This document shows positions 1 to 64,000 of a stretch of 64,000 bases of DNA, piece by piece (the first letter of the stretch is position 1; the number at the start of each line of letters is the position of its first letter). Made by a program: the position numbers and the translations under genes. This DNA comes from Acinetobacter albensis. GTDB taxonomy: Bacteria > Pseudomonadota > Gammaproteobacteria > Pseudomonadales > Moraxellaceae. Location: assembly GCF_900095025.1 (NCBI RefSeq), contig NZ_FMBK01000005.1, positions 148,322-212,321 on the forward strand. The letters run 5' to 3'. The notes beneath the pieces were generated by a model. The model saw nothing but the letters and a program-made list of their open reading frames with translations. It was not told the origin of the DNA and made no database searches.

Positions 1-41
1 TAGTATCACTTATTGCTGATATAGTACTTTCTTACTAGGAC

Positions 42-338
42 ATGTCTAATATGAAAGATACTTATAGATATCTATATACTCGTATCAGTATATTTGGTTT
101 TTTACCGACGCATAAAGTGTTTGTGAGTAATACCAGTAAAAAATCAAAATTAATTTTTGCTGATAATACGTTTATGTATGGTCTTATTTCTGATTGGGCT
201 TTGAATAATTCAGATTTTGGTAGTGATAAAGTTACATGGCTAGAAGAGCCTAAATCCTATTTAGAGAATGAAATAAAGAAATTGGGGTTATATCGATCTT
301 CTCATCCTGAATTTATAACAGAATCAGAAATTCATTAG
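42..338 (+). CDS. hypothetical protein, 98 aa
   Basis: Open reading frame of 98 codons at the left edge. I recognise no family. The product has no obvious signal peptide or membrane helix; it is mixed hydrophilic with aromatic residues in the first third. It ends about 95 bp before the tRNA-like gene, and the AT-rich stretch between them holds nothing I can name. It could belong to an accessory insertion next to the tRNA, but one edge is cut by the window and there is no partner gene to test that. Confidence 0.45.
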   Translation: MSNMKDTYRYLYTRISIFGFLPTHKVFVSNTSKKSKLIFADNTFMYGLISDWALNNSDFGSDKVTWLEEPKSYLENEIKKLGLYRSSHPEFITESEIH

Positions 339-433
339 ATTTATTTGCATTATCTAGATATTAAAATGATTTTGGATTTAAATTAATAAAGATTGTATTA
401 GACCTAATAAGACGTATACAGGCGCCTCGTTGA

Positions 434-510
<77 letters not shown>

Positions 511-533
511 ACGAAAAAGATTCAAAGTTTATA

Positions 534-566
534 CCCTAATTAGTTTTATGCTTCTTAGGGTTTTTT
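534..566 (+). terminator. Rho-independent terminator after the tRNA
   Basis: CCCTAA at 534-539 pairs with TTAGGG at 555-560 and is followed by six T. It lies 24 bp downstream of the tRNA CCA end. Confidence 0.6.
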
Positions 567-647
567 AAGATCTAGATTTTCGCTGTGATCGCTTACTGAT
601 TGATCAAAACTTTTACATTTTATAAAGTCTACCTAATTCCGCAAATT

Positions 648-837
648 TATTGAGTAAGCTTGGAGTAATCGGGTATTGTCCAATCTAAACCATATAATTT
701 AATGAGGCTCTAAATAAGGCCTGTAACCATTCAGTAGTAGGATCAAACCAAATCGAAAGTTTTCCTCGATTGATTAAAGTTCGATTGTAAAAGCACCAAT
801 TCTTTGTATAGTAGATTATAGTTGTAAGCCTATTCAT
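648..837 (-). pseudogene. IS5-family transposase remnant
   Basis: On the minus strand a short open frame begins at 837 and carries the N-terminal transposase pattern YNRTLINRGKLSIWFDPTTE, typical of IS5/IS903-type transposases. After a deletion and a frameshift the separate block LDWTIPDYSKL appears, matching the usual LDW-PDYS element found about 60 residues further on in complete enzymes. A stop follows at 648-650. The DDE catalytic core is absent, so it is dead. It marks past insertion activity beside the odd tRNA. No intact terminal inverted repeats were recognised. The surrounding 570-1184 stretch holds no other gene that I can see. Confidence 0.7.
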
Positions 838-965
838 TCGGAAATGATATTGCTGAACAACCTTTTATGGGAGGTTGGTACAACAAAGTAGTTGCAAGCT
901 GTGGATAACTTTATTATTTCGCTTGATTTACGCCAATTAGTTGTAAGTTGTTCATTTTAGACAAT

Positions 966-988
966 AAAAAACCCCATGGTTAGGGGTT
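966..988 (-). terminator. Rho-independent terminator, minus strand
   Basis: Read on the minus strand, AACCCC and GGGGTT form a stem with a 7-nt loop followed by TTTTTA. It has no intact upstream gene now and may be left from the decayed element at 648-837. Confidence 0.45.
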
Positions 989-1184
989 AGTCGTATACAA
1001 GTCAAGCTCATATACTGTAAGAGGCTCATCTCAAACTGAGGGTATTAAAACATAAAAATAATTCAAAAACATCAAGTGATTGCTTTTAAATTCTATATTA
1101 TTGAAAGTTAAAAATAAAAATGTATACTCAGGACTGAGTTTTAAAATAATGCCTAAAATTAACCTTTACAAAAGAAATTTATAA

Positions 1185-1397
1185 ATGAAAGAATATAAAG
1201 TTGTTATTTATCAAGAGGGGTTATTGGGATCTTTACTGTTTGGTTCATCCAAAGTAGACCCAGTAAAATTTACCAATTTTTTAAATCAAAATGCTGCACA
1301 AGGTTGGTCTGTGATCACGATGGAAAAAGATATTCGCCGTATGTTACTGTTTTGGAAACGTGAAGCTTATGTGGTTATTTTGGAAAGAATGAAATGA
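1185..1397 (+). CDS. DUF4177-like small protein
   Basis: This 70-aa product has the layout of DUF4177 proteins: an N-terminal beta strand (EYKVVIYQE), a central helix with the pattern VDPVKFTNFLNQNAAQGW in which the Gly-Trp after the helix is characteristic, and a terminal strand (AYVVILER). The function of the family is not established. It overlaps the next gene by 4 nt (ATGA), so the two are probably translationally coupled and co-transcribed. Confidence 0.6.
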   Translation: MKEYKVVIYQEGLLGSLLFGSSKVDPVKFTNFLNQNAAQGWSVITMEKDIRRMLLFWKREAYVVILERMK

Positions 1398-1627
1398 AGT
1401 ATGGTGTGATTAGTTCACTGACAATTTCAGTTTTATGGGCTTTACTTGCAATTGTCCAATTATGGTTTTCAGTTTTAACGAGTGAAAACTTTATGAAAAT
1501 CACGATATCTGCAGCAATTTTGGTTGGAGTTATTGTGATCGTTAGCTTAGTTGTCCGAGAATATTTGTCTGATAAAAAACTCAAAAAGAAGGTTTTATTG
1601 ATGAATAATAAAATCAAAAAACAATAA
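1394..1627 (+). CDS. small two-helix membrane protein
   Basis: 77 aa with two hydrophobic segments (about residues 5-25 and 35-55) and a Lys-rich C-terminal tail, which suggests an inner-membrane hairpin with both ends in the cytoplasm. It overlaps the DUF4177-like gene by 4 nt and ends just before a strong terminator, so the pair forms a two-gene operon. I do not recognise the family. Confidence 0.6.
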   Translation: MKYGVISSLTISVLWALLAIVQLWFSVLTSENFMKITISAAILVGVIVIVSLVVREYLSDKKLKKKVLLMNNKIKKQ

Positions 1628-1646
1628 ATGGGTCATTAAGATAAAG

Positions 1647-1680
1647 ACTCCTAAAATGAAAATATCATTTTAGGAGTTTA
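1647..1680. terminator. bidirectional terminator between convergent genes
   Basis: A perfect 13-bp stem (1647-1659 with 1665-1677) and a 5-nt loop lie between the plus-strand operon ending at 1627 and the minus-strand hydrolase ending at 1689. The A and T tracts allow it to serve both directions. Confidence 0.7.
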
Positions 1681-1688
1681 AATCAAAG

Positions 1689-2564
1689 CTAAACAACCAA
1701 TTGTTGTTCAATGACTGACCATAAATTTTGATGTGATTTTTTGAACATAAGCATATGACCAATGGCTTTATGCGCATAGTGTTTAGGTTTTAGTTCAATC
1801 ATTTGGGTATTGGCGTTCGGATATAAGCGCAATAAATCTTTTACATTGGCTTCTGTCGCAATTTCATCATCTGATGACCAGATTGAGATAATAGGACAAT
1901 TAATTTCGGCATGGTAATCTTGAAATACAGTTTTACCTATCGCATTCAGGACATATCCAGGTTTGCTGCAAAATTGTGCCCATTGTTGAGCAACATCTTT
2001 AGGTAAGTTCTCACCCATACCAATCGCTTGAGTTGGCCCATATCCTTGCGTAATACGTGCTAATGGAAAAATAACATTAAACATCAACGGTGCCAGTAAT
2101 TTCGTTTTACCTTTTAAACCTTTGATATGTCCAGTTGAGCCTGAAACAGCAATTACTTTGGCAACTTTTTGATAATTTGGCACAATTCCCAGAAGCTGAC
2201 CGCCTGCGCTATGACCTAATAATATTACTTGCTCTGCTTGAGTTTTACATAAGAGCGTGTCAATTGCAGCAGGAATATCAAGTTGTCCCCACTGTACAAT
2301 ACTAGCTTGAGATTGCTTGAGCGGGCCATGTAAAGAACGGCCAATACCACGAAAATCAAAGCTTAAAACATCATAACCTTGAGTAGTTAGCCATTCTGCA
2401 AACGCTTGGTAAAAGTGTTGGGTAATACCTGTAGCAGGACAAATTAAAACAGGATAGCGCTTATGATTGGTTTTTTGATTGGGATAAAAACGTCCACTTA
2501 AGCAATAACCATCTTTGCAGTTAATTTCTAGGCTTTCAAAAATAGTCATATTAAATACGCACAT
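1689..2564 (-). CDS. alpha/beta hydrolase (serine aminopeptidase S33-like)
   Basis: 291 aa with the alpha/beta-hydrolase plan: an oxyanion/nucleophile region around FDFRGIGRS, the nucleophile elbow GHSAGG at about residue 117, an acid residue in the SSDDE segment and a C-terminal His in the HYAHKAIGH segment. There is no signal peptide, so it is cytoplasmic. The exact substrate cannot be read from sequence; related proteins are annotated as lysophospholipase or esterase-like. An internal Met six codons in (2549) is an alternative start, since no clear ribosome-binding site favours the first. Confidence 0.7.
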   Translation of the reverse strand: MCVFNMTIFESLEINCKDGYCLSGRFYPNQKTNHKRYPVLICPATGITQHFYQAFAEWLTTQGYDVLSFDFRGIGRSLHGPLKQSQASIVQWGQLDIPAAIDTLLCKTQAEQVILLGHSAGGQLLGIVPNYQKVAKVIAVSGSTGHIKGLKGKTKLLAPLMFNVIFPLARITQGYGPTQAIGMGENLPKDVAQQWAQFCSKPGYVLNAIGKTVFQDYHAEINCPIISIWSSDDEIATEANVKDLLRLYPNANTQMIELKPKHYAHKAIGHMLMFKKSHQNLWSVIEQQLVV

Positions 2565-2671
2565 TCATTTTTCTTAGTTGTACTGTACCCAAATTCTAAA
2601 AACAAACTTGCATAATTCATGACTTTAAAGTCAGAATAGCGTTCTAAAAATAAGGATATAAATCAATTAGT

Positions 2672-3130
2672 ATGGAAAATTTAAATTATTCAGTGATCTG
2701 GGCAATTGTATTTAGTGGGATTTTTCTTTGGGTAGGTATGCTTACTGGCGTATGGAAATATTATCAAATCCGTTGTTCAGCACAAGCGCGCGCTCATTAT
2801 TACGTCGATATTGCACATAGAAGCAGTTTATTGTACGCACCAGCCAGTTTAATTCTTGCTGTCTTGGCTTATTTTTCAGTATGGATAGAAGAAATAAACT
2901 TAATCTTTGTCTTCATTAATCTTTTCTTTTTTAGCTTTTCAATTTTAAGCTATATATTGCATGGCTGGTTAAAAGACACTACGAATCAATTTAAACAACC
3001 TCACCAAATGGGACGTTGGCACTTACCCAAATGGATGTTAAGCAGCGCTATGTTGTTATTGGTTATAGGCGAATTGGTGGCTACAGCCGGATTATTAGGT
3101 GGTGCGATGATTGGTCTATTTAAACTTTAA
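2672..3130 (+). CDS. integral membrane protein, four helices, unknown function
   Basis: 152 aa with four hydrophobic segments at about residues 8-28, 52-72, 76-96 and 122-145. A hydrophilic loop between the third and fourth contains HQMGRWHLPKW. It is divergent from the hydrolase gene at 1689-2564 across a 107-bp gap and convergent with the small membrane gene at 3186. I recognise no named family. Confidence 0.6.
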   Translation: MENLNYSVIWAIVFSGIFLWVGMLTGVWKYYQIRCSAQARAHYYVDIAHRSSLLYAPASLILAVLAYFSVWIEEINLIFVFINLFFFSFSILSYILHGWLKDTTNQFKQPHQMGRWHLPKWMLSSAMLLLVIGELVATAGLLGGAMIGLFKL

Positions 3131-3160
3131 TATAATTTTTATTATTTTATTTTTTCTTAG

Positions 3161-3183
3161 GATGGGTGAGTGGCTCACCCATC
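3161..3183. terminator. hairpin between convergent genes
   Basis: A perfect 10-bp stem, GATGGGTGAG with CTCACCCATC, and a 3-nt loop sits between two convergent genes. A clean T tract is missing on either side, so termination is inferred from position. Confidence 0.5.
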
Positions 3184-3185
3184 TT

Positions 3186-3428
3186 CTATTCTGTAGAGTT
3201 ACTCTGTTTCTGGTAACGATACTTTTGATCGACCACTGCCCAAATGTAAAAGGCAATTGAAGCAATAAAAGCATACATAAAGAATTCTGGTTTCAGATTA
3301 CCTTGAATTAAACCATGCATGATCAGAATCACCATGAGACCAACAGTGGTACTTAAATAGGTGACCATATTTTTGTTTGCTTTTAGAGCGTTAATGAAGA
3401 CTTGCTTGTTGAAATGTAATGATAACAT
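3186..3428 (-). CDS. small membrane protein, 80 aa
   Basis: Two hydrophobic segments in an 80-aa product; unknown family. The start was placed at 3428 (MLSLHF) and not at the upstream ATG at 3476, because a strong GGAGGGG ribosome-binding sequence lies just before 3428 and would sit inside the coding region if the longer form were used. Confidence 0.6.
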   Translation of the reverse strand: MLSLHFNKQVFINALKANKNMVTYLSTTVGLMVILIMHGLIQGNLKPEFFMYAFIASIAFYIWAVVDQKYRYQKQSNSTE

Positions 3429-3884
3429 CTCCACCCCTCCTATAATTTTCGACTTAAACCAAATTGTTTTAGTCAACTTCGTTCTAATGTTTTACTTCTT
3501 ATTTTGGTGTATTTCAAGGGCTGTTTTCATAATTTTGCAATAAAACTATGCTAATGCGAACTTATGTATGACTATTTTATTTTAAATGTAAATATATGGT
3601 ATTTTTTAAGAGCATAACCTGAGTTATTTTATTATTGATCAGAAATTAAAAGATTCATCATGAGAATAAATAGTTTATTGAAATTACGATAATAAGGACG
3701 ATCGTGCATCATTCAAAAAGTGAACACAATATATGGTTGAAATTATTCACGCCATGTCTAAAGAATTTTTCAATCTACTGATGATGTAAACAATAAAACT
3801 CTGTTTGGGTAAAACACGATGCTTTATTGATTGGGTTAAAATCAGGTTTGGGTAAAACTTGATTTTAAATACTATCAGTTTTGC
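3429..3884. other. gene-free AT-rich interval
   Basis: About 450 bp between the small membrane gene and brnQ. I see no coding sequence. Near its right end (3838-3868) an imperfect 12-bp hairpin AAAATCA.../...TGATTTT could end brnQ transcription. The sequence GTTTGGGTAAAAC occurs twice, at about 3802 and 3847. Confidence 0.4.
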
Positions 3885-5195
3885 TTATTTTCCGACCTTA
3901 TCTAGCACAATCGCAATCACTAGCACACATAGAGAAGGAATAAGCCATGCTAAATTTTGTTCGTTTAAAGGTAAATGTTGAATAAAATTAGGTAAATATG
4001 ATTCAAAACCAGCCACTTTTACAGCATCGAATAAACCAAATAAAAATGCAATTGCAGTAACAGGTGCAACGACAGAGGAAGGACGATTAAAAAATTTCCA
4101 AAAGAAACTCAGTAATATAACCACAATTGCAGGTGGGTAAATCGCACTTAAAACAGGCACTGAAACAGTAATCAGCTTGGTCAAGCCTAAGTTAGAGATA
4201 ATAAACGAGAAGCCAATTAAGATAAAAACTAAAATTTTATACGGAATTTTAGTCAGTTCAGAAAAGTACTCTGCGCATGCACAGGTTAAACCGATCGCGG
4301 TGACCATACAGGCCAGAAAAATCATCGCTGTTAAAAATAACGATCCCACATCACCAAACGCATGCTGTACATAGGCATGTAAAATAACAGCTCCATTTGC
4401 AGCATTGGGTGCAACTTCGTGACTGCCTAAACCCAGCTTAAATAAGCTTAAATAGACTAAGGTTAAACCTACACCTGAAATTAAACTGGCGATGACAGCA
4501 TATTTAGTGACCAGCTTTTTATCAGTTACTCCGCGCGAATGAATGGCATGAATAATTACAATACCAAAAACCAAAGCACCTAAAGTATCCATGGTTAGAT
4601 AACCATTCACGAAACCTTCGGAGACTGGAGCAGTAACATAATTATTAATTGCAGGTGGGATAAATCCAGCAGGTATCGCAAATGCAGCAATTCCGAGTAT
4701 CGCTAAAGAAATAATTTTTAATGGTGCGAGAAAATGCCCCACTGTATCAAGGAGTTTATTTGGATAAAGTGATACGACAGTCACGATTGCAAAATAAATA
4801 GCACTATAAATAAGTAAGCTGCTACTTGATGTACCAAAATATGAAGAAAATCCAATTTCATATGAAACCGTTGCTGTACGAGGCGTTGCAAACAAAGGTC
4901 CAACCGCTAAATAACACACCACAGTTAAAATTAAACTTGCTATTTTACCTAAGGGTGAACTTAAATTTTGGATAGAACCCTCAACGCGTGATAAAGCTAT
5001 AATGGTGATGACAGGTAGACCAACGGCCGTGATTAGAAAGCCAAATGCAGCCAACCATACATGTTCACCCGCTTGTTGAGCGACAATAGGAGGAAAGATA
5101 ATATTGCCAGCACCAATAAAAAGTGCAAAGGTCATAAAACCTAAAGCAACAATATCTCGAGTACGAAGATTTGTCATAGAAAGGGAGAGGGTCAA
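3885..5195 (-). CDS. brnQ: branched-chain amino acid carrier, LIVCS family
   Basis: A 436-aa polytopic inner-membrane protein with about twelve hydrophobic segments, the family's usual length and topology. The N-terminal segment [14 protein letters not shown] and the following PVITI region are characteristic of BrnQ cation-coupled leucine, isoleucine and valine symporters. It would import branched-chain amino acids with sodium or protons. It is a single-gene unit, convergent with nothing and divergent from map across 327 bp of very AT-rich DNA. Confidence 0.9.
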
Positions 5196-5522
5196 GCAAA
5201 AAGGGCAATTTTAGAGGATACACAAAGTTTTGGGTACTTTATTTTATGTAAGTTGTAGATTTTATTTATAAACAAATAAAAAGCTATATTAAATAAAAAA
5301 ATAAAATTTTATTTATATTACTGATTTTTTTATTAAAAAAAGATAATTTATTTTTTACTTTATTTATAAACCTCTTTTAGCGAGGATGATCGCAAGTTTA
5401 AAAATTATACATTCAGCGTGGGGGAATCGTTATGCTGAATAATGAATGACTTAATAATCTGTAATTAAACAAAAAAATAATAAAAGGTTTATAATCTTAA
5501 TGATCCCAGATGAGAATAAATA
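5196..5522. other. AT-rich divergent intergenic region
   Basis: 327 bp between brnQ and map, almost entirely A and T around 5250-5350. It must hold the divergent promoters. I see no convincing riboswitch or operator. The palindrome-like ATTCAGCGTG...ATGCTGAAT at about 5410-5440 could form a weak hairpin. Confidence 0.35.
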
Positions 5523-6317
5523 ATGAAAGCTTCTACTATTACAATTAAAACTGAGCAAGATATCGAAAAACTCCGTATTTCTGGGCGATTGGCTGCTCAA
5601 GTTTTAGAAATGATAGGGAAGTATGTTCAGCCGGGTGTGACGACAGAATATTTGGACGATATTTGTAATGATTATATTGTAAATACTTTAAAAGTGACGC
5701 CAGCCAATGTTGGCTATTATGGTTACACCAAAACGACGTGTATTTCCCCAAATGAAGTGGTGTGTCATGGTATTCCCTCAGCAGCAACTATTTTAAAAGA
5801 TGGGGATATTCTGAATATTGATGTTGCGATTATCAAAGATGATTATTTTGGCGATACCAGTCGCATGTATTATGTTGGCAGTGTTAAACCTGAAGCGAAA
5901 AAATTGGTTGAAACGACTTATGAAGCAATGGTTGCGGGGATTCATGCAGTAAAGCCAGATGCAACCTTGGGCGATATTGGATTTGCCATTCAATCAGTAG
6001 CACAGCGCGAAGGCTATAGCATTGTTCGTGAATATTGTGGTCATGGAATTGGTAAAATTTATCATGAACAACCTAATGTTCTGCATTATGGGCAAGCAGG
6101 ACAAGGTTTAAAACTGAAGAAAGGCATGGTCTTTACAATTGAGCCTATGGTCAATGCGGGTAAAGCACGAGTAAAAGAGCTTAAAGATGGTTGGACTGTG
6201 GTGACAGCAGATGGTTCATTAACAGCACAATGGGAGCATATGGTTGCTGTAACGGATACAGGTTTTGAGTTATTGTCACCTTGGCCAGAAGGAACAGGTT
6301 CATATCCAGCAATTTAA
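5523..6317 (+). CDS. map: type I methionine aminopeptidase
   Basis: 264 aa, the same length as the E. coli enzyme. It removes the initiator Met from nascent proteins in the cytoplasm. The five metal ligands of the pita-bread fold can all be placed: Asp100 (NIDVAIIKD), Asp111 (FGDTSRM), His174 (CGHGIGK), Glu207 (FTIEPM) and Glu238 (QWEHM). His82 (VCHGIP) is the substrate-binding His. It is not next to rpsB here, so it may be an additional or relocated map copy. It stands alone and a terminator lies about 230 bp downstream. Confidence 0.93.
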   Translation: MKASTITIKTEQDIEKLRISGRLAAQVLEMIGKYVQPGVTTEYLDDICNDYIVNTLKVTPANVGYYGYTKTTCISPNEVVCHGIPSAATILKDGDILNIDVAIIKDDYFGDTSRMYYVGSVKPEAKKLVETTYEAMVAGIHAVKPDATLGDIGFAIQSVAQREGYSIVREYCGHGIGKIYHEQPNVLHYGQAGQGLKLKKGMVFTIEPMVNAGKARVKELKDGWTVVTADGSLTAQWEHMVAVTDTGFELLSPWPEGTGSYPAI

Positions 6318-6546
6318 AAGATTTATTTAAATGATAAAATATGGCTTTAGACTTTAGTAGAACTAAATTCTGATTCCACATAAATAAAGTGTTTTAAACG
6401 ATAAAAACTTCCTGCAATATCTGATTTTATTTGGTGTTTGACTGTTTTTGAGTAAATTTTAAGATATTTTATCTATTAGATAAAAGTGTGTTTTATTTGT
6501 ATTATAGACAAATAGAATCTAGCTGTAGTTTCTTATCTTAGTTTAT

Positions 6547-6577
6547 AAGCTTATCCACCTCGGGTAAGCTTTTTTTT
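6547..6577 (+). terminator. Rho-independent terminator
   Basis: A 10-bp stem (6547-6556 with 6562-6571, one G:T pair) is followed by an unbroken T run. The surrounding 6318-6704 stretch contains no gene I can support. Confidence 0.7.
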
Positions 6578-6704
6578 ATCAAAAATTTTCTTCAGTGAGA
6601 AGAATGAGCTGATTGTCGCTTTGAGCTAGATTCAAAATTAGAAATTTTCAATTTTAATCATTTATTGTTTAAGCTTTCTATCATTACGATAGATCACAGC
6701 CATC

Positions 6705-7604
6705 TTAATATTTGCTGAGTTGCTTGACCAAATAGTCGATAAGTACACGTACAGCTGGAAGTTGTCCGCGTCGTGAAGGATAAACTGCGTGTAGAATACC
6801 ATGGGGCGCTTTCCAGTTAGGCAACACACGCACCAGTTCACCACTTTCAATATAGTCTTGAGCAATGGTATCTGGTAAGAGAGCAATGCCACAATTTTGT
6901 CGGGCCAGTTGTGCCAACATCATTAAATCAGAACCCATCACGACTGGATTAACTTTAATTTTTTTCTGATGATTGTCTTCATCGTGCACCACAATATGTT
7001 GATCTAAATGCTCATCGACCATACTCAGAATACGATGCTCACTTAAGTCTTCAGGCTGTTTCAAGTCACCGTATTGGTTCAAATAAGCTTGGCTTGCAAA
7101 TAAGTGCTGTTCAATTTTTTCAAATTTGCGTAGCACTAAAGTGGGATCATCATCAAGATTAGAGCGAACTCGAAGCGCAATATCAATGCCTTCATTAATA
7201 ATATCGACACGGCGATTACTGACAATTAACTGAACTTTAATTTCAGGATAGGTTTTTAAAAACTCAGGCAAAATTTTTGCAATTTCATTTTGTGCAATCG
7301 AAACCGGTAGACTCATTTTAATGACCCCACGTGGTTGAATACTCAAATGATCAACCAAATCATGAGCAGCTTGAGCCGCAGTCATCATCACTTGTGCATG
7401 ACGATAAACATTCATCCCAATATCGGTCACTGCAAAATGACGTGAACTGCGCTGAATTAGGCGAACACCCAAACGCTCTTCAAGATTGTGTACTCGACGA
7501 CTTAATTTGGATTTTGGAATATCGGTTGCGCGTTCTGCTGCACTAAATCCACCATGTTCGACCACCATAGCAAAGCAATAAAAATCATCAAGATCGGACA
7601 GCAT
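6705..7604 (-). CDS. LysR-family transcriptional regulator
   Basis: 299 aa with an N-terminal winged helix-turn-helix (about residues 3-62, with the pattern GGFSAAERATDIPKSKLSRR). A periplasmic-binding-protein-like effector domain follows to the C-terminus. It resembles the group often paired with quinone-type oxidoreductases, but here it follows a hydrolase gene in the same direction with an 87-bp gap and has no divergent target. The regulon and inducer are unknown. Confidence 0.85.
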   Translation of the reverse strand: MLSDLDDFYCFAMVVEHGGFSAAERATDIPKSKLSRRVHNLEERLGVRLIQRSSRHFAVTDIGMNVYRHAQVMMTAAQAAHDLVDHLSIQPRGVIKMSLPVSIAQNEIAKILPEFLKTYPEIKVQLIVSNRRVDIINEGIDIALRVRSNLDDDPTLVLRKFEKIEQHLFASQAYLNQYGDLKQPEDLSEHRILSMVDEHLDQHIVVHDEDNHQKKIKVNPVVMGSDLMMLAQLARQNCGIALLPDTIAQDYIESGELVRVLPNWKAPHGILHAVYPSRRGQLPAVRVLIDYLVKQLSKY

Positions 7605-7691
7605 TTAAAAATTCCATTGATGCAACAATCCCGTTAATTAAAGATTTATCGTTGCAATTTGTCAATTTTAAATTTTGTTTATCTGAATTAT

Positions 7692-8600
7692 TTATACAGG
7701 ATTTTTTAAAAAACGAGCAATTTCACGGCTAAATTTAATTGGTTCACTAATTAAAGGAGTATGCCCAGATTTTTTAAATATAATTTGGGTTGAATTTTGC
7801 ACACTATTCGCAATGATCTTTTGGCCCTGAGAGGGGTATAAAGAAGATTTTTCACCTATAAAGAAAGTTGTTGGACAATCAAGTTGTGCCACTGCTTCGC
7901 GATAATCCTCGTTATGGTTCAGGTAATTATTGATATACCAAGCCAGATAATCTAAACGTTGAATGGGTAAAATTAATGGTTGTAATTTAGGTTGCTTTAA
8001 TGCCACTTTAAACAGAAGCGGTACAATTTTATTGCTGGCTTGTAATTCAATAAAACTGAGCCAAAGTTTCATCAGTTCTTGTTGAGGTGTTGGCTCTAGA
8101 TCTTTAAATAAACGTGTTTGCGGGTTGGATGCCAGCAAGATGGAAATTTGAGCTAAAAGCGCTTTAAATTCACCTTGACGCTGACTGAGCAAACCATATT
8201 GCCATGTTTCATCTACTGAAATTTTAGGGGTTTGATCAATATGCAGATAAGACTTTATCTTTTGATGAAAATTGCCATATTGCATGCCATGCATGGCAGT
8301 AGATGCCCCCATTGAATAAGCAATTACAGAAAATTGATCTAATTTAAATTGTTCAATCAGACTTGTGATATCAGTCCAATGACTTGAAATTGCATCTAGA
8401 GTTGGGATGCGGCAATTATGTGAACCACCAAAACCACGCCAGTCTGGAATAATAAATTTAAATTTTTGAGTATGAGGATATAAAAAAGGTAACCATTGCC
8501 AACTTTGCATGCCTAAACCAGATAGAACCAATACGGGCTTCCCTTGGCCAAACTCTCGTACAAAAAGTAGCTCACCATCTGGCATAGCATAGTAGGACAT
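7692..8600 (-). CDS. alpha/beta hydrolase
   Basis: 302 aa alpha/beta-hydrolase fold protein with VLSGLGMQSWQW near the oxyanion hole, DWRGFGGS, the nucleophile elbow AYSMGAS (Ser about residue 96) and a C-terminal KSGHTPL segment that would supply the His. There is no signal peptide. It follows the PadR gene by 18 bp in the same direction, so the two form an operon and the hydrolase is probably under PadR control. The substrate is unknown. Confidence 0.75.
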   Translation of the reverse strand: MSYYAMPDGELLFVREFGQGKPVLVLSGLGMQSWQWLPFLYPHTQKFKFIIPDWRGFGGSHNCRIPTLDAISSHWTDITSLIEQFKLDQFSVIAYSMGASTAMHGMQYGNFHQKIKSYLHIDQTPKISVDETWQYGLLSQRQGEFKALLAQISILLASNPQTRLFKDLEPTPQQELMKLWLSFIELQASNKIVPLLFKVALKQPKLQPLILPIQRLDYLAWYINNYLNHNEDYREAVAQLDCPTTFFIGEKSSLYPSQGQKIIANSVQNSTQIIFKKSGHTPLISEPIKFSREIARFLKNPV

Positions 8601-8618
8601 GTTTATTATTTCCTTAGA

Positions 8619-9164
8619 TTATTCTTGTTCATCAAAAATTTTTAATTGCGGAATAAGCATCTCTAACCAGCTAATCCAGCCTATTTCTAAATCAATTCCA
8701 AGTTGTAAAATCATTTTATGGATAAATTGTGTTCGATTATGATTATGCCCATCTGCAAAATCTTTTGCAAAAATAGTTTGATAGGTTTTGAGCTTTTGTT
8801 GATGTAAGCGTAGATGACGCTCGAGTTCAGGCAACAAACTTTTTCCACCTAACTGAGCTTCAGCCCTTAAACGCACCATGAGTTCTTCACGTAATTGCGC
8901 GGGTGGACTTTGTTTGACCATCCAATCAGCTAATTCGATACGTCCTAACGCTTCAACCTGATAGGTTTTTTTTCGACTGCTGCTGTCGGGCTGTTCAAGC
9001 GTCGATATCCATTTTTTTTCTTGCATACCGCTGAGTTCGCGATAAATTTGTTGATGTGTTGCATTCCAGAAAAAGCCCATAGAACGATCAAAACGACGTG
9101 CTAAATCAATACCTGTACTGGGTTTCTCAATTAAGCTGGTCAATAAAACATGGGCTAAAGACAT
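8619..9164 (-). CDS. PadR-family transcriptional regulator
   Basis: 181 aa: an N-terminal winged helix domain (about residues 5-85, including GIDLARRFDRSMGFFWNATH and the wing KKTYQV) and a helical C-terminal dimerisation domain (about 95-175), the two-domain layout of PadR subfamily 1 proteins. It is divergent from fadH across 138 bp containing two related palindromes, which are the likely operators for both directions. An operon with the downstream hydrolase is likely. The ligand is unknown; phenolic or lipophilic compounds are usual for the family. Confidence 0.85.
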   Translation of the reverse strand: MSLAHVLLTSLIEKPSTGIDLARRFDRSMGFFWNATHQQIYRELSGMQEKKWISTLEQPDSSSRKKTYQVEALGRIELADWMVKQSPPAQLREELMVRLRAEAQLGGKSLLPELERHLRLHQQKLKTYQTIFAKDFADGHNHNRTQFIHKMILQLGIDLEIGWISWLEMLIPQLKIFDEQE

Positions 9165-9197
9165 AGACGGCTCAGTCAGTAAATATTTACCTAATCA

Positions 9198-9217
9198 TTA
9201 TGCAACATGTTGCATAA
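9198..9217. promoter_or_regulatory. perfect 20-bp palindrome, candidate PadR operator O1
   Basis: Perfect inverted repeat with half-site TTATGCAACA around centre 9207/9208. It lies 34 bp upstream of the PadR start and about 85 bp upstream of fadH, in their shared control region. Confidence 0.7.
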
Positions 9218-9240
9218 AAATCAAATCTAGAATATAAAAT

Positions 9241-9256
9241 ATGCAACAAATTGCAT
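9241..9256. promoter_or_regulatory. second, imperfect palindrome, candidate PadR operator O2
   Basis: ATGCAA and TTGCAT half-sites with a CAAA centre. It matches the first palindrome at 14 of 16 core positions and is centred 41 bp from it, about four helical turns, which would allow cooperative binding. Confidence 0.6.
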
Positions 9257-9284
9257 TAATTGAAATATAAGCCAGCTGTATTAA

Positions 9285-11327
<2,043 letters not shown>

Positions 11328-11335
11328 ACAGACAA

Positions 11336-11360
11336 AGTCCTCTCCCTTTGGGGGAGGACT
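11336..11360 (+). terminator. intercistronic hairpin downstream of fadH
   Basis: AGTCCTC...GAGGACT with an inner CCC/GGG and a TTTG loop. There is no T tract, so it may only attenuate or stabilise the transcript between fadH and the next gene. Confidence 0.45.
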
Positions 11361-11448
11361 AAATCAATGGATTTCAAGTAGAAAAAAAATGATAGAAACA
11401 AAGAACTCTTTTCTCTCAATTGAAATATAAAATTATAAGGAAATAAAA

Positions 11449-11859
11449 ATGGCTTTAGCAAATACGCAAACTGCCGTACAGCGCTGGCATGAAATGCTAG
11501 AAACCCGCGATATGTCAATATTGAATGATTTACTTGCAGATGATGTGATCTTTCGTTCACCGGTTGCATTTAATCCCTATGTTGGTAAACAAATTGTATT
11601 TTTCATTTTATCAAACGTGATTGAGATTTTTGAAAATTTTACTTACCACCGAGCGTTTTATACCTCAGACGGAATGAGTGTTGTACTTGAGTTTTCGGCT
11701 AATGTAACCGAAAAAAAATTAAAAGGCATTGATATGATTTGCTTTAATGATCAAGGAAAAATTATTGATTTTGAAGTGATGCTACGTCCTAAAAGTGGGC
11801 TAGAAGCTTTGGCTGCACAAATGGGACAGCGTTTGGCGGCATTTACCCCAAAAGTTTAA
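11449..11859 (+). CDS. SnoaL/NTF2-like protein
   Basis: 136 aa with the small cone-shaped NTF2/SnoaL layout: a helical N-terminus (VQRWHEMLETRDM), the typical segment LNDLLADDVIFRSPVAF, and a four-strand sheet ending with GKIIDFEVMLRPKSGLEAL. Such proteins act as isomerases, hydrolases or ligand-binding proteins; nothing here decides which. It follows fadH in the same direction with a clear AAGGAA site and is probably part of the same PadR-controlled unit. Confidence 0.7.
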   Translation: MALANTQTAVQRWHEMLETRDMSILNDLLADDVIFRSPVAFNPYVGKQIVFFILSNVIEIFENFTYHRAFYTSDGMSVVLEFSANVTEKKLKGIDMICFNDQGKIIDFEVMLRPKSGLEALAAQMGQRLAAFTPKV

Positions 11860-11970
11860 CTGAGTAAAATTTTAAGGTAAAAATTGAGATAACAGATCGT
11901 GTAAATGATTTAGGGTGAATATGAAGCCTATTATTTTAAATTTGCATTAATCTCCCAAGGTGAAATACAC

Positions 11971-13074
11971 ATGAAATTGCCGGTCAAAAAAATAACGCAC
12001 TGGGTACAAAATATTGTTGATCAGTTATCTGGAGCCGAAATACCGAAATTGTATTTTGATCCAAAAGGACAGGCGCAACAATGGATTGATCAATTGCCTC
12101 AACTCAATCACAAATATCGTCCAACACCATGGTTGTCTAATACTCATCTGCATTTAATGTATTTTGATTTGATTAAGAAAAAGAATGTTCAGCTACAGTA
12201 TGATGCAATTGAGCACTTACACATGGCTGACGGTGGTATTACTGCTATTGCATGGTACGGATTACATTTGCCTGAAAGTACACCGACGATTGTCCTTATG
12301 CATACCTTAACGGGAACGCCTGAAAGCATGTCTGAGGTAGTTCACGATTTACATCGTTATACGGGTTGGCGGATTGCATTATGTTTACGCCGTGGTCATG
12401 CAAACTTACCTATGATAGTTCCTAAAATCTCTATTTTTGGTTCGACCTCTGATTTGCGCGAACAAATTGAATATATTCAAACCAAATTTGCTCATTCTAC
12501 TTTGTATGCTGTCGGATCGTCAGCAGGGACAGGGCTATTGGTACGATATTTAGGGGAACAAGGCGAGCAAACGCCGTTTAAAGCTGCTTTTGCACTTTGC
12601 CCAGGCTATGACACAGAACTGGGCTTCAAAAATGTGCATCCCTTTTATAGTAAAATTATGACCAAAAAATTATTTCAGTCATTTATTCATCCTTATTCGA
12701 CCACATGGCAAAAAACAGCGTCACTCACTCAAGTGCTTGCCACTCGAAGTTTGGCTGACTTCCAGTACCGTTATTTTGAAATGGCAGGTTATCAGAGCTT
12801 TGAAGCTTATAATCAGGCCACCAATCCTATTTTTGTATTTGAAAAAATTACCATTCCACTGATGGTGTTAAATGCAGAAGATGATCCTGTGTGTCGTATA
12901 CAAAATCTAGAACCGTATAAAACGGTGATTCAGAACATGCCAAATATTATGGTGGTCACCACGAAAAAGGGCAGTCATTGTGGATTTTACGAAGGATTAA
13001 AACAAACTAATTCTTGGGCGACACGATTAATTTCTGATTTTTTAATCAATCAGCATCAACAAGAATTACTTTAG
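11971..13074 (+). CDS. YheT-family alpha/beta hydrolase
   Basis: 367 aa. The segment RPTPWLSNTHLHLMYFD near residue 50, the LHLPESTPTIVLMHTLTG oxyanion region, and the nucleophile elbow GSSAGTGLLVRYLGEQG (about residue 190) are those of the YheT/EMB8 group of hydrolases. The C-terminal LNAEDDPVCRIQN and GSHCGFYEG supply the Asp and His. The group is linked to lipid or ester hydrolysis, but substrates are poorly known. It lies downstream of the SnoaL-like gene in the same direction, 111 bp apart. Confidence 0.8.
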   Translation: MKLPVKKITHWVQNIVDQLSGAEIPKLYFDPKGQAQQWIDQLPQLNHKYRPTPWLSNTHLHLMYFDLIKKKNVQLQYDAIEHLHMADGGITAIAWYGLHLPESTPTIVLMHTLTGTPESMSEVVHDLHRYTGWRIALCLRRGHANLPMIVPKISIFGSTSDLREQIEYIQTKFAHSTLYAVGSSAGTGLLVRYLGEQGEQTPFKAAFALCPGYDTELGFKNVHPFYSKIMTKKLFQSFIHPYSTTWQKTASLTQVLATRSLADFQYRYFEMAGYQSFEAYNQATNPIFVFEKITIPLMVLNAEDDPVCRIQNLEPYKTVIQNMPNIMVVTTKKGSHCGFYEGLKQTNSWATRLISDFLINQHQQELL

Positions 13075-13290
13075 CGGTCTTGATGAAATATTTAGATGCA
13101 ATTAATATGAGCAAGGCTGATGGTTTAATAAGAATTGAATCAGTTTTTCTGTTATACTTATTGCAACAAGTATGAAAATGTTCTCTTTTTGAAATTGATA
13201 GAAATATTATATTAGTCTAAGTGATCGAAATAAAAGTTGTTTTGAAATGCCAATGGTGGTGTTTCTGTAGATGTTAAAAAATTGGTGTAA

Positions 13291-13521
13291 ATGTTGAATA
13301 ATATAGAAAATTTAATTGCAAAATCTGTAAATGGTAGTGAAATAATTGTATCGTTGGTTCCATCAAAAAAGATGCAAAGTACGCGTGATGGGTTTAAATG
13401 GGTTGAAGTTGGAAAAAAAGTATTACTTCAATCTGGTGTAGAAATTGATTTAAACCTTGATGGTCGTAGCTTCTATACAGATGTAAATGAAATGTTTAAA
13501 TTCACTTCTCGTGTAAATTAA
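13291..13521 (+). CDS. hypothetical protein, 76 aa
   Basis: Small hydrophilic protein, predicted mainly beta with no membrane segment. Family not recognised. It is followed 22 bp later by a strong terminator and so is likely monocistronic. Its codon use resembles its neighbours. Confidence 0.55.
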   Translation: MLNNIENLIAKSVNGSEIIVSLVPSKKMQSTRDGFKWVEVGKKVLLQSGVEIDLNLDGRSFYTDVNEMFKFTSRVN

Positions 13522-13542
13522 ACCACATTAAAAATGCTCTTT

Positions 13543-13566
13543 AAAACCGCCATAAGGCGGTTTTTT
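13543..13566 (+). terminator. Rho-independent terminator
   Basis: AAAACCGCC pairs with GGCGGTTTT around a 4-nt loop, followed by T residues. Confidence 0.8.
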
Positions 13567-13730
13567 GGTTTTCAAAGTACTGTGTATATTTTTAGATGTT
13601 TTATGCGTATTTAAGAAATCAATTTTTACAATTTTATGTTGTTATGAGCACTTTTTGTCACTTTTTGTCATTATTAAGTAATCATAATCCCCGTATAACT
13701 AATACTTCACTTTCAAGAAGTGAGTGGGGT

Positions 13731-13823
13731 ATGAGAACTTTAGAATTATTATTAACATCATCATCTGCTGTTTTACTTATGCTAGTCATTTATGCATTTG
13801 GGCAAATGTCTAATTCATTATAA
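13731..13823 (+). CDS. 30-aa single-helix membrane peptide
   Basis: An open frame extends further upstream, but the ATG at 13731 has a GAGTGGGG sequence just before it and yields a compact 30-residue peptide that is nearly one transmembrane helix (LLLTSSSAVLLMLVIYAFG). The upstream part reads as non-coding. A terminator follows immediately. It is the kind of tiny membrane protein usually missed in annotation; function unknown. Confidence 0.5.
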   Translation: MRTLELLLTSSSAVLLMLVIYAFGQMSNSL

Positions 13824-13832
13824 ATAACCAAT

Positions 13833-13856
13833 AAAAAGCACCAAAAGGTGCTTTTT
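13833..13856 (+). terminator. Rho-independent terminator
   Basis: AAAAAGCACC and GGTGCTTTTT form a 10-bp stem with an AAAA loop. Confidence 0.8.
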
Positions 13857-13958
13857 ATTTAAGTAGGGTCATCAAATTGAGGAATAGTAAAATTGAAAGA
13901 TAAATTTAAAGTATAAAAATAAATCAAATATAAATTAATTTTTATTGTGGGGTTGAGT

Positions 13959-14251
13959 GTGAATACTAAAAAATTAAGGGTATTGTTATCGATGTTAGTA
14001 TTTTTGAGTGTAGTACTAGGTTTGTATATTCATCAACAAAATAAGGAAAAAAGAAAAAATGAAATTAAGCAGTTGGTTTTTGAGGCAGAACAAAGTTTAT
14101 TGCAATTGAACTAAGTGGTGATAAGCCCAATAGAGTTTTTTTATGATTTTGACCCAAAGTAAATAGAAATAGACTTATATTTGAACGCATAGACGAAGCG
14201 ATTAATTTTATTTATGATGAGTTACATAGGCAAAAAAGTATAAAATTATGA
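13959..14251 (+). pseudogene. broken small membrane-anchored protein
   Basis: GTG at 13959 opens 51 codons (to 14114) encoding a membrane anchor (LLSMLVFLSVVLGLYIH) and a charged helical stretch. Downstream, in other frames, come LSGDKPNRV, FFYDFDPK and then NRLIFERIDEAINFIYDEL, which runs to a stop at 14249-14251. These blocks join naturally into one protein of about 97 residues, so at least two small indels, one in the T run near 14135, appear to have broken it. Its ancestral stop overlaps the next gene's ATG by 4 nt, which supports it having been a coupled upstream gene. Confidence 0.5.
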
Positions 14252-14505
14252 ATTTTAAACAATTTAAAATCGTGAATGTCATTTTGGCTATTATTGGAGT
14301 TGCTGCATTTTTATATTTCCAAGAATCTATACGAACGCAAGACAAAGAGCCTTTTAAACAAGGTACTTCGGAGTATGCGGGTTATCATTATGCACAAGAA
14401 AATAAATTAGCTGGTGCAGATCAATGTAAAAATGCAAAAGATAATGCGGTTAAAGTATTTAATGCAGAATTTTTAGCAGGTTGTAAAAGATTTTTTGATC
14501 AGTAA
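14248..14505 (+). CDS. membrane-anchored small protein, 85 aa
   Basis: An N-terminal hydrophobic segment (about residues 9-25) is followed by an exported or periplasmic region with two Cys residues (DQCKNAKDN and LAGCKRF) that could form a disulfide. The family is not recognised. It overlaps the end of the decayed gene upstream by 4 nt, so it may once have been translated by coupling to that gene. Confidence 0.55.
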   Translation: MNFKQFKIVNVILAIIGVAAFLYFQESIRTQDKEPFKQGTSEYAGYHYAQENKLAGADQCKNAKDNAVKVFNAEFLAGCKRFFDQ

Positions 14506-14596
14506 TGATAATTTTACATTTGTTGTGTAAAAATAAAACTGTGTATTTATTCTAGGTCTTATATTCTGTTTAATTCTGAGTATATGAGAGTCAATA

Positions 14597-14719
14597 ATGA
14601 AAATAATGATCGTAGTAGGACTATTGGTGATGGTTGGACTCACAGGTTGCCAAAAACGTGATACTGATAATAGTCAGCAAGACAAAACCACTACACCACA
14701 TTCGATGGACAAAGATTAG
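14597..14719 (+). CDS. 40-aa lipoprotein
   Basis: ATG at 14597 gives a 40-residue peptide with a Lys-positive start, a hydrophobic core (IMIVVGLLVMVG) and the lipobox LTGC, so it should be lipidated on Cys18. The rest is a short polar tail. A terminator follows 17 bp after the stop. It belongs to the class of tiny lipoproteins with unknown roles in the envelope. Confidence 0.6.
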   Translation: MKIMIVVGLLVMVGLTGCQKRDTDNSQQDKTTTPHSMDKD

Positions 14720-14735
14720 TACAATCCATTAAATT

Positions 14736-14758
14736 AAGCCCATTTTTATGGGCTTTTT
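14736..14758 (+). terminator. Rho-independent terminator
   Basis: AAGCCCA and TGGGCTT stem with T run. Confidence 0.75.
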
Positions 14759-14838
14759 AATTGCAAAAAATTCTTTCAAGTTTGCATTATTATGAGACTC
14801 ATAAAAATAGTTCAAGGACATAGAGTGATCTTGACGTG

Positions 14839-16329
14839 TTATATGTGAATTTGGTTATAACGATTTAACCATGGCTGAGCTTGTTCGAGTTGAGCCGCAA
14901 GTTGTAGTAATCTGTCTTCTTGAGCGAAAGGTGCAATAAATTGAGAGCCCAAAGGAAGATGATCTTTATTCCAATACAGTGGCACTGACATTGCAGGTAA
15001 ACCCGTAATATTGGCCAATTGGGTAAAAGGAACCCATTTTAGATTGTCTTTAACAATTTGATCGACCAGTTTCCCTTGAGCAAGCAAATGCGCTTTTCCT
15101 AATTTGATTAAACTTTTTAAAATAGGTTTTTGCCATTGTGGAAGTTTGATTTCGCCATTTTTAGGTGCAACTGATGCAGTGGCAGGTGTTAAATATAAAT
15201 CATAGCGATCAAAAAAATGATTCATTTGTGTGGTGTATAGTCCCCAATTATTGAGATTATGGATATATTGAGCTGCACTGGTTTGAGCTCCAAATGCGGC
15301 CAATGCCAATGAGTCGAGTTCAAAATCCCCATTTTTACTTTGATATTGTTGTTTGATTTGTTCCAGCATATAAGAAAACTGACTAAACCAAGTGGTAATA
15401 AAATCTCGAGCTAAAGCCAGTCCGTCAATAGCAGGAGTATCTTCTATTAACGTATGTCCTAAAGATTCTAGTAATTTCACGGTATGATGTACTGCGGCTA
15501 TGGCGTCTTCAGAAACTTTTGTACCGATTGGAGATTGGGTACTAAATGCAATCTTTAATTTTTTGGGTGGAAACTGAATTGCTTCTAAATAAGTGGATTC
15601 AGGTGATTTAATTTTAAATAATGAGCTATGTTCAGGGCCATGCGTTACATCTAACATTGCAGCACTATCACGTACTGTTTTGGTCAATACATGTTGAATT
15701 GCAGCACCATGCATCGCTTCACTCATGTTTGGCCCCCACGGGGTACGGCCACGGCTAGGTTTTAACCCAAATAAACCACAATAAGATGCTGGAATACGTA
15801 TAGATCCACCGCCATCTCCTGCACCAGCCAGAGGAACGATGCCTGCTGCAACAGCAGAAGCAGAACCACCTGATGATCCACCACTATTATGTTTGAGATT
15901 CCAAGGGTTATGACACGTACCCCAAGCATCGGGCTCGGTAATGCCTTTAATGCCAAATTCTGGTGTATTGGTACGCCCAAAAGTGACAATACCTGAGTTT
16001 TCCCAGCGATTTACAATTTCAGAATTTTGTTCAGCAATATAATGGATTCGTTTTAATCCTGTGCAGCCATATGACGTGGGATAGCCTGCATATTCTTGAA
16101 ATAAATCTTTCACTAAAAAAGGGACACCAGCAAAAGGCCCAGTTAATGCTTGTTGAGTGCGTGTCTTTGCATAGTCATGCATAGGAATAATAATGGCATT
16201 CAATTTGGGATTGGTGTCTGCGGCGCGTTGTAATGCTAAATTAAGCAATTCTGAAGAGCTCACTTGTTTTTTAGCCACCAATTCGGCCAATCCTAGTCCA
16301 TCATATTGAAGATATTCAGAAAGTTTCAT
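14839..16329 (-). CDS. amidase-signature family hydrolase
   Basis: 496 aa. The Ser-cisSer-Lys machinery is visible: Lys in PFLVKDLF (about residue 73), the Gly/Ser-rich stretch [14 protein letters not shown] (about 150-163) with the cis-Ser, and the nucleophile Ser in [11 protein letters not shown] (about 174). The overall pattern, including [10 protein letters not shown] and the C-terminal [17 protein letters not shown], is close to 6-aminohexanoate-cyclic-dimer hydrolases, but those names cover many general amidases. Cytoplasmic, single gene. The substrate cannot be assigned. Confidence 0.8.
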
Positions 16330-16587
16330 AGTGTCCTTATTTAATTTTTTTAAACCTCTGTTTTTGTAAGCGATTTTATCTTAATAAGCAAGACTGTTTT
16401 TTTATTCAAAAAAATGAGAGTTGGCTATTCAAAACCAGACCATTTAAAGCTATTTTTTTGACAGTCAAATAACTGATTTTTATGTTCAATAGACTAAATA
16501 TATTGTTGTAATATGGTGATAAATACTGGTTTTTCATAAAAGCATGCTAACTTGTAGTTAAGGATTTTAGTTTTGAATTTTAAACGT

Positions 16588-17067
16588 ATGAAAAAAAAAT
16601 ATCTGACCATTTTTCTCGTATTATGCTCATCAATTGCGATGGCAAATGAAAGTAAATCAGTGGTAGCAAACGAAAAAGTAAAACCAACAGAAAATTCGAA
16701 TAGTATTCGTATTGTGACGCGTCCAGAGATTGTAGGATTGTGGGGAATGCAAATTCCCAATAATAAAAAATGTATTGAATATTACAATTTTAAAAGTAAT
16801 AACGATGTGATGATTAAGAGTGGACAAGAGTGGTCATCGGGAATTTACGATTACCAACCACCTCAAGAGGAACGTACCTTATTGCCAGCCCTGATCTTGC
16901 AAGTCAAGTATGATAATAATGAAAAGGATTGCTCAGGCCTTCAGCAGGATCAAAGTGGCGAAATTTCCCAGTATTTTGTCCAATGGAAAAATCCATCAAC
17001 CATTCATTTTTGTACGAATGAAAAGGCAGAACAATGTTTTGCTACTTTAAGCCGTGTCTTGCCTTAA
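16588..17067 (+). CDS. exported hypothetical protein
   Basis: A clean signal peptide begins at the Met at 16588 (MKKKYLTIFLVLCSSIAMA, cleavage after AMA), which is why this start is preferred over the frame's earlier start at 16573. The mature part is about 140 aa with four Cys (KKCIEYY, KDCSGLQ, HFCTNEK, QCFATL), probably two disulfides, consistent with a periplasmic or outer-membrane-facing protein. Family unknown. Confidence 0.6.
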   Translation: MKKKYLTIFLVLCSSIAMANESKSVVANEKVKPTENSNSIRIVTRPEIVGLWGMQIPNNKKCIEYYNFKSNNDVMIKSGQEWSSGIYDYQPPQEERTLLPALILQVKYDNNEKDCSGLQQDQSGEISQYFVQWKNPSTIHFCTNEKAEQCFATLSRVLP

Positions 17068-17085
17068 AACTTAAATAATTTTTAT

Positions 17086-17116
17086 AAAAAAACCGCTCAT
17101 TAGAGCGGTTTTTTTA
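17086..17116. terminator. bidirectional terminator
   Basis: AACCGCTC and GAGCGGTT with an ATTA loop, flanked by A and T runs. It lies between the exported protein gene and accC, which converge. Confidence 0.8.
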
Positions 17117-17128
17117 TGTTTATATATT

Positions 17129-18496
17129 TTAAGCGTTTTCTTTTACATGACCTTCTAATTTTTGAAGCAAATGCTTTTCAAGATAATGAATATCCATTGC
17201 TTGAGAGCAAAAGTTTTTATCTTCTAAAATTAGATCTTTATGCAAAGGAATATTGGTTTTAATTCCTGTCAGAATGATTTCTTCTAAGGCTTGTTTCATA
17301 CGCGCAATACAGGTTTTCCGGTCTTTACCATGTGCAATGAGTTTAGCAATCATTGAATCATAATAAGGAGGAATGCTATAACCTTCGTAAATATGCGAAT
17401 CTAAACGAATACCTGCACCACCTGGAGTATAGAAGTGCTCAATTTTACCCGGTGATGGCATGAAGTTGGTTGGGTCCTCAGCATTGATACGACATTCCAT
17501 GGCATGACCATGACATTGAACATCGGACTGTTGAATGTTTAGACCAAGACCGCCTGCAATCAGCAATTGTTGTTCAATAATATCGATACCTGTAACCATC
17601 TCGGTCACTGGATGTTCAACTTGAACACGCGTATTCATCTCAATGAAGAAAAACTCATCATCTTCAAACAAGAATTCAAATGTTCCCGCTCCACGATACT
17701 GCATGAGCTTACATGCATTTACGCATGCTTCCAAAATGTCAGCACGGGCTTGTTCTGGTAAGCCTGGCGCTGGCGCTTCTTCAAGTACTTTTTGATGGCG
17801 ACGTTGCAAAGAACAGTCACGGTCAAAAAGATGAATCGCATGGCCGTTACCATCCGCTAGAACTTGCACTTCAACATGACGTGGTTTTTGTAGGAAACGT
17901 TCCATATAAACCGTATCATCACTAAACCACATTTCTGCATCACGCTGTGCGGCTTGAACAGATTCAAGTAATGTGTCTACACGCTCTACAATACGCATAC
18001 CACGACCACCACCGCCTGAAGCAGCTTTAATGATCAATGGGAAGCCAATTTCTTTGGCTTCAGCTAGCGCATTGCTAGTGGTCACTGCGTGTGCAGAACC
18101 TGGAACAGTTGGAACGCCTGCTTTACGCATCGCGGTAATGGCAGAAACCTTGTTTCCCATTAGGCGAATGTGTTCAGGGCGTGGTCCGATGAAAATAAAA
18201 CCTGAACTTTCAACAATTTCTGCAAATTCAGCATTTTCAGATAAGAAGCCATAACCTGGATGGATCGCATCTGCACCTGTAATTTCAGCAGCAGTAATAA
18301 TTGCTGGGATGTTTAAATAGCTTTCACTACTTGCACCCGGACCAATACATACGGCTTCATCAACAAAACGAAGGTGCATGAGGTCTTTATCGGCATCGGA
18401 ATAAATACCAACGGTTTTAATTCCTAAAGTTTTGCAAGCTCGGGTAATGCGTAAAGCGATTTCACCCCGGTTTGCAATTAATACCTTTTGCAACAT
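17129..18496 (-). CDS. accC: acetyl-CoA carboxylase, biotin carboxylase subunit
   Basis: 455 aa, close to E. coli AccC. It carboxylates biotin on AccB using ATP and bicarbonate, the first half-reaction of fatty-acid synthesis. An N-terminal preATP-grasp ([13 protein letters not shown]) is followed by an ATP-grasp with the glycine loop [13 protein letters not shown] (about residue 160), the EEAPAPG segment, and [18 protein letters not shown] with the catalytic Glu and Arg. It follows accB by 17 bp. Confidence 0.97.
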
Positions 18497-18513
18497 GATA
18501 AATCCTCGTGGTT

Positions 18514-18930
18514 TTACGCGCGATAGCGGAAAAGAGGTTGACCGAATTGAATCACTTCGCCATTTTTCACTAAAATTTCTTCTACCACACCGCTTTGCGT
18601 CGCTTCAATTGGGTTCATGATTTTCATGGCTTCAATGATGCCTAACGTTTCACCTGCTGAAATGGTTTGACCCACTTTAACAAATGGCGGTTCACCTGGG
18701 CTTTGAGCAGCATAAAATACCCCAACCATCGGAGAGGTTTCTACCGCACCGCGCGGCGTTTTTGCTACAGGCGCAGCAGCAACAGCTGTAGGGATGCTTT
18801 GAACACCTGCCGCAACCACTGGATTACGACGCGTTAAAGCGATAGATTGATCACCTTCTTTAACTTCTATCGCTTGTAAGTCAGATTCAATCATCAGGTC
18901 GATGAGTTTCTTGATTTTACGGATATCCAT
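18514..18930 (-). CDS. accB: biotin carboxyl carrier protein
   Basis: 138 aa. An N-terminal helix, an Ala/Pro/Val-rich linker (about residues 40-60) and a C-terminal biotinyl domain with the EAMKIMN motif whose Lys (about 104) carries biotin. It shuttles carboxybiotin from AccC to the carboxyltransferase. It lies between aroQ (16 bp upstream) and accC in one operon, the usual gammaproteobacterial order. Confidence 0.97.
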
Positions 18931-18946
18931 GAGACAATATTCCTAA

Positions 18947-19402
18947 TTATGGTTGCGTAGTAGGTTGAATTTTTTCGATAGCGTAATCGAGAGCAAATGA
19001 ATAACCTTTTGCTCCTAAGCCACAAATCACGCCAACGGCTTTATCAGATAAATATGAGTGATGTCTAAATGCTTCGCGAGCATGAACATTCGATAAATGA
19101 ACTTCAATATAGGGGATAGCTACACCAAGAAGAGCGTCACGAACTGCAACAGAGGTATGCGTCAATGCTGCGGGATTGATGAGGATGAATTTCACAGCTT
19201 CTAATTGTGCTTGATGAATTCTGTCAACAATTGCGCCTTCCCAGTTACTTTGGAAAGTATCTAAATGAATTGCTGCTTTTTGTGCCTGAATAATGAGCTG
19301 CTGATTGATGTCATCCAAAGTGAGATGCCCATAAACATCTGGTTCACGCTTTCCTAGCAAATTAAGATTCGGTCCATGAATGACCAAAATGCTCGAATTC
19401 AT
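18947..19402 (-). CDS. aroQ: type II 3-dehydroquinate dehydratase
   Basis: 151 aa. It catalyses dehydration of 3-dehydroquinate in the shikimate pathway. Seen: [17 protein letters not shown] with the active-site Arg and Tyr, [33 protein letters not shown] and [18 protein letters not shown] with the catalytic His. It is first in the operon with accB and accC. Confidence 0.96.
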
Positions 19403-19638
19403 TCAGCTTGCTCCATTTTTAAGTTGCACCAATATCTTGCAAGATACCTGCAAAATTTGCCCATTATGGCACGAAATCCTACATTTTTATTATAACTTGC
19501 TTAATTTTGACGTAGAGTTTGTGTGTCATATCTGTGCTATATATTGAGAACTTTGCAAGTAAATGGCAATGTTAAAAAATGACATTTTTTATCGTTTTTA
19601 TTTATTTCAATATTGTAAACCGAATTGACCAAAACAGT

Positions 19639-20955
19639 TCATGTGATTTGTGTAACTGCCATCGAAGAATCATCAATGCTCAGCATTTCTTGCCAACATG
19701 TGGTGTAGCGTGGGGAGCGATATTGTTGCCTCATTTTCCATATTTTGCTGTTTGAATGATAACCCAACTGAATGCATTCGGCTCCATAGCGTTGTTTCAT
19801 CGTTAGCAAGGTTTTCATTAAATGATCGCGTTGTTGAATCAGTTCTATGGGGTGCCATAAATCTTGAATATGTTGTTGCTTAGGTTGAAGTGCGGTCAAC
19901 ATAATTGAAACTTTCATATATTTTTTATTTTCTTTAAATAAAACATCTACTTGATTTAATACTGTTTGATTTAAAATGATCAAATCATCGGTGGCATATT
20001 CAAGTCCTACAGTATGAGAAATACTGATTTTATAGGGCGGATGGGAAGATTTTTCATAGAGGGAAACATGCACGCAGGCGCATAATTGCTGTTGCCTCGT
20101 TAAGCGCTTATAAGCACGGTCAATATGAAAAATTAAAGCCTGCTTCAGAATGCTCTTTTGATTGGTGGCGGTTGCAAAACTTCGCGATGAAAGAATACTT
20201 TTTGAGGGTATAGATGGATCTTCTAAGGCAATGCAAGAGTGACCTTTTAGCTCACGAATAGTCCGTGTAATAAGCACAGAGAATTGCTTAGTCAGATGCT
20301 GTTCATTGGCAAAAGTTAAGTCATAGCCAGTATATATTTCATAATCCTGCAGTTTTTTGCTGATTTTACGCCCAATCCCCCAAATTTCAGCCACTGGAGT
20401 TTCTTGAAGTAGGTTTTCGTAGCTACATAAATCTAGGTGAGGTAAATAACATAAAGAGTTAAAACCTGTTTTTTGTTTTGCAAAATGATTGGCCAGTTTG
20501 GCTTGCGTTTTTGTGAAACCAATACCAATACAGCAAGGTAAGCCTATCCATTGATTAATTGTATTTATCAGTTCACGACAGTATTGTTCAAGGTCAAGCG
20601 TTTTCGCATAAGGCGTTAGATTGATAAAACATTCATCAATTGAATAGGGTTCAATATCTGCACTATGAAAATGTTTGGCTAAAATGGCAAAAAAACGTCG
20701 AGACATATCTCCATATAAAGCGTAGTTACTCGAAAAAACTTTAACATCTGCTTGCAGTGCTTGTTTTTCAATGGTGTGCCAAGCAACGGCCATGCCTATA
20801 TTTAAGGCTTTTGCTTCATTGCTACGTGAAACCACACAACCGTCATTATTTGAAAGCACAACCACAGCTTTTCCATTGAGTTTTGGATTGAACACACGTT
20901 CGCAACTGACATAGCAGTTATTAATATCAATGAGAGCGAATAATTGTTTGTCCAT
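19639..20955 (-). CDS. umuC: translesion DNA polymerase V subunit UmuC
   Basis: 438 aa Y-family polymerase. Catalytic acidic residues are in FALIDINNCYVSCERVF (Asp10 region) and YSIDECFINL (Asp and Glu about 104-105). Helix-hairpin-helix and little-finger regions follow (WGIGRKISKKLQ, about 195). It copies past damaged bases as part of the SOS response. It is not directly joined to umuD; a convergent small gene and its own SOS-type operator separate them, so umuC has its own promoter. Confidence 0.92.
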   Translation of the reverse strand: MDKQLFALIDINNCYVSCERVFNPKLNGKAVVVLSNNDGCVVSRSNEAKALNIGMAVAWHTIEKQALQADVKVFSSNYALYGDMSRRFFAILAKHFHSADIEPYSIDECFINLTPYAKTLDLEQYCRELINTINQWIGLPCCIGIGFTKTQAKLANHFAKQKTGFNSLCYLPHLDLCSYENLLQETPVAEIWGIGRKISKKLQDYEIYTGYDLTFANEQHLTKQFSVLITRTIRELKGHSCIALEDPSIPSKSILSSRSFATATNQKSILKQALIFHIDRAYKRLTRQQQLCACVHVSLYEKSSHPPYKISISHTVGLEYATDDLIILNQTVLNQVDVLFKENKKYMKVSIMLTALQPKQQHIQDLWHPIELIQQRDHLMKTLLTMKQRYGAECIQLGYHSNSKIWKMRQQYRSPRYTTCWQEMLSIDDSSMAVTQIT

Positions 20956-20962
20956 TTTTATC

Positions 20963-20983
20963 TTGAATTTGTAACTTTTTCAA
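20963..20983. promoter_or_regulatory. UmuDAb-type operator upstream of umuC
   Basis: TTGAA, 11 bp, TTCAA, with interior GTAACTTT, seven bases upstream of the umuC start. It agrees at 20 of 21 positions with the site in front of umuD at 22127-22147 and fits the published UmuDAb/DdrR binding pattern of Acinetobacter. Binding would block umuC expression until DNA damage. Confidence 0.8.
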
Positions 20984-21252
20984 ATTAAGAATAACGTGTA
21001 ATTCAATAAATTCCAAATTTAAAAATCAATGAATGGGGAGAAGCATTTAAACTTGTGTAACTATGAGTGTAATTACAGTTAAACATGTAAATCACTCTTT
21101 TATGGATTAAATAAAAATCAATACATTAACAGTAGCGCTATTACAGTGTATTAAATAGACACAGTTGTAGGCTTGGCGAATTCAAAATATTCATTAGATT
21201 GGTAGAAGTCGTAAAGTTAGTGCGACATATCCCAAAAAATTAAAGGATGGAT

Positions 21253-21438
21253 ATGAAAATGGCTAATCAACAACACAACCAACAAAATCATAATCAGGGT
21301 CAACAGCAGCAAGACCAGCAACGTCAACAAAATAGACAGCCTAACCAGCAAAATGACAATCAGCATCAACAACAGCAAAACCAACAAGACAATCAACGTC
21401 AGCAGAAGCAACAAAAAAACCCTCAACAACAACGCTAA
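21253..21438 (+). CDS. Gln/Asn-rich low-complexity peptide, 61 aa
   Basis: Almost the whole product is Gln, Asn, Arg, Lys, His and Asp after MKMANQQH. The ATG at 21253 is preferred because AAAGGA lies about 7 nt before it. The earlier ATG at 21247 is too close to that site. It runs opposite to umuC and umuD and ends at a strong terminator. The codons mix CAA and CAG, so it is not a simple DNA repeat, which argues for protein-level selection. Function unknown; a damage-linked or desiccation-type disordered protein is one guess. Confidence 0.6.
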   Translation: MKMANQQHNQQNHNQGQQQQDQQRQQNRQPNQQNDNQHQQQQNQQDNQRQQKQQKNPQQQR

Positions 21439-21450
21439 GATTTACCAAGA

Positions 21451-21482
21451 AAAAAGCCTCAATTAATATTGAGGCTTTTTAA
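21451..21482. terminator. bidirectional terminator
   Basis: AAAAAGCCTCAAT pairs with ATTGAGGCTTTTT. It separates the convergent Gln-rich gene and umuD. Confidence 0.85.
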
Positions 21483-21510
21483 TAATTAATAATTTAAATT
21501 GTTGATTTAA

Positions 21511-22113
21511 TTAACGTAATTTTTTTAAAATACACGTTACTACGCCCCAAATAACAAGTTCTTCTTCACTCTGTAAATAAATGTCGGGATATTCTGGATT
21601 TTCTGCTTTTAACCAAACTTTATATTGATGTTGATGCGTTTTCTCTTTCATGAATCGTTTGACAGTAAATTCATTGTTAATCATGGCAAGAACAATATCG
21701 CCATGCTCGGGGGTTAAACTTCGATCAATAATAATTTGGTCATCGATATCAATGCCTGCATTTTTCATAGACAGTGAATTCACGCGTAATATAAATGTAC
21801 TTAATGGATTATGAATCAGATGTTCATTGAGATCGATAAAGTCTTCAGTATAATCTTGAGCAGGCGAGGGGAACCCCGCAGCTACTGACTCGAGTGGATA
21901 GGCAATTTGTAAATGAGTTCGAGCTTCAATTGGTTGAAGTTCAATATTTTTAGAACGGTCGTCTTTGGGAATCGGTTTTAACCACGCTTTTATTTTCACT
22001 ACTTTAGATTCTGGCACACGCATGACGACTGTTTTTTCTTGATAATGCGTTTTCCGGCCAGCATTTTTACGTTTTCCGCCGTGATTAGGAATTTGGTGCA
22101 GTGAGTCTATCAA
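21511..22113 (-). CDS. umuD: UmuDAb-type LexA-like repressor / Pol V UmuD
   Basis: 200 aa, longer than the 139-aa E. coli UmuD because of an N-terminal basic region (GGKRKNAGRKTHYQ) that in Acinetobacter UmuDAb binds DNA. The self-cleavage set is present: Ala79-Gly80 (SVAAGFPSPA), Ser115 (NSLSMKNAG) and Lys152 (FTVKRFM). Known UmuDAb represses error-prone polymerase genes and self-cleaves after RecA activation, replacing LexA for part of the SOS response. An operator lies 13 bp upstream of the start, so it is probably autoregulated. Confidence 0.9.
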   Translation of the reverse strand: MIDSLHQIPNHGGKRKNAGRKTHYQEKTVVMRVPESKVVKIKAWLKPIPKDDRSKNIELQPIEARTHLQIAYPLESVAAGFPSPAQDYTEDFIDLNEHLIHNPLSTFILRVNSLSMKNAGIDIDDQIIIDRSLTPEHGDIVLAMINNEFTVKRFMKEKTHQHQYKVWLKAENPEYPDIYLQSEEELVIWGVVTCILKKLR

Positions 22114-22126
22114 CTTTAGTTTCTTC

Positions 22127-22147
22127 TTGAATATGTAACTTTTTCAA
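22127..22147. promoter_or_regulatory. UmuDAb-type operator upstream of umuD
   Basis: TTGAA, 11 bp, TTCAA. It sits between umuD (start 22113) and the divergent gene at 22238 and could control both. Confidence 0.8.
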
Positions 22148-22237
22148 GATTAGCAGAAGCAGAACAATTTAAAAAGAGGCTTTATATATAAAGAATGTAG
22201 AGTAAAATACCTTATTTATTTTGATTGGTAATAAACA

Positions 22238-22594
22238 ATGACTCAAAAATCTCCTTTAGAAGAATTAATCGCAGAACAAAAATTGCTGTGCGAGGAATAC
22301 GACTCTGCTTATATTCAAGTCCAAGGAGATGATGTCGTAGCCATCGCTGTGGATAGTTTAAACCAAGAACCTATCGTTGGAATTCGTAAAAAACCTGAAA
22401 CTGAAGAAAATGTTGCTTGGTTTATTTATGGCGGTGAATTAGGTGAGGAGCAAGATGTTTTTCAAACCATGACCGTTCGTGAGTTACAGGATATTTTACC
22501 TGAAGTTCTCCCATACTTGGCTTTAGCTGAAGGTTATCGCTTTATGATTGATCGTGAAGATTACGAAGATGTATGGAAGGAAGGGAGTATCTGA
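22238..22594 (+). CDS. acidic hypothetical protein divergent from umuD
   Basis: 118 aa, very acidic (many Glu and Asp), with no membrane segment. It occupies the place where other Acinetobacter carry ddrR divergent from umuDAb, but it is longer than the roughly 84-aa DdrR and I cannot say it is related. Its promoter region contains the UmuDAb operator, so damage induction is plausible. Acidic composition might suit an anti-repressor or DNA-mimic role; that is inference only. Confidence 0.6.
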   Translation: MTQKSPLEELIAEQKLLCEEYDSAYIQVQGDDVVAIAVDSLNQEPIVGIRKKPETEENVAWFIYGGELGEEQDVFQTMTVRELQDILPEVLPYLALAEGYRFMIDREDYEDVWKEGSI

Positions 22595-22749
22595 TTTTAC
22601 TGTTATAGAGTCGTTTTTATTAAAGTTTTTACCTCGTTTTAAAGCTTTAGCGTTATGCATTACATTTCTATATTGATGTATAAATAGACAATAGTCTGCG
22701 CTATTGCTAGAATACAATGAAATAAATCAAGTCGAAAGGGAGTTGTTTT

Positions 22750-23004
22750 ATGACAGCTTATACCATCATGAAAGCAGGTCAGTATGAGGATGACATGATT
22801 CCTAAACTTGCTATGCATGCTTTTCGACATGCTTTTAATAAAGCCTGCTCTGTAGCCACTGTAGTGTATACAAAAGATCTAAGACTCGTACAACGTGACA
22901 CCAATGGGCACGAAAGCATGATCCAAGATTTGTCTCATGCTTACATTGCTGCTGATCATGTACCTAAAGTGTTAAAGCGCCATAAAAAAGAGGCTGTTGT
23001 ATAA
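22750..23004 (+). CDS. candidate antitoxin partner of the zeta-like kinase
   Basis: 84 aa, basic C-terminus (VLKRHKKE), unknown family. It has a GAAAGGGAG ribosome-binding site and ends 4 bp before the ATG of a zeta-toxin-like kinase gene, so the two are co-transcribed. A small protein directly before a zeta-fold kinase is the usual toxin-antitoxin layout. Position is the only evidence for the antitoxin role. Confidence 0.55.
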   Translation: MTAYTIMKAGQYEDDMIPKLAMHAFRHAFNKACSVATVVYTKDLRLVQRDTNGHESMIQDLSHAYIAADHVPKVLKRHKKEAVV

Positions 23005-23008
23005 TTTA

Positions 23009-23761
23009 ATGCCTCAACCTAGAATTAGAATGTTTGCTGGTCCAAATGGATCGGGGAAAAGCACAATTAAAGAATATCTATTGCCCCATCATATTGGGGC
23101 TTATTTAAATGCAGATGAGCTCGAACAGAATTTAAGTGCCACGCATCAATTAGATTTAATGATCTATCATCCCGCTTTAAAAGCACAAAATTTAATCCAT
23201 TTTTTAAACCAAAAAAAACGGCCTCAAGCTGGGAAATTGCTACCTTTGCTTAAATTACAGCCCTCAATATTAGAAGATGGTCAAATACGGTTTGACCTTT
23301 CAGAAATTGACTCTTATTTGTGTGGCCGTATTATTGATTATATTCGTTTGGAGTTTTTACGTTTAAAGATTAGTTTTACTTTTGAAACAGTCATGTCACA
23401 TATTTCCAAAGTTGAATTTTTACAAGAAGCAAAACGTCAAGGTTTTAAAACCTATTTATATTATGTCTCGACTGTCGATCCGATTATTAATATTGCGCGT
23501 GTTCAATATCGAGTGAGAATGGGAGGGCATGCTGTACCAGAACAAAAAATTGTTGAGCGTTACTATCGAAGTATAAATTTACTGATGCAGGCAGTTGATG
23601 CAAGCGACCGAACATATTTATTCGATAATTCTTCAAATGGTGAAAATGCAGCCTTCCTTGCAGAAATTCAATCGGCAGAAATCCTTAAAATAAATCCTGA
23701 TGTGCAGCAGCTTCCATGGTGGTTTGCAGAAAAGGTACTTAAGGATTTTACAGCAGAATAA
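23009..23761 (+). CDS. zeta-toxin-like P-loop kinase
   Basis: 250 aa with Walker A FAGPNGSGKSTIK at residues 9-21, then NADELEQNL and SFTFETVMSH, the series seen in zeta-toxin family proteins. Classical zeta toxins phosphorylate UDP-N-acetylglucosamine and poison cell-wall synthesis. The middle (residues about 70-110) is longer than in minimal members. ATG at 23009 is used; a TTG at 22997, closer to the AGAGG sequence, is an alternative that would overlap the upstream gene by 8 nt. Confidence 0.75.
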   Translation: MPQPRIRMFAGPNGSGKSTIKEYLLPHHIGAYLNADELEQNLSATHQLDLMIYHPALKAQNLIHFLNQKKRPQAGKLLPLLKLQPSILEDGQIRFDLSEIDSYLCGRIIDYIRLEFLRLKISFTFETVMSHISKVEFLQEAKRQGFKTYLYYVSTVDPIINIARVQYRVRMGGHAVPEQKIVERYYRSINLLMQAVDASDRTYLFDNSSNGENAAFLAEIQSAEILKINPDVQQLPWWFAEKVLKDFTAE

Positions 23762-23935
23762 AGTTATTCAGCTTTTTGTGGCTGGGTTTTGAGTTTTATT
23801 ATTTGAGTTCAAAATAGGTTATGGGTTTGAGTACCCTGAGCTTGGTTAAAATAAAAGTGTATAAATAGAAAAATAATCACAATAGCATCACTTTAATGAT
23901 GGGTGATCAACTTTCAAAATATAAGGAATTTTAGA

Positions 23936-24811
23936 ATGCAAAATCCGAAAATACAGCATTTTTTTGATGAGCACACCAATACCTTTAGTTATGTCATATC
24001 TGATGTGATAAGCAAGCGCTGCGCAATTATTGATAGTGTTTTAAATTATGATGCGCCGTCAGCGACAAGCTCTACAATTCAAGCAGATTTAATCATTCAA
24101 TATATTCATGAAAATAGCCTAAGCGTAGAGTGGATTTTAGAAACACATGTTCATGCAGATCATTTAACTGCTTCACAGTATTTAAAAAAAGAATTAGGTG
24201 GAAAAATTGCAATGAGTCAAAAAATTGCAATTGTACAAGAAACATTTAATAAAATTTATAATATGAATATTCATAGTACCGCTGACAATCAGATATTTGA
24301 TTATCTTTTTGAAGACTACGAACAGTTTCATATTGGCCAATTAAATGCATACAATATCCCAACGCCAGGGCATACACCTGCATGCATCAGCTATGTGATA
24401 GAAAACTGTGTATTCGTCGGTGATACTTTATTTATGCCCGACTATGGTACAGCTCGGTGTGATTTTCCTAAGGGGAGTGCATCTGAGCTTTATGATTCGA
24501 TTAAGCGTTTATATGAATTAGATGAAAATATGCGTGTTTTGCTGTGCCATGATTATTTACCTGAAAACAGGGATGAATATTGCTGTGAAAGCAGTATTTA
24601 TGAGCAAAAAAATAAAAATATTCATTTAAATCGCAACACCACTAAAACAGAATTTATTGAGATGCGTAACCGCCGTGATGCCACGCTTTCTATGCCTAAA
24701 CTTATTTTACCTGCGATTCAGATTAATATGAATGCAGGTAAATTTCCGGCACTAGAATCCAATGGAATTCGATATTTAAAATTACCTTTTAATTATTTTA
24801 AGCAAATGTGA
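23936..24811 (+). CDS. MBL-fold hydrolase, ETHE1/Blh-like (probable persulfide dioxygenase)
   Basis: 291 aa. Metal ligands are visible as His71, His73, Asp75, His76 (THVHADHLTAS), His146 (GHTPACIS), Asp163 (VGDTLFMPDYG) and His205 (CHDY). The DYGTARCDFPKGSA segment after the Asp is the signature of the Blh/ETHE1 branch, which oxidises glutathione persulfide to sulfite in sulfide detoxification. The start at 23936 follows AAGGAA. No ArsR-type regulator or rhodanese gene is adjacent. Confidence 0.8.
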   Translation: MQNPKIQHFFDEHTNTFSYVISDVISKRCAIIDSVLNYDAPSATSSTIQADLIIQYIHENSLSVEWILETHVHADHLTASQYLKKELGGKIAMSQKIAIVQETFNKIYNMNIHSTADNQIFDYLFEDYEQFHIGQLNAYNIPTPGHTPACISYVIENCVFVGDTLFMPDYGTARCDFPKGSASELYDSIKRLYELDENMRVLLCHDYLPENRDEYCCESSIYEQKNKNIHLNRNTTKTEFIEMRNRRDATLSMPKLILPAIQINMNAGKFPALESNGIRYLKLPFNYFKQM

Positions 24812-24942
24812 GATGTTTCTAAATAAATACTATTTTTGTGGGAACCAATATTATCCACTAGATTCTAAATCAAAATAGCCTAAGCGTTTTTTTTGTATAA
24901 TAAAAGGCAATTGATTAAATTTCTAATATAACTAAAATTAAA

Positions 24943-24987
24943 GTAATCTAAAAAAGTAATCTAAAAAAGTAATCTAAAAAAGTAATC
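24943..24987. repeat. 13-bp tandem repeat, about four copies, just before a start codon
   Basis: The unit GTAATCTAAAAAA recurs with starts at 24943, 24956, 24969 and 24982; the last copy is cut short. The array ends about 6 bp before the ATG of the YbfF-like gene. The copies are near-identical. Confidence 0.85.
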
Positions 24988-24993
24988 AAAGCT

Positions 24994-25761
24994 ATGATTT
25001 TAAATCACGAAATTAATCAAAACAAACATGCCAAAGAAAAAATACCTCTTGTTTTTATTCATGGTCTTTTTGGTAGTTTAAGTAATTTAGGAATGATTGC
25101 ACGTAAATTCTATAAATCACATGTTGTCATTCAAATTGATGTAAGAAATCATGGGTATTCACCAAGATCTTCAGAAATGGACTATCTGGTAATGGCACAA
25201 GATATTTTAGATACCTTGGATTTACTTGAAATTGAAAAATTTTCTGTAATAGGGCATTCAATGGGCGGGAAAATTGCTATGCAGCTAACTGCTCAAGCCA
25301 GTGAACGTGTTGAACAAATAGTTGTTTTAGATATAGCACCGATTGCTTATACGGAAAATCACCATGATCAGGTTTTTAAAGCTTTATTTGCGGTACAAGA
25401 TGCAAAAATTGAAACGCGTTTAGACGCCACTAAAATTATGCGTGAATACTTAGATGAAGAAATGGTCATACAGTTTTTGATGAAATCATTTCATAAAGGC
25501 CAATGGTTATTTAATGTAGAGGAATTATTTCATCATTATACTGATATTTTAGGATGGCATAATATCCAGATATGCCATAAAGAAATACTTTTTATTCGCG
25601 GTGGTGATTCTAGTTATATGAGTCAAGATCAACATTTTCAAGCAGTTATGCATCAATTTTCTAATGCTCAAATTAAAGTGATTGAAAATGCAGGACACTG
25701 GTTACATGCAGAAAAACCACAACAAGTTATTGATGAAATTAGCAGGTATATGGAAGTTTGA
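24994..25761 (+). CDS. YbfF-type esterase (alpha/beta hydrolase)
   Basis: 255 aa, matching E. coli YbfF in length. The N-terminal FIHGLFGSLSNLG forms the oxyanion region, the nucleophile is Ser89 (IGHSMGGKIAM), and His235 (AGHWLHAEKP) completes the triad. YbfF proteins hydrolyse short acyl esters and acyl-CoA. The 13-bp tandem repeat immediately upstream occupies the 5' leader, so copy-number changes could alter promoter spacing or translation. There is only a weak ribosome-binding site (AAAGT). Confidence 0.8.
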   Translation: MILNHEINQNKHAKEKIPLVFIHGLFGSLSNLGMIARKFYKSHVVIQIDVRNHGYSPRSSEMDYLVMAQDILDTLDLLEIEKFSVIGHSMGGKIAMQLTAQASERVEQIVVLDIAPIAYTENHHDQVFKALFAVQDAKIETRLDATKIMREYLDEEMVIQFLMKSFHKGQWLFNVEELFHHYTDILGWHNIQICHKEILFIRGGDSSYMSQDQHFQAVMHQFSNAQIKVIENAGHWLHAEKPQQVIDEISRYMEV

Positions 25762-25779
25762 GATGTAGGTCTATAACAA

Positions 25780-25978
25780 ATGGTTCCGTGTTTATTACCA
25801 GTCAAATTTCATGAAGATCATTTCTATCTATTTGAAGCATATAGAGGTTTTATAGGTCGTGTTGTTGCGGTTCAGGTTTTAATGTCTACATGGATCGTAA
25901 TATTTATTATAAAACGGCTGGAAACGGTCAACCAATGGACTTAATAGATAAACCACCAACATTGGAAAAACCTGTGTA
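25780..25978 (+). pseudogene. decayed small gene at the left edge of the phage region
   Basis: A 54-codon frame from ATG 25780 (with FHEDHFYLFEAYRGFIGR) is continued in another frame by CCGSGFNVYMDRNIYYKTAG and PMDLIDKPPTLEKPV up to a stop at 25978. Both blocks have protein-like composition and join at one frameshift near 25865. The family is not recognised. It ends 22 bp before the first dif-like site. Confidence 0.4.
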
Positions 25979-26000
25979 GTATAAAAGACTTAATTATACC

Positions 26001-26139
26001 ATTGCGTATAATGTCGCATTATGTTATTTGCCCTAGTCGTTGATAAAAAAGCCCAGTTTATACTGGGTTTTTTGTCAATGATGCGACCATTTTCAACGCA
26101 CGAGCAGGGCATTTAACATCAATGTCGATTATACGAAAT
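26001..26139. other. forked att-like structure 1: two inverted dif-like sites
   Basis: A forward site begins at 26001 (XerC-type arm ATTGCGTATAA, then a TTATGTTATTT arm at 26019-26029). An inverted site lies at 26111-26139 (ATTTAACATCA ... TTATACGAAAT). The 80 bp between begins GCCCTAGTCG, ends AGCAGGGC and contains a central terminator-like hairpin, so single-stranded DNA could fold to pair the two sites. This is the layout of attP in CTX-type filamentous phages that use host XerC/XerD. Both sites have a 7-bp centre instead of 6, so they may be inactive. Confidence 0.6.
26045..26073. terminator. hairpin with A and T tracts inside att structure 1
   Basis: AAAAAAGCCCAGT and ACTGGGTTTTTT with a TTAT loop; a bidirectional terminator by appearance. 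Confidence 0.65.
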
Positions 26140-26145
26140 CGAGTC

Positions 26146-26208
26146 TGTGGGGCGGGGCGCGTCCGTCGCTGAGGGCTCGCAAGCGATCGGCGTTGACACG
26201 ATCCCACA
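26146..26208. other. GC-rich hairpin, candidate phage origin or packaging signal
   Basis: A 63-nt block bounded by TGTGGG and CCCACA with inner complementary parts (GTCGCT with AGCGAT). It is strongly GC-rich inside very AT-rich DNA. Filamentous phage intergenic regions carry such hairpins for replication and packaging. Confidence 0.5.
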
Positions 26209-26244
26209 ACTAGATATTTGTTTATATTTTCAACGTTTTTGAGG

Positions 26245-26272
26245 AGGCACACTACTGTCTAATAGTGTGCCT
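26245..26272. other. perfect 10-bp hairpin
   Basis: AGGCACACTA and TAGTGTGCCT around an 8-nt loop, adjacent to the GC-rich hairpin. Together they resemble a filamentous phage intergenic region. Confidence 0.6.
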
Positions 26273-26375
26273 GACTGCGGAAAGTTTTTCCAATTTTGCT
26301 CTATGAGCTATATATAACGGAGTTTTCAGAGTTATTGATAATGTTTCGGATTAAACCCCGTTTTTTCCTCAATTT

Positions 26376-26579
26376 TTATTTTTTTGTTTCTACTTTTACT
26401 ATTCCATCTCGATTAACTTCAATTATTCCATCTAGTAAAGTTTGTTTAATAATTTCATGGAATATTTCTGTATCTCTTAATGGTTTTTTACCTGCTTTTA
26501 CTAAGTCTCTATTCAATTTCAAAGCCACTTCATTTAGGGCTTGCTCTTCTTCATCAGTAAATCGAAATGTCTTAGCCAT
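26376..26579 (-). CDS. ribbon-helix-helix type regulator
   Basis: 67 aa. The start KTFRFTDEEEQALNEVALKL followed by a second helix (DTEIFHEIIKQTLLDG) fits a ribbon-helix-helix DNA-binding fold; it is a remote relative of the product at 28374. Likely a phage repressor or an antitoxin. A 7-bp inverted repeat, AAATCAC...GTGATTT, lies about 17 bp upstream of the start and could be its operator. It is divergent from the truncated replication gene. Confidence 0.6.
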   Translation of the reverse strand: MAKTFRFTDEEEQALNEVALKLNRDLVKAGKKPLRDTEIFHEIIKQTLLDGIIEVNRDGIVKVETKK

Positions 26580-26595
26580 TACATCATCCTTTTAA

Positions 26596-26627
26596 AATCA
26601 CTAGATTCTAAATGAATTTGTGATTTA
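26596..26627. promoter_or_regulatory. inverted repeat between RHH gene and rep remnant
   Basis: AAATCAC and GTGATTT enclose the sequence TAGATTCTA. The motif CTAGATTCTA also occurs near 24858, 55099 and 56042, suggesting a shared binding site in related remnants. Confidence 0.4.
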
Positions 26628-26667
26628 TGCTTTTCTTCATATTTATTTCAGTTAATTAAACTGCAAG

Positions 26668-27132
26668 TTGAACAGCCAGAATTATTGCTACATCAGTAAA
26701 GTCACTCGCTGCCTCTGGCACGTAGCTTTTGACCCAATCTTAGAGGCAATGAAGGGTAAATATATGAATTTTTCATCAGATGGAGAAATCTTAGATTTAC
26801 TCAAATCTAAGTTAGTCACTTATACCAAGACAAATAAACCAAGCTATACCAAAGCAAATAATGCTTTTAAATTCTATTCCTTGATGCGCCAAGTTGGCTT
26901 TCAAGCAACTAAAAAGTTGTACAGCGAACCCCAGTTTTATAAATGTCTAAATGCTCTTTTAGACTGTGAAATTAGCAAATCACACCTACAAAATCTCAAT
27001 AAAAATCCGAACGGTAAAGTAATCCCATTTGTTCGAATGTTCGAACTCAAAATGTGCGATCAGATGCCATCTGACTATCAAATTCCAGTTTCACAATACA
27101 GTCCAAAATCGGGCTTATATCTAGTGGCTTAA
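26668..27132 (+). pseudogene. filamentous phage replication initiator, C-terminal part
   Basis: 154 codons from a TTG. The sequence LLKSKLVTYTKTNKPSYTKA, FYSLMRQVG, SEPQFYKCLNALLDC and ISKSHLQNLNKN fits the C-terminal half of the phage/plasmid replication protein II/X family, which nicks the double-stranded phage origin. The N-terminal nuclease part is missing; the frame has a stop just upstream. It is followed by a probable ssDNA-binding protein gene, the usual inovirus neighbour. Non-functional on its own. Confidence 0.65.
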
Positions 27133-27166
27133 TAAAATAGCCTAAGTTACCAATGAGGTTTTAACC

Positions 27167-27463
27167 ATGCAAGTTCAATTTAATACTCGTACCATTTTAC
27201 CGTCTGTTTACCGTTCAGAGAAAGACGGGGTCGAAAAGGTCTATTTGTCTACAACCGTGTTTTCACCGCAACGCTACAACTTAACGCCAGCAGCTGGAGT
27301 TATGCCAGTCGAACAGATTCAAGCTGTATTAGCAGAATGCGCAGACAACGCACAGGAAGTAGAAATTCAATTTGTAGAGTCACAAACCAAGTTTGGCGCA
27401 CAGATGCAGATATTTAGTGTTAAGCCATTACCTAAGAAAAACCCAACTGATTCAAAGCCTTAA
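27167..27463 (+). CDS. probable phage ssDNA-binding protein (gpV-like)
   Basis: 98 aa, beta-rich, with a Pro/Lys tail. Size, beta content and position directly after a replication protein match the gene V-type single-stranded DNA-binding proteins of filamentous phages, which coat the plus strand before packaging. I rely mainly on context; motifs of this family are weak. Its stop codon lies inside the 26-bp sequence that leads into the dif site and is repeated at 25989-26014. Confidence 0.6.
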   Translation: MQVQFNTRTILPSVYRSEKDGVEKVYLSTTVFSPQRYNLTPAAGVMPVEQIQAVLAECADNAQEVEIQFVESQTKFGAQMQIFSVKPLPKKNPTDSKP

Positions 27464-27470
27464 TTATACC

Positions 27471-27498
27471 ATTGCGTATAATGTATATTATGTTAAAT
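27471..27498. other. dif: dif site (XerC/XerD recombination site)
   Basis: XerC arm ATTGCGTATAA, spacer TGTATA and XerD arm TTATGTTAAAT. Spacer and XerD arm are identical to the E. coli dif site, and the XerC arm differs at four of eleven positions. It is either the chromosomal dif or the dif copy made by phage integration. Confidence 0.85.
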
Positions 27499-27620
27499 AG
27501 AATATCAAAGACTGTAGCCTACACAACCTAAGTTGTTGCCATAGCTCGGCATCGTAAATCTTTAAAATTGTATTCACGATGCCGAGTATTCTAAATAACA
27601 TAATATACGTTATGCCGAAA
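27471..27620. other. forked att-like structure 2
   Basis: The dif site at 27471-27498 faces an inverted dif-like site at 27593-27620 (AAATAACATAA, TATACG, TTATGCCGAAA). The 94-bp loop contains AGAATA/TATTCT next to the sites and an 11-bp perfect stem CTCGGCATCGT (27545-27555) with ACGATGCCGAG (27576-27586). As single-stranded DNA it folds so that the two dif-like sites pair, as in the CTX phage attP. Confidence 0.75.
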
Positions 27621-27757
27621 TCTGACGCGCTATGTGGTGATCTAACCGAATAAACAATATTTTTAACTTTGTGATTTCTTCATCATGATCTAAATCTGAT
27701 TCTTGCATTTGCACAAGCACGCTCTCCAGTAGATCACGCATATAGATAAAATCATCT
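27492..27757. repeat. 266-bp repeat copy A (other copy 55120-55385)
   Basis: Near-identical to 55120-55385 with no indels and about ten mismatches. It spans the XerD half of dif, the stem, the inverted dif-like site and the C-terminal two thirds of the 71-aa gene. Confidence 0.9.
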
Positions 27758-27825
27758 CTGGTTAAAACGCCTTTCTTTCTGTCATAGCTTACAGATTTAT
27801 ACAGATGTCTATTTTGAATCATCAA
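27610..27825 (-). CDS. phage-element small protein, 71 aa
   Basis: Charged, helical product with an acidic middle (ESDLDHDEEITKLK). The stop codon lies within the inverted dif-like site, so the gene ends exactly at the att region. A truncated second copy lies at 55238-55385. It is the last gene of a four-gene minus-strand operon. Function unknown. Confidence 0.6.
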   Translation of the reverse strand: MMIQNRHLYKSVSYDRKKGVLTRDDFIYMRDLLESVLVQMQESDLDHDEEITKLKILFIRLDHHIARQISA

Positions 27826-27952
27826 TCTTTACCGGCATCTTATTAATGGGGGTATTTAATTCCAACCCCCACTGTAAACTCGGTGTTTTTGACTTTTCGA
27901 AAGTCTCACCGAAGAAAGATTCATTGAGCGACCAAACTGGATTCTTTTTCAT
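27809..27952 (-). CDS. phage-element small protein, 47 aa
   Basis: ATG at 27952 gives 47 residues (starting MKKNPVWSLNESFFGETFEK). It starts 2 bp after the stop of the preceding 32-aa gene and overlaps the next gene by 17 bp. Unknown family. The compact spacing is the best evidence that it is coding. Confidence 0.5.
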   Translation of the reverse strand: MKKNPVWSLNESFFGETFEKSKTPSLQWGLELNTPINKMPVKIDDSK

Positions 27953-27954
27953 GA

Positions 27955-28053
27955 TCAAAGCACCCCAACTAAATCAAGAAAAAAGGCAGCTGCAATAAAA
28001 GCCATTGCAAAAGAGCAAATCGCAAAATATATGTTGAAGCGATCCAATTTCAT
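27955..28053 (-). CDS. 32-aa single-helix membrane peptide
   Basis: ATG at 28053 overlaps the stop of the preceding gene as ATGA. The product is one hydrophobic helix (IYFAICSFAMAFIAAAFF) with a short charged start. Inovirus minor coat proteins are of this size and type, but a tiny inner-membrane protein is equally possible. Confidence 0.5.
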   Translation of the reverse strand: MKLDRFNIYFAICSFAMAFIAAAFFLDLVGVL

Positions 28054-28271
28054 TCATCTATCCCTAAATCACGCATGTGATCATTTTCTTGTTTTACAGC
28101 ATCGCAATATTCAGAAACTAAAGCGGACTTATAGCCCCACTCGTTCATACACATTTCAATATGGAAAAGAACCTTTTCAGATTCAAAAGCAGGATTGCCC
28201 CCAACGATCAATTGACACGCCTTGTCAAAGATGATTTTGGAAACGATTTCGAAAGCTAGTTCTTTTTCCAT
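28050..28271 (-). CDS. phage-element early protein, 73 aa
   Basis: Helical, acidic product, unknown family. It is first in the minus-strand operon and divergent from the ribbon-helix-helix gene at 28374. The inverted repeat ATTTGTAATTT overlaps its start codon, so repression by the neighbouring regulator would block this operon. Confidence 0.6.
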   Translation of the reverse strand: MEKELAFEIVSKIIFDKACQLIVGGNPAFESEKVLFHIEMCMNEWGYKSALVSEYCDAVKQENDHMRDLGIDE

Positions 28272-28357
28272 TTGTAATTTGTCACAAGTTACATTTAACG
28301 AGAAAATAACATGTTAGATGTTGTGAAACAATATGTAATACGATATAAATTACAAAT
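28270..28357. promoter_or_regulatory. divergent control region with 11-bp inverted repeat
   Basis: ATTTGTAATTT (28270-28280) and AAATTACAAAT (28347-28357) are perfect complements flanking the divergent promoters. One arm covers the start codon of the left gene and the other lies 17 bp before the right gene. A looped repressor switch is plausible. Confidence 0.55.
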
Positions 28358-28373
28358 CACATAGAGAACGATT

Positions 28374-28565
28374 ATGTCCACTACAGTTAGACTTAGAGAT
28401 GAAGAGGAAGAAATGCTTCAAGAATTGACTTTAAATATGATGATTGAAACCAAACTTAGGATTAAAGAATCAGATGTACTTCATACACTTATAAGAAAAC
28501 ACCTTAAAGATATAAAAACATCTGATGTAATGAAATACAGAGAAGAAGTTCTTAAAAAAGATTAA
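28374..28565 (+). CDS. ribbon-helix-helix type regulator
   Basis: 63 aa. The start TTVRLRDEEEEMLQELTLNM and second helix (ESDVLHTLIRKHLKD) give the same fold as the product at 26376-26579. It is divergent from a compact operon with inverted repeats between, as for a phage immunity repressor. It has an AGAGAACG ribosome-binding region. Confidence 0.65.
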   Translation: MSTTVRLRDEEEEMLQELTLNMMIETKLRIKESDVLHTLIRKHLKDIKTSDVMKYREEVLKKD

Positions 28566-28635
28566 TTATCTATGTTGATCCTGATTATTAGAATTATAAA
28601 AAGGGCCATTTATAGGCCCTTCTCTTTTGCGCTTG

Positions 28636-28664
28636 ATGTCGCATAACGTAATTTTATGTTAAAT
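28636..28664. other. dif-like site 3
   Basis: XerC-like arm ATGTCGCATAA and exact XerD arm TTATGTTAAAT, separated by 7 bp (CGTAATT) and not 6. It marks the right boundary of the phage-derived segment and may be the original or a damaged dif copy. Confidence 0.65.
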
Positions 28665-28697
28665 AGATATTATGAACATTTGGAGAATCAAAGAATC

Positions 28698-28981
28698 ATG
28701 CTTACGTTTTTAGAAATTCAAGCTAAGGTTGATCAAATTTGTGAAAAATTGAGTTGGAAAAAAGAAGAGTTTGGCCCGAAGTTCAGAATGGTGGAGCTCC
28801 ATATGTATTAATCCATGAAAACAAATATTTGTATATTTCTGAAGAACGAGGAGGAGTTATTTTTGAAAAAACAACCAAGGATTTTGAAGAGTTACTTTAT
28901 TGGAGAATGGATAATTTTATATCTAGCTATTCATATGAGTTTGAACTTAAAAAGGCTTTGTTGGACAAACTTACCCTTTAA
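28698..28981 (+). pseudogene. Imm63-type immunity protein gene, frameshifted
   Basis: ATG 28698 opens MLTFLEIQAKVDQICEKL. After one frame change in the A-rich stretch near 28757-28765 the reading continues as VWPEVQNGGAPYVLIHENKY, EERGGVIFEKTT, and FEELLYWRMDN...SYEFELKK to the stop at 28981. The ERG..(x)T..ELLYW..Y.yEl pattern is that of Imm63 immunity proteins that protect against polymorphic toxins. No toxin gene is nearby. It begins 33 bp after a dif-like site. Confidence 0.65.
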
Positions 28982-29070
28982 AAACTTTTTCAGCAATATA
29001 ATTTCCAAATAAAGAAGCCTGCCCCTAAAATTTATCGCACGACCAATTGGTCCTCGTATAACCGAGCCTC

Positions 29071-29568
29071 TTAATAAGAAATTGTAATGTTAATATTATC
29101 ACTATAATTCCCAGCTTTAACTGCTGTTTGATTAGCAGGGATATCCCCATAAATAGTATGATTAACCGTTACTGTTTGTAACAATCGCAAAAATGCAATT
29201 TGACCACTTACCGAGCTTGTACCACCTGTGCCATTTCCCCAAATTTGAGTACGCGCGGGTGAAGTATATAAGTTATATTTTAATGCATTTGGGTCGTTAG
29301 GGGCGGACATTCTACGATCATTAAAAGCCGGCCCATTTCCTTTACTTAAAGAAATTGTATAAGGTGCATCCAGCAAGCTAATTAGAGCCCGACAAGTGAC
29401 TGTAATAGTTCCCACTGTATTTGATGGTACATTGGCGATAGGGTTATATGTGCCAAAGGCAACAGAGTTGCTATTTACTGAACATGAACATCCTAAACAA
29501 AGTGCCATAATAGACTGCGAGCATATGCTCATGCCTAATATCGACAGCATTCCTATTATTTTTTTCAT
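29071..29568 (-). CDS. spore coat U domain protein, probable pilus tip/minor subunit
   Basis: 165 aa with a signal peptide (MKKIIGMLSILGMSICSQSIMA) and a CSCSVN start of the mature SCPU fold. It contains the typical final strand DNINITISY used in donor-strand exchange. It is the last gene of a four-gene archaic chaperone-usher cluster (subunit, chaperone, usher, subunit). By analogy with csuE this position encodes the tip, but CsuE is about twice as long, so this is a one-domain version. Confidence 0.75.
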   Translation of the reverse strand: MKKIIGMLSILGMSICSQSIMALCLGCSCSVNSNSVAFGTYNPIANVPSNTVGTITVTCRALISLLDAPYTISLSKGNGPAFNDRRMSAPNDPNALKYNLYTSPARTQIWGNGTGGTSSVSGQIAFLRLLQTVTVNHTIYGDIPANQTAVKAGNYSDNINITISY

Positions 29569-29704
29569 ACGTGTACTCCCTGTTAAACTTGTTCGAACTT
29601 CACATCAGCCTATTTATTGATGACATTTATAAAAAATAATCCTTTCTTCACTTATTCATCTGAAAATATACTTTCTCTAGATAATACCGATTTTAAGGAA
29701 GTCA

Positions 29705-32146
29705 CTATTGTAATGCTGTGCAGATCACCGGTGGTGGGTCAGTGTTATTCGACATATTTAAGTCTAATGTCACTTCAAATTTGCACTGTTCGTTTTGCCA
29801 TGTGACAGTGATATAATTTTTTTCTGCTAAATCTGTTAAATAGACTTCCCCTCTTTTTCCTACTATAAACTCCTCTTCCCGTCCTGCTATTTTTACTTTT
29901 GCCCCTAAGGGCATAATCGAGTGGTCGGCCCGTAAAATAGTCATTAGGATATGGTTTGATCGACGTACAGGTAAATTCACAAATATTCCACTCTTAGCAT
30001 AGGGTTGTGGAAAGTCTTCAACTCCCTGTATTTCTGCCTCTAAAGGGAGCTCTGCCGGGTCAATACTAATTTTATTTTTTTGATAAGGTAATAGATTGGG
30101 AACTAGGGCTAAGCCTTGACTGTTAGTATGTGCAGCCAGTTGGTTACTGCGATATATTGGAATGTTTGAAAAATCCCCGACTTTCACCACAGCAAAGCTC
30201 TGCTGACCAATATTTTGTGTAGCAAAAAATAAATCATTAAACCAACCGACTGACCCTTTAGCTGCTAAGCGCACAGATGTATTCCAATCTGAATTTTCCA
30301 CAGCTTCTGCAATCAGCTGCCCCTTATCTGTGTTCCAAATGAGATTGGTATAGAGCCTTTGTTGAGGATCATCACTCACACGCACACTCCAACCTAATCC
30401 CGGCCCCGACGGAACAGACTGGTTCAGTTCTGCCGTAGTAATCGATTGCCTGTTCTGATCATGAGTTATACGGGTGACGGCACTACGCTGCTGATCAAGC
30501 GGGATGGTAAGACTTAATCCTCCACTCCATCCCTGATCAGCCTCTAAGCTTTTTGTTGCATAGGTGTTTAGAAATATATTTTGTGCAAGCGAGACGTTTA
30601 AGCTTACCGAAAGCAACTGAAATATATTCCCTTCCCAATCTGACTGACCAGTATAATTAAGACCTGCTGAAATATGCTGAGCAATGGGTAATCCATAACC
30701 GGCAAAAACACGTTGTTTAGGTCTAATTTCACCTTCGATTGAAGCAAATTGATTGTAGTCTTTATCAAAATATTCCCATCGCATCGATCCACTTCCAACC
30801 AAACTGGTACGATCCAGACCTACTAAATAACGGTTCCCTTGTAGATCTTTGTTATTTGATATTCCACCGCCGATACGTAAAATAGCGACATCACCCAAGA
30901 TATGATTGACTATCCCTCCAATCGCTTGGCGATCTTTCTGTAATTCAATTCGACCCTCTACTGTGGTTAATTTACTCAGACCCTGTCGCCACTGGGCGGA
31001 TGAGAAGAAATCGCTATAATCATTACTTCTCACTCCATAATTTTCTCTCAGAAAACCAGCCTGAAATGAAAAATCGATAATATCTTTTTCCAATAACTGG
31101 GGAGAAGTGTAGTAACTTTTAGTAATGAGTGTTTCTTGTCCCAACAAATTCCGGACGATTAAATTTAATTCGCCAGAACCTGTGATCACTGGAATATTCG
31201 TTAAGTCAAAAGGTCCGGGACTCACTGTTTGCGTTTGAGTTTTTTGATTATTGACTAAAATATCAATGGTAGAAGGTAAAGCAGCAGACCCAGAAATTGA
31301 AGGCATCGGATAAGAAATATAACCCGGCTGGAGTGAAAAATCCCGTCCCCAACGGACACCTGCAAATCGTGCTGGACGACTCCAATCACTAGCAAAGTCG
31401 ATAGTATCTCCAATCACCAATGACTGCATTCGAGTAGGTAAATCTTTTTGCCAATAGCTTTCTGTCCGTATCGTTTCCTTATGATGATCGTTAACACGCA
31501 TAACGGCGCCTACCATCGCTGTTCCCCAATTATTAAAGACGGTTCCTTCGATTAAGCCCGCATAGCTATTTTCATACTCGCCATGAATCGCATTCAGATC
31601 ATAATTTATAAAAATTCCGGGAGAAGTCTTTTTAGCTAATTGATCAGCCTTTGGACGTACGTTGACTGAGTTAGTTTGGAAAGCTTGTATAGGCGCATGA
31701 ATCTCTAAAGTTAAAGTTTGTCGATCAAGTTTATATTTAAGACTTTGAATTGAGTCTAGTGTATAGCCCTGGTTATTATCGATTAATCTCATCAGTTCTG
31801 AAACAGGATGCAATCGAGTTGACTGCCAAACCGCTAAAGGCATTGCCAGACGACCATCTTGCAATTTTTCAACACGATAGATATCAGGTAATTGTTGGTT
31901 ATTAATAATAATATTAACTAAAAGTGTTTCAGTCTGATCCTTAGCTTTCTCTGGAGCTAAATCCCCCTGATTCGGCAAATCATTTCGTTCTGTAGTTAAG
32001 AACGAAGAGGAGATATGAGGCTCTGCAACCAATCCAGCATTTACTATAGACGGAGTTAATATATGAAATACAATTATCCATGAAATTGGCTGGGGGCTAG
32101 GCCAAAAACTGTGTAATAAGGAGTGCCCTGAAAAAGATATATGCAT
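29705..32146 (-). CDS. fimbrial outer-membrane usher (CsuD/PapC-like)
   Basis: 813 aa: an N-terminal periplasmic domain (about residues 45-190, with INNQQLPDIYRVEKLQDGRL), a 24-strand barrel with plug (about 200-700) and a C-terminal domain ending with CKFEVTLDLNMSNNTDPPPV. It secretes and polymerises the pilus subunits delivered by the chaperone. The N-terminus contains an atypically long, Ser/Pro-rich leader, so the true start may be further in. It follows the chaperone gene by 29 bp. Confidence 0.85.
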   Translation of the reverse strand: MHISFSGHSLLHSFWPSPQPISWIIVFHILTPSIVNAGLVAEPHISSSFLTTERNDLPNQGDLAPEKAKDQTETLLVNIIINNQQLPDIYRVEKLQDGRLAMPLAVWQSTRLHPVSELMRLIDNNQGYTLDSIQSLKYKLDRQTLTLEIHAPIQAFQTNSVNVRPKADQLAKKTSPGIFINYDLNAIHGEYENSYAGLIEGTVFNNWGTAMVGAVMRVNDHHKETIRTESYWQKDLPTRMQSLVIGDTIDFASDWSRPARFAGVRWGRDFSLQPGYISYPMPSISGSAALPSTIDILVNNQKTQTQTVSPGPFDLTNIPVITGSGELNLIVRNLLGQETLITKSYYTSPQLLEKDIIDFSFQAGFLRENYGVRSNDYSDFFSSAQWRQGLSKLTTVEGRIELQKDRQAIGGIVNHILGDVAILRIGGGISNNKDLQGNRYLVGLDRTSLVGSGSMRWEYFDKDYNQFASIEGEIRPKQRVFAGYGLPIAQHISAGLNYTGQSDWEGNIFQLLSVSLNVSLAQNIFLNTYATKSLEADQGWSGGLSLTIPLDQQRSAVTRITHDQNRQSITTAELNQSVPSGPGLGWSVRVSDDPQQRLYTNLIWNTDKGQLIAEAVENSDWNTSVRLAAKGSVGWFNDLFFATQNIGQQSFAVVKVGDFSNIPIYRSNQLAAHTNSQGLALVPNLLPYQKNKISIDPAELPLEAEIQGVEDFPQPYAKSGIFVNLPVRRSNHILMTILRADHSIMPLGAKVKIAGREEEFIVGKRGEVYLTDLAEKNYITVTWQNEQCKFEVTLDLNMSNNTDPPPVICTALQ

Positions 32147-32175
32147 TCGTCATTTTCATTTATTTTTTAATTAAA

Positions 32176-32871
32176 TTATGGGTGTTGAACTGGCTCTATC
32201 ATTCCATTCGCAGTTTTTAATTGAATTTTGATTGGCGTGGAATCATTACTTGGCAGATCATAAGTCCATTGTTTCCAAGCCCCTGCGAGGACCGTATCAT
32301 TGACCTTTAGATTCCGTTGCCAGTCTTTTCCCTGAATATGCACGTCAGAAAAATGAATCCGTTGATTTCCGGTATTTTCAATTCGAATGCAGCCTTGACC
32401 TGTCGGCGCTTTACATTGGATCCAGCGTGATGAAATGTTAGTCTGATGAACTGGCGCAATAAAAACTGGAATATTGTGGCTAATACGAAAAATAATCTCA
32501 TTGGCTTTTATTGAGCTAGAGGGTATTTCTGCGGTTAAGTTTTCGAGTACCAGCCGATAACTCTTTTCCACGTTATTGCTCTGTGGGTAGCGAGGAGTCA
32601 CTCTAAATATTTGGGTGGCGCCAGGAGCTATTTCCACCATTGGGGGAACCACTAATAACTCTTTGCTCTCCTGATAATGGTTTTTGCCATCCACTTGCAC
32701 CCAAGACAAGCTATTCGCTTGATATCTCAGTTTCTGACCTGAAGTATTTACCAAGGTAATCGAAACTACTTTTTTTTGTGGCGTCAGATCTACCAGAACT
32801 GGTGAAATACTCATTGCATAGCTGACTGAAGTACTGAAAAGAAGGCCAAATCCTCCTATCTTTAAAAACAT
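32176..32871 (-). CDS. periplasmic pilus chaperone (PapD-like)
   Basis: 231 aa with a signal peptide ending at SVSYA, then a two-domain immunoglobulin-like chaperone: SISPVLVDLTPQKKVVSITLVN for the edge strand, VVPPMVEIAPGATQIFRVTPRY for the conserved G1 region with its Arg. It binds SCPU subunits in the periplasm and hands them to the usher. It lies between subunit and usher genes. Confidence 0.85.
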   Translation of the reverse strand: MFLKIGGFGLLFSTSVSYAMSISPVLVDLTPQKKVVSITLVNTSGQKLRYQANSLSWVQVDGKNHYQESKELLVVPPMVEIAPGATQIFRVTPRYPQSNNVEKSYRLVLENLTAEIPSSSIKANEIIFRISHNIPVFIAPVHQTNISSRWIQCKAPTGQGCIRIENTGNQRIHFSDVHIQGKDWQRNLKVNDTVLAGAWKQWTYDLPSNDSTPIKIQLKTANGMIEPVQHP

Positions 32872-32897
32872 TAACCGACCTCCTTAAATAAAAATTA

Positions 32898-33392
32898 TTA
32901 ATAAGAAATAGTCAGGTTTGCTGTACCTGTATAATTACCAGTCGTTACTTGCTGATTTTGTGGAATTACGCCATAAAGATCAATTGATTGAGTCACACCT
33001 GTCCCTGTTACTGGAATAGTATCGCCTGCATCTGTAGTACCTAATATAGTATCTCGACTTGCAGTAGTATAAAGTTGATAATTCAGTACTGAACCAGTGC
33101 TATTCGTCATGGTTCTTTGGGCAGTTGGAGTCGTTGAGAAGAGTTGAGCAATAGTACCATTTGTACACGTTACTCCTACCGTAGTAGCACCATCTAGATT
33201 AGCGTTCGCATGTGTGGTTACTGGAAGATATTCACCAAAAGCTAGAGTTGCATTATTAATTACGCATGCAGATAGAACATTGGCTGTGACCGTTAGTGTA
33301 CTTGTTGCAGTAGCTGCATTTACTGAAGAGGAAATTCCAATAAAAATCAGAGTTCCTAATAATTTAGGTGTTATTCTAAACAATTTTTTCAT
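32898..33392 (-). CDS. spore coat U domain protein, probable major pilin
   Basis: 164 aa from the ATG at 33392, which follows a TAAGGA site; the longer frame (33416) lacks one. The signal peptide ends at SSVNA. The mature SCPU fold includes ACVINNATLAFGEY, a Cys pair, and the terminal strand TANLTISY. It is the first gene of the cluster, as csuA/B is, so it is the likely rod subunit. Confidence 0.8.
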   Translation of the reverse strand: MKKLFRITPKLLGTLIFIGISSSVNAATATSTLTVTANVLSACVINNATLAFGEYLPVTTHANANLDGATTVGVTCTNGTIAQLFSTTPTAQRTMTNSTGSVLNYQLYTTASRDTILGTTDAGDTIPVTGTGVTQSIDLYGVIPQNQQVTTGNYTGTANLTISY

Positions 33393-33698
33393 CTTTTTAA
33401 TCCTTACTATTAGCACTTTTATTATATGAATAGTATAGCTATTTTTGTTTGTGTCCTACTGATGTGTAAACTTATATTGTTAAATTAAGTAAAGAAATAT
33501 GTAGTGCCAATTTATGCATATTAATGAGATGAATTATTCATTAGTAACAAGGTAAGTTTTTAAATAAATACTTTTTATCGTGTTTCAGCTATGAGAAAAA
33601 TGCTTTGAAATTACTGAAATGAGAACATTTATACCAAATGGAAATAAAGATAATTTCCAAGATACTGAGTTGAGCTGTTCGGACTCTTAAAGGCTTTG

Positions 33699-33863
33699 TT
33701 GCATAAAGAGCTGAAAGATAGAGTTCCCCTAATCCCGGCAGAGTTTGCTGTACGCTTGCATATCAGCGAGAGAACCCTACAAAACGGGAACAAGGGTCGC
33801 TATCCGACTGGTCCTGCAGCGACTCTAATTCGCATTCTGGATGCTCATCCAACTCTGATTTAA
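33699..33863 (+). pseudogene. C-terminal half of an HTH antitoxin (NadS/HigA-like)
   Basis: The frame encodes PAEFAVRLHISERTLQNGNK followed by PTGPAATLIRILDAHPTLI and a stop. This is the helix-turn-helix and tail of proteins in which a T..eFA..L.iS..TLQnWEqG pattern precedes PTGPA..LLRi...hP. Trp-Glu-Gln is changed to Gly-Asn-Lys, and the N-terminus and any toxin gene are missing. It begins next to an IS-end-like sequence, so insertion probably cut it. Confidence 0.6.
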
Positions 33864-33877
33864 ATATTTTAGATAAT

Positions 33878-33908
33878 AAAAAAGCCCAACATCCTGTTGG
33901 GCTTTTTT
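33878..33908. terminator. bidirectional terminator
   Basis: AAAAAGCCCAAC and GTTGGGCTTTTT with a 5-nt loop. Confidence 0.8.
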
Positions 33909-34202
33909 ACATATTTGATGCGTTGGTATAACTCCTGTCGTACCTGCATTCTCCGTTGCTGTCTTTTCTTATTCTTATCTGGAGTATCCTGCTCTCTATG
34001 TCCCCATGATAGGCAATCAGGGTGCGGTCGTATAGCCGCAAAAACCCTAAATCTCTGTACGCTTTGGCGTACAAAAATGAATAAAAACTATCCCAGTTTT
34101 ATCCGCAGAAATTGGGGATAATTTAAGATCTCGGTGCATTGATAACACAGAAAAAAACTTAAGAACGATTGAATATTGATCAATTTTATTGGCGAAATAT
34201 AT

Positions 34203-34260
34203 AAGAAATGGTTTAAAAAAGCCGACTTAGACACAAGTCGGCTTTTTTAAACCATTTCTT
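34203..34260. repeat. perfect 25-bp inverted repeat with 8-nt loop
   Basis: Bases 34203-34227 are the exact reverse complement of 34236-34260. The stem includes a GCCGACT core flanked by AAAAAA and GGTTT. It is far longer than an ordinary terminator and lies about 190 bp downstream of the porin stop. Confidence 0.9.
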
Positions 34261-34448
34261 TATTAGATAAATTTTTGAAACTTAATGCTATTTTTAAAAT
34301 CATTTTGTATAAACACGATTATATTAAATAACAATTAAATTTTCATACACCAAATTTTATAATACTTCATTTAAATTAAAGAAAAAGATTGTTGGTATCT
34401 ACATAGAAATGAAAAAAATGATTTATAAAAAAACTCTAATATTGCCAA

Positions 34449-35477
34449 TTAAAAGAGTTTATATTTGAAATCATATTTCACACCAATTCCAAAACCGCGT
34501 GCCGTTTGATCATCTTTAAAATCATTTTTATCGTAATGATCATAATATGTCTGTAAAGCCAGATTCTTATTTACCTTATAAACATAAGCTAATTGATAAC
34601 GCTTTTGTTTCGCACCTACTAACTTTTGTACATCTTTTTCCATATAGTTGATAACAAGAGAGTTTTTATCCTTATTAAGCTTAAATCCAGTAATCCAATA
34701 ATGAATATCCTTTTGGCTTGTTATGGTATTGTTATAAAACTCTTGACCGTAAAGAACATAGGGCTGAAATAAGTCTAGCGTGGTACTTCGCAGACCAAAT
34801 TGCCACTTCCAGTCCATTTGATTCACTTTAGCATCTGATTCACTCCAATCTTTAGCAAACCCTAAACCCAATTTAAAATCATCATTTTTATAATCTGCTC
34901 CAAAATCAGCTGAACGTGTTGGATCTTCAGCCGCAAAATTGAATATGGATTTACCTGTATGATGATATCTAGCACTTAAACGCCATCCTTCATATTCAGG
35001 AGATTTATAACCCACTGAATTGGAGGTTCGGTTTCTGGCATTGGCAATATTGGTTCCTATCGCAGTAAGACCAGCATCATTACCAGCATAACTCACGATA
35101 CTGCCTAACTGGCTATACAAGGGAGAACCTGTTGGATTACCTGAATCTAAACGCCCAATAGCAAAACTTCCCCAGACTTCACTACTTAAACCAATATAGA
35201 AATTTCGTGGATAATCTGTTTCTTCACCAGTTCTTAAATTAAAACCTTCTTCTAAACCAAAATCTAATTTCAAATCAGGTTTTAAGTCATAGAATCCTTT
35301 CACGCCGACACGGGTGCTATTATCATCCATTTCTGATCGTAACTTTTCACCATCGACTTTTTGATGTTCGTAGGCAGGTCTTAAACTGCCATAGATCAGT
35401 ACTTCACTGGCAAAGTTGGAAGTGTTCATCAGCACACAGCAACTGGATAAACAGAGTGATTTAAATGTAAAGTCCAT
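34449..35477 (-). CDS. Gram-negative general porin
   Basis: 342 aa. The start at 35477 is chosen because it gives a proper signal peptide (MDFTFKSLCLSSCCVLMNTS...) ending near NFAS; the longer frame (35510) adds 11 charged residues. The mature chain begins EVLIYGSLRPAYEHQ, has the DNSTRVGVKG, FAIGRLDSGNP and GVKYDFKYKLF blocks, and ends in Phe as outer-membrane barrels do. A 16-strand trimeric porin is likely. It follows a hydrolase-carrier-IclR unit and may admit its substrate. Confidence 0.8.
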   Translation of the reverse strand: MDFTFKSLCLSSCCVLMNTSNFASEVLIYGSLRPAYEHQKVDGEKLRSEMDDNSTRVGVKGFYDLKPDLKLDFGLEEGFNLRTGEETDYPRNFYIGLSSEVWGSFAIGRLDSGNPTGSPLYSQLGSIVSYAGNDAGLTAIGTNIANARNRTSNSVGYKSPEYEGWRLSARYHHTGKSIFNFAAEDPTRSADFGADYKNDDFKLGLGFAKDWSESDAKVNQMDWKWQFGLRSTTLDLFQPYVLYGQEFYNNTITSQKDIHYWITGFKLNKDKNSLVINYMEKDVQKLVGAKQKRYQLAYVYKVNKNLALQTYYDHYDKNDFKDDQTARGFGIGVKYDFKYKLF

Positions 35478-35612
35478 TTTTTTTAAAGCCTCGTTACCCC
35501 TTAGATCCAAAGTATCTAAAGTAAAAATTAAATAAAAAGATTTACATACTTACATCAGCATTTCATTATGCAAAAATGCAAAGTATGTAATAGAAACAAA
35601 CAATAAAAAGGC

Positions 35613-37442
35613 TTAATTCACTTCAGCGATATGAAGATGAATTGCAGATGGATAATCCCTGCCTGCATAGATCGTATTATTCGCCTTACGTGTTGCCTCA
35701 AGCCCTTGATGCTGAAAATCAGCATGATTGAAATTCAAATCAAAATGAGGGAAGTTACTGCTCGAAATGTCCAAACGAATTCGATGGCCTTTCTTGAATA
35801 AATTACAACAGTCGAAAGCTTGAATTTCTACTTTCACGACTTCACCTACCGACAATGGCTCAGAATGCTGCCAACTGTTGCGAAAGCGCGATCGAATAAT
35901 GCCATCACTAACATTCATTGCAAATCCATCTGGATAGTCCTCAGAAGATGGATAGACATCAATTAATTTAGCTGTAAAATCAGTATCTGCGACATCGCTA
36001 CTAACCCATAACTCAACCTTGACTGGGCCTGCCACCAAAACGTCTTGCTCAAGTATCTCAGTTTCAAAAACCAAGATATCCGGGCGATTCGACAAGGGTT
36101 GGTTATTTTCAGCACTGCCAAAGAACCCGACTTTCTCACGCTGATCAAATGCTCCACCCCAGAAAATTGGTTTTCCCGAAGTTATTGCACCACCGATGGT
36201 TGGTACAGGATATGCGGGATCATAACAATAATCATAATGTGCTTGGAGAGCTTCAGGTTGTGTAGAAAGCTTCTCCTCCGCTGATAAATATAATGCTTTT
36301 GGTGTCGTTGCAGCAATCGGCCATGACTGTGCCTTTATCCAATGGCCACCGTGGTTCAAGGTATTATCTGCTAATTTCTCACCCGATCCTCCGCCCATAA
36401 CAAATACATTTACATCATGTGCATCAGATTGCTTTTTGTCTTGTAAATGCTTTTTAAACCAGTCAATTCGGTAATCAACCCAATCCCTTTGAAAGTGTTG
36501 TTCAAAAGCGGCTTGTACACCGAACTCAACCTCCCCACTCTGTGTGTTATTACGATCACCATGTAACCACGGCCCCATAATCACTTTATGTTTAGCCACA
36601 CGATCTAAGGTTGAAAATGCTAGAAAATTATTTAATGTACTGGTCACATAAGCATCGTACCAACTGGACATAAATAATACTGGAATATCAGGGATATCAT
36701 CAAAATAACCCTTAGCATGAATCCCTATTTTTTCCCAGTACTCACTAAAGCAATCTTGTGACCATTGTTCAAATAAATAATCTTCATACTCAGGCATATG
36801 TCGCAGTGGTGAATGGCCTTTTTTCCACGGCATTTGCTTAAACCACTGATCTAAATCTTCAGCTTCCAACAATGCTAATAAATCGTTATCGCCTGTAGAC
36901 TTTACTTTATTAATTGCTTGACGATAGGCCCATGTAGCTTGCTTTAATTCAAAAGCTCCACCCTGACGGATACCGCATTGAAAGGCTTCATAAAAACCAC
37001 CAGAATCTAATATCATGGTTTTTAATGCTTTCGGATTTAAACAAGCCAATGCTAATTGCGTATGTGCAGCATAAGATAATCCCATACTGCCAATATCGCC
37101 ATTACACCAACTTTGCTGTTGAATCCATTCTAAACTGTCTAGACCATCTTCAGCTTCATTAATATATTTAACAAACTCGCCTTCAGAGTGATAACGCCCG
37201 CGGCAGTCTTGAAAAATAATAGCAAAACCTTGATCTGTAAATCGTTTTGCCATATCTAAACGATTAATCAGCGTACCATCTAATTGAATTTCAGAGCGGG
37301 ATTGTGCCTCTTTATCGTAGGGCGTACGTTCGATTACTACTGGCCATTGTTGTGTGGTTTCCGTATATTCTGGCAAATAAATATCAGTCGCAAGATGGAT
37401 ACCATCCCGCATACGAATCATTTGATTCTTTATAGCTTTCAT
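35613..37442 (-). CDS. CocE/NonD-family hydrolase (peptidase S15 fold)
   Basis: 609 aa. The N-terminal RMRDGIHLATDIYLPE and TPYDKEAQS start the catalytic alpha/beta domain, with the nucleophile in GSMGLSYAAHTQ (Ser about residue 121), the Asp near FMSSWYDAY and the His in GPWLHGD (about 294). The C-terminal jelly-roll (about 420-605) is that of X-Pro dipeptidyl-peptidase and cocaine esterase. It hydrolyses an ester or amide; substrate unknown. Gene order IclR-carrier-hydrolase-porin suggests uptake and cleavage of one compound. Confidence 0.8.
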   Translation of the reverse strand: MKAIKNQMIRMRDGIHLATDIYLPEYTETTQQWPVVIERTPYDKEAQSRSEIQLDGTLINRLDMAKRFTDQGFAIIFQDCRGRYHSEGEFVKYINEAEDGLDSLEWIQQQSWCNGDIGSMGLSYAAHTQLALACLNPKALKTMILDSGGFYEAFQCGIRQGGAFELKQATWAYRQAINKVKSTGDNDLLALLEAEDLDQWFKQMPWKKGHSPLRHMPEYEDYLFEQWSQDCFSEYWEKIGIHAKGYFDDIPDIPVLFMSSWYDAYVTSTLNNFLAFSTLDRVAKHKVIMGPWLHGDRNNTQSGEVEFGVQAAFEQHFQRDWVDYRIDWFKKHLQDKKQSDAHDVNVFVMGGGSGEKLADNTLNHGGHWIKAQSWPIAATTPKALYLSAEEKLSTQPEALQAHYDYCYDPAYPVPTIGGAITSGKPIFWGGAFDQREKVGFFGSAENNQPLSNRPDILVFETEILEQDVLVAGPVKVELWVSSDVADTDFTAKLIDVYPSSEDYPDGFAMNVSDGIIRSRFRNSWQHSEPLSVGEVVKVEIQAFDCCNLFKKGHRIRLDISSSNFPHFDLNFNHADFQHQGLEATRKANNTIYAGRDYPSAIHLHIAEVN

Positions 37443-37457
37443 TGAACAACCTATTTG

Positions 37458-38864
37458 TTAAACACCTATTGCAACCGAAATCATCAATAAAACAATCGAA
37501 ATAGCCATGAAAATAAAGAACAGCGGAAATACAAATCTAATCCAAGAAGTCCAGCCAATTTGTGCTGCAGCCAATAGAACTAAGAGCCCTGTAGAAGTTG
37601 GCGTGACGAGGTTCATTAAGCTATGGCCATAAAGGAAAGCTTGAACTGTTGTTTGCGGTGGAACACCTGATAATTGTCCTAATGGCGCCAAAATAGGCAT
37701 GGTCACAGCAACCGAGCCACTGGTCGATGGAATAAGTACATCAGTAATCGCTTGTGATACGAACATGCCAAAGGCAGAAACATAGGGACCATGTTGACCA
37801 ATTAAATGGACTAGGCCATTAATCACAGAATCCATGACTTGAGATTCAGACAAAATAATTTCAACTGAACTTGCAAAACCAATTAACAAACCTGCAACCA
37901 ATACATGTTTCATACCACTGATAAAAGCATCAATATTTTCATCAACTTTTGCATGACTCACGATGCCTAAAATAATACTGAGAAATAAATAATAGGTCGC
38001 TAAGTCGATATTCTTCCATGACCAATGATCTGAGGCAAAAACCATAAAGACAACGCCCAAACCCAAGGTGATCCAAATCATTTTATGACGCTTTGATAAG
38101 GGTTTATTGTCTAAAACAATCGGTTCAAACTGTGTATTTGAGATTTCTGCTTGTCTTGCTTTATATAAAACAAAGGCGATACCCACTAATAAGAAGATAA
38201 TAAAACTGGCCAAACGGAATGACATGCCACTAAAAACGGGAACCCCAACTAGAGGTTGTGCAATACCTAAAACTGCAGGAATGACAACAGCACCCATATA
38301 TCCAATTTTTACTGCAATAATTACAATCGCACCGCCTAAAATATCAGGCATTCCAAGTCTTTTAACCAACAGAATGACCATCGGAATCACGATTAAATAT
38401 TCTTTAGCAAAACCTAAAATAGTACTACCTAGTGCAAAGATTCCCATTAATACTGGAATCAGTACCCATTTATTACCACCAGTTAAACCAAGCATTCGAT
38501 CTAGACCAGATTCTACGGCACCCGACTTAGTGAGCACACCAAACATACCGCCAATAAATAGAATCATTAAAATCATATCGATTTTTTTAGCAATTCCCTG
38601 TGGTATCGCTTTTAAGCCATCAACTAGACTTAGAACCTTGACCTGCTCACTTGAATCAGTATTACTCGTAGAATTAATACCTAAAACTTTTTCTAATGTT
38701 ACGGTTTTATCTATTACATGATAACTATTTGGAATAACGAGCTTTTCATCCCGTTCAAAACTGCCTGAATTAACAAAATATGTGGCTAAAAGTGAGATAA
38801 ATACAACAATACTCATCACTATAATCGGATTAATAGGCTTCCCTATTACTGCATTCCCTGACAT
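37458..38864 (-). CDS. YfcC/DcuC-type inner-membrane carrier
   Basis: 468 aa with about 12 hydrophobic segments and a periplasmic loop after the first helix. The PSTSGSVAVTMPILAPLGQLSG and LMNLVTPTSTGLLVLLAAAQIGW segments are those of the YfcC family in the IT superfamily. Members move peptides, amino acids or dicarboxylates. It lies 15 bp upstream of the CocE-like hydrolase gene in the same direction and follows the IclR gene by 23 bp, so it is operonic with both. Confidence 0.8.
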   Translation of the reverse strand: MSGNAVIGKPINPIIVMSIVVFISLLATYFVNSGSFERDEKLVIPNSYHVIDKTVTLEKVLGINSTSNTDSSEQVKVLSLVDGLKAIPQGIAKKIDMILMILFIGGMFGVLTKSGAVESGLDRMLGLTGGNKWVLIPVLMGIFALGSTILGFAKEYLIVIPMVILLVKRLGMPDILGGAIVIIAVKIGYMGAVVIPAVLGIAQPLVGVPVFSGMSFRLASFIIFLLVGIAFVLYKARQAEISNTQFEPIVLDNKPLSKRHKMIWITLGLGVVFMVFASDHWSWKNIDLATYYLFLSIILGIVSHAKVDENIDAFISGMKHVLVAGLLIGFASSVEIILSESQVMDSVINGLVHLIGQHGPYVSAFGMFVSQAITDVLIPSTSGSVAVTMPILAPLGQLSGVPPQTTVQAFLYGHSLMNLVTPTSTGLLVLLAAAQIGWTSWIRFVFPLFFIFMAISIVLLMISVAIGV

Positions 38865-38887
38865 TGTATAACTTCCTTATTTAATGA

Positions 38888-39646
38888 CTAATTTATCAAA
38901 ATCTCATTAGAGTTAAGACTGATTCCGATCCGACCGGCTGCTTCAGCCAATTGTTTTACGATAGACTCGATCACCTGTTCATCCTTACGAACTTCAGGTA
39001 AAGAGCAACTAATAGCCGCAATCAATACGCCATCTCTTGAAAATATAGGCACAGCAAGAGCTATTACGCCTTTGGTCAATTCACCATTACTACGATAAAA
39101 ACCATCACGTTGAATCTGTGCTAATTCAGATTGATTTATAGGTTCTTGAGGATGGGCTTGTATAAATGCGTTAAGTACATCTTCAGCCGCATAAGCGAGT
39201 AAGACTTTTCCTGAAGCGCCTTGTCCTAAACTACGTAAAGTGCCGAATTGACTCATCACACGTAGCACCTGAGTAGAGCCACGACGATAAATTTGTGAAA
39301 TTTTAAAATTTGGTTGGTTGATATAAACCTGAAAACTTTCATTAAAAGTTTGCTGTAAGCGATCAACTTCTTGCACGACAACTTTCATTAAATGACTTTG
39401 ATTTAATGATTGCTGACCAATCTTCGCAGCTTGATATCCCAAGCGATAAGCTTTGGTATTTGCATCCTGTTCCACATATCCGGCCTTATTCAACGTTGTT
39501 AATAATCGATAACAACGTGATTTATTCAGATTGACGCGTCTTGCGACTTCGCTCAATCCGATATCAGGCGAATTTGCAATAAGGTTCAAAAGCTCTAAAG
39601 CAGTTATGACGCTTCCTACATCATTTGAATTTGTATCATCCTTCAT
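38888..39646 (-). CDS. IclR-family transcriptional regulator
   Basis: 252 aa: an N-terminal winged helix (about residues 10-70, ALELLNLIANSPDIGLSEVA and LNKSRCYRLLTTLNKAGYVE) and a C-terminal effector domain with GASGKVLLAY and GVIALAVPIFSRDG. It is the first gene of the minus-strand unit with the carrier, hydrolase and possibly the porin, and likely senses their substrate. Confidence 0.85.
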   Translation of the reverse strand: MKDDTNSNDVGSVITALELLNLIANSPDIGLSEVARRVNLNKSRCYRLLTTLNKAGYVEQDANTKAYRLGYQAAKIGQQSLNQSHLMKVVVQEVDRLQQTFNESFQVYINQPNFKISQIYRRGSTQVLRVMSQFGTLRSLGQGASGKVLLAYAAEDVLNAFIQAHPQEPINQSELAQIQRDGFYRSNGELTKGVIALAVPIFSRDGVLIAAISCSLPEVRKDEQVIESIVKQLAEAAGRIGISLNSNEILIN

Positions 39647-40135
39647 ATTGGATTACCTACCGAACCAATGGTTTGTTTTAATAAATATATAATATTGTAT
39701 TTAAGAAATTTATTCAAAGAAAATTTAAAAATAGATATCTCTCAAAAATTTAATATTTTCGAATTATTCTCATTTCTATCTCAGTAGATTTTTTAGCCGT
39801 GACATTTAGTTATGAAATTGTGGTGCTAAAGAAATTATTAAAATTAATAGTCGATAGAGGATTGATTTTTAAAGTTATAAACCTGCCAGTTCGATTGATA
39901 ACGTTTCTACTGAAAATGCTGTACTAGAAAAGCCTCATAGTTTTAATATGATTCGACTTTACAGAGAGTTTACTAAAGATATTTTGAAAGGGAAAAACGG
40001 TGATAGTGATTTTACTCACGCGATATTCTTAACCCACTACTTAATGAAATGGGATGTACTTCTGTGGAAAATTATCGGATTACAGAAGGCAGTTGGTCTT
40101 TAAACTAAAATAGATATTTTTTTCAAATTTCCTAA

Positions 40136-40163
40136 AATCAACACAATTTTCCTTATACGAAAG
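40136..40163. other. pdif-like site A
   Basis: AATCAACACAA (XerD side), TTTTCC, TTATACGAAAG (XerC side). Matches the Acinetobacter plasmid dif consensus at 19 of 22 arm positions, read on the minus strand. It is preceded by CCTAAA, as sites B and C are. Confidence 0.7.
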
Positions 40164-40191
40164 GTCCGATTGATAGGCTTTTTAATCATTT

Positions 40192-40218
40192 ATTTAACAT
40201 AAAAATCTTATACAAAAT
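40192..40218. other. pdif-like site A-prime
   Basis: ATTTAACATAA, a 5-bp centre AAATC, and TTATACAAAAT. The arms match dif at 21 of 22 positions, but the centre is one base short, so it is probably inactive. Confidence 0.5.
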
Positions 40219-40310
40219 AAAAAAACGGGGATCTATAGTCCTCGTTTTGTGTAACACCATTATATTAAATGGGAGGAAAATAAAAGAATTGAAAATTTAC
40301 CTAAAACCCA

Positions 40311-40326
40311 ATAAGATATATCTTAT
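40311..40326. promoter_or_regulatory. perfect 16-bp palindrome, candidate PadR operator
   Basis: ATAAGATA followed by TATCTTAT ends 10 bp before the ATG of the PadR gene. Autoregulation is likely. Confidence 0.65.
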
Positions 40327-40336
40327 AAAATCTTAG

Positions 40337-40882
40337 ATGTATAAAACGATGAATGAAATATTAGGTAATTTTTTGCTAGTAGATTCAGATCAACCATCGC
40401 GTAAAAGTCGTTTATTTGAACCAGGACATATGAAATTACTGGTTCTTTTTTTAATTGAACAGGCACCTCGATATGGGTACGAAATTATTAAAGGTATTGG
40501 TGAGCTAGTAGGTGGTGGATATAGCCCAAGTACAGGCACAATTTACCCAACCTTGTCTTATCTTGAAGATATGGAATTTGTTGGCATAGAGAAATCTGAT
40601 AGTGACCGTAAGCAGTACAAAATTACTGTCGCTGGTATTAACCATTTAAAGGGTCAAAAAGAGCATTTAGAACACATTCTTGGCCGCTTAGAAACTCGGC
40701 GTGAAATCCAAAATAATGATCAATATTTGGATATTTATCGTGCTATGGAAAACTTAAAAACGGCCTTGCGACTCAAATTAAAAAATAGTGCGTTGAATGA
40801 CGAAACAATCTGTCAAATTGCTAAGAGCATTGATCAAGCTGCTGTTGCTATTAGCCGTATTAAAAATGAGCAAGTGCTATGA
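40337..40882 (+). CDS. PadR-family transcriptional regulator
   Basis: 181 aa. A winged helix (about residues 30-110) with LLVLFLIEQAPRYGYEIIKG and GGGYSPSTGTIYPTLSYLED, the most typical PadR sequence, and a C-terminal helical part. The operon partner overlaps by 4 nt and is a DUF3861 protein. The two-gene unit is flanked by dif-like sites, like a pdif module. Confidence 0.9.
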   Translation: MYKTMNEILGNFLLVDSDQPSRKSRLFEPGHMKLLVLFLIEQAPRYGYEIIKGIGELVGGGYSPSTGTIYPTLSYLEDMEFVGIEKSDSDRKQYKITVAGINHLKGQKEHLEHILGRLETRREIQNNDQYLDIYRAMENLKTALRLKLKNSALNDETICQIAKSIDQAAVAISRIKNEQVL

Positions 40883-41166
40883 AACAACATGAATATCAAA
40901 TTACTGTAAAGCATATCGCAGATGCAAAAGGTAACCCTTCAACTTACGATGAGGACCTTATTTTTACTGCATATAACCATGATGATATTTTTAAAATTTT
41001 AGAATATTTAAAGCAGAAAGAGTTAACAGATGAAAACTCGATGAAGTCTTTTGCCGTAGGTTTAAAACTTATGAGTGAGATTTTATTAGAAAATAAAGAA
41101 ATTCCGTTATTCAAAGAATTTTTACCACACTTTATTGAGTTTATTAAATCACTTAAAAAGCTCTAA
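40879..41166 (+). CDS. DUF3861-family protein
   Basis: 95 aa. HEYQITVKHIADAKGNPS, NHDDIFKILEYLKQKE and SFAVGLKLMSEILLENKEIP are the family blocks. Function is unknown; the family is often seen near PadR regulators or in small accessory operons. Its start overlaps the PadR stop (ATGA), so translation is coupled. Confidence 0.8.
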   Translation: MKQHEYQITVKHIADAKGNPSTYDEDLIFTAYNHDDIFKILEYLKQKELTDENSMKSFAVGLKLMSEILLENKEIPLFKEFLPHFIEFIKSLKKL

Positions 41167-41207
41167 ATAATGAAAAATTTCGTTAAAATATAATTTAACT
41201 TCCCTAA

Positions 41208-41235
41208 AATTAACATAATACTCGTTAGGTGAACT
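41208..41235. other. pdif-like site B
   Basis: The XerD-side arm AATTAACATAA matches the pdif consensus exactly, followed by TACTCG and a degenerate XerC-side arm TTAGGTGAACT (7 of 11). Preceded by CCTAAA. Confidence 0.55.
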
Positions 41236-41325
41236 AAAAAAATTGAGATTTTAAGCTCATATTTTTACTATGTTTTTGGAACTTTTTTATAAGCACTATT
41301 ATGTTGAATGGCTCTGATTTAGATA

Positions 41326-41354
41326 TTAAAAAACACCTTTCGAGGTGTTTTTTA
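41326..41354. terminator. bidirectional terminator with TTCG tetraloop
   Basis: AAACACCT, TTCG, AGGTGTTT with A and T runs. It ends the minus-strand dehydrogenase. Confidence 0.85.
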
Positions 41355-41369
41355 ATTCACTTATTGATT

Positions 41370-42383
41370 TTATGAAATTTGAATCACAATCTTACCAAAG
41401 GCACCTTTAGACAGATGTTCAAAAGCAGCGATAGCATCTTCAAATTTATATACATGATCAATAACAGGTTTAATTTGATTCACATTTAAAAAGTCATTCA
41501 TTCTTTCAAAAGCAACTCGTGGAGCTACTGCAATTCCACGAAGTTTTGTTTGACGGAAAATGAGCGGCATTAAATTTAACTGAGTGGTTTGGCCAGTTAA
41601 GAAACCCACTTGAGCCACAGTACCTGTTACTTTTGTCGCTGCGATAGACTGATTAAGACCATTGCCTCCAGCAACCTCAATCGTTACATCAGCACCTTTA
41701 CCATCCGTTAATTTAAGGACTTGCTCTTCCCAGTTTGGATAGGTTTTATAATTGATTCCTTCATCGGCACCTAGAGCTTTAACTTTTTCTAAATTTAGAT
41801 CATTGCTTGATGTCGCAATCACTCTAGCACCATAGGCATGCGCCAATTGAATTGCGAAAATAGAAACGCCACCTGTCCCTTGCACTAAGACGGTTTGCCC
41901 CAGTTTAAGGTTGCCGATATCTATCATTGAATACCAAGCCGTTAAGGCTGCAATTGGTAAGGTAGATGCTTCAACATCAGTCATATTATCTGGTGCTTTT
42001 ACTGCGCTTTCTTCATGCAAAATCATGTAATCAGCAAGTCCACCTGGTAGTGGCATGCCTAGGCAATAGGCAGGTTCATTGGGTCCTGGTTCTTCATCAA
42101 TCTAACGAGAATAAAGCGTGGTATTAACTCGATCACCTAATTTAAAGCGTGATACGCCTTCACCTACAGCCACCACAGTACCCGCAGCATCTGATACGGG
42201 TATTAATGGTTTTGGAACTAAATGTGGTTCATAAAAACCTTCAACAATCGCTTTATCTCGATAGTTTAAAGATACAGCGCCAACTTTAATGAGGAGTTCG
42301 CCTGCTTTTGGCGTTGGTGTTTCCACTTCTTCTAATTTTAAGTTATTTAAACCAAAATCTTTGAGTAACCATGCCTTCATCAT
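41370..42383 (-). pseudogene. zinc-type alcohol dehydrogenase with in-frame amber stop
   Basis: A 337-codon MDR-superfamily oxidoreductase read in one frame except for TAG at residue 94 (42099-42101), where relatives have Trp: TLYSR, stop, IDEEPGPNE. Both sides are well preserved: the catalytic-domain start MMKAWLLKDFGLNNLKLEEV, the AVGEGVSRFKLGDRV region, the coenzyme-binding VQGTGGVSIFAIQLAHAYGA and the C-terminal HLSKGAFGKIVIQ. One base change would restore it. It is divergent from the LysR gene at 42517, which probably controls it. Confidence 0.85.
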
Positions 42384-42516
42384 ATTTTCCTCTAAAATAG
42401 ATTTGATAACGCTTTAACTTCGTTATCATTTGAACTCATCATAATTCAAGAATTAGATTTTATTAATATGATAAAATTCTATTAATTGCGGAAAATAATT
42501 CCTTAATAGGTGAGTT

Positions 42517-43431
42517 ATGGATAGTAAATTCTCAGGAATACTCGAATTTGTTACGGCTGTAGATCAGGGAAGCTTCACAAGAGCGGCAGAAATTCTTGGG
42601 ATTACTGGATCTGCGGTAGGAAAAAGTATTCATAAATTAGAAAAAAGATTGGGTGTGCAGCTTTTTCATCGTACCACCCGACGCATTGTATTAACTTCCG
42701 AAGGTGAAGCATGGCTGATTAGTTGTCGTCGTATTTTGGAAGAGTTAGAACATATAGAAACATTACTTTCAACAGAGAATGCTTATCCTACTGGGCGTAT
42801 AAGAATTGATCTTCCTACGACTTTTGGTCGTCGATATATTTTTCCCATATTATTAGATCTAGCACAGCAATACCCTCAACTAAATTTATCTGTAACCTTT
42901 CAAGATAGAGCTGTGGACATGATTAGTGAGGGAGTAGATCTAGTTGTAAGAATAGGCGACTTAAAAGATTCTACTGACTTAATCGCAAAATCATTAGGCC
43001 ATCAGACACTCCTCGTTTGTGCATCGCCATCCTATTTAGAAAAAAATGGACACCCGACCCATAAAGAAGATTTAAAAAATCACCATTGTCTTATCGGTTG
43101 GAGAAGCCAGTATAAAGGGCATTGGTTTTTAAAGAATTCACTAGGTGAAACAGAAGCATACGAAATTAATTATACCCATGAAATACCAGATGGTGATGCT
43201 CTACTCAGTGCCTGCACTGCTGGCCTTGGTCTTGCCCAACTCCCAAGTTGGTTAGCTTTTGATGCATTAAGGGAGGGGAAAATCATCTCCATTCTTCCAG
43301 AAATATCAGGTGTAGAAATACCAATTCATGTGCTATGGCAAAAAAGATGGCATTTACAGCCTAAGATAAGAGTCGTGGTGGATGAAATAACAAAGTTTAC
43401 GCATAACAAACCTGAGTTATTTTTTAAATAG
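42517..43431 (+). CDS. LysR-family transcriptional regulator
   Basis: 304 aa with a winged helix (about residues 5-62, GSFTRAAEILGITGSAVGKS and HKLEKRLGVQLFHRTTRR) and an effector-binding domain with VDLVVRIGDLKDSTDLIA. It is divergent from the amber-interrupted dehydrogenase across 133 bp, the usual LysR-target layout. The unit lies between dif-like sites B and C. Confidence 0.88.
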   Translation: MDSKFSGILEFVTAVDQGSFTRAAEILGITGSAVGKSIHKLEKRLGVQLFHRTTRRIVLTSEGEAWLISCRRILEELEHIETLLSTENAYPTGRIRIDLPTTFGRRYIFPILLDLAQQYPQLNLSVTFQDRAVDMISEGVDLVVRIGDLKDSTDLIAKSLGHQTLLVCASPSYLEKNGHPTHKEDLKNHHCLIGWRSQYKGHWFLKNSLGETEAYEINYTHEIPDGDALLSACTAGLGLAQLPSWLAFDALREGKIISILPEISGVEIPIHVLWQKRWHLQPKIRVVVDEITKFTHNKPELFFK

Positions 43432-43445
43432 TTAGGCTTGCCTAA

Positions 43446-43473
43446 AATTAAAACAATACAGCTTATACGAAAT
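43446..43473. other. pdif-like site C
   Basis: AATTAAAACAA (9 of 11), TACAGC, and TTATACGAAAT (11 of 11 match to the XerC arm of the pdif consensus). It lies 15 bp after the LysR stop and is preceded by CCTAAA as in sites A and B. All three have the same orientation. Confidence 0.75.
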
Positions 43474-43513
43474 TATTTTATTTATCCCTTATAAATCATA
43501 ATTTTACTTCAAA

Positions 43514-43549
43514 CCGTTCTAGCATTCAGCGCACTAGAACGGCTTTTTT
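43514..43549 (+). terminator. Rho-independent terminator
   Basis: CCGTTCTAG and CTAGAACGG with T run. The rest of the 43474-43813 interval contains no gene that I can see. Confidence 0.75.
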
Positions 43550-43813
43550 GTGATTATTCACTTTCCATGCCTATTTTTTTAATTATTGTTTGATCTGTCT
43601 TGAATTTACAGGAGACTTTCACTTGAGAAAATCTAGGCAGCCAATATGTAAAAGTCCTCTACCATTTAATTTGGTATCTTAAAATCCAATCCTTTTATAC
43701 TCTGATAATTATAAAATAGCTTAATATAAGTTTATTTACTTTTAAAAATAAACTCTATCAAGCAAAAACCTACAGCCCATAATTAATTATCAAAAGCATT
43801 TAAGTGATAACGA

Positions 43814-44704
43814 CTAAAGAGTTGATAAAGTATCCTGTAAAAAATGGATAAACCATTTTTGTGCTAAAACATCAGCTGTTTTTTTATGCCAATGTAAAGT
43901 GACATCAAATTCTGGTAAATCAAAAGGCACATCAAATACCCTAATTGCAGGATTAGACTGGTAATATTTTCCAATACGTGACGGAACCGTCACAATTAAA
44001 TTATGCTTTTCAATCAGTTCATTTAAAATACTGAACTGTGGTACCCTTAATTTAATTTTACGTCTTAAATTTTGTTTACTCAAATAGTTTTCAATTAGGC
44101 TATGTCCTGTCGTAGCCGAAACTACGGCATGATTTTCTTCTAAAAAATGTTCTAATGTAAATTTTTTCTGAATTGAATTAATATTCTTACTGACTAAACA
44201 AACATACCTTTCTCGAAATAAGGTCAGTGTACTTAAACTCTTATCTTCTAGGTTTTTATTACAAATAGCAGCATCAATCTTTCCAGTTACCAGCCAATCA
44301 GATAACTTGTTCATTTCTACAGTTATGACTTCTAGAGAGATTTTTGGTGCAACTTGCTCCAAACGGGAAAGGATTAAAGGTAAAAAATACCTTCCACCAA
44401 TGTCAGTTAATGCCACCCTAAAACAACGATCGCTATGATGGAAATCAAATTCTTTTACTTCATTGATGACATTTTCAATATCTAACAGCGGCTGATTTAA
44501 AGATTCATAAAGTTGTGTTGCATAAAAGGTGGGGATCATTCCTTCTTTTGTCCGGGTAAATAATTGATCTTTCATCAAATATCTTAAACGCGATAAGCTA
44601 TGACTTACAGAAGGCTGCGTAATGTTCAAATGTTCAGCGGCTATACTTACGCTACGAGTATCAAAAATTGTGATAAAAACTTTAATCAGATTCAAATCGA
44701 CCAT
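43814..44704 (-). CDS. LysR-family regulator of the mandelate cluster
   Basis: 296 aa from the ATG at 44704, which has a GGAGTGGGG site; the frame's upstream Met at 44737 would place that site inside the gene. Winged helix: VDLNLIKVFITIFDTRSVSI and NITQPSVSHSLSRLRYLMKD. It is divergent from the transporter gene at 45077 across 372 bp, so it most likely controls the transporter and aldehyde dehydrogenase. It is a clear paralogue of the LysR at 61274-62167. Confidence 0.88.
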   Translation of the reverse strand: MVDLNLIKVFITIFDTRSVSIAAEHLNITQPSVSHSLSRLRYLMKDQLFTRTKEGMIPTFYATQLYESLNQPLLDIENVINEVKEFDFHHSDRCFRVALTDIGGRYFLPLILSRLEQVAPKISLEVITVEMNKLSDWLVTGKIDAAICNKNLEDKSLSTLTLFRERYVCLVSKNINSIQKKFTLEHFLEENHAVVSATTGHSLIENYLSKQNLRRKIKLRVPQFSILNELIEKHNLIVTVPSRIGKYYQSNPAIRVFDVPFDLPEFDVTLHWHKKTADVLAQKWFIHFLQDTLSTL

Positions 44705-44737
44705 AAACGCCCCACTCCTTAGCCATAAAACGAGCAT

Positions 44738-45076
44738 AATTTTATTTTTTCAATTTCAAATATATACATGTAATAACTTAAAAATCTTTACCTATATATA
44801 TTCCCATAAATATTGATATCCCAATAAAATTAATAATCTCGCCCTTTCTCATCTTTTTGATTATAGATAAAAACTATATTCAATCATATTTTTTATTAAT
44901 TTGATCTATAAGTTTAATCCCCATAAGCTAATTCATGAAAATCAGTACATACGATTGATCAGGAAAATCTACTTAGACGAGGATGTCTGAGAGGAAAATT
45001 AATATATTAAAATTGATATTATCTTCATCTTGATGAATTTTATATCATTTTTAATTTTATGCAGAGGAAGGACGCG
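44738..45076. other. divergent control region of the mandelate cluster
   Basis: AT-rich region between the LysR and transporter genes. It must contain divergent promoters. I could not pick a single convincing T-N11-A LysR box because of the high AT content; the 44990-45050 part contains several imperfect dyads (for example AATATATTAAAATTGATATT). Confidence 0.35.
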
Positions 45077-46405
45077 ATGCAAAAAATTAATGCAGCAACC
45101 CTAATTGATAAGGCTCCCTTAAATAAAAATCACAAAATTTTAGTGTTTTGGTGTGCCGTTATTATGTTATTTGATGGTTATGATCTGGTGATTTATGGCT
45201 CAGTTTTACCTCATTTGATGAAGGAATGGCAACTTACACCGCAAACCGCGGGGCTATTAGGTGCTGCCTCCCTGATGGGTATGATGCTAGGTGCTGTAAC
45301 ACTTGGTATGGCAGCGGATAAATTTGGTCGTAAAAACATCATTATTGCTTGTACCATTCTTTCAAGTCTTGCAGTTGCTATGAATGGATTTGCTCACGAT
45401 ACAACAACTTTTTTTATCTGCCGTTTATTAACCGGTATAGGTTTAGGTGGAGCAGTACCTAATTTAGTGACCATTATTAAAGAAATGGCACCCGGCACTC
45501 ATCGTAACCGTTTAATTAATTTCGTATTAGCATTTTACGGAGTTGGTGCAATTATTTCAGGTTTATCGGGTTTATTCCTCATACCTGCTTTTGGTTGGCA
45601 AGTCACATTTTGGATTGCTGGAATTTGTATTTTTCTTATTCCTATAATGTATAAAACCTTCCCAGAATCGATTAGTTACCTGATTCAAAAAAACCGACAA
45701 ACAGAAGTAGTTAAAACTCTAGAAAAACTAAACCCAGCACATCAACATCACGCTAATATGCATTATGTAGTTGAAACCACAGCATCTAAACAAAAAATTC
45801 CAGTTGTTGGCTTATTTACCGAGAATAAAGCAATCGGTACCTTATTAATCTGGTCTGGTTTTGCCATGGTAATGTTGATGGTCTACGGTCTCAATACATG
45901 GTTACCAAAATTGATGAACGTTGGCGGATATTCTTTAGGTTCAAGTATCACCTTTCTAGTTACTCTAAATATTGGTGCGATTATCGGAACACTAATTTTT
46001 GGTGTACTCGCTGATAAATGGGGGGCTAAATCAACCCTCATCTTTGGTTATTTACTTTCTGCAGCATCAATCAGCTGCTTAGGTTTTCACCCACCTACTT
46101 TTGTACTCAGTGCATTATTGGTTATTGCGGGTGGAGCAACAGTAGGTTCAATGTCAGTCATTCATACTTTAGCTGCTGATTTTTATCCAACAAATATACG
46201 TTCAACTGGTGTCAGTTTTGCCGCAGCGATGGGACGTTTCGGAGCAATCTCTGGTCCTTTGTTTGGTGGCTATCTTTTGGCAATTAACCTTCCCTTTCAA
46301 CAAAACTTTATTGTCTTTGCAATTCCAGGCCTTATTGGCGCACTTGCAATTGGACTATTCACTCAAAAAAAAATTCTAGCAACTCCACAAATGGCTAAAG
46401 GATAA
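45077..46405 (+). CDS. aromatic acid:H+ symporter (MFS, AAHS family), probable mandelate or benzoate importer
   Basis: 442 aa, 12 hydrophobic segments. FDGYDLVIYGSVLPHLMKEW in helix 1 and the loop 2-3 sequence GMAADKFGRKN are family signatures of the BenK/PcaK/MhpT group. The ATG at 45077 follows GAGGAAGGA; the upstream frame start (45059) lies before that site. It is followed after 4 bp by the aldehyde dehydrogenase gene, so uptake and catabolism are co-expressed. A second AAHS carrier is encoded at 62219-63571. Confidence 0.88.
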   Translation: MQKINAATLIDKAPLNKNHKILVFWCAVIMLFDGYDLVIYGSVLPHLMKEWQLTPQTAGLLGAASLMGMMLGAVTLGMAADKFGRKNIIIACTILSSLAVAMNGFAHDTTTFFICRLLTGIGLGGAVPNLVTIIKEMAPGTHRNRLINFVLAFYGVGAIISGLSGLFLIPAFGWQVTFWIAGICIFLIPIMYKTFPESISYLIQKNRQTEVVKTLEKLNPAHQHHANMHYVVETTASKQKIPVVGLFTENKAIGTLLIWSGFAMVMLMVYGLNTWLPKLMNVGGYSLGSSITFLVTLNIGAIIGTLIFGVLADKWGAKSTLIFGYLLSAASISCLGFHPPTFVLSALLVIAGGATVGSMSVIHTLAADFYPTNIRSTGVSFAAAMGRFGAISGPLFGGYLLAINLPFQQNFIVFAIPGLIGALAIGLFTQKKILATPQMAKG

Positions 46406-46409
46406 ACCC

Positions 46410-47879
46410 ATGACTATTCAAGCAAAAGCAATTGAACAAATCTGGCAAGATCATATTTTTCAGGGGAGTTGGATAAAAAGTGAAAACCCATTATTTGATA
46501 TTATTAACCCTGCTACAGGTACAATTATTTCTTCAGTACCTTTCGCATCGGTAAGTAATGTAAACACTTCGGTCGAGATTGCAACTCAAGCACAACAGTC
46601 ATGGAAAAATACTACTTTTGAAACCCGTGCCAAAATCTTGCGGAAAGCAGCACAATTATTTGAACAAAACATTCAAACTTTTATTGAATGGAATGTACAA
46701 GAATGTGGCTCTACCCTGTTAAAAGCAGGTTGGGAAGCTAATGCCTGTATTGAACAGTTATATATGGCTTCTTCTATGCCAATGGCAGCTTCAGGTGAGA
46801 TTTTTCCATCCTCTATTCCAAACCGTACCAATGTTTGGCAACGTGTGCCACTGGGTGTAGTGGGTGTTATTTCTCCATGGAATTTCCCACTCTTGCTTTC
46901 GATCCGCTCCATCGCGCCAGCTTTGGCAATAGGAAATAGTGTGATTTTGAAACCATCCGAGTTCAGTAATATTACGGGCGGTGCTTTAATAGCGTGGTTG
47001 TTTGAAATGGCTGAGTTGCCTGAAGGTACTTTTCAAGTGCTAAGCGGTGAAAGTCAAATTGGTGAAGCCTTAGTCAATCACCCGCAAGTCAATATGATTT
47101 CCTTCACGGGTTCAACAGGTGTAGGTAAGAAAATTGCCGAGGCCTGTGCCAAACAATTGAAAAAATGTGCATTAGAACTCGGGGGTAACAATGCCATCAT
47201 CATTTGTGAAGATGCTGATATTGATACAGCTGTGAATAATGCTGTTTGGGGGACTTTTCTTCATCAGGGTCAAATTTGTATGCAGACTGGACGACACTTG
47301 GTTCATCGCAGTATTGCTGATTCTTATATTCAAAAATTAAAAGAAAAAGCATCAGCGCTTAATGTTGGTGATCCTTCGCTTCCAGAGACCCATTTAGGTC
47401 CTTTAATTAATACAGCCCAACACCAAAAAGTCAGTAGTATGGTAGAGACAGCGGTCAATAATGGCGCAATATTAGAATGCGGTGGTAAAGGAGAGAACTT
47501 ATTTTTCCATCCTGCTGTAGTGACGAATATTAGTAAAGATGATCCCATTTTTACTGAAGAAATTTTTGGGCCAGTGGCACCTATATTAATTTTTGATGAT
47601 ATTGAAGAAGCAATTGAAATTGTTAATTCATCTAAATATGGTTTGGCAGTGGCAATTCATACTGCACGTACTGCATGGGCATTTGAATTGGCTAAAAAAA
47701 TTAAGAGCGGTATGGTTCATATTAACGACCAAACTGTGAATAATGAATATCATGTTCCTTTCGGTGGTATGGGAGAGTCAGGTTATGGTGGGCGCTTCGG
47801 CGGTCCAGCTAACTTTGATGAATTTAGTCAACGCCAATGGGTTAGTATTTTAGATAAAGGAATCCAATATCCATTATAA
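46410..47879 (+). CDS. aldehyde dehydrogenase, probable benzaldehyde dehydrogenase (NAD+)
   Basis: 489 aa class I-type ALDH. It has VISPWNFPLLLSIRSIAPAL and KPSEFS for cofactor binding, FTGSTGVGKKI, the general base Glu256 (LELGGNN) and the nucleophile Cys290 (HQGQICMQTGR). It would oxidise benzaldehyde, formed by MdlC, to benzoate. The Pseudomonas MdlD is a shorter class 3 enzyme, so this is a non-orthologous solution, closer to XylC/AreC-type enzymes. It is co-transcribed with the transporter. Confidence 0.85.
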   Translation: MTIQAKAIEQIWQDHIFQGSWIKSENPLFDIINPATGTIISSVPFASVSNVNTSVEIATQAQQSWKNTTFETRAKILRKAAQLFEQNIQTFIEWNVQECGSTLLKAGWEANACIEQLYMASSMPMAASGEIFPSSIPNRTNVWQRVPLGVVGVISPWNFPLLLSIRSIAPALAIGNSVILKPSEFSNITGGALIAWLFEMAELPEGTFQVLSGESQIGEALVNHPQVNMISFTGSTGVGKKIAEACAKQLKKCALELGGNNAIIICEDADIDTAVNNAVWGTFLHQGQICMQTGRHLVHRSIADSYIQKLKEKASALNVGDPSLPETHLGPLINTAQHQKVSSMVETAVNNGAILECGGKGENLFFHPAVVTNISKDDPIFTEEIFGPVAPILIFDDIEEAIEIVNSSKYGLAVAIHTARTAWAFELAKKIKSGMVHINDQTVNNEYHVPFGGMGESGYGGRFGGPANFDEFSQRQWVSILDKGIQYPL

Positions 47880-48427
47880 ATAATGGTATGTTAGAGCTAA
47901 TAAAAGAAAACCCAGTTCAAGATGCTGGGTTTTCTAAACTAATTAATAGATAGCATTTATTGCCATAATATTAGAAATCAGACCAAAATAACTATTTGAA
48001 TAATTTAATAATATTTTAAAGGCAAAACCACATCATCAATACGATTAATATCGGCTTAAATACATTATCTTAAAAGTCTATTTCTTATTTATTTGGTGAG
48101 AAAATATGCTTAAACTGTTAAGGCAAGCAAATAACAACTAAAAAATACTAACTAGAAAAATGTGATAAATGTCTAGAAAATTTATTGGATTACATCAGTG
48201 AGCTTGCACGAGACTATGTGTGAGGATGCCTCTCTGGATACATTAAGAGTAAATTGACTCGCAGAACATTGTCTAGACTAGTTATCAATAGATTTGGATT
48301 TAGTAAAAAGGCGTTTTATTAAATACCTACTCAAGCTATGACTTTAAACCATAGATCAAATGGAAATGCTCTACCTATCTTTTATGTGGTAAGACCATTT
48401 TAAACCAAAGTGTAATCTTTTAAAAAA
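47880..48427. other. gene-free interval between convergent catabolic operons
   Basis: Contains a terminator at 47907-47935 (AAAACCCAG with CTGGGTTTT). A 22-codon protein-like scrap, KCDKCLENLLDYISELARD, occurs at about 48160-48225. Otherwise I see no features. Confidence 0.4.
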
Positions 48428-49831
48428 TTATAAGTCCGACATTGGTGGTTGAACAGTATGCCAATTCGTTGCTTTTTGGAAGTCTCCCCCTGCACGTACC
48501 AATAAGGTTTCTTGAAAATGTGGTGCAACGAATTGAAATCCAATTGGCGTACCCACTTTCGTAAATCCACCTGGTAAAGTAATAGTAGGATGACCTGTTA
48601 AATTAAACGATGTTGTATAGCGAACAATACCTTCAAACAAATCTTTATCTTCACTAAATTTTTCTGATAAGTCAGTAAGTGATGCTGAAAAAGCAGATAC
48701 AGGCATAAGCAGTAAGTCAACCTGATCAAAGACAGCGGTGATCTTACGTTTAAAATCACGTCTGAATTGAATCAATTTTAGATATTCTGTTGCCAAAAGA
48801 TTTTGTCCCATTTCAATAAATTTGGAAAAACTGGGACTATATTGATCTTTAAATTGCTTAAAACTTTGCTCATGTACTACGGCTGTTTCTACAGCGCATA
48901 ACGGTGCCCAGTTGATTGCAGCAGGTGTTGTATCAGGCATATCAATTTCAATCAGTTCTGCACCTAACGATTTAAGCGTTTCAATGACCTGTCGAATAAC
49001 CCGCTGAGTATCAGCATCGGCTTTACCCAATATAAAGTCATAGTCAATACCGATGCTTAAACCTTTGATCCCTTTTGTCATTTCCTCAAGATAATTAGGA
49101 ACAACCTGTTCAAATGTAGTCACATCATTGGGGTCTTGACCTGCGATCAGCTGTAATAATATTGCAGCGTCAGCAACATTTCTCGCCATTGGGCCAACAT
49201 GATCAAGTGAACCGGCAAATTCGAAGACTCCCGCGCGACTCACGCATCCCCATGTTGGTTTAATGCCTGTTAAATTATTGGCTGCACAAGGAAAGCGGAT
49301 AGACCCTCCAGTATCTGTGCCAAGCGAACCAAAACATAACCCTGCTGCAAGTGCAACTGCTGATCCATTCGAAGATGAACCAACCCAAAGATGTTTACCC
49401 CATGGGTTTAGAGGAACAGGAATATTCGGATGTGGATCTGAAAAAGCAGCTTCGGTGAGCTTCAATTTACCGAGAATAATAGCTCCAGCATCGAGCAGTT
49501 TATTAACGACTGTTGCATTGCTCGTCGGTATAACTGGATCGAGTGTCATTCCATTTGTCGTAGGAACGTCTTTCATATCAAAAAGGTCTTTTAAGGCAAG
49601 GGGTACGCCATGTATTGGACTGCGAATATTTCCTTGGCTAATTTCCAGATCTGCCTGTTGTGCTGCATCTAAGGCTTGTTTTTTTAATACATTGACATAA
49701 CTCAATAACTTTGTATCAAGCTGTTCAATACGCTGTATTAAACCTAGTGTCACCTCAACAGAAGAAATTTCTTGACGATGAATTTTCTCAGCAATATCTA
49801 ATAAACTCATGTGAAAGATGTCTTGTTCCAT
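48428..49831 (-). CDS. amidase-signature hydrolase, candidate mandelamide hydrolase
   Basis: 467 aa. The triad is visible: Lys in PLALKDLFDMK (about residue 78), cis-Ser in the VGSSSNGSAVALAAGL stretch (about 153), and nucleophile Ser in GTDTGGSIRFPCAAN (about 177). Its position at the end of the mdl cluster parallels mdlY in Pseudomonas, which converts mandelamide to mandelate. The family is broad, so the assignment relies on context. It follows mdlB by 47 bp in the same direction. Confidence 0.75.
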   Translation of the reverse strand: MEQDIFHMSLLDIAEKIHRQEISSVEVTLGLIQRIEQLDTKLLSYVNVLKKQALDAAQQADLEISQGNIRSPIHGVPLALKDLFDMKDVPTTNGMTLDPVIPTSNATVVNKLLDAGAIILGKLKLTEAAFSDPHPNIPVPLNPWGKHLWVGSSSNGSAVALAAGLCFGSLGTDTGGSIRFPCAANNLTGIKPTWGCVSRAGVFEFAGSLDHVGPMARNVADAAILLQLIAGQDPNDVTTFEQVVPNYLEEMTKGIKGLSIGIDYDFILGKADADTQRVIRQVIETLKSLGAELIEIDMPDTTPAAINWAPLCAVETAVVHEQSFKQFKDQYSPSFSKFIEMGQNLLATEYLKLIQFRRDFKRKITAVFDQVDLLLMPVSAFSASLTDLSEKFSEDKDLFEGIVRYTTSFNLTGHPTITLPGGFTKVGTPIGFQFVAPHFQETLLVRAGGDFQKATNWHTVQPPMSDL

Positions 49832-49878
49832 ATTTTACTTCCCTGAAATAATGAAAAACTGATCTAGACATAAACCAT

Positions 49879-51015
49879 TTAAATACTTTGCTCATGTATT
49901 AAATAATGCTTACTTAATTGTCTCACTGATGGACAACCAATTTGTGCCAGAGTACGGTTTATATCTTCTTTAAGGAGTTGTATTACTTCATCCACTCCTA
50001 CCTGACCTTTTGCGGCCAGACCATATAAAGTCGCTCGTCCTAAACACACCATGTCTGCCCCTAAGCACAAAGCTTTGACAATATCTGAACCACGTCTAAA
50101 ACCACTATCAATCAAGATTGGAGAATGAATATTCGCGGCCACATCATGGAGTGTTTCCATAGGCGAAATACTACAATCTAGCTGCCGACCACCATGATTC
50201 GATAGAATTACACCATCCACACCACATTCAATCGCTTTTAATGCATCTTCAGAACAAACGATACCTTTGACCAACAAAGTATGTGGCCATATTTCTCGAA
50301 TTTTCTTTAGACTTTCACTATTGAAACTGGCATCCATCTGCCGACTCATCAGTGCAGCTTGTACTTCTAGATTTTTTATCTCTGACGTTACAAAATTTGC
50401 CAATTGCGGTTTAGCATTACACATAAACCGCCAGGACCAAGCTGGATGTAACATGCCATCTAATATTAAGCGCGGTGAAAAATGTAATGGGAGTGCAAAT
50501 ACATTACGAATATCTCGCTCCCGATAACCGTTCACCCCCACATCTAGGGTAATGATTAGAGTGGTATATCCTGCTTTAAGAGCGCGTTGCACCATTTGTT
50601 CCGCTAAATTCTGATGCACGACATACAGTTGAAACCATTTTTCTCCATCACAAGTTTTAGCAACTTCTTCTATCGACATATTCGAAGCTGTAGATAACAT
50701 AAATGGAATATTGGCTTTGGCCGCACTTTTTGCAAGTAAGGCATCTCCGCTAGGCCATAAGGAACTATTCAATCCTGTTGGTGCAATAGCAAATGGCGCA
50801 TCCCATGTTTTATTAAATAACTGACACGATATATCACGCTGACTCACATCTACCAAACGTTGAGGGTTAAATCGCCATTGATTAAATATCATTCGGTTAT
50901 GTTGTAAACCTTTTTCGTCTTCAGCTCCCCCATCTAGATAATCAAAAATAATCCGTGGCAGATTGGCTTTTGCCAATTGGCGATAATCCTCTACATTGAT
51001 CAACGTTTGAGACAA
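49879..51015 (-). CDS. mdlB: L-(S)-mandelate dehydrogenase, FMN
   Basis: 378 aa FMN-dependent alpha-hydroxy-acid dehydrogenase, close throughout to Pseudomonas MdlB: NVEDYRQLAKANLPRIIFDY, GPTGLN-like APTGLNSSLWP, STASNMSIE, QLYVVH, TLDVGVNGYRERD. ILSNHGGRQLDCSISPME carries the catalytic His (about 273), and DSGFRRGSDIVKAL follows. It oxidises L-mandelate to phenylglyoxylate, passing electrons to the membrane quinone pool. It lies between the Dld-type gene and the amidase gene in one operon. It lacks about 15 C-terminal residues of the Pseudomonas protein. Confidence 0.88.
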   Translation of the reverse strand: MSQTLINVEDYRQLAKANLPRIIFDYLDGGAEDEKGLQHNRMIFNQWRFNPQRLVDVSQRDISCQLFNKTWDAPFAIAPTGLNSSLWPSGDALLAKSAAKANIPFMLSTASNMSIEEVAKTCDGEKWFQLYVVHQNLAEQMVQRALKAGYTTLIITLDVGVNGYRERDIRNVFALPLHFSPRLILDGMLHPAWSWRFMCNAKPQLANFVTSEIKNLEVQAALMSRQMDASFNSESLKKIREIWPHTLLVKGIVCSEDALKAIECGVDGVILSNHGGRQLDCSISPMETLHDVAANIHSPILIDSGFRRGSDIVKALCLGADMVCLGRATLYGLAAKGQVGVDEVIQLLKEDINRTLAQIGCPSVRQLSKHYLIHEQSI

Positions 51016-51070
51016 GACACTTTTCCTTTTTTAAATAATGTTGACTTAAAAATTCTCTGAATTTCAGAAC

Positions 51071-52759
51071 TTAGTGCCAATCTTTACATTTACTGGTTTT
51101 GCCAATTCCAGGATTGAAAGTATTGGTTGGATCTAATTGTTTTAAATGCGCTTGATAGTCTGAAGAAGCCTGATAAAGATGACCTACATTATGTTCTGCA
51201 GGATATTTCGCACCACGCTTTTCCAAATACGCGAGGACATCATCTTTAAACTGATGTGCATCGACGCCTTCTTTAAGCAAATAATCCTGATGAGATACAA
51301 AACAAAAGAAATGTCCACAGCAACTTTCCATCATCACCTGCTGTTTTAAGTGCTCAGGCAAGTCAATTAACCATTGCGCATCATTTCTTCGAAACGCGAC
51401 ATCAAAAGATACCAAGCGTGTATTGGGATCAATATCTTTACTTTCACAATAGTAAATAATGCATCCACCGACGGCAAAGCGAATGAGAAAAGCATTTTTT
51501 TCTTCTTTTGGACTACATTGAAAAAACTGCTCGGTCTGGCCTGAAAAAAAATCAGTTAATAGTTTTTTTAGTTCGTCATTTTGCGGCATATCAATTTTAA
51601 TCATCAATAAATGTTGGTAGGTCTGATGAAAATTTTGTAGCCGTGGTTCAATCCATGAGGGGGTGAGACGATTAAACAACTGAATGAAACGGTCTGCTAT
51701 ATTATTTGGGATAATGGGTATACTTTTGAAAAAGCGATCAATTTTTGCCTTAAGTCCAAATAGCGCAGGAATTTTTTCCGCCCCCCAAATATCAATGGCT
51801 TTATACATATGTTTGGCATAGTGCTGGGTCAGCTCAAAAGCATTTTTATGAATATATTCTGCCTGACTTGGGAGTACCGATAGGTGCTCTAACAAATATT
51901 TACGCAACTGAATTAACTGGGCTTCATCATGACTCCCGATTAAATAGGTTGTTGCTTCAACTGCTGCTTCAAAAGTTGGCAACCGTACAGCGAAGATGGC
52001 TAATTTTCCTGAACATCCTGCACTTTCATATAAATATTCTGGATTCCCATTATATCTGGTCGGCGTTGGTGAAGTCGTATCTCGTAAAGTATCTGCATAA
52101 TTTTCTGCCCAGATCTTACCATCCCACGTTTCACTCTGACCTGTACGATACTGCTGTTGCTCTAAATTTTGGAAAACTTCTTCAGGGGTTTTACCTAAAT
52201 CAATCCCTAAATGATTGACCAATTGCAGTTCGCCCTGTGCATTAATTTGAGCAAATAAGGATTTTTCTGTATAAGCAGGACCACGACGAATTAACGAGCC
52301 CCCTGAATTGTTACAAATGCCACCAATTACGGATGCACCGATACATGATGAACCAATAACCGAATGCGGTTCACGCTGATAAGGCTTTAAAGCAATTTCC
52401 AATTCAGTCAGTGTTGTACCGGGAAATGCCAACACTTGATTAGCATGATCCAGTAATTGTAATCCTTTGAGTTTTCGAGTACTAACAACGACAACATTAC
52501 GGTCATAATCATTGGAATCAGGTGTTGAACCCCCTGTCACTCCTGTATTGGCAGCCTGTAGAATCATGATGACATCATGTTTGACACACAATTCTAAAGT
52601 TTTCCATAACTCCAATAAGGTATTAGGAATAATCACTGCAACGGCTTCACCTTTCCCAACCCGAAACCCTTTGACATAAGGTGCTTTATCGGTCTCTTTG
52701 GTCAGCACTTGTACTGAACTCAAAGCTTGAGACAATTCATTGATGATCTGATGTTGCAT
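51071..52759 (-). CDS. Dld-type FAD dehydrogenase, probable D-mandelate dehydrogenase
   Basis: 562 aa, similar in length and sequence to respiratory D-lactate dehydrogenase (Dld). FAD domain: LQAANTGVTGGSTPDSNDYD and GTTLTELEIALKPYQREPHS, GGICNNSGGSLIRRGPAYTE. Membrane-binding middle and C-terminal cap end with NTFNPGIGKTSK. Its location between mdlB and mdlC argues for D-mandelate as substrate. Acinetobacter calcoaceticus is known to have separate membrane D- and L-mandelate dehydrogenases, and this gene fits the D enzyme. D-lactate dehydrogenase remains the alternative. Confidence 0.82.
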   Translation of the reverse strand: MQHQIINELSQALSSVQVLTKETDKAPYVKGFRVGKGEAVAVIIPNTLLELWKTLELCVKHDVIMILQAANTGVTGGSTPDSNDYDRNVVVVSTRKLKGLQLLDHANQVLAFPGTTLTELEIALKPYQREPHSVIGSSCIGASVIGGICNNSGGSLIRRGPAYTEKSLFAQINAQGELQLVNHLGIDLGKTPEEVFQNLEQQQYRTGQSETWDGKIWAENYADTLRDTTSPTPTRYNGNPEYLYESAGCSGKLAIFAVRLPTFEAAVEATTYLIGSHDEAQLIQLRKYLLEHLSVLPSQAEYIHKNAFELTQHYAKHMYKAIDIWGAEKIPALFGLKAKIDRFFKSIPIIPNNIADRFIQLFNRLTPSWIEPRLQNFHQTYQHLLMIKIDMPQNDELKKLLTDFFSGQTEQFFQCSPKEEKNAFLIRFAVGGCIIYYCESKDIDPNTRLVSFDVAFRRNDAQWLIDLPEHLKQQVMMESCCGHFFCFVSHQDYLLKEGVDAHQFKDDVLAYLEKRGAKYPAEHNVGHLYQASSDYQAHLKQLDPTNTFNPGIGKTSKCKDWH

Positions 52760-52799
52760 AATTCAATTTCCTAACTCTATTTCCAATGATCTACTACGC

Positions 52800-54404
<1,605 letters not shown>

Positions 54405-54807
54405 TTACTTAAAATTAATCATAGGCTCTTGCAAAATATAGCTCAAATAAATATTACTAATGATTCTTTATAGATATTAACTATATATTGGAACTTGTAT
54501 AAAGACTAAAAAGTTAAAACCTCCTTAAGTTATTAAAATTAAAGTAATACATAAATATAAGGGAGTGTTTCTTCTCCCTATCTTTATAGTTTATTTCAAA
54601 ACTTAATTTCTATCTTTACTAGGTTGTATGATAAAAATCATACTGGCACTCAACACTGTAAAAATGGTCATAATTACAATCATCTGCTAATAAAAAAATA
54701 TTGAATAGCTTGAGGCTGCATATAATGGTCTTGCTCCTAAAAATTGAACACCCCAAGGACTCATTCATATCGGACTACAAGATGCTCACTTGGTTGGTTG
54801 TAGATGA

Positions 54808-54972
54808 GCTAAACCCCAGCCATTAGTATCACTATTAGAAGACTATGCAGGTGGTGGAATGCCTATTCACGTAGTGTGGCCAAAGTCACATTATTTACAA
54901 CCTAATGTACGTGCAGTTATCGAGATGCTTAAGGTCTTAGCTAATCAGGCAGGCTCAGGATTCAATCCGTAA
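54808..54972 (+). pseudogene. C-terminal fragment of a LysR-family regulator
   Basis: The frame encodes AKPQPLVSLLEDYAGGGMPI, then HVVWPKSHYLQPNVRAVIEM to a stop. It is the terminal strand-helix of a LysR effector domain of the 42517-type (compare PIHVLWQKRWHLQPKIRVVV there). There is no N-terminal part upstream. It is a remnant of another regulator near the mandelate operon. Confidence 0.65.
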
Positions 54973-55008
54973 AGCTCTTGTAGATCAATTAGAATGATCT
55001 TAAAATTT

Positions 55009-55141
55009 CTAGGTTCATGAACAAAGCTTTTATTTTTTTAAAATTCTACTTTCTAAGTAGCTAAATTTAAAATATAAATTCTAATACTTTATTATGAACT
55101 AGATTCTAGGTAAACATAAGTTAAATAGAATATCAAAGACT
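55009..55141. repeat. diverged direct repeat, left copy
   Basis: Starts CTAGGTTCATGAAC and ends AATAGAATATCAAAGACT. The right copy is at 55972-56084. Ends are nearly identical and the middle is diverged. Contains CTAGATTCTAG. Confidence 0.6.
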
Positions 55142-55385
55142 GTAGCCTACACAACCTTAGTTGTTGCCACAGCTCGACATCGTAAATCTTTAAAATTGTA
55201 TTCACGATGCCGAGTATTCTAAATAACATAATATACGTTATGCCGAAATCTGACGCGCTATGTGATGATCTAACCGAATAAACAATATTTTTAACTTTGT
55301 GATTTCTTCATCATGATCTAAATCTGATTCTTGCATTTGCACAAGCACGTTCTCTAGTAGATCACGCATATAGATAAAATCATCT
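55120..55385. repeat. 266-bp inovirus att segment, copy B (see 27492-27757)
   Basis: Contains half of the forward dif site (GTTAAAT), the long stem, the inverted dif-like site (55221-55248) and the C-terminal two thirds of the 71-aa phage-element gene on the minus strand. It is cut at both ends, so it cannot recombine as a complete att pair. Confidence 0.85.
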
Positions 55386-55564
55386 GTTGTTGGTCCTACT
55401 CTTGACGGTTTCGATTACAAATTATCTTACCGTCAAGTGTATCCCTAGTAACATAGGAAGATAAGCTGTAATTTTCTATGTTCATTACGTTTAAATTCCC
55501 GCCCTCTCATTTTCCAACTAGCTCAGGTTATAATAATAGCCTCCCAAAATATGGTTGATCTATT

Positions 55565-55801
55565 ATGAACACCTCCAATGACCCTTTACATGGCAAAAAA
55601 CTTGCTGACATTTTGGATGAATTATTGGATTACTACGGCGGCTTTGAAGGCTTAAATCGTAAAATTGAAATTAGATGTTTTTGCATAGATCCAAGTGTTA
55701 AATCATCATTGCGATTTTTACGTACCACACCATGGGCACGTGAAAAAGTAGAAAGCTTATATTTGTATGTCTTACGCCAAAAAGCCAAGCAGAAATCGTA
55801 G
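55565..55801 (+). CDS. VF530-family (DUF2132) DNA-binding protein
   Basis: 78 aa. NDPLHGKKLADILDELLDYY, GGFEGLNRKIEIRCF, PSVKSSLRFLRTTPWAREKV and the YLYV tail are the complete VF530 pattern. The fold is small and helical, and DNA binding was proposed from structure. It lies between the two diverged direct repeats, so it may be cargo of a mobile unit, though VF530 genes are common in chromosomes. Confidence 0.85.
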   Translation: MNTSNDPLHGKKLADILDELLDYYGGFEGLNRKIEIRCFCIDPSVKSSLRFLRTTPWAREKVESLYLYVLRQKAKQKS

Positions 55802-55971
55802 CTATCAAAACTCTAGCCTCAGCGTAATATTTTATACCAAATAGTAACTACACTTATTGAATAGCCACCGATTTTGTAGACACCTTTTAATTAGTGGTGG
55901 CTGTCACCACTCTCCTAGATAAATTTAGTCTATTCTTAAGACATTTTTAGTAGGAAAATATGTATTCATAG

Positions 55972-56084
55972 CTAGGTTCATGAACCAAATATTTTATAAT
56001 TTATCACTTTAGTGTTCTAAGTAATTAAATTTAATTGTGAACTAGATTCTAGATGAACATAAGTCAAATAGAATATCAAAGACT
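55972..56084. repeat. diverged direct repeat, right copy
   Basis: CTAGGTTCATGAACC at the left end and AATAGAATATCAAAGACT at the right end, as in 55009-55141. The two enclose the VF530 gene. Confidence 0.6.
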
Positions 56085-56140
56085 ACGGATTTTGTGATAT
56101 CACTCACTTTGTTCATTCTCGTTAAATTATACTTATTATA

Positions 56141-56195
56141 TTAGCTATATGGATAACTTTTAATATTTGATATGCTACATTATCTATATAGCTAA
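56141..56195. promoter_or_regulatory. two candidate HipB operators
   Basis: TTAGCTATATGGATAA (56141-56156) and TTATCTATATAGCTAA (56180-56195) are reverse complements with one mismatch; each is itself a near-palindrome. Their centres are 39 bp apart, and the second lies 20 bp before hipB. Confidence 0.7.
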
Positions 56196-56215
56196 CATTT
56201 TATGGGTAAATTTCT

Positions 56216-56476
56216 ATGGCAAGTAGAGTCGAAATTGGAGGGAAAGTTCGTATAGCGCGAAAATCCTTGGGTTATACACAGCAAAAATTATCCGAATTAA
56301 TTCGAATCAATAAAACTACGATCTCAGAGATCGAAAATGGACGATTCACTGGTTCTTTTGACATATTTGAGCGTGTGCTTGATGCGGTCGGTTTACAGTT
56401 TGATGTATCTCCAAAGCAACACTCACTGCCCCATTGGGATGAGATTGAAAATATTTTTGCTGAGGAGGACGAATGA
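56216..56476 (+). CDS. hipB: HipB-like antitoxin, XRE-type HTH
   Basis: 86 aa. Helix-turn-helix: VRIARKSLGYTQQKLSELIR, INKTTISEIENGRF. The acidic C-terminal tail (IFAEEDE) would contact the toxin. It represses the operon by binding the two boxes upstream and neutralises HipA. Its stop overlaps the hipA start (ATGA). Confidence 0.85.
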   Translation: MASRVEIGGKVRIARKSLGYTQQKLSELIRINKTTISEIENGRFTGSFDIFERVLDAVGLQFDVSPKQHSLPHWDEIENIFAEEDE

Positions 56477-57705
56477 ATATACAGACCAATCTTCCTGCCA
56501 AAATCACTAATATCATGGTGTGTGCTAATCAATATGAATTAGGCGTATTGACGTATGGTTCAGTTCACCATTATCAGCCAACACAAGAAACACAGCATGT
56601 ATCACTCACCATGACCCGAAAAGGCATGGATGGTTATTCTTCTGGTGCATTACATCCAATATTTTCTCAAAATCTTCCAGAAGGTTTTAATCGCCGATTT
56701 ATTGCAGAAAAACTCGCAAGATATGCAAAAGTCAATGATATGTATTTATTGGCGCTACAAGGCGATCAAGGAATCGGGATGCTTTCTTATAAGAGTGAGT
56801 TAAATTTACCAGAGGTTGAATCTTTGAGCTTGAATGAAATTTTGTCCTACCAGAGCAATGAACCTCTTTTCCCACAGCTATTAGAAAAATACTATCTCAG
56901 AAATTCATTAGCTGGGATGCAACCCAAAGTAAGCATCCCTAATGCAAATACTGTTCAAACAGATAGAACAGTTCAACAAAGAGATTTGATTGTAAAATCT
57001 TTTGACTCTGAATTTCCTTTACTTACAGTCAACGAATTTGTCTGTATGCAGGCTGCATGGCATTGTGGACTTGAGCCACCAAAAACTTATTTGTCTGAAA
57101 ATTTAGAAACATATGTTGTAGAACGGTTTGATAGATCCAGTAATGGTACAAAATTAGGCTATGAAGACTTTACGACACTCATGAAAAAGTCAAATGATCC
57201 TGATGCAAAATATATAGGTAGCTATGAAGCGCTGTTGAAAGCAACCTATCTATATACTCATAGCGTAACTGAAGTCGAGAAAATGTATAAATACATCGTA
57301 TTCAACTGTTTAATTGGTAATGGTGATGCACATCTTAAAAACTTTGCTCTTCAATATTCCCCGGATATGAATAACATTTTTGTTTCACCACCATTTGATA
57401 TTACACATACTCTTATCTATGCTTCAATTGATAATAAAATGGCACTCAAACTGTCTGGTAGCAAGGCATTTCCAGATCTTTCACATCTCATCAAATTGGC
57501 CGAAAGTAACCAATTTAGAATCAGAAATCCCAAAGAAATTATAGAATCTTTTAGCGAAAATATATTAAATTATCTTAGAACCTCAAATGAAGCTCAGCTA
57601 TTCGATGGATTGCGGACATCTATAGAAGGTTCAATCTCAAATATTATGACGTCAAGCTCTGGTACCAAAAATTTTCGACATGATCAGAAGAAAAAATTTG
57701 AATAG
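56473..57705 (+). CDS. hipA: HipA-like serine/threonine kinase toxin
   Basis: 410 aa. The N-subdomain 1 contains FSQNLPEGFNRRFIAEKLA. The loop LAGMQPKVS has Ser145 at the position of the autophosphorylated Ser of E. coli HipA. The catalytic Asp285 (GNGDAHLKNFAL) with Asn290, and the metal-binding Asp309 (PPFDITH), are intact. E. coli HipA phosphorylates glutamyl-tRNA synthetase and causes persistence. It appears complete and functional. Confidence 0.87.
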   Translation: MNIQTNLPAKITNIMVCANQYELGVLTYGSVHHYQPTQETQHVSLTMTRKGMDGYSSGALHPIFSQNLPEGFNRRFIAEKLARYAKVNDMYLLALQGDQGIGMLSYKSELNLPEVESLSLNEILSYQSNEPLFPQLLEKYYLRNSLAGMQPKVSIPNANTVQTDRTVQQRDLIVKSFDSEFPLLTVNEFVCMQAAWHCGLEPPKTYLSENLETYVVERFDRSSNGTKLGYEDFTTLMKKSNDPDAKYIGSYEALLKATYLYTHSVTEVEKMYKYIVFNCLIGNGDAHLKNFALQYSPDMNNIFVSPPFDITHTLIYASIDNKMALKLSGSKAFPDLSHLIKLAESNQFRIRNPKEIIESFSENILNYLRTSNEAQLFDGLRTSIEGSISNIMTSSSGTKNFRHDQKKKFE

Positions 57706-57739
57706 TTAATTGAATATGTGACTCATATATAGGCTAACC

Positions 57740-57910
57740 TTGCCAAAGAAAGCCAGTGAGTTACGCCCTAATAAAAAGTATAAATCTTCGTTTGCGATGA
57801 GTTTCATGGCTTGTCAATTGAGTGTTTCTGTTTCAGGTTTCTATGATGAGTTGCATAACGGATTGAGCCGTCGAACTATACGATTTAATCAAAAAATCAA
57901 TCTTTGTTAA
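57740..57910 (+). pseudogene. IS3-type transposase (OrfB) N-terminal scrap
   Basis: The frame encodes SFAMSFMACQLSVSVSGFYD followed by ELHNGLSRRTIRFNQKI, resembling the start of IS3-family OrfB proteins (M C..L.VS.SGyY...). Stop at 57908-57910; no catalytic domain follows. The rest of 57706-58044 contains only the acnA terminator. Confidence 0.45.
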
Positions 57911-58004
57911 ATGAGTGCATCTAGAAATTCAAGAAAGGTTATGGGGAAATTTACTTGGCGCTATTTTACTGATTTTCTCCGCAGTCATTTTGTCTTTACA
58001 GACA

Positions 58005-58033
58005 CAAAAAAACCCGACAAGTGTCGGGCTTTT
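58005..58033 (-). terminator. acnA terminator
   Basis: On the minus strand, CCCGACA, CT, TGTCGGG followed by seven T, just downstream of acnA. Confidence 0.85.
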
Positions 58034-58044
58034 CATTGTTCAAT

Positions 58045-60801
58045 TTAGGAAGCAAGCAAATTGCGTAAGACATAGTGCAAGATACCACCGGCCTTAAAGT
58101 ATTCCACCTCATTCAAGGTATCAATACGACATAACACTTGAAAATGGCTACACGTACCATCGGTATGTTGTACATCTACTTCCAGCATTTGATGCGGATG
58201 AATATCATCCGACAAGCCTAAAATTGACAGTGTTTCATGTCCGGTTAGGTTCAATATCTGGCGGTTCTGACCCTCCACAAATTGTAAAGGTAAAACCCCC
58301 ATGCCGACCAGATTGGAACGGTGAATCCGCTCAAAACTTTCAGCAATCACCGCTTTCACTCCCAAGAGGTTGGTGCCTTTGGCAGCCCAGTCACGTGAAG
58401 AACCGGTGCCATATTCTTTCCCGGCAATAATCACTAACGGGGTTTGTTCTGCCTGATAACGCATTGCCGCATCATAAATTGAGAGTTTTTCTGCACTTGG
58501 AATATGCAGGGTATTGCCACCTTCTTCCCCATCCAGCATTTCATTTTTAATACGGATATTGGCAAAGGTACCTCGCATCATCACCTCATGGTTGCCACGG
58601 CGGGATCCATAAGAGTTAAAGTCTTTTGCATCAACCCCTTGTTGCTGTAAATATCGTCCGGCAGGACTATCTTTTTTGATATTACCTGCAGGAGAAATAT
58701 GGTCCGTTGTGACTGAATCGCCCAATACGGCCAAAATCCGTGCCTGTTTAATCTGCTGAATTGGTCGCACCGGCTGATCAATTTCTGCAAAAAAGGGGGG
58801 ATGTCGGATATAGGTTGATTGTTCATCCCAAGCATAGGTTTGACTTTGTGGAATCTGGATCGCTTTCCACTTGGCATCACCTTCAAACACTTCCGCATAT
58901 TCTTTATGGAACATCTCGGTATTCACGTTCTGGAGTGCAGCATCGATTTCCATCTGTGTCGGCCAGATATCTCTTAAATAAACCGCTTGGCCATCAAAGC
59001 CCTCACCTATAGGCTCAGTAGTGAGATCGGTTCGAATATTCCCGACCAAACCATAGGCAACAACCAAGGGTGGAGATGCTAGCCAGTTGGTTTTCACCAA
59101 TGGATGCACCCGTCCTTCAAAGTTACGATTTCCGGAGAGCACTGAGGCTACATTCAAATCGAAACATTGCACAGCTTCTTCAACCACTTCAGGCAAAGGG
59201 CCCGAATTGCCAATACAGGTGGTACAACCATAACCAACCAAGTTATAACCCAGCTGATTCAAATAAGGCATCAACCCTGCTGCATTGAGATAATCAGTGA
59301 CTACTTTGGAACCTGGAGCCAGTGAACTTTTCACCCAAGGTTTCCGCTGCAAACCTTTTTCGAGTGCTTTTTTGGCTAATAGTCCTGCGGCCAACATGAC
59401 ACTGGGATTTGAGGTGTTGGTACAGGAGGTAATGGCTGAAATCACCACATCACCATGCTGCAACGGATATTTTTTATCATCAATGACACAAAAAGCATTT
59501 TCATGTGGCAGATTGGCTTGTTTCGCTTCCACAGCCATGCCCCCTCCGCCTTCATTTTCCAGACGCTCTTTTTCCTCTTTGACCGGTTTCAACGTCAGTT
59601 CCATGAAGGCATGAAAGGCTTTTGGCACTTGCGACAATGGCACACGATCCTGCGGACGTTTCGGACCTGCCAGACTGGCTTCTACCGTCGACATATCTAA
59701 AGCCAGAGTGTCTGTAAAGACTGGTTCATCCCCCGGATTGCGCCACAATCCTTGCAACTTGCTATAAGCCTCTACCAAGGCAATTCTTTCGGGCTGACGC
59801 CCAGTTAAACGTAAATAGGAAAGAGTGACCTCATCAATCGGGAAAAAGCCACAGGTAGCACCATACTCGGGTGCCATATTGGCAATAGTAGCACGGTCAG
59901 CCAGTGGTAAATCGGCGAGGCCATCGCCATAAAATTCGACAAATTTCCCAACTACGCCTTTTTTGCGTAGTGTCTGGGTAATGGTCAGCACCAGATCAGT
60001 TGCTGTAATACCTTCTTTGAGTTTACCGCTGAGCTTAAAGCCGATCACTTCAGGAATCAGCATGGAGATCGGCTGGCCCAGCATGGCCGCTTCCGCTTCG
60101 ATGCCACCTACCCCCCAACCTAACACGCCTAAGCCATTGATCATGGTGGTATGTGAGTCAGTACCGACTAAAGTATCAGGAAAGGCAAAGTGCTGCCCAT
60201 CAACCTCATTGCTCCAGACAACTTGTGCCAGATGTTCCAGATTGACCTGATGGCAAATCCCGGTCCCTGGCGGTACCACGCGAAATTGATTGAACGCCGC
60301 CTGTCCCCAACGCAGAAACTGGTAGCGTTCGCCATTGCGTTGCATCTCAATTGCGACATTCTGCTCAAAAGCTTGCGGGTTGGCAAAGTAATCGACCATT
60401 ACCGAGTGATCAATGACTAAATCCACTGGTGACAAAGGATTAATTTTTTCCGGATCACCGCCGGCTTTTGCCACTGCTGCACGCATGGCAGCAAGATCAA
60501 CCACTGCGGGAACACCGGTAAAATCCTGCATCAGCACCCGTGCTGGACGATACTGGATTTCCTGTTCTGAGGTTTGGTTGTTTAACCATTCTGCCAGCGC
60601 CTGAATATGCTCGCTTCTCACAGTCAGCTGATCTTCAAAACGCAGTAAATTTTCCAGCAACACTTTTAAAGATTTTGGCAGCCTGGACAGGTCGCCAAAC
60701 TGCACTTGCAATTTGGATAGGTTGAAAATCAGATAGTGTTCTGAACCGACGGTTAATGTTTCTAAGGTATTAAAACTATTGATATCACTATACTTAGCCA
60801 T
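58045..60801 (-). CDS. acnA: aconitate hydratase A
   Basis: 918 aa, slightly longer than E. coli AcnA (891). It interconverts citrate and isocitrate with a 4Fe-4S cluster bound by Cys in TSCTNTSNP (about residue 457) and two in [13 protein letters not shown] (about 526 and 529). The large domains end in the swivel domain with [20 protein letters not shown] and [20 protein letters not shown]. It looks richer in GC than its neighbours, which may reflect transfer or a different selection on codon use. It is a single gene, with a terminator downstream. Confidence 0.95.
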
Positions 60802-61273
60802 CTAGTTTACCTCCGGCATGAGATGTTATTTTTATGATCACAGTCAACTACTTCTTTACTTACTGTATGCTAACTGCGCGGTGGGTTTGTTATTATTTAT
60901 TATCGGATTGCACTATGCAGTTAAATATAGGGCTGCCAGAGAGTTGACGACAATTAAATCAAATTAATGGCTTTACCAATTAAGCCATTTTGTTGTGAAA
61001 ATGCATCAAGAGCTTTTACAAACTGTCCCTCACCATGCAGGCCTGCATCTAAAAAGCTGAAATAAAAAACGGGCCATCCAAGCTGTTTTGCTAGAAGCGT
61101 AATATCTTTTAGTAAAAATTCCGTTTTTCTTATTTGGCATAGTTCAAAAAAGTAAGAGAGCTAGCTAACCCAATTTCAAAAAAAAGACGCTGTTAAATTG
61201 ATTACTGAATGTGATGATTCAAATTTAAGATAAAAAAAGATTCTTATTTTTTAAGTTTTAATTCTAAACAATC
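60802..61273. other. interval with a minus-strand gene fragment
   Basis: From 61160 to 60954 on the minus strand an open frame reads CQIRKTEFLLKDITLLAKQL, GWPVFYFSFLDAGLHGEGQF and ends VKALDAFSQQNGLIGKAINL. It is the end of an unidentified gene with no start. Otherwise it holds the acnA promoter. Confidence 0.4.
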
Positions 61274-62167
61274 TTACAAACACCGAAAAATATTTTGTAA
61301 TGTTTGAATAAACCAAGTTCGCGCTTCCAAATCATCGTGGTGATTATACCAATTGGCACTGACGTTAAATGGTTTTACTGCAAAGGGTAATTCAAAAACA
61401 TTCACATCACTATTACGCTCATAAACTTTCGCTGCACGTGAAGGAAGGCTCACTAATAATTCAGAATTGGTCACTACATCCTGCAAAACACTAAAATGGG
61501 GCAACTCAAGCATAATATTTCTTTCCAATCCTAATTCTTTAAGTCCTTGATCAATTTCCATATGACCTGTAGATGATTTAATTGCAGCATGCTTTTCTTG
61601 TAGATATTGCTCCAGAGTTAAATGATCTTGTACACGTGGATGCTGCTTATGCACAATACACATATAACGCTCTTCAAATAGATTACGTGATTCTATTTTT
61701 GGCATAATGGTATAGCTACTATTGAATACTGCTACATCTAAAAAATCATCAACAAGCCATTCTTCGACTTTATTTGAATGAATTTCTTCTATTTCAATTT
61801 TTATAAACGGTGCTTCTTTAGAAAGATATTGAATAAGTGCTGGCAATAAAGCTATTTCACCTAGATCTGACAAGCCTAACCGAAATACTCTGCTTGAGGT
61901 CTTTGGATTAAATTGTTGCGAAGCAGTAATCGCCCGTTCAATTTCAGCAATGGATTGATTAAAACTAGGATATAAACTTTGTGCCAATTTGGTCGGCTTG
62001 ACACCAAACTTATCCCGCTCAAACAAAGGATCATTTAAAAATTTACGTAAACGATTGAGATTATAAGTCACAGAGGGTTGACTTAAATTGAGTTTTAAAG
62101 CGGCATGACTAATGTTTTTAGTTTCATAAATAATAATAAAAACTTTAATAAGACTAAGATCAATCAA
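61274..62167 (-). CDS. LysR-family regulator, paralogue of the mandelate LysR
   Basis: 297 aa. The winged helix IDLSLIKVFIIIYETKNISH and LNLSQPSVTYNLNRLRKFLN is similar to the protein at 43814-44704. It follows the AAHS transporter gene by 51 bp in the same direction, so it is probably in the same operon; the usual LysR arrangement is divergent. Probable inducers are aromatic acids. Confidence 0.87.
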   Translation of the reverse strand: MIDLSLIKVFIIIYETKNISHAALKLNLSQPSVTYNLNRLRKFLNDPLFERDKFGVKPTKLAQSLYPSFNQSIAEIERAITASQQFNPKTSSRVFRLGLSDLGEIALLPALIQYLSKEAPFIKIEIEEIHSNKVEEWLVDDFLDVAVFNSSYTIMPKIESRNLFEERYMCIVHKQHPRVQDHLTLEQYLQEKHAAIKSSTGHMEIDQGLKELGLERNIMLELPHFSVLQDVVTNSELLVSLPSRAAKVYERNSDVNVFELPFAVKPFNVSANWYNHHDDLEARTWFIQTLQNIFRCL

Positions 62168-62218
62168 TGTTTAATCGTCCAATATCAATCAGGGAGGTTT
62201 CCCTCCCTCAGTGAATTA

Positions 62219-63571
62219 TTAAGCTTGTACAATTTTAGCTTTTACACTTGTCTGCTTTAAGCGGTAGTAAATCATGGAAACACTTATTACTGCAATTATA
62301 CAAGGGATCGAAAGCGCTATGAAATTATAATTGATTGGTAAACTTAAGCTCAGTAACCATCCACATAAAATTGGTCCTAAAATCGCACCTAAACGTCCAA
62401 CGCCTAAAGCCATACCTAAACCTGTTGCACGAATATTGGATGAATAAAATTGTGACATATAAGCCAATAATAAGATTTGACCACCAATTGAAGCAGCACC
62501 CGCAATGGCAATACAAATATATAGAACAAAAGTAGGTAGACTGTAACTGAGTAAAAACAAGGCTATAGCACCACTCAAGAACAGGGTACATAAGACTTTG
62601 GCTAAATTAAAACGATCTGCCAAATATCCACCCCCAATTGCACCCAACATCCCCCCAATATTCAAAGCAAGCAGAAAAACCAGACTCGTCGATAAATCAT
62701 ATCCTGCTTCAACCATCAGCTTAGGCAACCAATTTCCTAAGGCATACACCAGAACCAGTGCCATAAACACACTGCCCCAGAATAAAAGTGTGATTGGTCC
62801 ACGACCCTCTGCGAATAAATCTTTCACAGGCGTTTTTGAAGTAGTTTGATTTTCATGGTGCAAACTAATTTGAGTCTGAGCGTTATAAGTAAGACTACTA
62901 TCAATTTGTTTAAGTACTTGGAATGCTTTTTCAGTTTTCTTTCTACGCACTAAATAGTCAATTGATTCAGGTAATAACAACCAAATCATAGGTATTAACA
63001 AAAGTGGTACACCTCCTAGAAGAAACATGATTTTCCAGCCAAACTGTGGTACTAACCACATACCTAGCAAGGCTGAACACATTCCTCCGACGGCATAACC
63101 ACTGAACATTAACGAAACTAAGGTAGCACGTAATTTTTTAGGAGCATATTCAGTCATTAGGGCAATGACATTCGGCATTACTCCGCCTAAGCCCAGACCT
63201 GCGAGAAAACGAAAAATACCAAAACTTTGTGGATTAGAGGCATAACCACATAAAAAGGTAAAACTACTGAACAAACATATACATAAAATAATTAATTTTT
63301 TTCGACTAAATCCATAAGTTTCTAATTTATCACTAAGGCTACCAAATATAATGGCACCAAACATCATGCCAAATAAGGCAATACTGCCGAGGAATCCTGC
63401 TGTAATGGTATCAATTTGCCATTCCACCATGAGTTTTGGCAGTGCCACACCATAAATAACCAAATCATACCCATCAAAGATAATGATGAGTGCACTCAGT
63501 AAAATTACACGCCAATGAATGGCTTTTAACTGAGCATGATCAATGACTTCATTTGCATTAATATTTTGCAT
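62219..63571 (-). CDS. aromatic acid:H+ symporter (MFS, AAHS family)
   Basis: 450 aa, 12 hydrophobic segments, helix 1 IIFDGYDLVIYGVALPKLMV and loop GSLSDKLETYGFSRKK, which carries a 5-residue insertion relative to the usual D-K-x-G-R-K pattern. It is similar to the carrier at 45077-46405. Likely a benzoate- or hydroxybenzoate-type importer (BenK-like). The catechol dioxygenase gene lies upstream in the same direction across 271 bp. Confidence 0.85.
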   Translation of the reverse strand: MQNINANEVIDHAQLKAIHWRVILLSALIIIFDGYDLVIYGVALPKLMVEWQIDTITAGFLGSIALFGMMFGAIIFGSLSDKLETYGFSRKKLIILCICLFSSFTFLCGYASNPQSFGIFRFLAGLGLGGVMPNVIALMTEYAPKKLRATLVSLMFSGYAVGGMCSALLGMWLVPQFGWKIMFLLGGVPLLLIPMIWLLLPESIDYLVRRKKTEKAFQVLKQIDSSLTYNAQTQISLHHENQTTSKTPVKDLFAEGRGPITLLFWGSVFMALVLVYALGNWLPKLMVEAGYDLSTSLVFLLALNIGGMLGAIGGGYLADRFNLAKVLCTLFLSGAIALFLLSYSLPTFVLYICIAIAGAASIGGQILLLAYMSQFYSSNIRATGLGMALGVGRLGAILGPILCGWLLSLSLPINYNFIALSIPCIIAVISVSMIYYRLKQTSVKAKIVQA

Positions 63572-63660
63572 TACAGACCTCCCTGGTCATATATATTGCA
63601 ATCATTTATTTTAAGAATCTAAGCTAGATTACCCGCTGTAATTGTAATATTTCGCTTTGG

Positions 63661-63723
63661 CATCAAGCTGAAGCTTGATGTAAGTCTCATGGATATTGAT
63701 CTATCTCCATGAGGATAGGCTTA
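63661..63723 (-). terminator. two adjacent hairpins downstream of the dioxygenase gene
   Basis: CATCAAGCT, GA, AGCTTGATG (63661-63680) and CTCATGGA ... TCCATGAG (63687-63714). They lie between the dioxygenase stop and the transporter gene. No long T run, so processing or attenuation is as likely as termination. Confidence 0.4.
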
Positions 63724-63842
63724 CTTTTATGCGGTAATCAGCAAAGGAAGGATTTCATCCCTATCTTTAAACTTAAAGAAACAGGTTGCTAAAGATAATC
63801 TATGAAGGATGGCTTAGATCAACCTATCCTTTTTAGAAAAAA

Positions 63843-64000
63843 TTATGCAGCTATGCGACGACGTTCAACTTCAGAGGTAGGTGCAGCGTCCACATCTTTG
63901 TTCAGTTCAACATTGAACTGAATATGTTTGAATGGTTTGTCTAAACCACGACGTGCGATCTCAGCTTCATCCGTAACATCTTCAGCTGTAGCCACTAAAC
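63843..64000 (-). CDS. catA: C-terminus of a probable catechol 1,2-dioxygenase (partial)
   Basis: The last 51 codons run off the right edge: VATAEDVTDEAEIARRGLDK, PFKHIQFNVELNKDVDAAPT, SEVERRRIAA and stop. The arrangement E-x-A-x-RRGLDKPFKHIxFNVEL is that of the final beta strands of intradiol catechol dioxygenases in gammaproteobacteria, but the iron ligands lie outside the window, so the call is tentative. It would cleave catechol made from benzoate, completing the route from the mandelate cluster. Confidence 0.55.
   Translation of the reverse strand, partial: LVATAEDVTDEAEIARRGLDKPFKHIQFNVELNKDVDAAPTSEVERRRIAA

Follow-up and report, generated by a model that had tools for sequence, protein, structure and literature searches.

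A single dif between two units

The window, a 64,000-nucleotide stretch of Acinetobacter albensis DNA, contains one chromosomal dif, and sequence comparison places two unrelated units beside it, one on each side: a left unit (26001-27470) and a right unit (27499-28664; Table 1). A genome-wide search at up to 3 mismatches returns the site at 27471 as the sole dif match, the dif pattern being matched in 151 of 175 genomes of the genus, that of A. albensis among them. Cumulative GC skew peaks near 26 kb.

Table 1. Features at the dif locus, in window coordinates
Feature	Position	Strand	Description
Left forward dif-like site	26001-26029	+	ATTGCGTATAA-TGTCGCA-TTATGTTATTT
Inverted partner of left site	26111-26139		Pair 26001..26139 foldable
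Predicted regulator, left unit	26376..26579	-	67 aa; PHROG 5642
Rep II/X C-terminal fragment	26668..27132	+	N-terminal domain missing
Gene after rep in intact phages	27167..27463	+	Gene-V-like by position only; PHROG 19820
Chromosomal dif	27471..27498	+	XerC arm, 6-bp centre, XerD arm; ATTGCGTATAA-TGTATA-TTATGTTAAAT
attP-like hairpin, right unit	27471..27620		dif arm and inverted partner 27593-27620, apical stem
ox, small gene adjoining hairpin	27610..27825	-	71 aa; PHROG 13740
Open frame spanning junction	27809..27958	-	49 aa; one side resembles XY27 Rep N-terminus (by eye)
Hybrid origin-like motif (short-form junction)	27824..27858	-	A left arm ACCCCCATT, shared loop, B right arm CCGGTAAAGATT
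h82-family gene	28050..28271	-	73 aa; upstream of rep in intact phages; 170 relatives
Predicted repressor	28374..28565	+	63 aa, divergent from h82; PHROG 5219
Right att site of right unit	28636..28664	+	ATGTCGCATAA-CGTAATT-TTATGTTAAAT; 7-bp spacer, perfect XerD arm

A first-pass annotation had described this region as a tandem array of stacked, decayed inovirus remnants. Its forward dif-like sites (26001, 27471, 28636) and inverted ones (26111, 27593) are all present, that at 27593, read from the sequence, pairing with the 27478 arm at 89%; its 26-bp repeat (25989-26014 and 27458-27483) is real but longer, covering 31 bp at 97% identity (25984-26014 and 27454-27484). Matches to Rep II/X and to phages of A. 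johnsonii XY27 bear out the inovirus derivation of the units. The annotation was to fall if neither a skew turn nor an inovirus profile match appeared; the skew turn was found, and the 26668 product matches Rep II/X, although the 27167 product has no named profile. The array itself does not survive: the units are not stacked but flank a single dif, one on each side, and because they match different Rep families (the matching phages use Rep II/X on the left and a Rep_trans initiator on the right), we reject tandem decay of one phage family.

Dif-like sites cluster near dif beyond chance: in the first 3 kb around it, 50 of 141 loci hold 67 such sites in all (8.4 per 100 kb, dif itself excluded), as against 8 in 485,689 bp (1.6 per 100 kb) in the comparison zone 8-10 kb away. 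Where both ends of a unit right of dif can be read, its length is 0.8-2.7 kb in 13 cases and that of a phage in only 2.

The left unit

The truncated replication initiator announced for the left unit stands: the 26668 product matches PF05155 and TIGR01629 (positions 276-405 of 407) with its C-terminal part only, is 87% identical to residues 269-407 of the Rep of locus L004 (comparison loci carry L numbers throughout), and is the only Rep II/X piece in the genome. The 27167 product is 65% identical to genes downstream of rep in the intact phages of L006 and L004. Its earlier label as an ssDNA-binding protein finds no named profile, nor do the ribbon-helix-helix labels of the two regulators; all match only PHROGs without functional annotation. 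The regulator region is 76% identical to the L161 regulator module over 26375-26652 and 84% identical to L092 over 26374-26640. These alignments mark the left unit as what deletion has left of a Rep II/X filamentous phage. A complete inovirus prophage would carry Rep, coat and Zot genes; the left unit holds a Rep fragment only and the right unit none of them.

Folded attachment structures and the right unit

Both pairs of inverted sites, taken as single-stranded DNA, fold far better than shuffled sequences (z -6.6 to -7.8; -7.6 and -7.2 for the hairpin at 27471-27620), in line with the CTX-like folded att structures of the first reading. The attP hairpin is conserved and covarying, with double changes at 12 of the 15 pairs of its apical stem across 23 loci.

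Both ends of the right unit match an XY27-type inovirus, a 6.4-6.7-kb circle, and the rep-to-zot block is absent. Profile searches found no Rep, coat or Zot gene in it, in keeping with the earlier statement that it lacks a replication gene, and no Rep_trans or Zot gene in the A. albensis genome, which thus holds no helper genes of these kinds. What remains are three small genes, all intact, together with the two att ends and a single junction. Compared with XY27 genes, the ox product shows 65% identity (to its positional equivalent in plas2), the h82 product 74%, and the 28374 product 44% (again to its positional equivalent). Structure modeling predicts h82 to be a three-helix protein (pLDDT 88.8), for which a search of the PDB gave no match at E <= 0.001; beyond the genus, the h82 alignment finds weak matches in 2 genomes of other genera of the same family. 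Up to the spacer, the att site at 28636 has the same sequence in L161 and in the arrays of L278, L279, L281, L282 and L283.

A junction between two origin-like motifs

Related phages carry an origin-like motif twice, as motif A at the rep start and motif B on the zot side. The stems of A and B differ and the loop is identical, a relation seen in three loop types; the two motifs have in common roughly 9 bases surrounding the loop, plus some further out. At the rep start, A forms a strong hairpin in 40/40 sites. A and B are likely the replication origins, or Rep nick sites, of the phage. In three loci that carry A (L129, L217 and L222) no motif B was found; L279 lacks A and combines B with a different type of Rep. 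Several zot-side B sites contain CCC in their own stem.

The base that follows the loop separates the forms: it is G in all 40 rep-start sites and C in all 19 zot-side and all 26 rep-less sites, which could serve annotation as a one-base diagnostic of Rep-bearing (G) and Rep-less (C) forms. Rep-less sites join an A-like left arm (a C-run) to a B right arm in 24 of 26 cases, the two without an A-like arm being L261 and L278 at 1088. An h82-centred count of this junction rule gives 31/31 and 20/21; it includes as hybrids L165 and L245, which the motif-table filter (two G in five bases) had left out. We propose to define a short form by an A-like left arm and a B right arm after h82, without a Rep start, and the window motif has this arrangement. 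The Rep-bearing contig L202/L292 has a hybrid and an A site together, which may reflect an array or an assembly join.

Short forms in other Acinetobacter

The L282 contig pairs a short form with its apparent parent: 1062 bp are 99.7% identical to both ends of a neighbouring 6.4-kb phage, in matches of 722 and 388 bp that overlap by 20 bases at the motif. L289 offers such a parent-product pair for one end, and in L278 the short form does not derive from its neighbour (73% over 541 bp). On the h82 tree, Rep-lessness changes 10 times, at least 6 of these changes being forced by supported branches. Free short-form circles were found neither among plasmids (queries L132, L282 and the window's 34-base junction) nor among phages (query L132 only). 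Several h82 relatives sit on contigs of 1.0-1.5 kb, which may represent either circles or fragments.

Two candidate descriptions of the cargo were considered. Cargo is not a hallmark of short forms, as Rep-bearing phages carry the same genes (L205/L090; L210/L213). The view that every short form is a defence cassette is not supported: when 17 proteins, 16 from the cargo plus the product of the Imm63-like gene in the window, were scanned against PADLOC, just 3 scored at E <= 0.01, with a strong hit for AbiTii, a moderate one for PDC-S31 and a weak one for PycTM.

Discussion

We consider it probable that the right unit (~1.2 kb) derives from an XY27-type filamentous phage as a Rep-less short form whose junction falls within a hybrid of the two origin-like motifs. 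Rep initiating at B and terminating at A likely produced it, and XerC likely inserted the resulting minicircle. We favor this reading because the ends match intact phages, the rep-to-zot block is gone and the junction falls in the loop common to A and B, and because the same junction rule holds in other Acinetobacter rep-less elements and a parent and its short form lie side by side in L282. Rolling-circle replication starting at B and stopping at A would yield a Rep-less viral-strand circle bearing the attP hairpin and the predicted repressor. By analogy with CTXphi, host XerC would insert this circle at dif as a folded single strand through that hairpin, and the retained repressor, if it acts as predicted, would confer immunity to related phages.

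A serious alternative, from which we lean slightly away, is that short forms are stable satellites, the products of a few old deletions that spread with a helper whose Rep would use the hybrid motif as origin. Satellites would account for conserved backbones with exchanged cargo (L132 and L086 are 93% identical over 1417 bp, followed by differing genes and then a common end; L090/L147 are built likewise), for stacked short forms, two of them 99.7% identical, and for short forms adjoining Rep-bearing phages in L086 and L090 and also in A. baylyi, where strain DSM 14961 has a short form to one side of its dif and a Rep-bearing phage to the other. The Rep-less label is also more clustered on the h82 tree than when shuffled (10 changes against a mean of 15.3), which implies that some short forms persist as lineages. 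A few old deletions are harder to reconcile with the changes forced on that tree and with the fresh parent-product pairs in L282 and, at one end, L289, and helper dependence with a window genome lacking Rep_trans and Zot. Satellite spread may well operate alongside repeated formation.

It is unlikely that the junctions arose by replication slippage or RecA-independent recombination, with Rep playing no part. Deletions at short repeats are common, and the sequence common to A and B does form a short direct repeat in the phage; yet it amounts to about 9 bases around the loop between differing stems, three loop types nevertheless give the same junction, and A is consistently a strong hairpin at the rep start. 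That both units are prophages decayed by random deletion is very improbable: decay still explains the left unit best, since its Rep N-terminus and structural genes are gone and it has counterparts left of dif in L089, L093 and L200 that keep only the gene after rep, but the right unit, with its intact frames and ends, does not look randomly decayed as the first-pass annotation had it, and in-situ random deletion is ruled out there because its exact junction recurs in other Acinetobacter rep-less elements.

Returning to Rep-made minicircles, we tentatively extend this reading to a broader one, which we think has rather less chance of holding than of failing: such filamentous phages may be two-part by design. 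With a second origin lying before the attachment hairpin, the Rep of the phage itself would, in the course of infection, set free a small circle of attachment site, repressor and cargo, so that the phage writes an immunity and cargo cassette into dif independently of its full genome. At the terminus such cassettes would accumulate, forming a record and a defence locus made by phages. Formation of short forms by Rep, if true, would account for the excess of small over phage-sized units right of dif and would tie together replication termination, lysogeny and superinfection immunity.

Comparison with known systems

The available text on CTXphi describes integration by host Xer recombinases at dif through an attP whose two inverted dif-like sites fold together on the (+) single strand (PMC4246890), and nicking of its ori(+) by RstA within a hairpin loop (PMC4439123). 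The right unit resembles this class in the stem at 27471-27620, in which two inverted dif-like sites pair on one strand, fold and covary, and in the functional-looking canonical dif left at 27471. Hybrid genomes reportedly arise from tandem CTX elements (Davis and Waldor, 2000). An element of the RS1 type would have a replication gene of its own, rstA in RS1 itself, with no coat or assembly genes; the right unit lacks coat and Zot and also Rep, and its junction lies between two origin-like motifs of one phage. RS1 is listed in the CTX class in the portion of PMC4246890 available, where TLCphi is described as needing a filamentous helper, sitting at dif and having an autonomous replication module (PMC4246890). 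The right unit, being Rep-less, differs from TLCphi in holding no such module. It differs likewise from the inovirus satellite plasmid that Schmid is said to have described in 2024 as autonomous and dependent on a filamentous helper.

Closer to home, filamentous prophages of the Af group in Acinetobacter are tandem, some flanked by replication or regulation modules, and dif/XerCD is proposed for them; the available parts of these two papers describe no Rep-less short forms or two-origin junctions (PMC11209303, PMC12285184). A. johnsonii XY27 plas2 (NZ_CP070868.1) and plas3 (NZ_CP070869.1) share the hairpin, small genes and att sequence of the right unit and hold both A and B; they differ in being complete circles with Rep, coat and Zot genes.

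The nearest parallel in logic comes from the laboratory, where, according to the part of the source available, initiation at one of two split f1 origin elements and termination at the other yields minicircles (PMC10334589). These f1/M13 miniphagemids share the start and stop logic and the loss of the remainder; they are engineered, use an f1-type Rep and do not integrate, whereas the forms proposed here would be natural, belong to Rep_trans phages and have their junctions in chromosomes. If Rep does make the short forms in this way, filamentous phages would shed Rep-less minigenomes able to integrate, and the engineered split-origin design would have its equivalent in nature.

A chromosomal dif flanked by two inovirus-derived units

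Two inovirus-derived elements lie on opposite sides of the chromosomal dif (L and G numbers denote collected loci, contigs or circular records, and genus genomes, respectively).

Inovirus-derived units and the dif between them, in window positions
Feature	Position	Content
Left unit	26001-27470	Predicted regulator, Rep II/X C-terminal piece, and the post-rep gene of intact phages
Chromosomal dif	27471-27498	Sole match at ≤3 mismatches across the 3.05-Mb assembly
Right unit	27499-28664	Matches XY27 phages on both sides of attP; rep-to-zot missing

The dif pattern is present in 151 of 175 genus genomes. The GC-skew turn anticipated by the first-pass annotation appears as a cumulative maximum at ~26 kb of the window, and the other dif-like sites it listed are real. 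An alpha/beta hydrolase gene (24994-25761) neighbours dif in some relatives; in L096, L175, L181 and L190 its aligned part stops, by DNA comparison, 103-106 bp short of dif. In the window the gene ends 1.7 kb away, so DNA has been inserted on the hydrolase side of dif too.

Two end sequences recur next to dif on left flanks (L061-L200). They occur in 18 and 14 of 141 loci, in 13 and 14 of which they stop 5 bp short of the XerC arm, and presumably resemble insertion-sequence ends of the Xer-site-targeting kind. A fragment at 28951-29067, probably an insertion-sequence remnant, recurs in 10 other dif regions (73-85% identity) and adjoins IS5-family annotations in plasmids. Draft contigs of G016, G005, G107, G013, G098 and G182 stop within ~100 bp of dif, which is what assembly collapse of phage copies at this place would produce.

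The left unit had been credited with a truncated replication gene, and Pfam and NCBIfam indeed detect a C-terminal Rep domain only. This piece represents the last 139 residues of Rep II/X, is 87% identical to residues 269-407 of the Rep of L004, which is a circular Acinetobacter sp. ANC 7912 record, and is the single match when the genome is searched with that Rep. DNA comparison places a joint at ~26640, left of which the sequence follows L092 and right of which it follows the rep interior of L194 and L068. We read the left unit, from its sequence, as a remnant. Because in L188, too, Rep is present solely as C-terminal residues 282-406, a gene-X-like role for the left-unit piece is possible.

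The right unit is related to the XY27 phages, two circular A. johnsonii records (NZ_CP070868.1 and NZ_CP070869.1; 6400 and 6689 bp) with coat (PF05356), TspB-like, Zot and Rep (PF02486) genes. Identity to them is 75-85% over 27475-27848, and 77% and 71% over 28051-28277 and 28473-28670. The proposal that the unit lacks a replication gene holds, the rep-to-zot block being absent relative to these phages; three small genes have open frames (27610, 28050 and 28374), and L161 (1278 bp) and L245 (1066 bp) share the layout. A genome-wide search returned no match to Rep_trans or Zot, and the copy is thus a resident without a helper.

The 150 bases next to dif on its right side form a long stem when folded (z -7.6 and -7.2). 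Of 48 loci picked by right-flank similarity, the 23 whose inverted partner fitted the search pattern were aligned and the other 25 dropped. In the apical stem of these 23 loci, 12 of 15 pairs show double changes, and 95.5% of cells are paired where 1000 shuffles reach no more than 82.9%. The outer Xer arms are invariant and hence uninformative on covariation. The hairpin is evident in the sequence and agrees with the CTXphi type of attP (PMC4246890), and we infer that XerC uses it.

The stretch from the right att site through an Imm63-like gene (PF15599; 28636-28953) is 91-92% identical to A. wuhouensis and A. indicus plasmids (L009 2049-2577, L008 5004-5533), where the gene sits between two plasmid dif-like sites ~500 bp apart; a plasmid Xer module may have encountered the att site of the chromosome. 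Larger A. johnsonii plasmids (NZ_CP068185.1, NZ_CP140710.1 and NZ_CP022299.1) contain ~135 bp of the phage's attachment region. L007 (A. pittii plasmid NZ_CP017939.1), with four matches to the rep end and following gene spaced ~6.4 kb apart, is a filamentous-phage concatemer recorded as a plasmid.

Rep-less short forms carry a hybrid motif

The XY27 phages have two origin-like motifs. Motif A, at the rep start, is the stem-loop CCCCCAT-TAATAAG-ATGGGGG in viral sense; motif B, on the zot side, has the same loop (GGCAT-AAATAAG-ATGCCGGTAAAG). The window junction, ACCCCCATT-AATAAG-ATGCCGGTAAAGATT, takes its left side from A and its right side from B, its final 21 bases being identical to B.

This hybrid recurs in Rep-less elements across the collection. 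Around h82, a small gene family upstream of rep in intact phages, and with near-duplicates removed, the A form occurs in 31/31 contexts with a downstream Rep gene and the hybrid in 20 of 21 readable Rep-less contexts (18 by script, plus L111, seen by eye since an extra G misled the script, and L245, with little room downstream). The Rep-less context without a hybrid is L261, a partial gene; L244 was left unread for want of room. A second count used unique contexts and was enlarged with contigs found by exact B patterns. The base after the loop is G in 40/40 rep-start sites and C in 26/26 Rep-less and 19/19 zot-side sites, the zot-side number not being a frequency because the added contigs were chosen by B. 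Stems measure 5-9 bp at rep starts, 5-10 bp at 16 of 19 zot-side sites and 1-3 bp at 25 of 26 Rep-less sites. An A-like C-run is present at 24 of these 26. Three loop types obey this rule. L129, L217 and L222 yielded no B, and L279 has B without A.

Parent and product stand side by side in L282, an IMG/VR contig in which short and full forms alternate. Here a 1062-bp short form matches both ends of the 6393-bp phage next to it at 99.7% identity, across 722 bp and 388 bp, with 20 bases at the motif common to the two matches. In L289 the single comparable end is 99.6% identical over 710 bp; in L278 the short form and its neighbours are not closely related. On an h82 tree of 48 proteins, built on few columns, 10 changes are required to explain the Rep-less label; well-supported branches force 6 or more of them, yet the total stays below the shuffled mean of 15.3. 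Rep-less forms so appear, from these sequences, to have arisen repeatedly, with some lineages persisting.

Short forms in dif neighbourhoods

We surveyed one dif region per genome, each up to ~20 kb: the window plus those of 140 of the 150 further genus genomes in which dif was matched (10 were not taken). Inovirus-like genes occur in 36 of the 141 with the first query set and in 39 with more queries. Units right of dif with both ends readable comprise 13 of 0.8-2.7 kb and two of 6.9 and 7.7 kb, a count omitting L129 (a dif-to-dif phage) and L181 (a longer array). Units stack in some loci: L132 holds three, the first two 99.7% identical, and matches L086 at 93% over the first 1417 bp, followed by different genes and a common end.

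Other arrangements were also seen. L074, L110, L200 and the third L132 unit are att-bounded, 0.8-1.3 kb long and without h82, and carry one or two different genes (in L110, one for a DUF2971 protein); these are still smaller cassettes. L236 and L249 (G065:C48, ~193-195 kb) are tandem hybrid-motif short forms 1368 bp apart, ~63 kb from the dif of G065. In L225 a short form and a Rep-bearing phage lie on opposite sides of one dif.

Proposed origin and relation to known systems

We infer the whole account of junction, mechanism and short forms from sequence comparison. In the XY27 phages h82, rep, the gene after rep, coat, TspB and zot are co-oriented, from which the expected order on the viral strand is h82, A, rep to zot, B, ox (a small gene next to the att hairpin), attP hairpin, repressor region. 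We propose that Rep nicks at B and that the fork stops at A. The released strand would hold ox, hairpin, repressor, cargo and h82, and its closure, joining A-left to B-right, would give the short form; a circle of the reciprocal type would have no att site and would not be expected in chromosomes. The hairpin would let XerC put the minicircle into dif, where the predicted repressor, so labelled from position and size, may silence related phages.

Precedents for this mechanism are nicking by RstA of CTXphi within a hairpin loop (PMC4439123) and minicircles from separated f1 origin elements (PMC10334589). Neither Rep-less inovirus short forms at dif nor natural two-origin inoviruses were found described in the titles and abstract openings searched, a scope outside which lie most subscription papers and all preprints. 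The Af phage papers describe prophages in tandem, with replication modules at their flanks (PMC11209303, PMC12285184). We class the right-unit type as a variant of the filamentous-phage satellites.
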